Assembly (NCBI GenBank): GCA_903925005.1
Contig: CAIYDX010000163.1
Location: forward strand, 1 to 39,723
Source of the DNA: an uncultured Geobacteraceae bacterium
GTDB taxonomy: Bacteria > Desulfobacterota > Desulfuromonadia > Geobacterales > Pseudopelobacteraceae
Direction: 5' to 3'
DNA length: 39,723 nt
Of the stretch, positions 1-39,723 are shown piece by piece (the stretch's first letter is position 1; every line of letters begins with the position of its first letter). The notes under the pieces are model-generated. The model saw only the letters and a list, made by a program, of their open reading frames with translations. It searched no databases and was not told the origin of the DNA. The translations under genes were made by a program, and so were the position numbers.

Positions 1-88
1 ATCTTGGTGAGTGCCAGTATCGGTTTAACCGCCGGTTCAATCTGCCAGCCATCTTCACCAGACTGGTCTACGCTGCTACGCATACCGG

Positions 89-811
89 ATGCCGTCCGGA
101 ATGGTTTTTACGACTAGCGCTCTTTTAGAACGATTCAGGTTGGCGGTTGTTCCGCTCGGACTAACCAAACATCGCCAAAGCCTGCCGCGGTTGGCACCGG
201 TTGATGGCGGGTATGCACGGAACTTCATATCGATGTGGCAGCCGCAGGCGGAGGCTCTGCGGAAAAAGCTGCATCACCCTTTTCTTTTCTTGGCGGACGA
301 ATTCTATCTCAAGGCTGGTTTGCCGTTTCCGGCCATTAAGGAATACGGTGATTTCCCGCAGATCGAAAACGGCGTCGGCATGGTGCCGCTCTTTATGAAA
401 GAAGCGGTGCAGGCGCTAAAGAGAGTCAGGCCGATTGGAGTATTTCGGGCAACGGTTGTCACGGGGGTCTCGTCGTTTGAAGTTGTATCTGAATTTCTGG
501 CGCAGGTTGCCGCAAAGAGCGGCGTGGATGTCGTACCGTTGGCGGTTGAAAACCGTCTTTTCGGACCGAGCATAACGGTGACCGGACTGGTTGCCGGTAA
601 TGATATCGCCTCGGCGCTGGCTGGTTACGATATCGGCTCCTGTCTGCTTGTTCCGGACGTTATGCTGAAAGAGGGGGAGGGGCTGTTTCTTGATGACGTC
701 TCACTGGATGAGCTGGAGAAGCGGATCGGATGCCCGGTACTAGTCTTTGATTCAACTCCTGGTGGATGCTGCAAAGCGCTACGCACCTTCGGAAGGAAGC
801 TGCCGCGCTAA
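89..811 (+). CDS. DUF512 protein, C-terminal part only (radical SAM part missing)
   Basis: Resembles the C-terminal DUF512 region of PDZ/radical SAM/DUF512 proteins (normally about 430 residues or more) of unknown reaction. Recognisable landmarks are AVVPLGLTKHR near residue 20, FLFLADEFYLKAGLP, ENGVGMVPLF and TVTGLVAGNDI. Similarity appears to begin only around base 130. The PDZ and radical SAM domains, with their CxxxCxxC cluster, are absent. In this frame stops occur at bases 8-10 and 26-28, so the gene cannot simply run in from the left edge. It is therefore truncated, frameshifted or fused to foreign sequence near base 110-130; the ATG at 89 may be incidental. A strong hairpin terminator follows the TAA. 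Homology is fairly sure, but an intact functional gene is doubtful. Confidence 0.6.
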   Translation: MPSGMVFTTSALLERFRLAVVPLGLTKHRQSLPRLAPVDGGYARNFISMWQPQAEALRKKLHHPFLFLADEFYLKAGLPFPAIKEYGDFPQIENGVGMVPLFMKEAVQALKRVRPIGVFRATVVTGVSSFEVVSEFLAQVAAKSGVDVVPLAVENRLFGPSITVTGLVAGNDIASALAGYDIGSCLLVPDVMLKEGEGLFLDDVSLDELEKRIGCPVLVFDSTPGGCCKALRTFGRKLPR

Positions 812-825
812 CATCAAATTTAGCC

Positions 826-870
826 GAAATCAAAAGAGGGGGACCTGTTCGGCCCCCCTCTTTTGATTTC
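826..870. terminator. Bidirectional intrinsic terminator between the DUF512 gene and cheW
   Basis: Long near-perfect inverted repeat: GAAATCAAAAGAGGGGG on the left pairs with the CCCCCTCTTTTGATTTC arm on the right, around a short loop. It has A-rich and T-rich flanks, so it can work in both directions between the two convergent genes. Confidence 0.85.
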
Positions 871-891
871 GTGATGATCTGTGCGAAGTCA

Positions 892-1392
892 CTAAAAATC
901 GCCAAAGCTCTCCAGCTCATGCTCCGAGAACATCCGGTCAATATCCATGATGATCAAAAGACGCTCGGCATGGTTAAAGACGCCGGTGATAAACTCCTGT
1001 CCGATGCCGCCGGAGAGCACCATCGAAGGGGGGGGCTGAATTTCGCTGCTGTGAATACGGATGACCTCCGATACGGCGTCGACAATGAATCCGGTCAGGC
1101 TGCCGCAGACATCCATGATGATGATACGGGTCTGACTGCTGTTTTCGTTTTCCATCAAACCGAAGCGCCTGCGCATTGAGATAATCGGAATGACCTTCCC
1201 GCGCAGGTTGATGATCCCCTCGACATGCTGCGGCACATTGGGCATCTTGGTAATGGTAGGCATGCGGATGATCTCGCGTACCTTGAGAACCTCCACCCCG
1301 TATTCTTCATCAGCCAGCATGAAACTGACCAGTTGGATCAGTTCGTCACTCTTTGCGCTATTGTCTACCGGTACGAGAGCTTGTGTGGCCAT
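892..1392 (-). CDS. cheW: Chemotaxis coupling protein CheW
   Basis: CheW-type adaptor that links methyl-accepting receptors to the kinase CheA in the cytoplasmic chemoreceptor array. At 166 residues it is the usual single-domain length. Family landmarks are VSFMLADEEYGVEVLKVREIIR near residue 22, VEGIINLRGKVIPIISMRRRFG near 58, and GFIVDAVSEVIRI near 102. The start has AAAAGGAG about 10 bases upstream. It lies 142 bases downstream of a chemoreceptor gene on the same strand and is probably co-transcribed with it. No cheA, cheR or cheB is in the window, so it probably serves an array encoded elsewhere. Confidence 0.95.
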   Translation of the reverse strand: MATQALVPVDNSAKSDELIQLVSFMLADEEYGVEVLKVREIIRMPTITKMPNVPQHVEGIINLRGKVIPIISMRRRFGLMENENSSQTRIIIMDVCGSLTGFIVDAVSEVIRIHSSEIQPPPSMVLSGGIGQEFITGVFNHAERLLIIMDIDRMFSEHELESFGDF

Positions 1393-1440
1393 GGGCAGTG
1401 GTCTCCTTTTATTAAAGGTTAAGGTTCAAATACTATTAAT

Positions 1441-1527
1441 AGAGGGTCAAGACCATATTAGAGGGTCAAGGGGCAAGGGTCAAGAAAAGAGTTTGATTCA
1501 CTACCCCTTGTCCCAGACTCCTTGACC
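1441..1527. repeat. Intergenic inverted repeat with degenerate GGGTCAAG-type arms
   Basis: The left arm holds several copies of GGGTCAAG/GGGCAAGG. The right arm (CCCCTTGTCCC, then CTCCTTGACC) is their approximate reverse complement. Between them is an A/T-rich centre containing AGTTTGATTCAC. It sits between the MCP and cheW genes and has no T-tract. A similarly organised element with other arms and a like centre occurs at 25092-25166. Confidence 0.6.
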
Positions 1528-1534
1528 AAACATT

Positions 1535-3184
1535 TTAGAGTTTGAACTGTCGTACCAAACGCTGCAGCTCTTCGGCGTTGTTATTCAGCCGCGCGGCGGC
1601 GGTTGCCGATTGATGGGCGCCGTTGGCGGTATCCTGCACAACCTGGGTGATCTGTTGCATATTGTTTGAAATTTCGCTGGTAGTGGCGGTCTGCTCTTCA
1701 GCGGCGGTAGCAATCTGGTTGACCTGCATGGCGACATCGTTTACCTGCTCCAAAATATCGCGGAGCGCATCGCCGGATTTAGCCGCTTCGACCGTACCGG
1801 ATTCCACCTGTTGAACACCCTGCTCCATGGCGGCAACGGCCCCTTTGGTTTCTCGCTGGATCGCCTTGATCATTTCGCCGATTTCCTTGGTGGCGCGTGT
1901 GGTGCGTTCCGCCAGGGCGCGGACTTCGTCGGCGACTACCGCAAAACCTCTCCCCTGTTCACCGGCCCGGGCAGCTTCGATAGCGGCATTTAAGGCCAGC
2001 AGGTTGGTCTGGTCGGCGATATCTTCAATCGTGCCGATAATGGCGCCGATCTGGTCGGATCGTTCTCCAAGGCTTTCGACCGTCCTGGCCGATTCCTGGA
2101 CTTTTGCGGCAATCTGCCCCATGACCGCCACGGTTTTTTCAACAACTTCGGCGCCATTGCAGGCCGATTGGGAAGCGCGCTGCGCTCCTTCAGCCGCCAT
2201 CTGGCAGTTCTGGGCGATATCTCCGGATGTTGCCGACATCTCTTCGCCGGCGGTGGCAACCGTACCGGTTTGTGCCGCAACCTCTTCGGCTCCGGTGGCG
2301 ATCCGTTCAGCCGTCGAATTTACCTCCGATGCCGCCAGTGATACCTGTGTGGAAGCCTCGGAAACTTTCCGTATCGCCTGAACAAAAGAATCCGCCATTG
2401 CATCGAACGACTGACCGATGACTTCAAATTCATCCCTCGTTGCAAGGCGTATCCGCTGCGACAGGTCACCATTGGCCATGTTGCCGCTGGCTCTGATCAG
2501 GGCTGTTGCCGCGCCTGATATAGAGCGTGTGATCATGACTCCTAAAACAACGGTCACCAAAATCGACAGTACAATTGCGCCGGAGACGAGAAACAGGGTG
2601 GTCTGAAAACGGCTGACGGCGACTTCGTGAGCCATTTTCGCATGTGCCTTCTCGGAGAGAAACATCTTCTGTGCCGTTTCGCTGGCCGTCTTGAAAAGCG
2701 GATTGCACTTGGTAAGAGTATTAAGGATAGCTTCTTCATACTTGCCGGCCAGAATAGCGTCACGGGTTGCGAGAAGGCCTTCCTTGGTAAGACGTGTCCT
2801 CTGCTCGGCAAAGTCGTCAGCGACCTTTTTATCTTCGGCGCTCAACTTCCCATTAGAAGTATACTCCTTCCAGATAGCGTTGATCTCTTCGATGTTTTTC
2901 ATTACCTGATCGGTATGAAATGTCACCGGATGGTCGTGCATCTTGACTATCTCCGGTTTTGCGGGATCGTGCTGGAGCGCGAGCAGCAGTTGAATGCGAT
3001 TGTCGCGCATAAGCGCCATGATCTGGCTGATCTGAGAAATATTTGTCAGATTCTCCTTGTACAGGATCTCAATCGAATCATCGGCTGATTTCATGCCTGC
3101 CAGGCCGAGAACCCCGACAACTATCAATGAGACACAGGCAATCAGCAAATTAATAAGAAGCTTGGATTTGATGCTGAAGTTCAT
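1535..3184 (-). CDS. Methyl-accepting chemotaxis protein
   Basis: Transmembrane chemoreceptor of 549 residues. Transmembrane segment 1 is at about residues 9-30. A periplasmic four-helix-bundle-like sensor domain spans about 32-193. Transmembrane segment 2 is at about 195-218, followed by a HAMP linker at about 219-271 and a long helical signalling domain. The highly conserved hairpin tip ([20 protein letters not shown] and [12 protein letters not shown]) lies at about 391-422. The C-terminus (LVRQFKL) lacks a CheR/CheB-tethering pentapeptide. It is the first gene of an operon with cheW. The ligand cannot be read from the sequence. Confidence 0.96.
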
Positions 3185-3281
3185 TGTATACTCCTGTTTG
3201 ATGTTTGTTAGAAAAAATGTCGAAGGCGTGTATAGAGGCTAGGAAGCTGAAATTAAAGTGAATAACCCCATTATTCGGGGG

Positions 3282-3309
3282 ACTATAAACGATCTGAAGT
3301 GATTGTCAA
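3282..3309 (-). promoter_or_regulatory. Sigma-70-type promoter for the MCP-cheW operon
   Basis: Reading the minus strand, TTGACA (3304-3309) is followed after 16 bases by TATAGT (3282-3287). This is a near-consensus promoter about 100 bases upstream of the MCP start codon. A small CCCC/GGGG hairpin lies just downstream. Called by eye. Confidence 0.6.
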
Positions 3310-3436
3310 TATAATTCAAATGCATAAAAATATAGTGTTATTATTGATTGCTGCTGGTAAATAAAGACTTTCACATTTATGGGTGGAGGCTCGTTTCGAT
3401 GTCTTAATCCGGCCGGGTTTGTCATGCATGATCTAT

Positions 3437-3467
3437 AAAAAAAGGGGACCCGGTCACGGAATCCCCC
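3437..3467 (-). terminator. Intrinsic terminator of the TPR-protein gene
   Basis: On the minus strand a GGGGA/TCCCC stem with an inner GG/CC pair is followed directly by seven T residues, a few bases after the stop of the 3472-4212 gene. Confidence 0.7.
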
Positions 3468-3471
3468 ATTG

Positions 3472-4212
3472 CTATCTTTTGACGGTCATGCGCCGCTGCA
3501 TTCTTCCGCCCATTGATGCCATCTGATGTTTCTGAAGGGCGCCAAGGCTTTCAAGGTGGAACTGAAACCACAGATCGCCATATGACCGCATATTCATTTT
3601 TTTGCCCTTCTCCAGTGAGTCCAGATTGTCCTGCAATTTTTCGTCACCCGGAAGTTTTTTAAGCCCCTTGGCTAGAATCTCCTTGGCTTTTGCCGTTTCG
3701 CCGTTCTCGTTCATGCAGTAGGCATATACACTCCAAAGCAGCGACTCTTTACCGTTCCATTGTACCGCCTTTTCAAAGGTGCTGATCATCTTGTCCTTCT
3801 TCTGGCGCTTCATATAGGAAATGGCAAGCATGGCGGTGGCGGCCCAGTTTTTAAAGAAGGATTTTTCCAGATGCGGGAAAGCATTCGAGAAGTCGCGCTT
3901 CATATAGTAAATCATGCCGATCTGCGAGTGCAGTTGCCCCTCCACATACAGCTGCCATCTGCTGTACTGCAGAGCGTCTTTCAGTTCGCGGATAGCTTTT
4001 TCAAAGCGGGGTGGCTGGGCCTGCAGGTCCTTGCCGGCGGTCTCGATGGAGGTCATGACCTTCTTCATCGTGATGCGCGAAAACAGAACAAAGACCGCTG
4101 CGAAGACGATCAGGCCAACCAGCAGCGAGCCCCACCAGGCCAGTTTGAGGACAAGGACAAGTATCAGCAGCACGGCAACAGCTGCTGTTGCGGAGATAAG
4201 AATGTTATACAT
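3472..4212 (-). CDS. Membrane-anchored TPR protein
   Basis: Protein of 246 residues. Two adjacent hydrophobic segments at about 7-24 and 27-46 form a membrane hairpin at the N-terminus. A cytoplasmic or periplasmic tetratricopeptide-type helical region covers about 65-205, with repeats such as AIRELKDALQYSRWQLYVEG and AKEILAKGLKKLPGDEKLQ. The tail is basic (GGRMQRRMTVKR). TPR domains mediate protein-protein contacts; the partner is unknown. It lies 44 bases downstream of mltD on the same strand and may be co-transcribed, which would fit a cell-envelope role. Confidence 0.75.
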   Translation of the reverse strand: MYNILISATAAVAVLLILVLVLKLAWWGSLLVGLIVFAAVFVLFSRITMKKVMTSIETAGKDLQAQPPRFEKAIRELKDALQYSRWQLYVEGQLHSQIGMIYYMKRDFSNAFPHLEKSFFKNWAATAMLAISYMKRQKKDKMISTFEKAVQWNGKESLLWSVYAYCMNENGETAKAKEILAKGLKKLPGDEKLQDNLDSLEKGKKMNMRSYGDLWFQFHLESLGALQKHQMASMGGRMQRRMTVKR

Positions 4213-4256
4213 CGGGAATTCCTCTCATAATATTGAAGCAATGGGATAAACGGGAG

Positions 4257-5750
4257 TCAGCCCTCGGTTTTTGCGGGAACCATCTCTCCGTTCTTTTTAG
4301 TGAATTTTGCGATAATTATGCGCCGACCCGGCTTGAGGGCGACTTTCGTTTTCAGCTTGTTCCAGGCGGCCAGCAGTTTGGTCGATACGTTGAAGCGTTT
4401 GGCCAGCGAACCTATGGTGTCGCCACTTTTTACGGTGTAATATTTTGCGTAGCTCCCTTTTGTTGCCGTACGGGACGTTCGTCCTTCGTGACTGAAATCC
4501 ACGGTCTCCTTGACCGGCACGATCAGTGATCTCCCGGCAATGCGGCTTTTGAGATTGATGCCATTCAGCTCGGCCAGTATTGCCGGTGTAACTCCGTAGC
4601 GTTTGGCCACGCTTTTGAGCGAATCCTTCTTGCGGGCCTGATAACGGCTGTACATAACCCGTTCAGTGAAACGCTGATCTTCTGGGATCTTTGCATACTC
4701 GATCTCAAATGCAAGCTTGCTCCCCTTGGGGATTCTGAGCTGGTAGTCAGGATAATTCGGGGGGGTACACCAGTGGCGGAGATCCGGATTCAGCTCTTTA
4801 ATTGACTCGTAAGTCGTGCCGATCAGTTTTGCCGCAAGATCCAGGTTGGTGCGTGACGGAATCGTGACGGTGTCATATTCGATCGGTGTCAGGTAAGCGA
4901 TGTCGGTAAAGCCGTAGCGGGCAGGATCTTTGGCAATTATGGCAGCAGCAAGGAGCTTGGGGACATACTCCTTGGTCTCGCGCTTCAAATAGGAACCACG
5001 CGATATTTCCCAAAAATCGCTGGTATTATACATGCTGATTGCTCGCAGAATCTTGTTTTCACCGGCATTGTAACCGGCGGCAGCCAGATACCAGTCGCCC
5101 TTGAACAGGCCGTACAGCTCCTTCAGGTAAATGGCGGCGGCGGTTGTTGCCTTGACCGGATCCTTGCGTTCGTCAACCCACTGATCGATTCGCAGGGCAT
5201 AACGCCGACCGGTGCCCGAGACAAACTGCCAGGGGCCGACCGCATTGGCCCAGGAACGGGCCTGCATCTGGAAGCCGCTCTCGATCATCGCGACATAAAC
5301 CAGATCTTCCGGCATCCCTTCACGCTTCAGAATCTCTTTCATCATCGGAATATATCGGGAAGAATGTGAGAGCCAGCGCGAGAAGGCCTGTTTGCCGGTG
5401 GTCTGGAAATAGTAAAGAAAATATTCGACCTTGCTGTTCAGGGTCAACGGGATGTCGGAAGCCGGGAGGTGGGTGTCAGGCAGTTCAAAGTTGCCGCCAT
5501 CGTCATTCGTTTTACGCAACTCTTCAAGCGAAAAGATCGCTGCTACAGGCGAGGTATCCTCGGATTCGGCTGCCGTTCGGTCATCATCGGAAACCAGTGA
5601 GGGCGCTTCAACGGCTCCAGGCAACGTCGCATTCGGTCTTGTCAACTCGGCCAGCAGAGGCTGAATCGGCTCTGTCGCGGCGGCGGGCAGAGCATGGAGC
5701 AGGGCCGCAAGAACGATAACGACGTATAAATGGAGATGGGACTTTTTCAT
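4257..5750 (-). CDS. mltD: MltD-type lytic murein transglycosylase with LysM repeats
   Basis: Periplasmic enzyme that cleaves the MurNAc-GlcNAc bond of peptidoglycan, leaving 1,6-anhydroMurNAc. It has 497 residues. A signal sequence covers about 1-26. The SLT domain spans about 125-250, with the catalytic glutamate E157 in AMIESGF, then AVGPWQFVSGTGRRYALR and the AAAGYNAGENKI motif. Two C-terminal LysM repeats bind glycan: YQARKKDSLKSVAKRYGVTP and YYTVKSGDTIGSLAKRFNVS. Length and domain order match MltD. There is no obvious lipobox cysteine, so it may be soluble or signal-anchored rather than a lipoprotein. Confidence 0.9.
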   Translation of the reverse strand: MKKSHLHLYVVIVLAALLHALPAAATEPIQPLLAELTRPNATLPGAVEAPSLVSDDDRTAAESEDTSPVAAIFSLEELRKTNDDGGNFELPDTHLPASDIPLTLNSKVEYFLYYFQTTGKQAFSRWLSHSSRYIPMMKEILKREGMPEDLVYVAMIESGFQMQARSWANAVGPWQFVSGTGRRYALRIDQWVDERKDPVKATTAAAIYLKELYGLFKGDWYLAAAGYNAGENKILRAISMYNTSDFWEISRGSYLKRETKEYVPKLLAAAIIAKDPARYGFTDIAYLTPIEYDTVTIPSRTNLDLAAKLIGTTYESIKELNPDLRHWCTPPNYPDYQLRIPKGSKLAFEIEYAKIPEDQRFTERVMYSRYQARKKDSLKSVAKRYGVTPAILAELNGINLKSRIAGRSLIVPVKETVDFSHEGRTSRTATKGSYAKYYTVKSGDTIGSLAKRFNVSTKLLAAWNKLKTKVALKPGRRIIIAKFTKKNGEMVPAKTEG

Positions 5751-5881
5751 GGTAGGGAAGTATAAATGAAGCCGCCATGAAAGTCAATGACACGAAACCC
5801 CTTGAAAAACGGGCATCCGCTGACGGATAGCCTGTCGGACTCAAGCTTGAGCGGAGTTCCCGCATCTTGCGAAACAGAAAC

Positions 5882-5904
5882 AAAAAAACCCACCGGAGGG
5901 TGGG
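5882..5904 (-). terminator. Intrinsic terminator downstream of the YtxH gene
   Basis: On the minus strand, CCCACC-CTCC-GGTGGG is followed by seven T residues, about 35 bases after the stop of the 5939-6235 gene. It separates the upstream minus-strand cluster from mltD. Confidence 0.85.
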
Positions 5905-5938
5905 CTCTTTTGTTCAAGTAAGTTGCTGCTTACGGCGC

Positions 5939-6235
5939 TTAAACACGCTCTCTCTGCATCGCTTCGCGACCGGCCTCGATAGCGGATGCTAGGACGGACT
6001 TCTTCTCCGTGAAGGTCTCCTTGCCATCCTCAACGGCGGATTTGATTTTTTCCTGCGCTTCCTTGGCGTACTCCTTGATCTTGTCAACCGCGTCTTCAGT
6101 CAAGTCAAGGATGTTTTCACGCATTTCGCGCCCGCTTTTCGGTGCATACAAAAGAGCCAGTCCGGCCCCGATTGCTGCTCCGGCTATAAACGATACCAAT
6201 ACAGTTCCTGCCGATACGTCACATTTGTCTGACAT
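5939..6235 (-). CDS. YtxH-family small membrane protein
   Basis: 98 residues. One hydrophobic segment at about 10-30 carries the YtxH hallmark GAAIGAGLALLYAPKSGREM. A charged amphipathic helix rich in K and E follows. YtxH proteins are widespread small envelope proteins linked to general stress in Bacillus, without a defined biochemical role. The gene starts two bases after the DUF948 gene's stop, a YtxH/DUF948 pairing common in bacteria. A paralogue lies at 29650-29895. Confidence 0.85.
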   Translation of the reverse strand: MSDKCDVSAGTVLVSFIAGAAIGAGLALLYAPKSGREMRENILDLTEDAVDKIKEYAKEAQEKIKSAVEDGKETFTEKKSVLASAIEAGREAMQRERV

Positions 6236-6237
6236 GA

Positions 6238-6633
6238 TTACAAACCTCCCCGTTTTTTTAGATATCGTTCAAACATATATTTTCCTGCAACCTTTGCTCC
6301 GGTCGCCCAGACCGAAGTGGTATTGAGAACTCCGGTGACAACTCCTACCGTGCGGTTGATCGTGTGCAGATTGGAGCCGACCTCTCCCAGTTCCGACATG
6401 AAGCGTTTGACATCATCGGCGTGTTCGGCCACACCGCCGCCAACGACTTTCATTTCCGCCAGCACTCCGGTTAATTCCTGCAGTGTCGGCTTCAGTTCGT
6501 TCTGAACCATTTTAGCAAGGTCATCCACCGAGACGGCGGCTCGTTTGATCGCCAGGAGGGTAGGGATGAAGGTCAACACCAGGATACAGATTGCTGCGGC
6601 TATGATTATCAGGGCGATTCCGGTCAGCGGCAT
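6238..6633 (-). CDS. DUF948-type membrane protein
   Basis: 131 residues. The start at 6633 is chosen because TTTTGGAG precedes this ATG by six bases; an upstream in-frame ATG at 6702 lacks this and overlaps other signals. An N-terminal membrane segment (about 4-28) is followed by a long helical soluble part beginning VDDLAKMVQNELKPTLQEL, typical of DUF948. Function is unknown. It is paired with the YtxH gene downstream and lies 72 bases after meaB on the same strand. Confidence 0.8.
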   Translation of the reverse strand: MPLTGIALIIIAAAICILVLTFIPTLLAIKRAAVSVDDLAKMVQNELKPTLQELTGVLAEMKVVGGGVAEHADDVKRFMSELGEVGSNLHTINRTVGVVTGVLNTTSVWATGAKVAGKYMFERYLKKRGGL

Positions 6634-6705
6634 GATTTTCTCCAAAATGGGGTAATCGGATGTTTCTTGAGCCAAGTATAGAGCAAATAGTAAAAAACTC
6701 AACGT

Positions 6706-7671
6706 CTAAACTTTATCGCGATCATCGGCATCCGGCATGATTTTCGAAACGATCTCTTCAACGGCTGAATACGGGTCGAGGGTGTGGTCACCCATGCGGG
6801 TCACAATGCTGTCGAGAGATTCGTTATTTGCAATGAATAACAGGGCCTTTTTAAAAAGGGTGTCACGCAGGACATCCATGAAATGACGTTGGTTGCGCTC
6901 GCGCAGAAAATTGTTGATGCTGCCACTTGCCAGGATAAAATCCCGGTGGGCCATGATTTCGTCGGTAAGTTCGTTTATGCCGGTACCGCGCTGTGCCTCT
7001 GTCTTCATCACCTGCGGGCTCCAACTCCCCTCCAGGGCGTGGCGCATTTCCAGCATTGTGTTTAGTTCACGGGCTGTCCGGTCCGCTCCGTCCCGGTCCG
7101 CCTTGTTGACGACGAAGATATCCCCGATTTCGAGGATACCGGCCTTGATGGCCTGAATGTCGTCACCCAGTCCTGGCACCATCACGACGCAGGTCGTGTG
7201 CGCTTCCTTGACGATATCCACCTCATCCTGACCGACGCCGACCGTCTCGATAATAACGATGTCCATACCGAGGGCGTCCATTACCAGTGCGACATCGGAG
7301 GTCGAGCGCGAAAGCCCCCCCAGCGCGCCTCGTGTGGCCAGGCTCCGGATAAACACCCCTTCATCGCAGGAGTGCCGGTTCATGCGGATGCGGTCGCCCA
7401 GAATCGCGCCGCCGGTAAAAGGGCTGGTCGGATCGATAGCGACCACGCCGACTTTTTTTCCACGGCCGCGGAACGAGGCGGTAAGTTGATCTACCAGCGT
7501 AGATTTGCCGGCGCCTGGAGGGCCGGTAATGCCGATGATATACGCGCCGCCGGTGCGGGTGTAGAGTTGTTTGAGCTCGTCAATCGCCTGTGGGCGGCTA
7601 TCGTCGATGTCGCGCATCAGCCGTGCGGCGGCGCGGATGTTGCCTTCTAAAACCTGCTCTGCGAGGGACAT
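6706..7671 (-). CDS. meaB: MeaB/ArgK-type GTPase, chaperone of methylmalonyl-CoA mutase
   Basis: G3E-family GTPase (321 residues) that protects and reactivates adenosylcobalamin-dependent methylmalonyl-CoA mutase and gates cofactor loading. The Walker A motif GPPGAGKST lies near residue 50. VVAIDPTSPFTGGAILGDRIRM, the ETVGVGQDEVDI switch region and the NKAD guanine-specificity motif follow. Its usual partner, the large mutase subunit, is not in the window, but a stand-alone B12-binding mutase domain is encoded at 25173-25577 and an adenosyltransferase at 25728-26255. It follows hldD on the same strand after 66 bases. Confidence 0.93.
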   Translation of the reverse strand: MSLAEQVLEGNIRAAARLMRDIDDSRPQAIDELKQLYTRTGGAYIIGITGPPGAGKSTLVDQLTASFRGRGKKVGVVAIDPTSPFTGGAILGDRIRMNRHSCDEGVFIRSLATRGALGGLSRSTSDVALVMDALGMDIVIIETVGVGQDEVDIVKEAHTTCVVMVPGLGDDIQAIKAGILEIGDIFVVNKADRDGADRTARELNTMLEMRHALEGSWSPQVMKTEAQRGTGINELTDEIMAHRDFILASGSINNFLRERNQRHFMDVLRDTLFKKALLFIANNESLDSIVTRMGDHTLDPYSAVEEIVSKIMPDADDRDKV

Positions 7672-7737
7672 GGGCTATACCTGTAAATATGGAATGATGA
7701 ATATAAATGAATCAGTTGACCAGCAGTAATGACTATA

Positions 7738-8730
7738 TCAGTCACCCAGCCTTTTGCCCGGCACAAGATAATTCCTGATGTAATCGGATACCGCATCTTC
7801 CACCGACATGACCGGCTCCGCATACCCCGCCGCGCGGATCTTCGCCGTTTCGGCGCAGGTCAGGTACTGGTAGGTGTTGCGGATCGATTCCGGCATATCG
7901 ATATATTCGATGTTGACTGGTTTGCCCATGGCTGTGAATACGGCGCGGGCCAGGCGGTTCCAGCTGACGGTTGTGCCGCCGCCGACGTTGAAAATGCCGC
8001 CGGCTGTGCTGTTTTGAAAAAAATGGAGCGTCATCGCGGCAGCATCCTTGACGTAGATGAAATCGCGCAGCTGCTCGCCGTCGCCATATTCCGGACGATG
8101 CGACTTGAATAGCTTTAGCTTGCCGGTTGCGCCGATCTGCTCGTAAGCCTTCAGCACGAGCGAGCGCATTTCTCCTTTGTGCTGCTCATTGGGGCCATAG
8201 ACGTTGAAATATTTGATGCCGACAATTTTGCCCAAGAGCCCCTGACGCATTGCCCAGAGATCGAAGAGCTGCTTGGAGTAGCCGTACATGTTCATCGGCC
8301 GGAGTTCCGGCAGCCGGCTGTCGTCATCGACAAAGCCGTGCTCGCCGTCACCGTATGTTGCGGCGCTTGAAGCGTAGATAAAGCGGGCGTCGGCGGTCAC
8401 TGCGGCCAGGGCGAGCTTGCGGGAATATTCGAAGTTGTTTCTGATCAGATAGGTGGCATCCGGTTCGGTCGTGGCCGAGCAGGCACCCAGGTGAATGACC
8501 GCATCCAGCCCACGGTCGCCCGGCAGGCGTCCGGCCAGGGAACCGACATCCAGCAGCCGCTCGAAGGCATCTTTTTCCATATAGTCCATGAAGCGAAGCG
8601 GCGGCAGATTGCGCCATTTATCGGTATGGTCGAGGTGATCCACGATCAGGATATCTTCCCTGCCCAGTCTGTTCAAGTGTTGAACCACGGCGCTGCCGAT
8701 CAGGCCTGCTCCTCCGGTTACGATGATCAT
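7738..8730 (-). CDS. hldD: ADP-L-glycero-D-manno-heptose 6-epimerase
   Basis: Extended short-chain dehydrogenase (330 residues) that epimerises ADP-D-glycero-D-manno-heptose to the L form for the LPS inner core. The NADP-binding motif VTGGAGLIGS is at about 4-13. The catalytic ASSAATYGDG serine region and the YGYSK tyrosine/lysine motif near residue 150 are present, as is the family segment IKYFNVYGPNEQHKG. Its start overlaps the stop of cbiO by four bases (ATGA), so it is translationally coupled to a cobalt transporter gene, an unusual partnership for LPS synthesis. Confidence 0.93.
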   Translation of the reverse strand: MIIVTGGAGLIGSAVVQHLNRLGREDILIVDHLDHTDKWRNLPPLRFMDYMEKDAFERLLDVGSLAGRLPGDRGLDAVIHLGACSATTEPDATYLIRNNFEYSRKLALAAVTADARFIYASSAATYGDGEHGFVDDDSRLPELRPMNMYGYSKQLFDLWAMRQGLLGKIVGIKYFNVYGPNEQHKGEMRSLVLKAYEQIGATGKLKLFKSHRPEYGDGEQLRDFIYVKDAAAMTLHFFQNSTAGGIFNVGGGTTVSWNRLARAVFTAMGKPVNIEYIDMPESIRNTYQYLTCAETAKIRAAGYAEPVMSVEDAVSDYIRNYLVPGKRLGD

Positions 8731-9587
8731 AGTGAATCCTCCTGTCTCGTCTGTGCGGCGATTGCCTTCAGCAATTCATTTTTACTGCGCGGCAGATATC
8801 CATTATCACGAAGATCGATGCCGATCAAGGAAAGTGAACGGGTTATTTCCGCCACGAGCGGCGTAGCGCCCAGCTTGCCCTGCACTTCCGGCCGCATAAG
8901 CACCTCTGCCGGAGTCCCGTGCGCCAGTAACCGCCCCGACTGCAGCACAACCACCTCATCCGCCCATCCGTAGGCAAAATCAAGGTCGTGGGTTGCGATG
9001 ACGATAGTCATGCCGGCTGCGTGCAACCGTTCGAGAACGGTTGTCAGCTCTTCCTGCATCACTGCGTCAAGGCCGGCCATCGGCTCGTCAAGAACGACAA
9101 TTTCCGGTTGCATTGCCAGTACCCCTGCGATGCAGACCCGTTTTTTCTGTCCGTAACTCAGGTTGTGAACCGGTCTGTCCGCAAACTCCGCCATCCCCAC
9201 CGCCAGCAGCGCCTCTTCCACTCGCTTCCGCGCAACTGCCTCTTCCAACCCGAGGTTCATCGGGCCAAAGGAGACATCCTCCCGCACACTGGCGGAAAAA
9301 AGCTGGCTGTCCGGGTTCTGGAACACCATGCCGACCTTTGAGCGGAGATTCCGCAAACCGCCGCGGCTGTAATCGAGCGGCATTCCCTCCCGGTAAACCT
9401 GTCCGGCCGAGGGGCGCAGGATGCCGTTTAAATGCAGAAACATCGTGGTCTTGCCGGCGCCGTTAGCACCGAGTACGGCGGTGCGCGTGCCGCGGCGTAT
9501 CGTCAGGGAGCAGGCGTCCAGGGCGCGTGTGCCGTCGGCGTAGCGATAGGAGACATCCTCAAGTTTTAAAATGGCATCGTTCATCAA
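8727..9587 (-). CDS. cbiO: Cobalt ECF transporter ATPase CbiO
   Basis: Energy-coupling ATPase of the CbiMNQO cobalt importer, 286 residues. Walker A is GANGAGKTT at about 39-47. The Q-loop is VGMVFQNPDSQLF, the ABC signature LSYGQKKR, Walker B VVLDEPMAGLD, and the switch histidine lies in IATHDLD. The FQNPDSQ form is typical of ECF-type ATPases. It overlaps cbiQ upstream and hldD downstream by four bases each. Confidence 0.95.
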   Translation of the reverse strand: MMNDAILKLEDVSYRYADGTRALDACSLTIRRGTRTAVLGANGAGKTTMFLHLNGILRPSAGQVYREGMPLDYSRGGLRNLRSKVGMVFQNPDSQLFSASVREDVSFGPMNLGLEEAVARKRVEEALLAVGMAEFADRPVHNLSYGQKKRVCIAGVLAMQPEIVVLDEPMAGLDAVMQEELTTVLERLHAAGMTIVIATHDLDFAYGWADEVVVLQSGRLLAHGTPAEVLMRPEVQGKLGATPLVAEITRSLSLIGIDLRDNGYLPRSKNELLKAIAAQTRQEDSL

Positions 9588-10327
9588 AGCGTTACCGCCA
9601 GGGCAATCATCACACTGCCGGCAACGACGGCGATGGCGGTGTTCCGTGATGTGTGGGCGAAGCGGTTCTCCAGAAAACGGAGCGCGCCGTCGTTGTTACG
9701 CGCCTGGGCGGCCAGGTGAAGCGCCTGCGAACGCTGCCAGACCTGCACAGTCAGGTTTGCAACCAACCCACCCAGCGAGCGGAGTGAAAGTGAAATAGTG
9801 GCATAGCCGAGGCGAGCCGACTGGGCGGTGATGGTCTCATGCACCGCTTCGGACAGGACAAAAAGGGTGCGGTAACAGAGGGTCATCAGGTCGAGCAGCG
9901 TATCCGGCAGTTTGCAGCGCCGCAGCAGTGAAATGATATCCGACAGCGGCGTGGTCAGCGCCAGAAAAAGCAGCGCGGTCAGGCAGGCCAGAGAGCGGCA
10001 GGCGGCCTGGGCGATACGGGGAAACTCCGTCAGAGCGGGGTGAAACGATATTCCGCCTGCCGCGCGACCGAAATCGAGCGAAATCAGCAGCGACAGAGTG
10101 CTTGCCGCCAGAAAGACAAGCGGCGGAGCGGCCACCCGCAGATAACGTACCGGCGGGATAACGGCACCGCAGATCGTTGCCATGGCCATGATGAACGCAA
10201 CCAGCAGAGCCGCTTCGGGCGAACCTGCGGCAAAAGCGGCAATCATGCCGCAGAGGGAGAAACAACCCTTGGCGATTGGTGATACCTGCCGCCAGCGGTT
10301 TGTATAGGCTGATTGTTCGGTCAGCAC
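9584..10327 (-). CDS. cbiQ: Cobalt ECF transporter transmembrane protein CbiQ
   Basis: T-component of the cobalt importer, 247 residues with several hydrophobic helices. It couples the ATPase CbiO to the substrate-binding CbiM. A coupling-helix-type segment AQSARLGYATISLSLRSLGG lies near 165-185. It overlaps cbiO by four bases downstream and cbiN by seven bases upstream, so the whole cbi set reads as one translationally coupled operon. Confidence 0.9.
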   Translation of the reverse strand: MLTEQSAYTNRWRQVSPIAKGCFSLCGMIAAFAAGSPEAALLVAFIMAMATICGAVIPPVRYLRVAAPPLVFLAASTLSLLISLDFGRAAGGISFHPALTEFPRIAQAACRSLACLTALLFLALTTPLSDIISLLRRCKLPDTLLDLMTLCYRTLFVLSEAVHETITAQSARLGYATISLSLRSLGGLVANLTVQVWQRSQALHLAAQARNNDGALRFLENRFAHTSRNTAIAVVAGSVMIALAVTL

Positions 10328-10656
10328 GGCGCTTCCGTTTCCTGTTCGCGACGCATCCGGGCGCGAGTCCTGGAAACCCCGAAGAAATATCCGATAAAAC
10401 CGGCTCCGAGAGCGGCCTGAAGCGCGAAGAGCAGTGTTTCTACCTCTCCGCTGGGTGGCTCCATCAGCGATTTGAACCAGGGCTTATATGAAGGTGCGAC
10501 TGCGCCGATGACATCCTTGGCCTGATCGTCGGCTCCCCGGAATATTTCCACCACTTTGCCGTCCGGCCCCGGTTTGGGCTTTTTGACCATCCAGAGCGGT
10601 GCCGCAACCAGTACAACCACGGCAATCATCATCAGCAGGTTTTGGTATTTTTTCAT
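10321..10656 (-). CDS. cbiN: Cobalt transport protein CbiN
   Basis: Small accessory subunit (111 residues) that helps metal loading into CbiM. It has two membrane helices, at about 7-24 and 77-95, flanking a periplasmic loop. The loop carries the family motif [19 protein letters not shown] and then [20 protein letters not shown]. It overlaps cbiM upstream by four bases and cbiQ downstream by seven. Confidence 0.9.
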
Positions 10657-11330
10657 GCCCGCGCTTCCTCTGCCGTCGTAACTTTCATCTCCTGCAGCTC
10701 CCGAGCGTTAAAACGGACAAGGGCATTCATAACCACCACGGTCAGGAACCCTTCGCTGATCGCCAGCGGTATCTGGGTGATCGCGAAGACTCCGGCAAAC
10801 TTGGCAAACGAAGCGATAAAGCCGCCGGCCGGATCGGGGAACGCCAGCGCCAGCTGTGCCGAGGTGGTCACGTAGGTCAGCAGATCGGCCAGCGAAGCGG
10901 CCAGGAAGATCGAAGCTCCGAACGGGAGCCGTGCCGCTGTCGCCATGCGAAAGATCGCGGCCGCAGCAAACGGTCCCACGATCGCCATCGAAAAAATGTT
11001 GGCCCCCAGTGTGGTCAGCCCGCCATGCGCCAGCAGGAACGCCTGGAACAGCAGCACTACCGCGCCGATGGGGGCCATGGCTGTCGGTCCGAACAGTATG
11101 GCTCCCAAGCCGGTGCCGGTGGGGTGCGAACAGCTGCCGGTGACCGATGGCATCTTCAGCGCCGAGAGGACAAAGGTGAACGCGGCGGCAACTCCGAGCA
11201 GCATCCGCCGCTCCGGGTTCTCCTTGATTTTTTTATTGATCGAATGGAGTCCGAAAGCGACGAATGGAGCCGATGCGATGCTCCAGCCGATGGCATGCTT
11301 TACCGGCAAAAAGCCTTCCATGATATGCAT
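10653..11330 (-). CDS. cbiM: Cobalt-binding permease CbiM
   Basis: Substrate-specific S-component of the cobalt ECF importer, 225 residues from the chosen start. That start (ATG at 11330) gives the canonical N-terminus MHIMEGFLP, whose histidine and free amino group bind the metal, and has GGGAGAG eight bases upstream. An in-frame ATG 11 codons earlier is less likely because CbiM needs the native Met-His terminus. [13 protein letters not shown] and the [19 protein letters not shown] helix are family landmarks. It is the first gene behind the cobalamin riboswitch. Confidence 0.93.
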
Positions 11331-11363
11331 GAATATCTCTCCCTGACTGCTAATGAATGGCAC

Positions 11364-11403
11364 AAAAAAAGTCCGCAGCTGCCGAAGCAGTATGCGGACT
11401 TTT
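11364..11403 (-). terminator. Intrinsic terminator between riboswitch and cbiM (expression platform)
   Basis: On the minus strand AGTCCGCA pairs with TGCGGACT, with an inner hairpin and then seven T residues, 34 bases upstream of the cbiM start. Its place between aptamer and first gene suggests that B12 binding controls read-through. Confidence 0.85.
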
Positions 11404-11464
11404 CGTATTCAAAGTCTGATAATGGTTCACTCTCCCTTTACCAAAGGGGAACTGTTGAGTGCTG

Positions 11465-11622
11465 GGATCAATGGCAGGTCTTCTGGCTTGCGATTCATCC
11501 TCCAGGCGCCTTCCCGGTCATTTGACCAGTGACATAATGCCTTTTGTCATCGCTTACAGCGGCGGGTCCGCGGGGGAACTACACCCCTCTTCCCTATCAA
11601 GCCCTTGCGGGCACCCTGATCC
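11465..11622 (-). promoter_or_regulatory. Adenosylcobalamin riboswitch
   Basis: The minus strand shows the class landmarks in order: GGTGCC, GGGAAGAGGGGTG, the B12-box segment CCGCCGCTGTAAGCG, a separate CACTG, GGGAAGGCGCC, GATGAATCGCAAGCCAG and AGACCTGCC. The closing stem P1 is GGATCA (11617-11622) with TGATCC (11465-11470). It should bind adenosylcobalamin and, with the terminator at 11364-11403, repress cbiMNQO-hldD when B12 is plentiful. Confidence 0.93.
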
Positions 11623-11665
11623 GTTATTCAATTGTCATAAAACCGGCAAATAGTACTTGTTGGCC

Positions 11666-11694
11666 AGAATACCGCGCTCGCTACATCCTGTCAA
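11666..11694 (-). promoter_or_regulatory. Promoter of the riboswitch-cbi operon
   Basis: Minus strand: TTGACA (11689-11694), 17 bases, TATTCT (11666-11671), about 45 bases before the aptamer. It lies just past the end of the second cbiM-like gene, so the cbi operon has its own promoter. Confidence 0.6.
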
Positions 11695-11734
11695 GGAGGA
11701 TTGTTGCTGTCTATCCAGCTGTTTCAGCGACGTT

Positions 11735-12784
11735 TCAGGTAGTCCGGCCCCTCCGCTTGAGCATATAACCGATTGATAACGACAGCCCGAGAGTCAGCAC
11801 TCCGCCGACGATCCCGGAAACGCTGGTTCCCAGTTTGCTCGTTTCGGTTTTAGTATTTCCGGTTTTTTGTCCCATGCTTTCAGGAATTACCGTGGTTTTT
11901 TCTGCCGGCTTTTTGAACGAATAATCCGGCAGGAGGGCAACCTTTTCCTGCAATGTCGCCAAGGCTCCATGCAGCCACTGTTCCGGCCTCTTCAGCTCCT
12001 CTTGCCCAGTGACTTTTGTGATGGCCCACTCCAGGCCGTCCGGATTTTTTGAGGCAAACCATGAAACAAAACCGCCCGTTACCACGGCCAGAACCAAAAA
12101 TGCCAGCACAATATTGCGCAGATTGCCGACCGGACGGGCTTCGAACGTACTCCGGATGATGTCGGGCCTGGCTTTATACACAAATGAGATGACCGAAGCG
12201 GTTACCACCCCTTCGACGATGCCGATTGCCAGATGGATCGGCTGCATTATCAGAGCAAATGTCGAAAACGGGAGCGAGGAAATTCCGGACGCCACGGTTT
12301 CCGCGACTACGCCGAAGGCTCCCATCTGCAGCCCGATTACGGCGGCAGCCACAGATGCGACCGATATTCGCGCCGGAGAAGGAGATCTGCCGACGATCTT
12401 CTTGTAGACGAGAGAGTAGGCGATGAAAGCGGGGAAAAAACCGAGATTGAAGATGTTGCAGCCAAGCGCCAGCAAACCGCCATCGGCAAAAAAGAACGCC
12501 TGAACCACCAGCACCGAGGCGATGGTCAGAAAGGCGGCATACGGGCCGAGAAGAATCGAGAGTATCAACCCCCCGCCAAGATGCCCGCTGGAGCCGGTGA
12601 CCGGAATGGTGAAATTGATCATCTGCGCTGCAAAGATAAACGCTCCCAAAACTCCCATCAGAGGAGTCTTGCGGCTATCCATCTCGGAACGGACTTTATT
12701 GGAGCAGTAGGCGATGGTTGCGGCCGAAGCGGCCCACATCGTGCCGCCGACAGCTGGTGAAAGTAATGCGTCTGCCATATGCAT
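11735..12784 (-). CDS. Second CbiM-like metal permease with fused PDGLE (CbiN-like) tail
   Basis: S-component of a cobalt or nickel ECF importer, 349 residues. The N-terminus is MHMADALLSPAVGG and keeps the metal-binding Met-His start. A GSSGHLGGGLILSILLGPYAA helix and the rest of the CbiM core fill about 1-205. The C-terminal extension holds a membrane helix near 227-245, the PDGLEWA motif and a last membrane helix, replacing a separate CbiN. GGAG precedes the start. It has no Q or O partner of its own next to it and could share CbiQO. Cobalt versus nickel cannot be decided from the sequence; a LarA-family (nickel cofactor) gene at 29911 makes nickel worth considering. Confidence 0.85.
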   Translation of the reverse strand: MHMADALLSPAVGGTMWAASAATIAYCSNKVRSEMDSRKTPLMGVLGAFIFAAQMINFTIPVTGSSGHLGGGLILSILLGPYAAFLTIASVLVVQAFFFADGGLLALGCNIFNLGFFPAFIAYSLVYKKIVGRSPSPARISVASVAAAVIGLQMGAFGVVAETVASGISSLPFSTFALIMQPIHLAIGIVEGVVTASVISFVYKARPDIIRSTFEARPVGNLRNIVLAFLVLAVVTGGFVSWFASKNPDGLEWAITKVTGQEELKRPEQWLHGALATLQEKVALLPDYSFKKPAEKTTVIPESMGQKTGNTKTETSKLGTSVSGIVGGVLTLGLSLSIGYMLKRRGRTT

Positions 12785-12832
12785 GATCCACTCCTGCGCA
12801 AATCACATATTTTGCATATTCGTAACACGATC

Positions 12833-12861
12833 AAAATATAGAGTTCTGATTTAGGTGTCAA
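12833..12861 (-). promoter_or_regulatory. Promoter of the second cbiM-like gene
   Basis: Minus strand: TTGACA (12856-12861), 17 bases, TATTTT (12833-12838); TATATT two bases away is an alternative -10. A GTGTTAC word (12822-12828) lies at the likely start site. Confidence 0.45.
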
Positions 12862-12923
12862 GTATCAAAATCGATATTTCGTGCTACTGTGGCAAGCGGC
12901 TGTTAATACGACTTATATAACTC

Positions 12924-12952
12924 TTGTCACGTCACTTTTAGGGCGATATATT
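12924..12952 (+). promoter_or_regulatory. Promoter of the sirtuin gene
   Basis: TTGTCA (12924-12929), a 17-base spacer, then TATATT (12947-12952), about 60 bases before the start codon. It is divergent from the promoter at 12833-12861. Confidence 0.6.
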
Positions 12953-13020
12953 GTCAAGATAAACAATCTGCAATATAGGTTTTTATACTGTGGACTTTTG
13001 GAGATAGTGGAGGATGAAAT

Positions 13021-13842
13021 ATGTTGAAGCGCGTCGCCGAGGTGATCAGCGAAGCTGAAGTTTTTGTCATTACCGCCGGGGCGGGGATGGGAGTCGATTC
13101 CGGCCTGCCGGATTTTCGCGGTGATCACGGTTTCTGGAAGGCGTATCCTGCCTATGCCCGGCTCGGGCTCTCTTTTGTCGAGTGCGCCAACCCGCAGCAT
13201 TTTGCCGATGATCCTTCATTTGGCTGGGGCTTTTACGGACACCGCACCAATCTGTACCGGGAGACCGTTCCGCATGAAGGTTTCCATATCATCAAAAAAT
13301 GGCTTGAGAGGAACAGTGCGGAATATTTTGTAATCACTTCCAATGTGGATGGTCAGTTCCAGAAAGCCGGCTATGACGAGGAGCGGGTCCATGAAGTGCA
13401 TGGTTCGATACATTGTCTGCAGTGTCAGACCCCCTGCAGCAGCGCCATTTGGCACAACGATGAGGTTATCACGATTGATGAAGCGACCATGCGTGCCCGT
13501 CAGCCACTTCCTCGCTGTCCCGGCTGCGGAGAGGTCAGCCGCCCGAATATCCTGATGTTCGGTGACTGGTCATGGCTGCCGGATCGGACCCGTGTTCAGG
13601 AACAAGCTTTTGACCGCTTCCTGGCAAAAAATGCCGACCGCCGCATTGCGGTTATCGAAATGGGAGCGGGGAGCGCCATACCCACCATCCGGGCGACATC
13701 GGAACGAATCGGCTGGATGGTGGAGCATGCCACGGTCATTCGCATCAACCCCCGCGAACCGGAGATAAAACCGCCCCATATATCGCTGCCATGCGGGGCG
13801 CTGGAAGGGCTGCGAAAAATTGATGCACTGTTGTCACCATAA
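13021..13842 (+). CDS. Sir2-family NAD-dependent deacylase
   Basis: Sirtuin-fold enzyme (273 residues) that uses NAD+ to remove acyl groups from lysine. The NAD-binding motif is GAGMGVDSGLPDFRG at about 19-33. SNVDGQFQKAG replaces the canonical TQNID motif. The catalytic histidine lies in EVHGS near 129. The zinc ribbon is formed by CLQC near 134-137 and CPGC near 163-166. RPNILMFGD and a late GAGSAIPTIR segment follow. GGAGG lies seven bases before the ATG. The altered TSNVDG motif marks a divergent sirtuin subgroup, so deacetylase activity is likely but substrate preference is unknown. It runs convergently towards a two-component operon 38 bases away. Confidence 0.88.
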   Translation: MLKRVAEVISEAEVFVITAGAGMGVDSGLPDFRGDHGFWKAYPAYARLGLSFVECANPQHFADDPSFGWGFYGHRTNLYRETVPHEGFHIIKKWLERNSAEYFVITSNVDGQFQKAGYDEERVHEVHGSIHCLQCQTPCSSAIWHNDEVITIDEATMRARQPLPRCPGCGEVSRPNILMFGDWSWLPDRTRVQEQAFDRFLAKNADRRIAVIEMGAGSAIPTIRATSERIGWMVEHATVIRINPREPEIKPPHISLPCGALEGLRKIDALLSP

Positions 13843-13880
13843 ATTCATACGAGGTGAGAGAGGGACGTCATTTTATTGCA

Positions 13881-15635
13881 TTAATCCCGGTCCAGCGACT
13901 CCCTGACTTTCGCAAGCAGCGCCGGAACCGTGACCGGTTTGGTCAGAAAGCCGGCCCCCGCCTCTAACATTCCCTTCTGTTCGATGATGTCGGCGGTATA
14001 GCCGCTGGAGAAGAGCACCCGGACTTTCCCCCCCTCTTTCCTGATCGCGTCGAATACTTCGCGTCCGTTCATCCTGGGCATAACCACATCCATTAGAATG
14101 AGCTGAATCCGGCCGCTGTCGGCGTAATATTTTGCCAGCGCATCCTCGCCATTCACCGCTTCTATCACGTGATAGCCGTATTCATTCAGGGCATGGACCA
14201 TGAAACTTCTGGCGCCGTCATTGTCCTCGGCCAACAGGATCGTCTCCGTCCCTCCCACCATTTGCGCCGCCGGTTTGCTCACATGACTCGTCTCGTTTGG
14301 CGGCGCCAGCGGCAGATATATTTTGAAGCATGTTCCTTTGCCGATCTCGCTGTACACGTTTACTTCGCCGCCATGCTGCTTGATGATCCCGTAAACGATG
14401 GAGAGTCCCAAACCGGTCCCCTTGCCGATCTCTTTGGTCGTGAAGAACGGCTCGAAGATTCTCTGGCGGGTCGTCTCGTCGATTCCGCACCCGGTATCGG
14501 AAACCGAAATCATGGCATACGATCCGGGCTTGAGCGCCGAGCCGTGGAGCTCCTCCGCCAGTTCCAGGCGCTCCGTCATAAGGCTGAGTACCCCTCCGGT
14601 GGGCATGGCATCGCGGGCATTAACCGCCAGATTCATCAGCACCTGTTCGATCTGGCCGCAATCACCAATGATCACCAACTCTTCGGGGGAAAATGAACAG
14701 TGGAACTCGATATCCTCGCCGATTACCCGGCGCAGAATCTTGTCTATGGTCGTGACAATCTTGTTGATCTCCTCCGGCTTGGTCTCCATAGTCTGCTTGC
14801 GGCTAAAGGCCAGCAGGCTTTGGGTCAGCCTGGCGGCCGAATCGGCCGCTCTCAGGATATTATCGGCATAAAGGCGCAGGGGGGGATTTTCCGCCAGTTT
14901 GGTCTGCAGCAAGCCGCCGAAACCAATGATCGCTGTCAGGAGATTGTTGAAGTCGTGAGCCACACCTCCCGCGAGGGTGCCGATCGCTTCCATCTTCTGC
15001 GATTGCCTGAGCTGCTGTTCACTGGAGCTCAGTGCTTCCTGCGCTGTCTGCAGCTCCACAATTTTCTCTTCCAGGATAACGGCCTGCTCCTGGAGCTGTT
15101 CCTGCGATGCCTGGCGTTCGGCGATCTCATCTTCCAGCAGGCGGTTGGCAACCGACAGATCCATGGTACGTGCCTCGACCCGTGCCTCCAGCAGTTCGTT
15201 GGCCTCCTTCAGGCGGCGGTTAAGATCGCGGATACTCAGGTGCACCCCAACCCTGGCCAATAGCTCCTCCTGCTGGAACGGCTTGGTGACATAATCAACC
15301 GCACCCGCCTCCAACCCTTTTACCTTGTGCACGGTCTCGGCCAGGGCCGACATGAAGATCACCGGGATATCGCGGCAGCTCTGCAGGAGCTTCAATCTGC
15401 GGCAGGTTTCGTAGCCGTCCATGCCCGGCATCATGATATCCAGCAAGATCAGGTCGGGGCGGGCATAATCGGCGCGTTCGAGGGCGCTCTCGCCATCCTC
15501 GGCCATCAGGACGGTGTAGTTGAACCTGGTCAGGCAATCGCGGATCACGGCCAGGTTGTTGGCATCGTCGTCAACAGCCAGAATTATCGGTTCGCGTCCG
15601 TCTGTACAGTGTGCATTCTGGTCATCATGACTCAT
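13881..15635 (-). CDS. Response-regulator/histidine-kinase hybrid (REC-HisKA-HATPase-REC)
   Basis: Soluble signalling protein of 584 residues. An N-terminal receiver carries phospho-acceptor D66 in [12 protein letters not shown] coiled coil at about 135-215 leads to a HisKA domain with H227 in [11 protein letters not shown]. The HATPase domain (about 325-445) has [17 protein letters not shown] and GTGLGLS boxes. The C-terminal receiver carries D516 in LMDVVMP. The start at 15635 is chosen because GGAG lies seven bases upstream and the ATG overlaps the previous stop (ATGA); an earlier in-frame ATG at 15653 lies inside the upstream gene. It is the third gene of a coupled operon and probably takes phosphate from, or passes it to, the upstream hybrid kinase. 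No DNA-binding output domain is present. Confidence 0.92.
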
Positions 15636-17950
15636 ATCGCTTCTCCACGGCATCGTTTAACCAGTGCCAGAACGGCCTTGGTTTTGAAACTTCCGGCAAG
15701 CTCTTTCAACTTTCCGGCAAAAGTGCGGTAGCCGGCATCCCGCGTCTCCAGTCCGGCGGCCCAGCGCTCCACACCAGCCATATCTCCCCTCATGGCCAGG
15801 TTCAGCAGCTCATCCAGCTCGGCCGGCGGCGGGGTCGTCATCTCTCCGTCATCCAGCCCGGTGAACGTTTCCCTGGCCGGCAGGACGACCTCGACGCTTT
15901 CCCACTCGATCCCCATTCGTCTGCCGATCTTCTCCAGCAGCAGGTCGATGCGGATCGGCTTGATCACGAAATCGTCGCAGATCTTGATGAAATCTCCCTT
16001 GTGGCCGCTGTCGGTTACCGAGGCCGAGGCGCCGATGATCACGGTCCGGTCAAACTGCGGATCGGACCGTATCAGCCGGGTCGCTTCAAGCCCGTCCATC
16101 ACCGGCATCACCAGATCCATCAGCACCAGGTCCGGCTGCCGCTCGCGCAGCATGCCCAGCGCTTCCTCCCCGTTCGCTGCGGTATCGACCTTGAAACCGA
16201 GCGGTTCCAACAAGGAAACCAGCATCGAGGTGTTACCCACCGTATCGTCAACCACCAGGATGCGTTTGCGCTCGCCATGGTAGCCGGTCACGGAAATTTC
16301 GGTCTTCACCAGCGCTCGCTCCGGGTCGGACACCGGCTGCAGCACCAGCGCCATACTGAAGATACTCCCACTGTCGACCGTGCTCTCCAGGGTCAGGCTG
16401 CCATGCATCAGTTCCAGCAGGCGGCGGGTAATGTTCAGGCCGAGTCCGGTCCCCTCGCGCATCTGACCATCACCGGTTAACTGGGTAAACGGTTCAAAGA
16501 CAGCCTCCAGCTTGTCGTCCGGGATACCGACTCCGGTATCGATCACGTCGCAGCGAAGTGTGCCATCCCCCTCATCATACGCCACGCGCAGGGTCACGCT
16601 CCCCCGGCGGGTATACTTGACCGCGTTGGAGAGCAGGTTCAGCAGGATCTGGCGCAGTTTGCGCTCATCCCCGCGCACATAGGGGGGGAGCGGTGACAGC
16701 TCTTCGTAGAGGAAGCGGAGTTCCTTCTCTTCGGCTTTCAGCCGGGTCAGGTTAAACACCTGGCGCAGAAGGGCCGGGAGATCGAAGGGCATCTCCTCGA
16801 TATCCATCTTCCGGGCCTCGATCTTGCCGACATCGAGGATATCGTTGATCAGGGTCAACAGGTGCTCGCCGCTGCTCTGCATGACCCCAAGCTGCTGTTT
16901 TTGGGCTTCGGTCAGGTTTTCCTGATGCTTGAGGATCTGGGCATACCCCAAAATCGCATTCAACGGCGTGCGCAGTTCGTGGCTCATGCTCGACAGGAAG
17001 TCGCTCTTGGCGAGGTTGGCGGTCTCGGCCGCTACCTTGGCACTCTGCAGCTCCACCACGCCATTGGCGAACGCCCCGGTCAGATCGTTAACACCTTCCA
17101 CCAGCTTGCGCCACTCACCCTCGAACTGTCCGGCATCGCTGCGGCTGTCAAGGCGCCCCTCCCGTACTGCAACGATCATTCCGTCCGTCTCCAGCAAAAC
17201 CTTGCGGATGGTGTCGCGCATCGCGGAGAATGAGTTTGCCAGCGCTCCCACCTCGTCGTGCTGGTGGATATTGAACTCGCGGCTGAAATTGCCGTGGGAA
17301 ACGTCATCGGCCACCTTGACGATCTGGCGCAGCGGGCGGGTGGCTACCCCCATCAGGAAGAACGCCGCGAAACAGCTCGCCACGGCGAAGGCGAGCGACA
17401 GCGCGATGCCGCGCGCCACGATGATTCGCTCATTACTGTGCAGCGATGCCTTGGAAAAACCGATCCTGATCCAGCCGATGGTCTCCTTGACCTTCTTGCC
17501 GCCATCCAAGCCGCTGAGGATGTCGAAATCCTCCTGCGTCTTCTCGGTGAAGACCGGAGCGTAAAAGACAAAGGTGTCCTGTTCCTCTGTCATCGAAAGA
17601 ACGGGCGTCGTCGGAGGGGCGGTCAGGTGGTGGGTCAGCAGCTTGCCGTCGTGAAGCAGCTGTTCCATCCGGTTGTCGTAGAAGGTAACCGTCGCGACCT
17701 CGGAGTTGGATTTAAGGAAGGCTGCCGTGCTTTTTAATAGCTCCAGATTGCCGGAGAGGACCGGCAGTTCGCCGGTCTTGGTCGCCAGGGTCGTGATCGC
17801 CTCGGCGCGCTTGATGATCTCGCTCCTGAAAATCCCCTTGCCGACTCGGATCGACTCCCAGGTATGGAAGAACGACATTATCAGCAGGAGCGGGATCATG
17901 AAGAGCAGCGCCTTGATCCGGAAGGTCATTATCGGCCGCAACCTGTTCAT
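15632..17950 (-). CDS. Membrane hybrid sensor histidine kinase (HAMP-HisKA-HATPase-REC)
   Basis: Sensor kinase of 772 residues. Membrane helix 1 is at about 12-29, an extracytoplasmic sensor region at about 30-178 and membrane helix 2 at about 180-202. HAMP follows at about 203-255. HisKA has H324 in SMSHELRTPLNAILGY. HATPase at about 425-535 has NLLSNAVKYT, DTGVGIPDD and GTGLGL boxes. A receiver at about 562-680 has D612 in LMDLVMPVMDG. A helical C-terminal tail at about 705-772 resembles the domain often found after such receivers; I see no clear HPt histidine in it. Four-base overlaps couple it to the binding-protein gene upstream and the second kinase downstream. Confidence 0.92.
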   Translation of the reverse strand: MNRLRPIMTFRIKALLFMIPLLLIMSFFHTWESIRVGKGIFRSEIIKRAEAITTLATKTGELPVLSGNLELLKSTAAFLKSNSEVATVTFYDNRMEQLLHDGKLLTHHLTAPPTTPVLSMTEEQDTFVFYAPVFTEKTQEDFDILSGLDGGKKVKETIGWIRIGFSKASLHSNERIIVARGIALSLAFAVASCFAAFFLMGVATRPLRQIVKVADDVSHGNFSREFNIHQHDEVGALANSFSAMRDTIRKVLLETDGMIVAVREGRLDSRSDAGQFEGEWRKLVEGVNDLTGAFANGVVELQSAKVAAETANLAKSDFLSSMSHELRTPLNAILGYAQILKHQENLTEAQKQQLGVMQSSGEHLLTLINDILDVGKIEARKMDIEEMPFDLPALLRQVFNLTRLKAEEKELRFLYEELSPLPPYVRGDERKLRQILLNLLSNAVKYTRRGSVTLRVAYDEGDGTLRCDVIDTGVGIPDDKLEAVFEPFTQLTGDGQMREGTGLGLNITRRLLELMHGSLTLESTVDSGSIFSMALVLQPVSDPERALVKTEISVTGYHGERKRILVVDDTVGNTSMLVSLLEPLGFKVDTAANGEEALGMLRERQPDLVLMDLVMPVMDGLEATRLIRSDPQFDRTVIIGASASVTDSGHKGDFIKICDDFVIKPIRIDLLLEKIGRRMGIEWESVEVVLPARETFTGLDDGEMTTPPPAELDELLNLAMRGDMAGVERWAAGLETRDAGYRTFAGKLKELAGSFKTKAVLALVKRCRGEAI

Positions 17951-18831
17951 GGGTACGCCTTTCTGGCCATCCGCACAACCTCGTCCGGGATGCTGATGTT
18001 CATCTTGCGGGCCGTCCCCATATTCAGGAACAGCTCGAACTTGCGGGGGGGGGATGCGGGGAACTGTCCGACATTGCCGCTTTTCAAGGCTTTTGTCGCA
18101 TACTCGCCGATAACCTTGCCGACATTGGTCATATCGACGACTAGCGCCAGCAGCGCCCCCTCCTTGACATGCCGCTCGGAAATCCCCAAAAGCGGAATGC
18201 GCCGCCGGAAAGAGTGCAGATAGGCCTCTTCGAGGGCGGTGGCGTTCATGACGTTGTTGTCCGGCAAAAGCAGGATCGCATCGGCATTATCCAGCTGTTT
18301 GACCATACTGACGAACTCGACCATGCTTTTGACGGTGTGGGCGCTGACCGAGGCGGGAACGTTGCCGGCCAGCATATTCAGGAAGTCGCGGCTGGCCACC
18401 ACCGCTAACCGTCTCAACGCCGGCAGATGGTTACGCACCAGATCGGCGTATTCGCTGGCCGGGGTTGCCATATAGAAACCGGCGGTATTGGCGCGGCTGA
18501 TGGTCGGCGGGGTCACCACCATATCGTAAATTACCGGGATCGAAGGGGGGAGGTTCAGCGCCTCGGCCAGCGCCTCGCGCCCGAGCGCGATCACGACCCG
18601 CGCATTCTCCTGCTGCACGACGGCGGCGAGAGTGCCGCGCACGTCGGCCGGAGCAACGGTTCTGGTCGAGGCGCGCAGGGTCTTGTGCATCCCCTGGGTC
18701 ACTTCCATAACCGGCTTGAGTTGGGCGTCGGCGATTATCAACACCTCCGCCGCCCGGCAGGGAGCGGCGATCAGCAGGATGCCGAACAGGATATAAAGGA
18801 TGGCGTGGGGCACGGGGTACTTTCTCATCAA
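17947..18831 (-). CDS. Periplasmic binding protein (ABC_sub_bind/TrpX-like), kinase-coupled copy
   Basis: 294 residues. A signal sequence of about 1-27 ends near PCRAAE. A two-lobed periplasmic-binding fold follows: AEVLIIADAQLKPVMEV, VVIALGREALAEALNL, PVIYDMVVTPPTI, ADAILLLPDNNVMN and GALLALVVDMTNVGKVIGEY. This family (PF04392-like) normally supplies ligand to ABC importers, but no permease or ATPase partner is nearby. Its stop overlaps the start of a membrane sensor kinase by four bases, so I infer it delivers ligand to the kinase sensor domain. A close paralogue is encoded at 21949-22827. The ribosome-binding site is weak. The ligand is unknown. Confidence 0.82.
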   Translation of the reverse strand: MMRKYPVPHAILYILFGILLIAAPCRAAEVLIIADAQLKPVMEVTQGMHKTLRASTRTVAPADVRGTLAAVVQQENARVVIALGREALAEALNLPPSIPVIYDMVVTPPTISRANTAGFYMATPASEYADLVRNHLPALRRLAVVASRDFLNMLAGNVPASVSAHTVKSMVEFVSMVKQLDNADAILLLPDNNVMNATALEEAYLHSFRRRIPLLGISERHVKEGALLALVVDMTNVGKVIGEYATKALKSGNVGQFPASPPRKFELFLNMGTARKMNISIPDEVVRMARKAYP

Positions 18832-18897
18832 TAATATAAACTGCGCGACTATAGGGAATAATTAATAAAAGATCAATCAAAACAATGAAATTCCGAT

Positions 18898-18922
18898 GTA
18901 GGGGCGACCCGGTGGGTCGCCC
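18898..18922. repeat. REP element, single copy
   Basis: 25-base palindromic unit beginning GTAGGGGCGACCCGG and ending GGGTCGCCC. Spacer sequence related to that in the full elements follows, but no opposing copy does. It lies upstream of the kinase operon, in the 491-base region before the peptide gene. Confidence 0.85.
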
Positions 18923-19173
18923 TTGTTGCAATTGACAACCATGGCGGATATTGTATCGATGGCTGAAGGCCGGATAAGCGGGAAGCCAGTGCCCAAAATA
19001 GCACCGCTGCCTTCGCACCCTGACCCTTTACTTCATAAAAAGGTGATGTTCTTATGTACTCTCCATGATGTAAACTCAAAAGTATACTGCATACAATTTC
19101 CGTCCTAAATTATCACGCCAAATCCGATTGTTAAGCTCCTTTTGGCTCCGTGTGATAACGCTGCATTTTTTTA

Positions 19174-19202
19174 TTGACATAGTATTTAAATTCTGTTATA
19201 GG
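19174..19202 (+). promoter_or_regulatory. Strong promoter of the short cysteine peptide gene
   Basis: Perfect TTGACA (19174-19179), a 17-base spacer, then TATAGG (19197-19202). The predicted transcript begins near 19209, giving a leader of about 115 bases before the peptide's start codon. Confidence 0.65.
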
Positions 19203-19261
19203 TGCCCCGATTTAATTAAGAAGGTTCCCTGATGATTTGGTGGGGATTAACAAAGTTTTCA

Positions 19262-19291
19262 GCCGACCGGAGACGAGGCCGTCCCGGCGGC
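19262..19291 (+). other. Structured leader hairpin before the peptide gene
   Basis: GCCG-A-CCGG-A-GACG, loop AGGC, then CGTC-CCGG-CGGC: twelve perfect pairs with two single-A bulges on the 5' side. It ends 14 bases before the GAAGGAG ribosome-binding site. It is not followed by a T-tract, so it is not a terminator. It could affect mRNA stability, translation or ligand sensing; the known riboswitch classes I can recall do not fit. Confidence 0.6.
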
Positions 19292-19322
19292 ATAATAACC
19301 CGAAAGAAGGAGAAGAACAAAA

Positions 19323-19421
19323 ATGAAAAAAAACACCCTGGTAGTACTCGAAAAAGGCAACGATTGCGCATTTGACGGACCGACGGCATGCTGTGCGTTG
19401 GCGTTCGACATGCTTGTGTAA
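19323..19421 (+). CDS. Putative RiPP precursor, geopeptide-like, 32 residues
   Basis: Short reading frame with GAAGGAG ten bases before the ATG, a consensus promoter upstream and an intrinsic terminator about 28 bases after the TAA. It is thus a self-contained transcription unit. The peptide starts MKKNTLVVLEKGND and ends CAFDGPTACCALAFDMLV. The N-terminal half is charged, as in a leader. The C-terminal half holds C15, C23 and C24, as in a modified core. A radical SAM/SPASM protein is encoded 1 kb downstream on the same strand. NCBIfam/TIGRFAMs describe short Geobacter 'geopeptides' paired with a putative radical SAM maturase; membership here is my inference. The modification, processing site and function are unknown. 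Confidence 0.8.
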   Translation: MKKNTLVVLEKGNDCAFDGPTACCALAFDMLV

Positions 19422-19449
19422 TCGATTCTTTTTACAGATTCAGAAGGGA

Positions 19450-19475
19450 GGGGGGAGCGATCCCCCCTTTTTTTT
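19450..19475 (+). terminator. Intrinsic terminator of the peptide gene
   Basis: GGGGGGA (19450-19456), GCGA tetraloop, TCCCCCC (19461-19467), then eight T residues. It is very strong and separates the peptide gene from the downstream transposase and maturase genes. Confidence 0.92.
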
Positions 19476-19498
19476 GTGAAAATTCCCCAAAATAACCC

Positions 19499-19649
19499 GT
19501 AGGGGCGACCCGGTGGGTCGCCCTTATTGCAACAGGCAACAATGGTGCATATCGTCAAAACCGGTAGACACGTCTCTGTTTGCGCCCCTGTTGCAATGGG
19601 CAATGATGGCGGATGTTGCGCCGAGGGCGACCCACCGGGTCGCCCCTAC
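19499..19649. repeat. BIME: two opposed REP units, 151 bp
   Basis: The left unit (19499-19523) and right unit (19625-19649) are reverse complements, starting GTAGGGGCGACCC and ending GGGTCGCCCCTAC. Between them are further related words such as GCAACAATGGTG and GGGCAATGATGGCGGAT. The element lies immediately upstream of the RAYT gene. Confidence 0.9.
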
Positions 19650-19730
19650 ATTGCGTATTGCAAAAATGTTACGAATAACATAAGACCCTGCATATGCATT
19701 ATCGCCAGGATGCCTCCAAAGTGGAATGTT

Positions 19731-20291
19731 ATGACCTTTGATCTTGACATGCATCACCGCCATTCCATCCGCCTGAAGGATTACAAATATTCACAGGCCG
19801 GCGCTTATTTTGTCACACTCTGCGCATGGCAGAGAGAGTGTCTCTTTGGTGAGATGGTGAATGGAGAAATGATATTGAATGACATGGGTCGGATTATTGC
19901 CGAAGAATGGGCTAAAGCCGATACGGTCAGAAAGAATGTAGTTCTCGACGAATTTGTTGTCATGCCGAATCATTTTCATGGCATCATAGTTTTTACTGAA
20001 CCCGCTGTAACTGTCACCTATGGCGGCTGTTGCCAAAACCGGGCGACCCACCGGGTCGCCCCTACGGGGTCGGTGTCAGGTTCACTTGGGGCACTGTTGG
20101 GCCAGTTTAAATCGATAGCGACAAAGCGCATAAACAGATGCCGTAACAATCCCGGTTGCCCCGTCTGGCAGAGAAATTATTACGAACGTGTAATCAGGGA
20201 TGATAATGAATTGTCCCGTGCCCGTGAATATATCGTCAGCAATCCGTTAAAATGGGAATTGGATAAGGAAAACCCGATGCATTCCCCGTAG
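19731..20291 (+). CDS. REP-associated tyrosine transposase (RAYT, Y1/HUH)
   Basis: 186 residues from the chosen ATG; an in-frame ATG at 19710 is also possible. RAYTs are single-strand HUH endonucleases that process REP hairpins. The family start RHSIRLKDYKYSQAGAYFVT is at about 10-29. The metal-binding HUH motif is VMPNHFHGIIV, with H81 and H83. The nucleophile tyrosine lies in WQRNYYERVIRDD near 150-151, and NPLKW closes the domain. Residues about 103-112 (NRATHRVAPT) are encoded by a REP unit inside the gene, and the stop codon TAG is the second to fourth base of another REP. No IS ends are seen, so it is a domesticated-type RAYT rather than a classical IS200 element. Confidence 0.9.
   Translation: MTFDLDMHHRHSIRLKDYKYSQAGAYFVTLCAWQRECLFGEMVNGEMILNDMGRIIAEEWAKADTVRKNVVLDEFVVMPNHFHGIIVFTEPAVTVTYGGCCQNRATHRVAPTGSVSGSLGALLGQFKSIATKRINRCRNNPGCPVWQRNYYERVIRDDNELSRAREYIVSNPLKWELDKENPMHSP
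20041..20065. repeat. REP unit inside the RAYT coding sequence
   Basis: 25-base unit in the orientation GGGCGACCCACCGG to TCGCCCCTAC, in frame within the variable linker between the HUH and tyrosine motifs. It matches the right-hand REP units of the surrounding BIMEs exactly. Confidence 0.9.
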
Positions 20292-20436
20292 GGGCGACCC
20301 GGTGGGTCGCCCGGTTGCAAATGTCACCCATGGTGGATATCATCAATACAGACGCCCCGCCTCTGTTTGCGCCCTGGTTGCAATGGGCAACGATGGCGGA
20401 TGTTGCACCGAGGGCGACCCACCGGGTCGCCCCTAC
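20288..20436. repeat. BIME, 149 bp, between RAYT and radical SAM genes
   Basis: The left REP (20288-20312) supplies the TAG stop of the RAYT gene at 20289-20291. The right REP (20412-20436) ends 26 bases before the maturase ribosome-binding site. The internal spacer closely resembles those of the 19499 and 21776 elements. Confidence 0.9.
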
Positions 20437-20474
20437 AATTTGATTATCGCCCTTTTATACACGGAGGCCCAACC

Positions 20475-21779
20475 ATGCAGTTATCAAATTATCTGAAAAT
20501 CTACCCCTGTCCGGATCAGCCGGGGATGAATATGGTCTATTCCACGATCCGCTCGTCGGTCGTGCTGCTGCCGGACGACCTTCTGGACGCGGCCCGGAAC
20601 GGCACGCTGCCGGATGAGGAGCGGGACACCCTGGCCGGGCTCGGCATATTGACGGAGGACCGGGCGGCCGAGCGGGAACAGCTCCGGACCGTTTTCGATA
20701 TCCCCCGTCCGACCCGGCCGTTCAAGGCGATCGTCGTCCTCAACCTCGACTGCAACCTCGCCTGCCCCTACTGCTACGAGGCCGCCTTTCGCGGCAAAGA
20801 GTACATGAGCGGTGAAACCGCCGCACAGCTGGTCGAGACGCTCCGCCGCGACCGGATCGACAAGGGGCAGCCGGTCCAGCTCACCTTCTACGGCGGCGAA
20901 CCGCTCCTCTCCCTCGACCTGATTCGCGCGATCGCCGCGCCGCTGCAGGAGGCCGCCCGCTCGCGCGGGGTCGCGTTCACCTTCTCGCTGGTCACTAACG
21001 GCACGCTGCTGAACCGCGCCTGCGCCGAAGAGCTGGTCGCCCTCGGCCTCACCGGAGCCAAGATCACGATCGATGGCCCGGCCGAACTGCACAACCAAAG
21101 CCGCCCCTATGTTTCGGGGAACGGCAGCTACGAGGCGATAATGCGCAACGTGCTCGATATCTACGACATCGTCACGCTGCAGCTGGGGGGGAACTTCACC
21201 CAGGGCAACTACCGCGAATTTCCGCGCATGCTCGATGACCTGCTGGAACGCGGCATCGACCCGGCCAGGGTCGGCGCGATGCTGTTCGCTCCGGTGGTGC
21301 CCAAAGCTGGGGAGAAGGTCGTAAGCGACTTCAACACCGACTGCGCCTGCACGTATGAACCGTGGCTGATCGAGGCCGGTATCGAACTGCGCGAAGAGAG
21401 CTTGAAGCGCGGCTTTCCGGCCCCGAAGCCGAGGCTTTCGGCCTGCATGGTTGAGCTGGAACATGAGCTGGTGATCAACATCGACGGGTCGTACTACAAA
21501 TGCCCCGCCTTCATCGCCTACCCGCATTTACGGATCGGTTCGCTGGCCGAGGGGATCGCGGCTTACCGCGAGTCGCACAACATGGATATCTGGAAAACGG
21601 ACGAATGCCTGGATTGCCCCTACCTGCCGATCTGCTTCGGCGGCTGCCGCCAGCTGACGCTGCTCCGCAACGGCGCGATCGACGCGGTGGACTGCCGCCG
21701 GGATTATTATGATGCGGTGCTGGAAAGGGTCATCAGGCAGGATCTGGAGTATCAGCGGACGAAATCCACCGAACCGTAA
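20475..21779 (+). CDS. Radical SAM/SPASM peptide maturase (putative geopeptide maturase)
   Basis: 434 residues; GGAGG lies seven bases before the ATG at 20475. An N-terminal region of about 1-80 precedes the radical SAM core and could be a peptide-recognition domain. The 4Fe-4S motif CNLACPYC places C93, C97 and C100 for SAM cleavage. GGEP follows at 140-143. The SPASM domain has seven cysteines (C324, C343, C378, C381, C387, C391, C407) in the canonical arrangement, including CLDCPYLPICFGGC, for two auxiliary clusters. SPASM enzymes typically cross-link or otherwise modify ribosomal peptides; the likely substrate is the three-cysteine peptide at 19323. The coding sequence looks GC-rich compared with the peptide region. 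Its TAA lies within a REP unit. The precise chemistry is unknown. Confidence 0.9.
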   Translation: MQLSNYLKIYPCPDQPGMNMVYSTIRSSVVLLPDDLLDAARNGTLPDEERDTLAGLGILTEDRAAEREQLRTVFDIPRPTRPFKAIVVLNLDCNLACPYCYEAAFRGKEYMSGETAAQLVETLRRDRIDKGQPVQLTFYGGEPLLSLDLIRAIAAPLQEAARSRGVAFTFSLVTNGTLLNRACAEELVALGLTGAKITIDGPAELHNQSRPYVSGNGSYEAIMRNVLDIYDIVTLQLGGNFTQGNYREFPRMLDDLLERGIDPARVGAMLFAPVVPKAGEKVVSDFNTDCACTYEPWLIEAGIELREESLKRGFPAPKPRLSACMVELEHELVINIDGSYYKCPAFIAYPHLRIGSLAEGIAAYRESHNMDIWKTDECLDCPYLPICFGGCRQLTLLRNGAIDAVDCRRDYYDAVLERVIRQDLEYQRTKSTEP

Positions 21780-21926
21780 GGGCGACCCGGTGGGTCGCCC
21801 TTTGTTGCAACTGTCACCCATGGTGCAAATCGTCAAAACGGTTGCCCCGCCTGCGTTTGCACCCTTGTTGTAATGGGCAATGATGGTGGATGTTGCACCT
21901 AGGGTGACCCACCGGGTCGCCCCTAC
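21776..21926. repeat. BIME, 151 bp, downstream of the maturase
   Basis: The left REP (21776-21800) reads GTAAGGGCGACCC, one base changed from consensus, and contains the maturase stop codon. The right REP (21902-21926) also has one change (GGGTGACCC). It separates the convergent maturase and binding-protein genes. Confidence 0.9.
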
Positions 21927-21948
21927 ATTTTGATTTGGTGTGCGGGAT

Positions 21949-22827
21949 CTACGGATACACCCGCTTCGCCATCCTCACCATCTCATCCGGAATATCGATC
22001 TTCATCCGGCGGGCCGTGGCTGTGTTCAGGTAGATATCGAATTTACGCGGCGGGGATGGGGGGAACTGGCCTATATCGATCCCCTTCAGCGATTTGGCGG
22101 CGGCTGCGCCGATCAGCTTGCCGACGTTGACCATATCCACCACCAGCGCGACGAGCGCCCCTTCCTTGACGTTGTGCTCAGAAATCCCCAATAGTGGAAT
22201 CCCCTTGCGAAACGACATCAGGTAGGCCTCATTCAGCGCGGCGGTCGTCAGCAGCGCTGTGTCAGGCAGCAGCAGGATCGCGTCGGCGTCGTCCATCCGC
22301 CGCATCGTCTCGACGAACTCCGAGGTGTCGCGGACGGTGTTGGCTGCCGCATCCCCCCGGCCGAGGAGGGATAGCTGGTCGCGGCTCCCGACGACCGTCA
22401 CCTGCCGGATCGAGCGGAGGTGCTTTCTGATCAGATCGGTGTATTCCCTGACCGGTGTGGCCAGGTAGAAGCCGGTGGTGTTCGGGCGGGTGATGACCGG
22501 CGGGGTGACCACCATGTCGAAGATCACCGGGATGCCGGTCGGGAGCGCCAGCGCCTCGGCCAGCGCCTCTTTCCCGAGCGCAACGACAACACGCGCCCGT
22601 TCGCGCTTGACGATCTCCGCCAGCCCCCGCTTCGCCTCATCCGGCGAGATAGCCCGCAGCGAACCGCCGAGGCTCTTCCTGATGCCGGAGATGATCTCCA
22701 TCGCGGGCCTGAGCTGGCTGTCGGCGACCACCAGCACCTCGGCGGCGAGGGAGCGTGAGGGGATAAGCGCAGTCAAAATAAGTACGGCAAGGAGGAGCAG
22801 CGGGAGCGGTATCGATTGTCTTTGCAT
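21949..22827 (-). CDS. Periplasmic binding protein (ABC_sub_bind/TrpX-like), second copy
   Basis: 292 residues. A signal sequence of about 1-29 ends near SRSLAAE. It is collinear with the protein at 17947-18831 over its whole length (AEVLVVADSQLRPAMEI, VVVALGKEALAEAL, PVIFDMVVTPPVI, NVGKLIGAAAAKSL and an MKIDIPDEMVRMAKRVYP tail), so the two are paralogues. Unlike the first copy it is not coupled to a kinase. It lies downstream of a TonB-dependent receptor on the same strand, with a BIME between them. It may capture the ligand brought in by that receptor. No ABC permease or ATPase is nearby, and the ligand is unknown. Confidence 0.82.
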   Translation of the reverse strand: MQRQSIPLPLLLLAVLILTALIPSRSLAAEVLVVADSQLRPAMEIISGIRKSLGGSLRAISPDEAKRGLAEIVKRERARVVVALGKEALAEALALPTGIPVIFDMVVTPPVITRPNTTGFYLATPVREYTDLIRKHLRSIRQVTVVGSRDQLSLLGRGDAAANTVRDTSEFVETMRRMDDADAILLLPDTALLTTAALNEAYLMSFRKGIPLLGISEHNVKEGALVALVVDMVNVGKLIGAAAAKSLKGIDIGQFPPSPPRKFDIYLNTATARRMKIDIPDEMVRMAKRVYP

Positions 22828-22899
22828 GGGTGGTTTAACTCTTTCTGTCTGGTTGTGCGTGATGTCACGACTATTTCGCCGGGTGCGCGATTAAAAAAC

Positions 22900-22985
22900 G
22901 TAGGGGCGACCCGGTGGGTCGCCCTGGTGCAATGGGCAGCGATGGTGGATGTAGCATCGATGGCGACCCGCCGGGTCGCCCCTAC
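22900..22985. repeat. Short BIME, 86 bp
   Basis: The left REP (22900-22924) and right REP (22962-22985, CCGCCGGG variant) have a reduced spacer of about 37 bases. It lies between the second binding protein and the TonB receptor. Confidence 0.88.
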
Positions 22986-23019
22986 ATGTCAAACGGTATG
23001 TCGTAAGGTTTCCAGTTCC

Positions 23020-23193
23020 TTAAAACTTAAACCGCAAACCCCCCTCAACCCAACGTCCCGGATTGGGGTAGCCACCGTTGGTGTAATAGGCGCCGCCGAA
23101 GATGTTATGCACCGTCGCAAACGTCTCCAGCACTGTCTTGTTGCTGGTCTGGAACTTTTTAGTCCCGGTCAGGTCCCAGATGAAGGTGCTGTA
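23020..23193 (-). pseudogene. C-terminal 57 codons of the TonB receptor, beyond an in-frame amber stop
   Basis: Immediately after the TAG at 23194-23196 the same frame continues for 57 sense codons to a TAA at 23020-23022. The peptide starts YSTFIWDLTGTKKFQ and ends WVEGGLRFKF. This is a typical last beta-strand of an outer-membrane barrel, with the terminal phenylalanine used for BAM recognition. It belongs to the receptor at 23194-25008. The reading frame is otherwise clean, so the stop looks recent, a base-call error, or read through. Confidence 0.85.
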
Positions 23194-25008
23194 CTACGGG
23201 GCGGGCAAGCCTGCCGAGGCAACGTAATCCCACCAGACGTAGCGGCCGGTCAGGAGCGTCGAGAACGAGCGGCGGTCGTCGTACTTGATCCCGGCCAGCC
23301 AGGAGTAGGTGTCGAAGTACGGATTGGCATAACCGTTCGGCACGGTGTCTTCCCTGACATGGGCGTAGGCATGCCCGAGGTTGAGCGACAGGTTGTAGAA
23401 CGGCACCGAGCTCGCCTCCAGTTCGTACCCCTGGCGGGTTACTTTCCCTTGATTAATGTACGCCGAGGGCTGTGCCGTTGTTGCCGGAGGTTGAAAGAGC
23501 GCGTTTGAGGTCTCGTGCCGGAAGAGGGTCCCCTTCAGATTGACCAGGTTGGCCAGGCCGGATTCGAGCCCCGCCTGGTACGACCAGCCGTACTCGGCCT
23601 TCAGCGCGCTGTTGGCGGTCAAATACGGCCCCCCACCCGCGATATAGCTGAGCGGCGGCGCCGTGAAGCCGCGCGCCGCGGAGGCGCGGGCGACGGTATG
23701 TTCGGCGAGCTCGCAGGTCGCGCCGAGGCTCGGGCTGTAAAAACTGCCGGTCAGGTTGTCGTGGTCGAGGCGGATGCCAGGGGTGACCGCGAACGGCCCG
23801 AACTCGACTGTGTCGTTAGCGAAAATGCCCCATTTATCGAGTTTGGAATTGATCAGCACGGATGCCGGGAAGCCTCCGGCCTGGAAGAGCGGCCCGGCGT
23901 TGGTTGTCTGATCCATCGTGCCGTGGCTCGCCTCCCCACCCACCGTCAGGGTCTGGACGCCGCTGCTCCAGGTGGCGCGCAGGTCGCCGCCGAGCGTCTG
24001 CTCATCGACAAGGTTCTGGACGCGGAGTTGGCCGGGGGAGCGGGGAAAGGTGGAGAGGAAATAGACCGGCTGATCAAAATGGGAGTTGAGCAGGTGGACT
24101 CCTCCCCGCACGGTCAATTCGGGGGTCGCGCGGTATTCGACGGCGCCGTTCAGGGAGCGGGTACTCAGGAAGGTCCTGCCACTGACGAACGCGGCCGGAA
24201 CGGCGCCGGCGTTCTGCTCCGGATCGCTGAAGCTGCCGCTGATCGTGATGTCGAGGTCGCGGGTCGGGGTCAGGAGCAGCTTGCCGAAGACGCTGGTGCG
24301 GCGGAAGTCGCGGTTGTTGACCAGCCCCTCCGAGTTTGTCTGCCCGGCGTAGAGGTAGTAGCCGAGCGGGCCGTTCTTGCCGCGCAGCTCGCCGGCGTAA
24401 TCGCGGGAGCCGGCCTCGCCGTACGAGCCGCTCAGCATGCCGTTCGGCACTGTGCTATCTCCGGTGCTCCGGGTGATGATGTTGACGACCCCCCCCAGCG
24501 CCGATCCCCAGGCGGACGAGGCGGCCCCCTTGATGATCTCGATCCGCTCGACGATCCGGAGCGGGATGAAGCTGGTCTCGGCGTTGCCGGAGGAGAGGAA
24601 GTTAATCTGCATGCCGTCCAGCAGCACGGTCACATGGCGGGGTTCAGACCCCTGGATATGGAACTGGGCGGCCGACATGTATTCATTGGTTCCGAAGTCC
24701 GTGAAAAGGCCGGGGACGCGGGCCAGCACTTCGGCGACGCTGTTCGCGTTCATCACCTCGATATCCTTGGCGGTGATGACGGTCATGTTCTCGGCCACCT
24801 GGGTGATCGGTTTTTCGCTTCGGGTGGCGGTCTGAACGTACAGCTCCTTCTCTTCCCAGAACATCAGCAGGTCGTCCTGCGCCGGTTCGGCCAGCGCCAA
24901 CTGCGTCGGTTCCGCCGCTGTGCCGGTTTGTGGGGTACAGAGCAGCGCCGTTCCAAGCAGGGACGCCGCCATCAACCGATTGATCCATCTGTTGCCGTGT
25001 CGTCTCAT
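23194..25008 (-). CDS. TonB-dependent outer-membrane receptor, ended early by an amber codon
   Basis: 604 residues to the TAG; 661 if read through. A signal sequence covers about 1-32. The plug domain at about 50-170 includes KPITQVAENMTVITAKDIE, the VLLDGMQI and GAASSAWGSALGGVVNIIT landmarks. The barrel covers the rest. GGAGG lies six bases before the ATG. The barrel lacks its final strands because of the TAG; the missing end is encoded in frame at 23020-23193. Such receptors import cobalamin, siderophores or other large ligands using TonB energy. The neighbours CobO, a B12-binding mutase domain and a binding protein make cobalamin one candidate, but nothing in the sequence proves it. Confidence 0.85.
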   Translation of the reverse strand: MRRHGNRWINRLMAASLLGTALLCTPQTGTAAEPTQLALAEPAQDDLLMFWEEKELYVQTATRSEKPITQVAENMTVITAKDIEVMNANSVAEVLARVPGLFTDFGTNEYMSAAQFHIQGSEPRHVTVLLDGMQINFLSSGNAETSFIPLRIVERIEIIKGAASSAWGSALGGVVNIITRSTGDSTVPNGMLSGSYGEAGSRDYAGELRGKNGPLGYYLYAGQTNSEGLVNNRDFRRTSVFGKLLLTPTRDLDITISGSFSDPEQNAGAVPAAFVSGRTFLSTRSLNGAVEYRATPELTVRGGVHLLNSHFDQPVYFLSTFPRSPGQLRVQNLVDEQTLGGDLRATWSSGVQTLTVGGEASHGTMDQTTNAGPLFQAGGFPASVLINSKLDKWGIFANDTVEFGPFAVTPGIRLDHDNLTGSFYSPSLGATCELAEHTVARASAARGFTAPPLSYIAGGGPYLTANSALKAEYGWSYQAGLESGLANLVNLKGTLFRHETSNALFQPPATTAQPSAYINQGKVTRQGYELEASSVPFYNLSLNLGHAYAHVREDTVPNGYANPYFDTYSWLAGIKYDDRRSFSTLLTGRYVWWDYVASAGLPAP

Positions 25009-25091
25009 CGTTCACCTCCGGGCCTTTGATAACATAACTGTACTGATTTTGAATAGTAGCGGATTGTAGTCTATTGTCAACAGATGTTGCG

Positions 25092-25166
25092 AGTGGCTAG
25101 TGGCAAGTAGCAAGTGGTGAGTGGCAAGTAGCGAGTCGCAAAAATCTTTGATTCTACTTGCCACTC
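25092..25166. repeat. Intergenic inverted repeat with AGTGGCAAGTAG-type arms
   Basis: The left side holds several near copies of AGTGGCAAGTAG. The last one, GAGTGGCAAGTAG (25119-25131), pairs perfectly over 13 bases with CTACTTGCCACTC (25154-25166). The 22-base centre includes TCTTTGATT. There is no T-tract. It lies between the TonB receptor start and the end of the B12-binding gene. It is organised like the element at 1441-1527. Confidence 0.75.
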
Positions 25167-25172
25167 GCCAAA

Positions 25173-25577
25173 TTACGCCCTCGGATGAACGTTGTTTTTT
25201 ACCCAGGCGACGATGGCTTCGGTCGAGGTGCCGGGGGTGAAGACCTCGCAGATACCGGCGGCTTTCAGTGCGGGGATGTCGTCTTCCGGGATGACGCCGC
25301 CGCCGAATACCTTGATGTCGCCGGCCCCCTTGGCGTTGAAGAGCTGCGTGACCTTCGGGAGCAGGGTGTTATGGGCGCCGGAGAGGATCGACAACCCGAC
25401 GCAGTCGACATCCTCCTGGATCGCGGCAGAGACGATCTGTTCGGGGGTCTGGTGCAGGCCGGTGTAGATGACCTCGAAACCGGCGTCGCGAAAGGCGCGG
25501 GCGATTATCTTGGCCCCACGATCATGCCCATCCAGCCCCGGTTTTCCGACGAGTACGCGTAATGTTCTTTCAGCCAT
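25173..25577 (-). CDS. Stand-alone B12-binding domain of methylmalonyl-CoA mutase type
   Basis: 134 residues, equal to the C-terminal cobalamin-binding domain of acyl-CoA mutases. The cobalt-ligand histidine lies in the DGHDRG motif (DxHxxG) near 16-21. SILSG near 63-67 and GGGVIPEDD near 92-100 contact the nucleotide tail. GGAG precedes the start. The family includes small subunits of two-part mutases that pair with a separate catalytic chain; none is in the window. With meaB and cobO in the window it indicates adenosylcobalamin-dependent carbon-skeleton chemistry. Confidence 0.9.
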
Positions 25578-25636
25578 TTTATATTACCTCCAGTATGTTA
25601 GTGGTAAAGCTGCTTTATATTTCAGTGACGCAACAG

Positions 25637-25722
25637 CATAACCCCTCCCGACCTCCCCTTAACTAAGGGGAGGAGAACGCTTTTTCCCCCTCTTAAGTTA
25701 AGAGGGGGTGGGGGGAGTTATG
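25637..25722. repeat. Large imperfect palindrome with two nested hairpins
   Basis: The outer arms CATAACCCCTCCC (25637-25649) and GGGGGGAGTTATG (25710-25722) pair with two mismatches. Inside are CTCCCCTT-AACT-AAGGGGAG and CCCCCTCTTAA-GT-TAAGAGGGGG. It lies between cobO and the B12-binding gene. It could form a cruciform or a branched RNA; neither hairpin has an immediate T-tract on the coding strand. Confidence 0.75.
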
Positions 25723-25727
25723 TCGTT

Positions 25728-26255
25728 CTACATCTCAATCCCGGTTCTCGCCGGAACTCCCGCCTTATAGTAATGTTTGATCTCCACCATCTCGGTCACC
25801 AGATCGGCGGCGTCAATCACCAGTTGGTGAGCGTTGCGCCCGGTCAGCACGAGTTCGGTCTTTTCAGGTTTCAGGCGCATCAGCTCCAGCACCTGTTCGA
25901 CGTCGATCAGCCCGAAACCGACGGCGCCGTTGATCTCGTCGCAGACAAAGAGGTCATATTCGCCCGAGACCAGCAGCTCGCGTGCCTGGACAAGCGCATC
26001 CTGCGCGGTGCGGCGGTCTTCGGTGATGTCTTTTGTGTTGACCCACCCCGGTCTGCCGGTCTGGATGATCGTCAGCAGCGGCGCCAGCTTTTCGGCGGCC
26101 AGATGCTCGCCGTAGCGGCCACCCCCCTTGATGAACTGGAAGACGCAGACCTTGAGGCCGCGTCCGACCGCCCGCAGCGCCAGTCCGAGCGAAGCGGTCG
26201 TTTTTCCCTTGCCGTTGCCGGTATAGACCTGAATGCACCCCTGTTCTAAATGCAT
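25728..26255 (-). CDS. cobO: Cob(I)yrinic acid a,c-diamide adenosyltransferase
   Basis: CobO/BtuR-type enzyme (175 residues) that transfers the adenosyl group of ATP to cob(I)alamin or its precursors, making the coenzyme form of B12. The unusual P-loop GNGKGKTTASLGLALRA is at about 13-29. FQFIKGG, the Walker-B-like LFVCDEINGAVGFGL and a closing TEMVEIKHYY segment are typical. GAGGA lies upstream of the start. It provides the cofactor that the B12-binding mutase domain encoded just downstream needs. Confidence 0.93.
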   Translation of the reverse strand: MHLEQGCIQVYTGNGKGKTTASLGLALRAVGRGLKVCVFQFIKGGGRYGEHLAAEKLAPLLTIIQTGRPGWVNTKDITEDRRTAQDALVQARELLVSGEYDLFVCDEINGAVGFGLIDVEQVLELMRLKPEKTELVLTGRNAHQLVIDAADLVTEMVEIKHYYKAGVPARTGIEM

Positions 26256-26304
26256 GAATATTCCTCTTTCCGATTAATACGAATCTATTTGCCAAAGGCA
26301 GAAT

Positions 26305-26391
26305 GTAGGGGCGTACCCGGTGGGTCGCCCTGGTGCAACATCCGCCATTGCGGCCCATGGCAACGAGGCGAGCCACCGGCGTCGCCCCTAC
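26305..26391. repeat. Short degenerate BIME, 87 bp
   Basis: The left REP (26305-26330) has an extra T (GGGGCGTACCCGG). The right REP (about 26366-26391) is also altered (GCGAGCCACCGGCGTCGCC). It is the most diverged and outermost copy, between the divergent cobO and glutamate dehydrogenase genes. Confidence 0.82.
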
Positions 26392-26521
26392 GGAATCAAA
26401 TAATGTACATTGCGGAGGATCAGCATCGATCAGGTTCCCCTTAATAAACTGCGCGCGACTATAGCAATTCAAGCCGTATACGGTCAAGAAAAGGTTTGTC
26501 TGCCGATATCGACAGAAAACT

Positions 26522-26550
26522 TTGCCGATTGCGAATATCGGCGTTATACT
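26522..26550 (+). promoter_or_regulatory. Likely promoter of the glutamate dehydrogenase gene
   Basis: TTGCCG (26522-26527), a 17-base spacer and TATACT (26545-26550), 36 bases before the start codon. The -35 match is moderate, the -10 good. Confidence 0.5.
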
Positions 26551-26586
26551 GAATACATATCAACAGCATCCACCAGGGGGAACCTC

Positions 26587-29562
26587 ATGCACTTGCCTAA
26601 GCTTATCCGCCGCAGCGCCCACGCATCCCAAATCGTTGCGGAAGAAAACGCCGCCTGGCTCCAGGAGCATATGAGCTCCTATTTTTTTCAGGCGATGTCG
26701 GACGAAGAGGAAGCCCTGCTGCTGCTGGCCAGAGAGATGGGGCGCTTGCGGCATAGTCATCACCTGATCCTGACCGATCGCAGGAAACGGCTGGTAATCG
26801 CTTGCGTCAATCGTCCCGGCTCGTTCTACGAGACTTTGCGCCGGGTGGGTGAACGTGAAATATCATACGCGATGTTTTCACATTCCGACGCCAATATGCC
26901 CGGTCTTAACGACGAACTTGAAATTCAGCGTTTTGAGTTTGATCGCCGCCGCAATCACGAGATAAATCTGAAACAGAAGGTAGATATTCCGGCAGCGCTG
27001 CTGCGCAAGGTGCGGACGGAGCTGCGCTCTTCATTTCCGCAATTCGACTTGAAAAAACTGGACCGGCTGCTGAAGATACTCTGGCTGAATAACGAAAATT
27101 ACCTCAGGATGTCCCCATCGGCCCGAATTGCCTATCTGGTCTGGCTGTTCGATCGCGGCAACGCTTCGGGAGGTCTGTTTCTGGATGTCTCCGAGGTTGA
27201 ACGCGAGGGGCGCAAGGAGACAAGGATTCTGTTCGCGGTCGGCAACCCTCCGCATGGCGAGTTCCTGCTGCAGCTTCTGGAGGTCTTCAACCGGCTTGAC
27301 ATCGGTATTCGCAGGGCCTATTGCCAGACGATATCAAATGGCGTCCATCCCTACTTCCTCGGAGCTTTTCTCGTTATCAGCCGCATGGGGGAAGACATTA
27401 CTCCCGAAAGTCCGCTTGCCCTGCGTTTGAAGCGGGAACTCTGCACGACGCAGATTCTGTCCACCTCGTCACAGGCATATCGCCAATATGTCGTGGAAGG
27501 GCTCCTCTCCGGGGAAGATGCCGCACTGGTTAACGCGTTTATAGCGTTTTGCCATACCAGCCTGGCTCATGGTCTGCCTGAACGTTTCGGGCTGGAGGAT
27601 GTACAGAGCGCTTTTTATGATCACCCTGAAATGGCGCAGCTTCTGATTCGTCTGTTCCGGCTCCGTTTCGATCCGGATCTGATCGACCGTGAAACGCTGT
27701 ACGCCGCCGCGTTGGCCGAAGCACGGGATGCGGTGGATGGGTACAACACCGGCCATCGCTGGCTGGATGATGTCCGGCGGGCTGTCTACCGCTGCTGCCT
27801 GCTGCTGGTTACCCATACCCTCAAGACCAACTTTTTTGTCGATGAGAAACAGGCGCTCGCCTTCCGGCTTGATCCTGGGTATCTCCGGCAGCTCGGCAGG
27901 GAATACACCGCCGATCTTCCGGAGACGCTGCCGTTCCGCGTGACCTTTTTCTTCAGCAGGTTCGGCGCCGGGTATCATGTCGGTTTCTCCGATATCGCCC
28001 GTGGCGGCTGGCGCACCGTTATCGCCCGCAGCGCCGATGATTATATTACCTCCGCCAATACCATCTTCCGTGAAGTATATGTCCTGGCCCATACCCAGCA
28101 GCTGAAGAACAAGGATATCTATGAAGGGGGGTCAAAGCTGGCGGTGGTTCTCGATGCCTCCGATCTGGAACAGGCCGGGAGCGATGTCGAGAATTTCAGG
28201 CTCTATAAGCTGCAGTACGGTATCGCCAATGCGTTTCTGGACATCTTCATCACCGAAAACGGCAAGGCCAAAGACCGACGGGTTGTTGACTATTACGGCG
28301 ATGACGAGCCGATCGAGATTGGCCCGGACGAGAATATGCACGACGGCATGATCGAGGCGATCGCCGCGCTGTCGAGAAAGCGGGGGTATATCCTCGGCGT
28401 TGGCATCATGTCGAGCAAACGTTTCGGTATCAACCACAAGGAGTACGGAGTTACCTCTACCGGTGTCGTGACTTTTGCGGAGATAACGATGTGCGATGCG
28501 ACCGGGATCGACATGCGCCGCGACAGTTTCTCGTTAAAAATGACCGGAGGCCCGAACGGCGATGTCGCCGGAAATTCGCTGCGCATCATGCTGCAGCGTT
28601 GTCCCGGAGTGCAGGTTCGCCTGATTCTGGACGGTACGGCGGCGCTTTATGATCCGGCCGGCATCGATCATGACGAGTTGCGCCGTATCGTGCTGGCGGA
28701 CGATCTCGATGCCTTCAATCCCGATTTTCTGGGTGAGGGGGGGTATGTTATTTATCGGACCGGGCGGCGTATGGAGGGGTTGAAGGAGTCGCACCGCAAG
28801 GTCATGCGCACGGTTATGGGGCTGGTCGAGGAGTGGCTGGATATCGATGATTTCAACCGTCTTTATAACAGCCTGGTCTTTACGGTCAAGGCCGATCTGT
28901 TTATTCCGGCCGGTGGTCGCCCCGAGACGATTGACAACCAAAACTGGAGATCATTCCTGGACGAAGACGGGGTGCCGTCGTCAAGGGTGATTATCGAAGG
29001 CGCCAACTCCTACATAACCCCGGAGGCGCGGACTCTGCTGCAAAAGAGCGGCGTCGTTCTGATGCGCGACGCTTCAGCCAACAAATGCGGCGTTATTTCG
29101 TCATCCTATGAGATTATTGCCAACCTGCTGCTGACTGAGCGCGAATTTATGGAACATAAGGAAGAGTATGTCGGCGATGTGCTGGCTATCCTGGAAAAAC
29201 GGGCTGCTGACGAGGCCCGCCTGATTCTGCGGCGGCACAAGGAGTCGGGCGGCGTTCTGCTCTACAGTGAAATATCCGAAACGGTCAGCCAGAACATCAA
29301 CAGGCTCTATACGCAGCTGTTCGAGTTTTTTTCGGCCCGTCCGGAACTCTGTCTGCAGGCCCCGTTCCGCCAGGCTGTTTTGAGCCATCTGCCCCGCATG
29401 CTGCGGGATTCGGCCTCATACCGAAAGCGGATCAGGAAGCTGCCGCAAAAGTATCTCTGTGCGATTCTGGCGGCCGAGATCGGTTCGTCGCTTGTTTACA
29501 GCGGCAGCCGTGACGCCGATTTCGAGGATATGATCCGGCGGCATCTGGCGCGGGTGCTGTAA
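26587..29562 (+). CDS. Large NAD-dependent glutamate dehydrogenase
   Basis: 991 residues from the ATG at 26587, which has AGGGGG six bases upstream; the frame is open further upstream but lacks a better start. Oxidatively deaminates glutamate to 2-oxoglutarate and ammonia with NAD. A long N-terminal regulatory region (about 1-440) precedes the GLFV-dehydrogenase core. The core includes RGGWRTVIARSADDY and KNKDIYEGGSKLAVVLDASD, with the nucleotide-binding domain around 590-830 (HKEYGVTSTGVVTFAEITM and ADLFIPAGGRPETID). IIEGANSYITPEAR matches the conserved end of the family. It is larger than the hexameric enzymes (about 450) and smaller than the 1600-residue GDH180 class. Confidence 0.85.
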   Translation: MHLPKLIRRSAHASQIVAEENAAWLQEHMSSYFFQAMSDEEEALLLLAREMGRLRHSHHLILTDRRKRLVIACVNRPGSFYETLRRVGEREISYAMFSHSDANMPGLNDELEIQRFEFDRRRNHEINLKQKVDIPAALLRKVRTELRSSFPQFDLKKLDRLLKILWLNNENYLRMSPSARIAYLVWLFDRGNASGGLFLDVSEVEREGRKETRILFAVGNPPHGEFLLQLLEVFNRLDIGIRRAYCQTISNGVHPYFLGAFLVISRMGEDITPESPLALRLKRELCTTQILSTSSQAYRQYVVEGLLSGEDAALVNAFIAFCHTSLAHGLPERFGLEDVQSAFYDHPEMAQLLIRLFRLRFDPDLIDRETLYAAALAEARDAVDGYNTGHRWLDDVRRAVYRCCLLLVTHTLKTNFFVDEKQALAFRLDPGYLRQLGREYTADLPETLPFRVTFFFSRFGAGYHVGFSDIARGGWRTVIARSADDYITSANTIFREVYVLAHTQQLKNKDIYEGGSKLAVVLDASDLEQAGSDVENFRLYKLQYGIANAFLDIFITENGKAKDRRVVDYYGDDEPIEIGPDENMHDGMIEAIAALSRKRGYILGVGIMSSKRFGINHKEYGVTSTGVVTFAEITMCDATGIDMRRDSFSLKMTGGPNGDVAGNSLRIMLQRCPGVQVRLILDGTAALYDPAGIDHDELRRIVLADDLDAFNPDFLGEGGYVIYRTGRRMEGLKESHRKVMRTVMGLVEEWLDIDDFNRLYNSLVFTVKADLFIPAGGRPETIDNQNWRSFLDEDGVPSSRVIIEGANSYITPEARTLLQKSGVVLMRDASANKCGVISSSYEIIANLLLTEREFMEHKEEYVGDVLAILEKRAADEARLILRRHKESGGVLLYSEISETVSQNINRLYTQLFEFFSARPELCLQAPFRQAVLSHLPRMLRDSASYRKRIRKLPQKYLCAILAAEIGSSLVYSGSRDADFEDMIRRHLARVL

Positions 29563-29649
29563 ATTTTGCTTTTATTGAGTGCTGAGGTTGTGCTAGAAAT
29601 AAAGCATCTTTCCATTTTTTAATCGAAATTCTTCATAAAGGAGTCTGTC

Positions 29650-29895
29650 ATGTCAAACAACAATGATAATGCTGCCGCCGCTGTGATCGCTTTTGTTTCC
29701 GGAGCCGTAATCGGCGCCGCTGCTGCTCTGCTGCTGGCCCCGGCGCCGGGACGCGAAATGCGCGGGAAACTGTCCGATCTGGGGGAGACTGCAGCCGATC
29801 GAGTAAAACGGCTTGCCCGCGAAGCAAAATTCAGGGTTTCCCCCAAGACCAAAGGCGCCGATTATGAGTATGACGGCGGCGATGCCTGGATTTAA
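29650..29895 (+). CDS. YtxH-family small membrane protein (paralogue)
   Basis: 81 residues; AGGAG lies six bases before the ATG. The hydrophobic segment SGAVIGAAAALLLAPAPGREM at about 16-36 matches YtxH proteins and the protein at 5939-6235. A charged helix follows and the tail is acidic and aromatic (YEYDGGDAWI). Function is undefined. The larA-like gene starts 15 bases downstream. Confidence 0.82.
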   Translation: MSNNNDNAAAAVIAFVSGAVIGAAAALLLAPAPGREMRGKLSDLGETAADRVKRLAREAKFRVSPKTKGADYEYDGGDAWI

Positions 29896-29910
29896 CCGGC
29901 CACGCCCCGG

Positions 29911-31170
29911 ATGGAACTGAAATACGGCTCAACTGTTTGTATTCCCGATCTCCCGCCGGAACGACTGGCGGGAGTTATCGCACCTTCACCGCCCGTTGTC
30001 GATGAATCCCCCGCAGATATTGTTGAAGCCGCGCTTGATGACTGCCGCGACATTATTTCTTCCTTCAGGCCGGGTGAGAAGGTGGTTGTCGTCACCTCGG
30101 ACATCACCCGTTATACCGGGAGCGAGATCTATCTTCCGCTGCTGGTTGAGCGCCTGAATCGCCAGGGGATTGCCGATGCCGACATCGAAATTCTGATCGC
30201 TCTTGGCATTCATCGCAAGCAGACCGAGCATGAACACCAGAGGATTCTCGGCTCGCTGTACGGCCGGATACGGGTCGTAGATCACGACTGCGACGATCAT
30301 GACGGCTTGACGCTCATCGGAACCACCTCGAACGGGATCAAGGTCAGCATCAACCGCAGGGCTGTGGAGGCTGATCGTCTTATTCTGACCGGCACGATAG
30401 GTTTTCATTACTTTGCCGGTTTCGGCGGCGGGCGCAAAAGTATCCTGCCGGGGATCGCCAGCCGCAAAGCCTGTATGGCCAGCCATTTCTCGGTGCTTAA
30501 TCCGGGCGCCGGGAGCGGCAAGAATCCGCTGGCTACCACCGGCAGCCTGGAGGGAAATCCGGTCCACCTTGCGATGGTCGAAGGTTGTGCTTTCGCGAAG
30601 CCGACTTTTATCCTCAATACCGTGCTGACCGCCGACAAGCGCATAGTTGCCGCCTTTGCCGGCGATTGGCGTGAAGCGCATGAAGCCGGGTGCCGGTACT
30701 ATAGCAAGCATTTTGCTTACCCGCTGGCGGAAAAAGGGGATCTGGTGGTCGCCTCCTGTGGCGGTTTTCCGAAGGACATCAATCTCATCCAAGCCCATAA
30801 GTCGATGGAATACGCGTCGCAGGCATTGAAAGACGGAGGGGTGATGATCCTGCTGGCGGAATGCCGCGACGGCTTCGGCAACGGCACGTTCTTTAACTGG
30901 TTCCGCCATAAACGCCTGGAAGAGTTTGAAGCGGCGCTCAGGGAACAGTACGAGATCAACGGCCAGACCGCTTTCTCGCTGCTGCAGAAAGCGCAGCGCT
31001 TCAGGATTATCCTGGTGTCGCAGTTCCCGGCGGCGCAGGCCGAGGAGATGGGGATGATTCCGGCGCGGACCGTTGATGAAGCCGTGACTCTGGCGCTCGG
31101 GATGCTCCCCGCGGAGTGGCGTTGGTATCTGATGCCCGAGGCGGGTAGTGTGCTGCCGGTGACGGCATGA
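29911..31170 (+). CDS. larA: LarA-family nickel-pincer racemase/epimerase
   Basis: 419 residues. LarA of Lactobacillus racemises lactate using a nickel-pincer nucleotide covalently held by a lysine. Matching landmarks are SDITRYTGSE near 64-73, LGIHRKQTEHE near 98-108 (first catalytic histidine), GTIGFHYFAGFGGGRKSILPGIAS near 158-181 (second histidine and cofactor lysine in GRKS), and SCGGFPKDINLIQAHKS near 282. LarA homologues act on various 2-hydroxyacids, so lactate is only one possible substrate. The cofactor-making genes larB, larC and larE are not in the window. Confidence 0.85.
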   Translation: MELKYGSTVCIPDLPPERLAGVIAPSPPVVDESPADIVEAALDDCRDIISSFRPGEKVVVVTSDITRYTGSEIYLPLLVERLNRQGIADADIEILIALGIHRKQTEHEHQRILGSLYGRIRVVDHDCDDHDGLTLIGTTSNGIKVSINRRAVEADRLILTGTIGFHYFAGFGGGRKSILPGIASRKACMASHFSVLNPGAGSGKNPLATTGSLEGNPVHLAMVEGCAFAKPTFILNTVLTADKRIVAAFAGDWREAHEAGCRYYSKHFAYPLAEKGDLVVASCGGFPKDINLIQAHKSMEYASQALKDGGVMILLAECRDGFGNGTFFNWFRHKRLEEFEAALREQYEINGQTAFSLLQKAQRFRIILVSQFPAAQAEEMGMIPARTVDEAVTLALGMLPAEWRWYLMPEAGSVLPVTA

Positions 31171-31243
31171 AAATGATTGCCCGCTGTTCCCTTTATTGCT
31201 ATATTACCCGGCCTTTTCAATGCCGGATCAGGAAGTGACTTAA

Positions 31244-31675
31244 ATGAAATTGCACGATCAACTGAAATCTCTCGGCTCCGGCGCTACCGCCTACAGCTAT
31301 GACAAGCCTGACGCCGGACTGCTGGAGGCGTTCCCGAACCCTTTTGCCAAGGCGGAGTTGAATCCTGCCGGGGCTGTCGGCACCATCCATATCGAGTGTC
31401 CCGAATTCACCAGCCTCTGTCCGCTAACCGGCCAGCCCGACTTCGCCAAAATTGTGATTGACTACCAACCGGACCGGCTCTGTGTTGAAAGCAAAAGCCT
31501 GAAGCTCTACATGGGCTCGTTCCGCATGCATGGCGAGTTCCATGAGTCCTGCGTCAATCGCATCTGCAACGATCTGGTAAAGCTGCTCGAACCGGTCTGG
31601 CTGACGGTGCGGGGCGAATTTACGCCGCGTGGCGGCATACCATTCTGGCCGACCGCGGAATATCGAAAGAAATAA
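31244..31675 (+). CDS. queF: NADPH-dependent preQ0 reductase QueF
   Basis: 143 residues, the short unimodular QueF form. Reduces 7-cyano-7-deazaguanine to 7-aminomethyl-7-deazaguanine in queuosine synthesis. The catalytic cysteine is in [12 protein letters not shown] near 57-68, followed by the NADPH-binding [13 protein letters not shown] and the FHESCVNRI glutamate/cysteine segment. GGAAGT lies upstream of the ATG. I see no preQ1 riboswitch in the 73 bases before it. Confidence 0.93.
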
Positions 31676-31700
31676 CCACAACCAAGGAGAATCAGTTTTT

Positions 31701-32264
31701 ATGTTTTCAACATCCGATTTCAAAAAAGGGCTCGTCATTCAGCTGGACAGCGCCCCCTGCCTGATTGTTGATATCAACATCAGCTCACCCACTGCACGTG
31801 GAGCCAACACAATGGTAAAGACCAAATACCGCAACCTGATCACCGGCCAGGTATTGGAGAAAACTTTCCGCTCCGGAGATAAGGTGGATGAGGCCGATTT
31901 CGAACGTCATAAGGGGCAGTTCCTGTATGCCGATGGCGGTAGCGGAGTATTCATGGATCTTGAAAACTATGAACAGTTCGAGATGCCGGCTGAAGAGTTC
32001 GAGCCGCTTTCACTGTATCTGCTCGATGGAACGGAAGTTATTCTGGGCTTGTTTGAAGGGCGCATGGTCAACGTTGATTTGCCGATGACCGTTGAGCTGA
32101 CGGTATCGGAGACGCCGCCGGTAATGAAAAACGCCACGGCGACAGCCGAAACAAAGGAAGCTATTCTTGAAACCGGGTTGAAAATACGTGTTCCCCCTTA
32201 TCTTGAAGCCGGTGAAAAAGTGAAAGTCGATACCCGCGACGGCCGTTTTCTTTCGCGGGCATAA
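31701..32264 (+). CDS. yeiP: Elongation factor P-like protein, EfpL/YeiP type
   Basis: 187 residues from the ATG at 31701, which has AAGGAG about 11 bases upstream. EF-P fold with a KOW-like N-terminal domain and two OB domains. It helps ribosomes through proline-rich or related stalls. The tip loop reads SSPTARGAN, the form found in E. coli YeiP/EfpL, instead of PGKG of classical EF-P; the tip thus has an arginine and no lysine at position 34. VDLPMTVELTVSETPPVMK and the ending KVDTRDGRFLSRA are family features. It is probably co-transcribed with queF, 25 bases upstream. Confidence 0.88.
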   Translation: MFSTSDFKKGLVIQLDSAPCLIVDINISSPTARGANTMVKTKYRNLITGQVLEKTFRSGDKVDEADFERHKGQFLYADGGSGVFMDLENYEQFEMPAEEFEPLSLYLLDGTEVILGLFEGRMVNVDLPMTVELTVSETPPVMKNATATAETKEAILETGLKIRVPPYLEAGEKVKVDTRDGRFLSRA

Positions 32265-32277
32265 CCGCTTAAATTGC

Positions 32278-32306
32278 TTGACAGGGGTGACCGCCTCCTC
32301 TATTAT
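32278..32306 (+). promoter_or_regulatory. Promoter of the tRNA gene
   Basis: TTGACA (32278-32283), a 17-base spacer, TATTAT (32301-32306), 13 bases upstream of the mature tRNA end; a near-consensus stable-RNA promoter starting just after the stop of the EfpL gene. Confidence 0.75.
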
Positions 32307-32319
32307 ACAACTCCCCTAC

Positions 32320-32396
32320 GGGCCTATAGCTCAGTTGGCTAGAGCCACCGGCTCATAACCGGTTGGTCCCAGGTTCGAGTCCTGGTGGGCCCACCA
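32320..32396 (+). tRNA. tRNA with CAT anticodon (tRNA-Met or lysidine-type tRNA-Ile2)
   Basis: 77 bases with encoded CCA. The acceptor stem GGGCCTA/TGGGCCC has one G-T pair. The D arm is AGCTCAGTTGGCTAGAGC. The anticodon stem CCGGC...CCGG carries CAT at 32354-32356. The T arm is CCAGG-TTCGAGT-CCTGG. It is not an initiator, as it lacks the three G-C pairs and the 1-72 mismatch. Whether it is elongator methionine or an isoleucine tRNA modified by TilS is not settled by eye. Confidence 0.95.
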
Positions 32397-32471
32397 ATTT
32401 CATACATCGAGGGATAAACGCCGGATGCCGGCCATATATTTGGGAACGTCCCGTTACCATACCTCAACACG

Positions 32472-32502
32472 AGAGTGCACACCGAAAGGTTGCACTCTTT
32501 TT
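32472..32502 (+). terminator. Intrinsic terminator of the tRNA transcript
   Basis: AGAGTGCA (32472-32479), an 11-base loop, TGCACTCT (32491-32498), then a run of T. It lies just before the Nif3-like gene. Confidence 0.85.
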
Positions 32503-32513
32503 AATTGTAGCCG

Positions 32514-33632
32514 ATGAAAATTCCAAAAGTAGCAGACATAGTTGGAATCATTAATAAAATTGCTCCGATGGCGCTGGCGGAATCATGGGACAATCCCGGA
32601 CTGCAGATCGGTGACCCCGCTGCCGAAGTGACCTGCGTTATGGTCGCCCTTGATCCCACGCCCGCTGTAATAGATTCCGCCATAGCCGCTTCCTGCCAAC
32701 TGCTCGTAACTCACCATCCACTGATATTCAAACCGCTCAAGTCCATCTCTACGGCAACTCCGCATGGCGCTCTGATACAGAAGGCGATCAGGGGGGGGGT
32801 GTCGATTGTTACTCTGCATACCAATTATGACATTGCCAAGGGTGGTCTTAATGATCTGCTGGCAGGTAAAATAGGGCTTTCAAACTCAGTGCCGCTCAAG
32901 GTTACAACCTCTGGTGAACTGGTCAAGCTGGTGGTCTTCGTACCCGTTGACCGGCTTGAACAGCTCCGCTCGGCACTGCTCCCCTATACCGTGACTCTTG
33001 GGAATTATCGCGGCTGTTCCTTTGCCGCGGACGGAATCGGGACGTTCACTCCGCTTGATGGCGCGGCGCCGTTTATCGGGGCTGTAGGTGTGCCGGAAAA
33101 GGTGAATGAAGAGCGGCTTGAGCTGCTGATAGAGCGCGCACTTTTGCCTCGGGCCGTGAAGGCGCTCCTGGCGGTTCATCCCTACGAAGAACCTGCTTTT
33201 GATATCTATCCGCTTCTGAATGATGGAGAAAAACAGGGGCTCGGCCGGATCGGGCGTCTTTCGGAGCCCATTACTCTGGCGGAGTATGCCGCCCGGCTCA
33301 AAAAAGTTCTGTCGGCGCCGGCGCTCCGCTTTGTGGGCGATCCGACTGCCCTGATCTCAAAGGTGGCGCTCTGCAGCGGCAGCGGCGCATCTTTGCTGCA
33401 CGATGCGGTCCGGGCCGGGGCAGATCTGCTGGTGACCGGCGACGTAAAATATCATGAGGCGCGTGATGCCGAAGATCTGGGCCTGGCCTTGATTGACGCC
33501 GGCCATTTTCCAACGGAAATAATCATGGTGCATGAAATGACGGAACGACTTGGTCGCGCGGTTGCCACGGCCGGTTATACGAATTGCCGGATAGAAGCAT
33601 GCCGAACGGAAACAGATCCGTTTCGAATTTAG
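32514..33632 (+). CDS. Nif3-like dinuclear metal-centre protein
   Basis: 372 residues, the long form in which an inserted YqfO/CutA-like domain (about 130-230) splits the Nif3 domain. Metal-binding motifs are VTHHPLIF near 66-73 and LHTNYDIAKGGLND near 101-114 in the first half, then TGDVKYHEARDA and GHFPTEIIMVHEM in the second. Members are often annotated as GTP cyclohydrolase I type 2, but their true reaction is uncertain. It has no good ribosome-binding site. The zinc-ribbon gene follows on the same strand after 40 bases, a common pairing. Confidence 0.88.
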   Translation: MKIPKVADIVGIINKIAPMALAESWDNPGLQIGDPAAEVTCVMVALDPTPAVIDSAIAASCQLLVTHHPLIFKPLKSISTATPHGALIQKAIRGGVSIVTLHTNYDIAKGGLNDLLAGKIGLSNSVPLKVTTSGELVKLVVFVPVDRLEQLRSALLPYTVTLGNYRGCSFAADGIGTFTPLDGAAPFIGAVGVPEKVNEERLELLIERALLPRAVKALLAVHPYEEPAFDIYPLLNDGEKQGLGRIGRLSEPITLAEYAARLKKVLSAPALRFVGDPTALISKVALCSGSGASLLHDAVRAGADLLVTGDVKYHEARDAEDLGLALIDAGHFPTEIIMVHEMTERLGRAVATAGYTNCRIEACRTETDPFRI

Positions 33633-33672
33633 AGGAACAGTTAAAACCAATTCGTAGCAAAGGGGAATCAAT

Positions 33673-34383
33673 TTGAAAAAGAGACTGGAAATGCTTGTGG
33701 AATTGCAGGAGATCGATCAGTTGATCGATGCTCATAAGGCCGCTCTGAACGGGTTACAGGCCGAATTGAGCGGCATCAGTCAGGGAGCGGACGCCGCACG
33801 GGAAGAGGTTGCCGCTTTTGAAGCCAGCCTGACTCAACGCGAAGCGGATAAGGGTGAATTGGAAGCTACCCACGCCGCGGAACTGGAAAACATCGCCAGA
33901 TCAGAAACAAACATGAAAGAGATCAAGACCAATAAAGAGTTTCAGGCGGTTGGTCGCGAAATTTCCGCTGCCCGGAAGCAGGTAACCGATATTGAGGAGC
34001 AGCTGCTGCAGAAGATCGGTCAGATCGAAGAGATCTCCAGTGAGCTTGCGGCAAAAAAGAGCAGTCTGGATGAGCTTGTCGAGAACACCGCGCAGCGTAT
34101 TGTGGAAAAACAGGCTGAAATTAATAAGATTCAGTCGGATATCGATGCGGATGTCGTGCGTCGGGAAAGCGTTGCAAAAGAGATCCCGGCCAGTTTGGTG
34201 AAAAAATTCACCATTCTTCGTGAGCAGCGTCGCGGGCAGGCTCTTGCCATTGCCCGGGATGGCTACTGCATGGGATGCAACATGCACCTGCCGCCGCAGT
34301 TATACAACAACCTCTACAAATACGAAGAGCTGTTGACCTGCCCCCACTGTCAGCGGATCCTTATCCTGAAGTTGCAGCAGTAG
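33673..34383 (+). CDS. Coiled-coil zinc-ribbon protein (C4-type)
   Basis: 236 residues, starting at a TTG with AGGGG seven bases upstream; the next in-frame ATG is six codons on. A long coiled coil (about 5-180) begins LEMLVELQEIDQLIDAHK. The C-terminal zinc ribbon uses CMGC near 200-203 and CPHC near 225-228. The family (CdsZ-like, formerly DUF164-type) is thought to bind nucleic acid or ribosome-related targets, without firm biochemistry. It is followed by the RNase P RNA gene, a frequent order in related bacteria. Confidence 0.85.
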   Translation: MKKRLEMLVELQEIDQLIDAHKAALNGLQAELSGISQGADAAREEVAAFEASLTQREADKGELEATHAAELENIARSETNMKEIKTNKEFQAVGREISAARKQVTDIEEQLLQKIGQIEEISSELAAKKSSLDELVENTAQRIVEKQAEINKIQSDIDADVVRRESVAKEIPASLVKKFTILREQRRGQALAIARDGYCMGCNMHLPPQLYNNLYKYEELLTCPHCQRILILKLQQ

Positions 34384-34440
34384 CAGGAGCGGCATGCCGG
34401 CGCGATTATCGCGTCTTAAATGCGCTCCTGCATTGAGTTT

Positions 34441-34811
34441 GGTTGAAGTAGTCCAGATGGTCGCCGCCGGTTTACCGGTGGAGGAAAGTCCGGGCTCCAT
34501 AGGGTATGACGCTGGATAACGTCCAGCGGGGGCGACCCCAGGGATAAGTGCCACAGAGAGAAGTCCGCCTGCCACGGCAGGTAAGGGTGAAAGGGTGAGG
34601 TAAGAGCTCACCGGGTTCGGCGGTGACGCCGGATGCCAGGTAAACCCCGTCAGGAGCAAGACCAAATAGGGGGGCGTTAAGGGCGACCCGCCCGTGCCTC
34701 CGGGTTGGTTGCTTGAGGGTGTCGGTAACGGCATGCCCAGATGAATGACCATCGCCCGGTGAGGGGTAACCCGAATCGGGAACAGAACCCGGCTTACGGA
34801 CTGCTTCAACC
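34441..34811 (+). ncRNA. rnpB: RNase P RNA, bacterial type A
   Basis: Catalytic RNA that matures tRNA 5' ends. The terminal helix P1 is formed by GGTTGAAGTAGTCC at the 5' end and GGACTGCTTCAACC at the 3' end. The universal core words GAGGAAAGTCCGGGCTCC and CACAGAGAGAAGTCCGCC follow, and near the 3' end GAACAGAACCCGGCTTACGG. The RNA is followed by a run of six T residues. Exact processed ends are estimates. Confidence 0.95.
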
Positions 34812-34867
34812 AATTTTTTCAGCAAGGCAGTGAAGAATAATCAATAAAAGCGCGGAGCAGGACTCAC

Positions 34868-35398
34868 GTGGATGATCGGCAGTTGTGGGATTCAGGTGCG
34901 GTGCGCCTCAAAGGGCTGCTCGCGGATCTTCCCGGTGAAGACGGGCTGAAGCTGACACGGTTATTGACCCGTTATCGGAAGACGAAAGAAGCTATTGCGG
35001 CGGTTGTTGAAGAGGTTGGCGCCGCTTTTGTCTGCCTGGAATGTGCGGGTCAATGCTGTTTGAACGGTAAATACCGGATAAATGGTTTTGATGCCATGGC
35101 CCATGTCAAAGCCGGAATGACGCTCCCTGCAAATTTTAATCAGAAGCCGCTCTGCCCGTATGGAACTGTGGCCGGTTGCTCCATGGAACCGGGATTGCGC
35201 CCTGCCGACTGTATTCTGTTCATCTGCGATGCAATTGACGGTAAGCTGCCGCCTCAGGACAGATCGCTTCTGACCGCGCATGAACAGGATCTGCGCGAAT
35301 GTATCAGGAAGGCATCCCGCCTGACCGGTGAACAGCTGGGAACTCCGCTGCTGCTATGGGCGGGGCAAGATGGCGAAAAAAACAAATCAAAGGTGTAA
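34868..35398 (+). CDS. YkgJ-like cysteine-cluster protein
   Basis: 176 residues, starting at GTG with AGGA five bases upstream. It has two cysteine groups: CLECAGQCC near 56-64 and, after about 40 residues, CPYGTVAGCSMEPGLRPADC with a final FIC. This pattern of eight to nine cysteines with an RPxxC motif resembles the YkgJ family, proposed to hold zinc or an iron-sulfur cluster. Function is unknown. It lies between rnpB and a small gene 11 bases downstream, likely in one transcript. Confidence 0.7.
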   Translation: MDDRQLWDSGAVRLKGLLADLPGEDGLKLTRLLTRYRKTKEAIAAVVEEVGAAFVCLECAGQCCLNGKYRINGFDAMAHVKAGMTLPANFNQKPLCPYGTVAGCSMEPGLRPADCILFICDAIDGKLPPQDRSLLTAHEQDLRECIRKASRLTGEQLGTPLLLWAGQDGEKNKSKV

Positions 35399-35409
35399 GG
35401 GCAAATATA

Positions 35410-35754
35410 ATGGCAACTATTCATGACCTGGTGCTTATTCATGTAGACGAAAAACCTGGCTTTTACGCCCGTGTTGAGGAAATTCTCCCCGACGTCAAGC
35501 CTAGCTGGTGGCAGGTTAAATTGCTGGTGCTTACCTTTCCGATGCAGGTTTTTACCTGGATCCTTGATGATTTTCAGATTGAAGGCGCCGATTTTACTAT
35601 GGGAGGAACGCCGCTCCGTCTGGAACTGGTGGTTTCTCCGGTCGAGTTGGAGCGGATTGAAAAGGAACAGGCTGAAAAGGAGAGTGCACAGAAGTCTCGC
35701 CAGGAGGGTGGGGCGCCCAAGGTTATTTCACTTCAGGATCGCCGCAAAAAATAG
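35410..35754 (+). CDS. Conserved-looking hypothetical protein, 114 residues
   Basis: I do not recognise this protein. The ATG at 35410 is preferred over a longer frame that overlaps the upstream gene. A compact predicted mixed domain (about 1-85) starts MATIHDLVLIHVDEKPGFYARVEEI and has a WWQVKLLVLTFP segment. The C-terminus is highly charged (KEQAEKESAQKSRQEGG). No signal sequence, clear membrane helix or metal motif is present. It lies between the YkgJ-like gene and hemB and is probably co-transcribed with the former. Confidence 0.65.
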   Translation: MATIHDLVLIHVDEKPGFYARVEEILPDVKPSWWQVKLLVLTFPMQVFTWILDDFQIEGADFTMGGTPLRLELVVSPVELERIEKEQAEKESAQKSRQEGGAPKVISLQDRRKK

Positions 35755-35822
35755 AAGTTTTATCTCTCCACTCTATAACTCCATAACGGCAATATAAATG
35801 TCAGAGTCAAGGAGGCTCCATC

Positions 35823-36797
35823 ATGTTTTTTCCGCAGTTCCGTGCCCGTAGAATCAGGGGGAGTGAAATCTTTCGCCGGATGGTTCGCGAGACATCTCTT
35901 TCGGTCAACGACCTAGTTTACCCGATGTTTTCGGCTTTCGGCAGCGGGATCCGAAAAGAAGTCTCTTCCATGCCTGGTATCTACCAGCAATCCATCGAAC
36001 ATATTGTCGCCGAAGCCAAAGAGGTCCGGGATCTGGGGATTCCGGCGGTGCTGCTGTTCGGCATCCCGGAGACCAAGGATGCGGTCGGCAGTGACGCCTA
36101 TTCCGATACGGGCATCATCCAGGAAACGATTCGTGCAATAAAAAAGAATGTGCCGGGGCTGGCGGTCATAACCGATGTCTGCATGTGTGAATATACCGAC
36201 CATGGACATTGCGGAATAATCAAAAATGGCGATGTCGACAACGATTCGACATTGGAGCTGCTGGCGCGCGAAGCGCTCTCGCATGTGCAGGCGGGCGCCG
36301 ATATGGTGGCGCCATCCGATATGATGGACGGGCGGGTAGGCGCTATCCGCGAAATGCTGGATGAAAATGGTTATGATGCGATCCCGATCATGAGTTATGC
36401 GGTCAAATATGCTTCCGGCTATTACGGCCCATTTCGGGAGGCGGCGGAATCGACGCCGCAGTTCGGCGATCGCCGCAGCTATCAGATGGATCCGGCCAAC
36501 CGCCGTGAGGCGCTGCGCGAAGCTGCGGCGGATATTGAAGAGGGGGCCGACATCGTTATGGTGAAACCGGGCCTGCCGTACCTTGATATCCTGCGCGACC
36601 TGCGCAACGAATTTGATCTGCCGCTGGCGGTCTACAATGTTTCGGGCGAATACAGCATGATCAAGGGTGCTGCCGAGCGGGGATGGATAGATGAGGAGAG
36701 GGTGGTGCTGGAGACGATGACCGCCTTCAAACGTGCCGGGGCCGATATTATCATAACCTATCATGCCAAGGATGTTGCGAAATGGCTTGCCAGGTAA
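35823..36797 (+). CDS. hemB: Delta-aminolevulinic acid dehydratase (porphobilinogen synthase)
   Basis: Joins two 5-aminolevulinate molecules into porphobilinogen, a shared precursor of heme and cobalamin. 324 residues. The zinc-binding cysteines lie in [14 protein letters not shown] near 119-132. The first Schiff-base lysine is in [16 protein letters not shown] near 200 and the catalytic lysine in [12 protein letters not shown] near 250. AAGGAGG lies eight bases before the ATG. The product feeds tetrapyrrole synthesis, including the B12 used by other genes in the window. Confidence 0.96.
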
Positions 36798-36819
36798 AAC
36801 CTGTCTGAAATCAGTCTAA

Positions 36820-36857
36820 AAGGGGCGAAACGGTGAAAATCCGCTTCGCCCTTATCT
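36820..36857. terminator. Terminator hairpin between convergent hemB and L,D-transpeptidase genes
   Basis: GGGCGAA-ACGG (from 36823) pairs with CCG-C-TTCGCCC (to 36851) around a TGAAAAT loop. T-rich flanks exist on both strands, stronger on the minus strand, so it can serve both genes. Confidence 0.7.
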
Positions 36858-36968
36858 CTCCCCCCCTCTTTCAGGCAGACCATCTCCTTTGCCTAATCCA
36901 TAAGTTTTGTTCCGTGTTATCAGTATGTTCCGTGGACAGCTGCTTTTTATATGGTAAAAAATATGCCG

Positions 36969-37880
36969 TTATTTCACTCCCCGGTTCAGGCGGGTTTCGA
37001 GCTGTCGCTTCGGAGGTTCGTCAAGATAGCGGGGCAGGTCGCCGCGTACTTCGACAATCGGTCCGTCCTCCAGCTCTTCAGCTTCTCCGCTGTCATCTTC
37101 ATACTCTTCTTCCCCCGCCGCCCAGTCGTAAAGCTTTTGCGAGTCACGCAGCACAGGATTCTGCGGTGTGCCGAAGACCCGTTTTTGCATCTCTTCGTCA
37201 AACAGGCCGATACAGCCATGTGAGGCCGGCCGTCCGGGCAGGTCGCGAGCGTGCAGCCAGTATGAAACATTATCTGTTCCGATGTGAAAGCGAAGGGCGT
37301 TATCCATCGGGTACTGCTCTTCGTCGTTGGCCGTTTTGTAGAGTGACGATGTGTGGTTAAAGTCGCGAGTGGATATCTGAAACAGGCCGATAGGGGTTTC
37401 AGTCGTAGCTTTACCGGTTGCGGCCGGAGCTGAAAAAACCAGTTTGCCATGTTCGTAGGCGCCCAGCCACTGCTCGGTTACATCGACCAAGATGTATTTT
37501 TCATGGCGCGCGGCCGGTTTGTAGAAACGGGGCATCGGCGTATAGGCGCGGATATCCTCGATGCTGTCCGGGACTTTGATCGTCACGCCCGGATAGACAT
37601 GACGGCGGTCGATCCGGTTGAATCGTGCGATCAGAACCCAGTCAGACCCAAAGAGTGATTCGAGCGATTCCTGCGGCTGAATGAACTTGGCATGCCATTT
37701 GATACTCCGGAGACTCGGATACTCAACCCGCGAGAGATCCTCTCTCCCCTTGTCCACCGGCGTTGCGGCCGGATCATCCGTCATGGATGGGGTCCTGAGT
37801 ACCGAGAAGAATACAACAACGGAGGTAAACAGCGATATCAGAACTATTTTATGCGAAAGACGCATACGGCTGTAACGCAT
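36969..37880 (-). CDS. L,D-transpeptidase (YkuD domain)
   Basis: 303 residues from the ATG at 37880, which has AAGGA upstream; a longer version from a TTG is unlikely. One membrane segment at about 10-27 anchors it in the inner membrane with the catalytic domain in the periplasm. The YkuD domain at about 125-240 starts EKYILVDVTEQWLGAYEHG and holds the HARDLPGRP and SHGCIGL motif with the nucleophile cysteine. These enzymes form 3-3 peptidoglycan cross-links or attach proteins to peptidoglycan. An acidic stretch (GEEEYEDDSGEAEELEDG) follows the domain. Confidence 0.9.
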   Translation of the reverse strand: MRYSRMRLSHKIVLISLFTSVVVFFSVLRTPSMTDDPAATPVDKGREDLSRVEYPSLRSIKWHAKFIQPQESLESLFGSDWVLIARFNRIDRRHVYPGVTIKVPDSIEDIRAYTPMPRFYKPAARHEKYILVDVTEQWLGAYEHGKLVFSAPAATGKATTETPIGLFQISTRDFNHTSSLYKTANDEEQYPMDNALRFHIGTDNVSYWLHARDLPGRPASHGCIGLFDEEMQKRVFGTPQNPVLRDSQKLYDWAAGEEEYEDDSGEAEELEDGPIVEVRGDLPRYLDEPPKRQLETRLNRGVK

Positions 37881-38047
37881 ACTTGGATGATCCTTGCAAA
37901 AATGGAGATGTTCATCAAGCATCATAGCCATTTGTCGGTTACTATTCAACTGTTGACATCAATACAGGTCAGAAAATTTCTGGCATCGAAGATGGGCAGA
38001 TGCTAAATTGCAGATGTGGCATGATAACTTCCGGTCGGGAGAACAGC

Positions 38048-39121
38048 ATGGAAGATTTGGATCAAAAGCGCATATACAATCAGTTTGCAAGTGACAACTA
38101 CGCCGGTATCTGTCCGGAGGCGTGGCAGGCCATGCAGGCCGCCAACGCCGGTTTTGCCTCTTCGTATGGAGATGACCTCTGGACGGAGCGGGCCTGCGAA
38201 CAACTTCGTCATGTTTTTGAGACGGATTGCCAGGTCTTCTTTGTTTTCAACGGTACCGCGGCCAATTCGCTGGCGTTGGCATCCCTGTGCCGTTCTTACC
38301 ATAGCGTGATCTGCCATGAACTTGCCCATGTCGAGACCGACGAATGCGGGGCGCCGGAGTTCTTCTCAAACGGCACCAAGCTTTTGCATGTAGACGGCCC
38401 CGGTGGAAAGTTTGATCTGGCCGAGGTTGAAAGGGCGATCACGCGCCGGAGTGATATCCATTATCCCCGCCCAAAGGTCTTGAGTCTGACTCAGACGACC
38501 GAAGTCGGCACGGTGTACACGCCTGATGAAATAGCAGCTGCCAGCGCGTTGGCCAGGCGCCATGGTCTGCGGGTACATATGGACGGAGCTCGTTTTGCCA
38601 ACGCCGTTGTTTCGCTGGATGTCGCTCCCGCAGAGATAACCTGGCGTGCCGGGGTGGATGTGCTCTGTCTGGGAGGGGCGAAAAATGGCATGGCGGTTGG
38701 TGAAGCGGTGGTCTTCTTTGATCGCGAGCTTGCATATGAATTTGATTATCGCTGCAAACAGGCCGGCCAACTGGCATCGAAGATGCGCTTTATTTCAGCG
38801 CCCTGGATCGGAATGCTCGAAAATTGCGCATGGCTGAAAAACGCCCGCCATGCCAATGATTGTGCGTCATTGCTGGAACAGCAACTGGCCGGTATCGATG
38901 GCGTCCGTCTCATGTATCCGCGTCAGGCCAACTCGGTGTTCGTAGAGATGCCTGAAGCGGTTGCTGCGGCTCTTCGGGCTGCCGGATGGCGCTTCTATTC
39001 ATTTATCGGATCAGGAGGGGCGCGCTTCATGTGCTCATGGCAGACAACGGAACATGATGTGCTGCAGCTGTCCGAGGCGGTGCGGTTGGCCGTTAGCGGC
39101 ACTTCGGGAGGTGATGCATGA
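38048..39121 (+). CDS. ltaE: Low-specificity threonine aldolase
   Basis: PLP enzyme (357 residues) that splits threonine or allo-threonine into glycine and acetaldehyde. The ATG at 38048 has GGGAG six bases upstream. SDNYAGICPEAW near the start, FVFNGTAANSLAL near 60-72, the HMDGARFANA aspartate that contacts the cofactor near 174, and the PLP lysine in CLGGAKNGM near 204 match the fold-type I aldolase family. The last four bases overlap the start of a 52-codon gene (ATGA). Confidence 0.9.
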   Translation: MEDLDQKRIYNQFASDNYAGICPEAWQAMQAANAGFASSYGDDLWTERACEQLRHVFETDCQVFFVFNGTAANSLALASLCRSYHSVICHELAHVETDECGAPEFFSNGTKLLHVDGPGGKFDLAEVERAITRRSDIHYPRPKVLSLTQTTEVGTVYTPDEIAAASALARRHGLRVHMDGARFANAVVSLDVAPAEITWRAGVDVLCLGGAKNGMAVGEAVVFFDRELAYEFDYRCKQAGQLASKMRFISAPWIGMLENCAWLKNARHANDCASLLEQQLAGIDGVRLMYPRQANSVFVEMPEAVAAALRAAGWRFYSFIGSGGARFMCSWQTTEHDVLQLSEAVRLAVSGTSGGDA

Positions 39122-39276
39122 TCAAGACGGCAACTTTTGAGGCGCTGTTGGCTGATGCGGTACCGGATGGTCAAGGGGGGTATCGTTTTGTTCTGGAAGG
39201 CAAGGCATATTATCTGCAGGATAAAAATGAAGTGCGAAAAATTGCGGAAGATCATGGCTATATAATTATTTATTAG
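39118..39276 (+). CDS. Small hypothetical protein, 52 residues, coupled to threonine aldolase
   Basis: The ATG overlaps the aldolase stop as ATGA, so translation is probably coupled. The peptide starts MIKTATFEALLADAV and ends IAEDHGYIIIY before TAG. No signal sequence, cysteine or known motif is seen; it looks like a small soluble alpha/beta protein. The overlap and sensible codons support a real gene, but function is unknown. Confidence 0.6.
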   Translation: MIKTATFEALLADAVPDGQGGYRFVLEGKAYYLQDKNEVRKIAEDHGYIIIY

Positions 39277-39480
39277 TTGTTACCATGGGTTATTGGTATG
39301 ACAGCTTTTAATTTTTCCTAAAAAAGGGAATCGTGGAAATATTGACTTGCTTTTTGCACATCAATTGTGTAGAGAATAGAAGGATATGACATCAAATCAG
39401 GGTCTGTTTCGACTCCGATCCTGCTTCAGGCTTTCCGGATGTATTAGCATGAATTTTATTTTAACTAAATGGATGCTCGT

Positions 39481-39723
39481 GTGAAAAAGAAAAAAATGAT
39501 CATCTCGCAGGAAACGATGGACCTCGACTTTGTGCGCAAGGTCGAGGCGCTTGCCGACACCTCGGTCCGGAGCTGTTTCCAATGCGGCAAATGCTCTGCA
39601 GGTTGTCCGATGGCGACATTTATGGAACACCCGCCCAACCGTGTTGTCCGCCTGCTGCAGCTGGGGCAGTGGCAGCGCATTCTTGCCGGGCGCTCCATCT
39701 GGTACTGTGCCTCCTGTGAAACC
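39481..39723 (+). CDS. HdrC-like iron-sulfur protein, N-terminal part, cut by the window edge
   Basis: 81 codons are visible with no stop. The first 4Fe-4S motif is CFQCGKCSAGCP, followed by a NRVVRLLQLGQW helix and the start of a second cluster motif, CASCET, at the edge. This is the layout of heterodisulfide reductase subunit C and similar electron-transfer proteins, usually followed by hdrB and hdrA-like genes. Start choice is uncertain: GTG at 39481 is used, with ATG at 39469 and 39496 as alternatives; none has a convincing ribosome-binding site. Confidence 0.8.
   Translation, partial: MKKKKMIISQETMDLDFVRKVEALADTSVRSCFQCGKCSAGCPMATFMEHPPNRVVRLLQLGQWQRILAGRSIWYCASCET

Follow-up and report, generated by a model that had tools for sequence, protein, structure and literature searches.

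A geopeptide-type precursor and maturase pair beside TonB-dependent receptor and sensor genes in an uncultured Geobacteraceae bacterium

What does a 32-residue peptide with three cysteines have to do with a radical SAM/SPASM enzyme encoded 1 kb away, and what would such a pair be making? Both questions are raised by the window analysed here, a stretch of 39,723 nt from an uncultured Geobacteraceae bacterium (genome bin with a completeness of 94.9% and a contamination of 6.2%). We take the genes at 19323-19421 and 20475-21779 to be, almost certainly, a precursor/maturase pair of the geopeptide type, a family catalogued by NCBIfam. The main new result is that geopeptide maturases are linked to genes for a receptor and a binding protein. 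As the best explanation we regard it as probable that the locus makes a RiPP of the geopeptide kind, the product of which is captured by the neighbouring receptor and sensed.

The precursor gene, the maturase and the gap between them

The features of the locus are collected in Table 1. Between an ATG at 19323 and the end of the ORF at 19421, the plus strand encodes MKKNTLVVLEKGNDCAFDGPTACCALAFDMLV, which carries a VVLEKG stretch in its N-terminal part, a Cys-Cys pair formed by Cys 23 and Cys 24, and its third cysteine in NDCAF. By eye, geopeptides have no obvious signal sequence.

Table 1. Features of the geopeptide locus and its neighbours (positions in the window).
Feature	Position	Strand	Basis
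Second kinase with receiver domains	13881..15653	-	Pfam
Hybrid histidine kinase, HAMP and receiver domain	15632..17950	-	Pfam
ABC_sub_bind (PF04392) substrate-binding protein, divergent	17947..18831	-	Pfam
Promoter: TTGACA (19174-19179), 17 nt, TATAGG (19197-19202)	19174..19202	+	sequence; counterpart in 6/6 same-class relatives
5′ leader hairpin of window-class geopeptide genes	19262..19291	+	fold -21.6 kcal/mol, z -4.5
Ribosome-binding site AAGGAG of the precursor	19307..19312	+	sequence
Geopeptide-like precursor gene, 32 aa, three-Cys class	19323..19421	+	ORF translation; six same-class relatives, one genus
Terminator or attenuator in the precursor/maturase interval	19441..19476	+	hairpin and T-run, -25.1 kcal/mol, z -4.6
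Insertion: REP-like palindromes and RAYT-like gene	19503..20432	+	NF047646; palindromes; absent in six same-class relatives
RAYT-like gene (REP-associated tyrosine transposase)	19731-20291	+	NF047646 69.1 bits
Ribosome-binding site GGAGG of the maturase	20463..20467	+	sequence
Geopeptide radical SAM/SPASM maturase, 434 aa	20475..21779	+	TIGR04280 624.8 bits; motif patterns; model
Second ABC_sub_bind protein, 56% identical to the first	21949..22827	-	Pfam; sequence comparison
TonB-dependent receptor	23194..25008	-	Pfam

The first-pass annotation had credited the short frame with a promoter of its own, a good ribosome-binding site and a strong terminator, and all three are present. All six relatives of the same peptide class have a TTGACA...TATAAA pair at the position equivalent to the promoter; the window's copy is missed by a strict consensus scan because that scan demands a T at position 6 of the second hexamer. 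The scan that found the terminator returned no more terminator-type sites in the region than in shuffles. Across homologous loci, a terminator-like hairpin lies between peptide and maturase in 95 of 138, whereas mononucleotide shuffles gave 3.0 on average. Because a terminator separates the two genes, the precursor would be made in excess over the maturase. The leader hairpin is discernible in 7 aligned leaders, for which RNAalifold gave no covariation support (term +0.08; both sides changed in 1 of 10 pairs). As a wider RNA motif it was rejected: the exact pattern is confined to the gene class of the window, occurring in 4 of 39 genomes searched, one copy each and always at a window-class geopeptide gene, and a search of 17900-22900 against Rfam returned nothing near gathering score, leaving the hairpin without a family there.

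The proposed seven-cysteine SPASM enzyme, 1 kb off on the same strand, is real in both pattern and distance. Over residues 1-427 it scores 624.8 bits with TIGR04280, for which the curated cut-off is 400, and 144 with the next model, and it has both the CxxxCxxC motif and the 7-Cys SPASM pattern. By pattern, the former occurs in 146 and the latter in 138 of 149 homologues, and the seven SPASM cysteines are among the 59 invariant columns of a 22-sequence maturase alignment. In an AlphaFold2 model (pLDDT 84.8), residues 1-75 form a small separate domain of three strands and three helices. Leader-binding domains of such enzymes form a small separate N-terminal domain like this, and the VVLEKG stretch of the precursor may be what it reads. 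The best PDB matches of the model, 5why and 5wgg (E 3e-20, TM 0.65), are titled as a thioether-forming RiPP enzyme, which we take to be CteB. The PapB model ranks third among the NCBIfam matches, and PapB makes Cys-Asp thioethers (PMC9413430). Because of these two likenesses, a thioether cross-link is the leading guess, no more, for what the maturase would most likely introduce in a short C-terminal part of the precursor around the Cys-Cys pair.

The 1-kb distance between the two genes is a local, secondary insertion and not the normal arrangement, as six same-class relatives have the terminator and a short spacer alone at this place. The gene within it is called RAYT-like because of its match to NF047646, which lies under the cut-off of 80 for membership, and because of the surrounding palindromes. 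All ten REP-like palindromes of the window fall in 18.9-23.0 kb, five of them in the insertion, and none occurred in 100 shuffles. The insertion could have uncoupled the peptide and maturase genes of the window. The first reading of the locus had overlooked it, together with the receptor and sensor genes that flank the pair on either side.

The peptide beside homologous maturases

Homologous loci came in three sets: 60 from relatives, 31 phylum-wide (of 395 genomes sampled, 31 exceeded the TIGR04280 cut-off), and 80 from named hosts (the best 80 in a longer list, 62 of them new). Including the window this made 154 loci, of which 150 were non-redundant and testable, with L059, L184, L196 and L205 left out for truncated upstream DNA. 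The suspected co-occurrence of a related short peptide with maturase homologues was borne out at 138 of these 150, with only CC or CTC peptides accepted (139 were called, and the call at L061 was rejected as spurious). The 12 others are L060, L061, L062, L147, L153, L155, L187, L197, L226, L230, L231 and L240. Near misses among them are a single-cysteine candidate at L187 and a CKC candidate at L226, and L197 has a 79-aa CC peptide above the length limit, hence its being counted as lacking one. The named hosts, among the best 80 of the longer list, include Geobacter, Geomonas, Oryzomonas, Geotalea, Nitrospirae and Desulfobulbaceae, with weaker maturase matches in Spirochaetes and Omnitrophota.

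Among 137 distinct peptides, CC is found in 135 and CTC in two, figures partly built in by the acceptance rule, and given this selection the free observations are peptide tail and spacing only. The tail after CC has 6-16 residues with a median of 9 (selection favoured tails of 3-22), and an arginine stands nine positions past the first cysteine in 45% of the 120 peptides that reach that far; the core outside CC is highly variable. Of the two positions thought to be conserved, CC stands with the reservation just made and GP falls: it occurs in six of seven window-class peptides (L054 has GE) and is missing from many other geopeptide classes.

That the frame in the window is no chance ORF, as the first-pass annotation had it, is confirmed by the same motif ahead of the maturase in six relatives. 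When the 400 nt ahead of 60 maturases were scanned, 55 showed a geopeptide-like ORF (the window being included, with its own peptide further off); the opposite strand gave 0 of 60, and 20 shuffles averaged 0.05 of 60. With a motif derived from these loci, the scan is a chance check and not an independent discovery. Among 141 genomes of the order, 7 carry the window class, recognised by EKGNDCAF, in one copy each. Its six relatives all belong to the window's own genus, place the peptide 117-215 nt ahead of the maturase and share the form M[KN][TK][SN][TS]LVVLEKGNDCAF[ED]G[PE]...ACC. Five of their maturases are 76-84% identical to that of the window, and for L064, which runs into a contig end, identity is 77% over the part present. 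Six peptide pairs gave dN/dS values of 0.19-0.50 (0.19-0.39 apart from one at 0.50), which are rough for the few sites involved. Of the NCBIfam geopeptide models against which a check had been proposed, TIGR04280 is passed by the maturase and TIGR04229 (cut-off 30) is not reached by the window peptide, which has no match up to E 1; the same-class peptide of L041 stays below the cut-off at 14.0 bits (E 0.035), and L069 (40.5) and L077 (31.3) pass among seven relatives' peptides tried. The window does have the pairing of a short CC peptide with a TIGR04280 maturase downstream.

Three genomes of the window's genus carry paralogues (L060, L061, L062) that lack CxxxCxxC and keep the 7-Cys SPASM pattern, with dN/dS of 0.25-0.31 versus 0.11-0.19 for eight pairs of motif-bearing enzymes. 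No recognisable geopeptide was found upstream of these three. Absence of CxxxCxxC thus goes with absence of the geopeptide, as expected if the enzyme acts on the peptide; the three represent one event, not three, and without radical SAM cysteines and peptide they provide a natural control. A GTG-started MEGFGHTCC... frame common to them was rejected, because L065 and L082 carry identical DNA in the intergenic region ahead of their true peptides. By eye, L060 retains a short cysteine-free frame at the expected place.

Receptor, binding protein and kinase genes as neighbours

On both sides of the pair lie genes for a TonB-dependent receptor, two binding proteins and two kinases (Table 1). One binding protein gene overlaps that of the hybrid kinase, which resembles the TorS and LuxQ models at scores below their cut-offs. 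The census of such neighbours covered 128 maturases; the three enzymes lacking CxxxCxxC were excluded, as were 23 of the 151 others, which had less than 2.6 kb upstream. By annotated frames, 120 of the 128 have a TonB-dependent receptor at most ~5 kb away (49 of 50 in relatives, 24 of 27 across the phylum and 47 of 51 in named hosts), and a six-frame recheck, applied to the eight receptor misses and 20 control loci only, found receptors also at L147, L156 and L159, bringing the count to 123. An ABC_sub_bind protein is within ~5 kb of at least 103 maturases and a kinase within ~5 kb of 75. At 20 other radical-SAM loci of the same genomes (20 sub-cut-off matches out of a longer list of their own, 6.7-11 kb each), receptor and binding protein were both found at 0 and a kinase at 3. 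Of the five maturases for which no receptor was found within ~5 kb, L231, L232, L234 and L240 are distant homologues with ~26-31% identity, and L064 is truncated on the very side that bears the receptor in its class. Pfam on eight further proteins beside distant maturases revealed nothing in common.

The order of the genes varies by lineage and the set is kept. In one arrangement kinase, binding protein and receptor (HK-SBP-TBDT) are divergent from peptide and maturase, in a second TBDT-peptide-maturase faces a divergent SBP-HK, and in Nitrospirae there is a single run of TBDT-peptide-maturase-SBP-HK-RR. The window's own genome holds four geopeptide systems with different cores, and the four best homologues of its receptor there, itself included, adjoin the four geopeptide maturases, the bit score falling from 138 to 69 at the fifth. 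At L266 the same genome probably has a fifth geopeptide locus, truncated where the contig ends; it also has a binding protein with a piece of a kinase only (L267) and a TBDT-SBP-HK set without peptide or maturase (L265), so such receptors may have other ligands. Over 92 loci, maturase and receptor distances correlate (Spearman 0.64, reached by 0 of 200 permutations), a result that could arise from common descent by itself.

Geopeptide loci often have a sigma-54 regulator nearby. Ahead of the receptors, sigma-54 sites are not clearly enriched over shuffles: 0 of 53 loci (0.35 in shuffles) and 1 of 66 (0.55) had sites with at least 9 of 10 matches, and 4 of 53 (1.6) and 3 of 66 (2.6) had sites with at least 8 of 10.

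We found no paper naming geopeptide, TIGR04280 or TIGR04229 in a literature mostly outside subscription journals, nor, in the same literature, a relevant one on geopeptide loci in combination with TonB-dependent, SPASM, RiPP or Geobacter (with Geobacter, the one returned was PMC4289311). The receptor linkage may be known to the NCBIfam curators.

Possible roles of the product and known systems

The recurrence of the peptide/maturase pair beside receptor and sensor genes suggests a product that is taken up and sensed from outside. It would act outside the cytoplasm and be captured by the neighbouring TonB-dependent receptor, alone or with a metal or other ligand, whereupon the periplasmic binding protein and the hybrid kinase would read its arrival. 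The neighbours scanned in the window and at L069 include no ABC permease or ATPase, which points to sensing. Against capture and sensing speak the lack of an exporter or peptidase in the neighbourhoods scanned by Pfam, the orphan set at L265, the five maturases without a receptor within ~5 kb and the finding of a kinase at just 75 of 128 loci. That the product is the ligand of its neighbouring receptor and sensor is, in our judgement, slightly favoured. To a wider proposal we would give not quite even chances: geopeptides may belong, as one arm, to a self-contained make-release-recapture-sense circuit in Desulfobacterota, Nitrospirota and beyond, with the CC peptide, once modified by the radical enzyme, as specific ligand of its own receptor and sensor and thus a type of metallophore or signal not described before.

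A special case of capture and sensing, which we entertain tentatively, is a methanobactin-like metallophore: vicinal cysteines, modified or not, would bind a soft metal, the loaded peptide would return through the receptor, and binding protein and kinase would serve as a gauge. The prominence of CC and the narrow length of the tail, within the range that selection favoured, fit this idea, and in methanobactin operons the precursor is accompanied by a MATE exporter, by a TonB-dependent transporter or by the two together (PMC3621798). However, Pfam found no metal-handling gene among the flanking proteins scanned and no exporter or peptidase among the neighbours scanned, and the core varies widely outside CC. 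Doubtful, in our view, is a signal proper, an autoinducer brought to the periplasm by the receptor and sensed by binding protein and hybrid kinase in the manner of LuxP/LuxQ or TorT/TorS. The overlap of the two genes, the nearness of the kinase to the TorS and LuxQ models, the absence of permease and ATPase noted above, and four systems with different cores in one genome would all suit it, yet the neighbours scanned include no export gene and the orphan sensor set at L265 has no peptide.

Lack of an exporter, peptidase or signal sequence in what was scanned would also suit an intracellular redox cofactor or regulator, with receptor and sensor merely controlling when it is made; we consider this unlikely, because the presence of a receptor at 123 of 128 loci, across differing gene orders, hints at a tie beyond common control. 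A toxin or bacteriocin against relatives, with the receptor as its port, could draw on the hydrophobic tails of some classes, on variation among paralogues and on the entry of some microcins via TonB-dependent receptors (PMC8183687); we hold this reading very improbable, as the receptor sits in the producer and the neighbouring proteins scanned include no recognisable immunity or export gene. A chance frame beside a maturase that acts on something else, as the lack of a family match and the position 1 kb off behind a transposase might suggest, is refuted by the conservation and has practically no probability left. If capture and sensing are right, metal-reducing and groundwater bacteria would possess a new kind of peptide acting as metallophore or signal, and receptor, binding protein and kinase are ready-made baits for the product.

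Compared with the geopeptide system (TIGR04229/TIGR04280), the locus agrees in its maturase above the cut-off and in a peptide of the VLxxG...CC plan, upstream on the same strand, and differs in the third cysteine, a peptide below TIGR04229 and the RAYT-like insertion before the maturase. With CteB and the ranthipeptide maturases (SCIFF, PapB) it shares radical SAM and SPASM domains, the best fold match and the third-ranking PapB model, but the substrates here have two or three cysteines, mostly with a CC pair. Ranthipeptides and sactipeptides are marked by a thioether that joins a Cys to a carbon of a different residue. SCIFF precursors carry six cysteines, and the window peptide has three. 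The CX3D motif of PapB substrates, as described in PMC9413430, is lacking in the window peptide. As in methanobactin operons (PMC3621798), a short precursor is linked to a TonB-dependent transporter. Unlike them, the window has a radical SAM maturase in place of MbnB/MbnC, Pfam finding no MbnB-type synthase among the seven neighbouring proteins scanned, and a kinase with a binding protein in place of FecIRA-like control. TorT/TorS and LuxP/LuxQ are sensor pairs of a periplasmic binding protein and a hybrid kinase, in which the binding-protein gene overlaps the kinase gene. The window shares this overlap, whereas its binding protein is of the PF04392 kind and is linked to a RiPP and a TonB-dependent receptor.

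REP-like palindromes and the leader hairpin

All ten copies of a REP-like palindrome that the window holds at ≤2 mismatches fall in a stretch of some 4 kb that surrounds the geopeptide genes (see table), and the RAYT-like (REP-associated tyrosine transposase-like) gene sits inside this stretch. The precursor's leader hairpin, searched for as an exact pattern in 39 genomes, was found only at three-cysteine geopeptides of the window's class, and an Rfam scan of 17900-22900 returned no family for it.

Features in the window and in L265, another locus of its genome
Feature	Position	Copies	Remark
Stable leader hairpin	19262-19291		5′ of peptide gene
REP-like palindrome, GGGCGACCC...GGGTCGCCC	18902-22981	10	≤2 mismatches
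TBDT, SBP and hybrid kinase set	L265 4219-10029		related to geopeptide-linked sets

Variant precursors and maturase paralogues

Nitrospirae geopeptides (L192, L197, L202, L206, L228) reach 79 aa, with Lys/Ala-rich leaders ahead of the CC core. The geopeptide gene lies 1.6-1.8 kb upstream of the maturase at L146, L151, L201 and L207, and L077 carries a second geopeptide 1.9 kb upstream, adjoining a receptor gene.

Three maturase paralogues of the window's genus (L060, L061, L062) lack the radical SAM cysteines, with dN/dS still <0.32; they adjoin a kinase and a sigma-54 regulator, and no recognisable geopeptide was found at these loci.

Receptor and sensor sets in the same genome

Neither peptide nor maturase was found at the L265 set. 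A TonB-dependent receptor (TBDT), a periplasmic binding protein (SBP) and a kinase, 57-68% identical to geopeptide-linked counterparts, lie at a contig end (L266), probably a fifth geopeptide locus of this genome, cut by that end.
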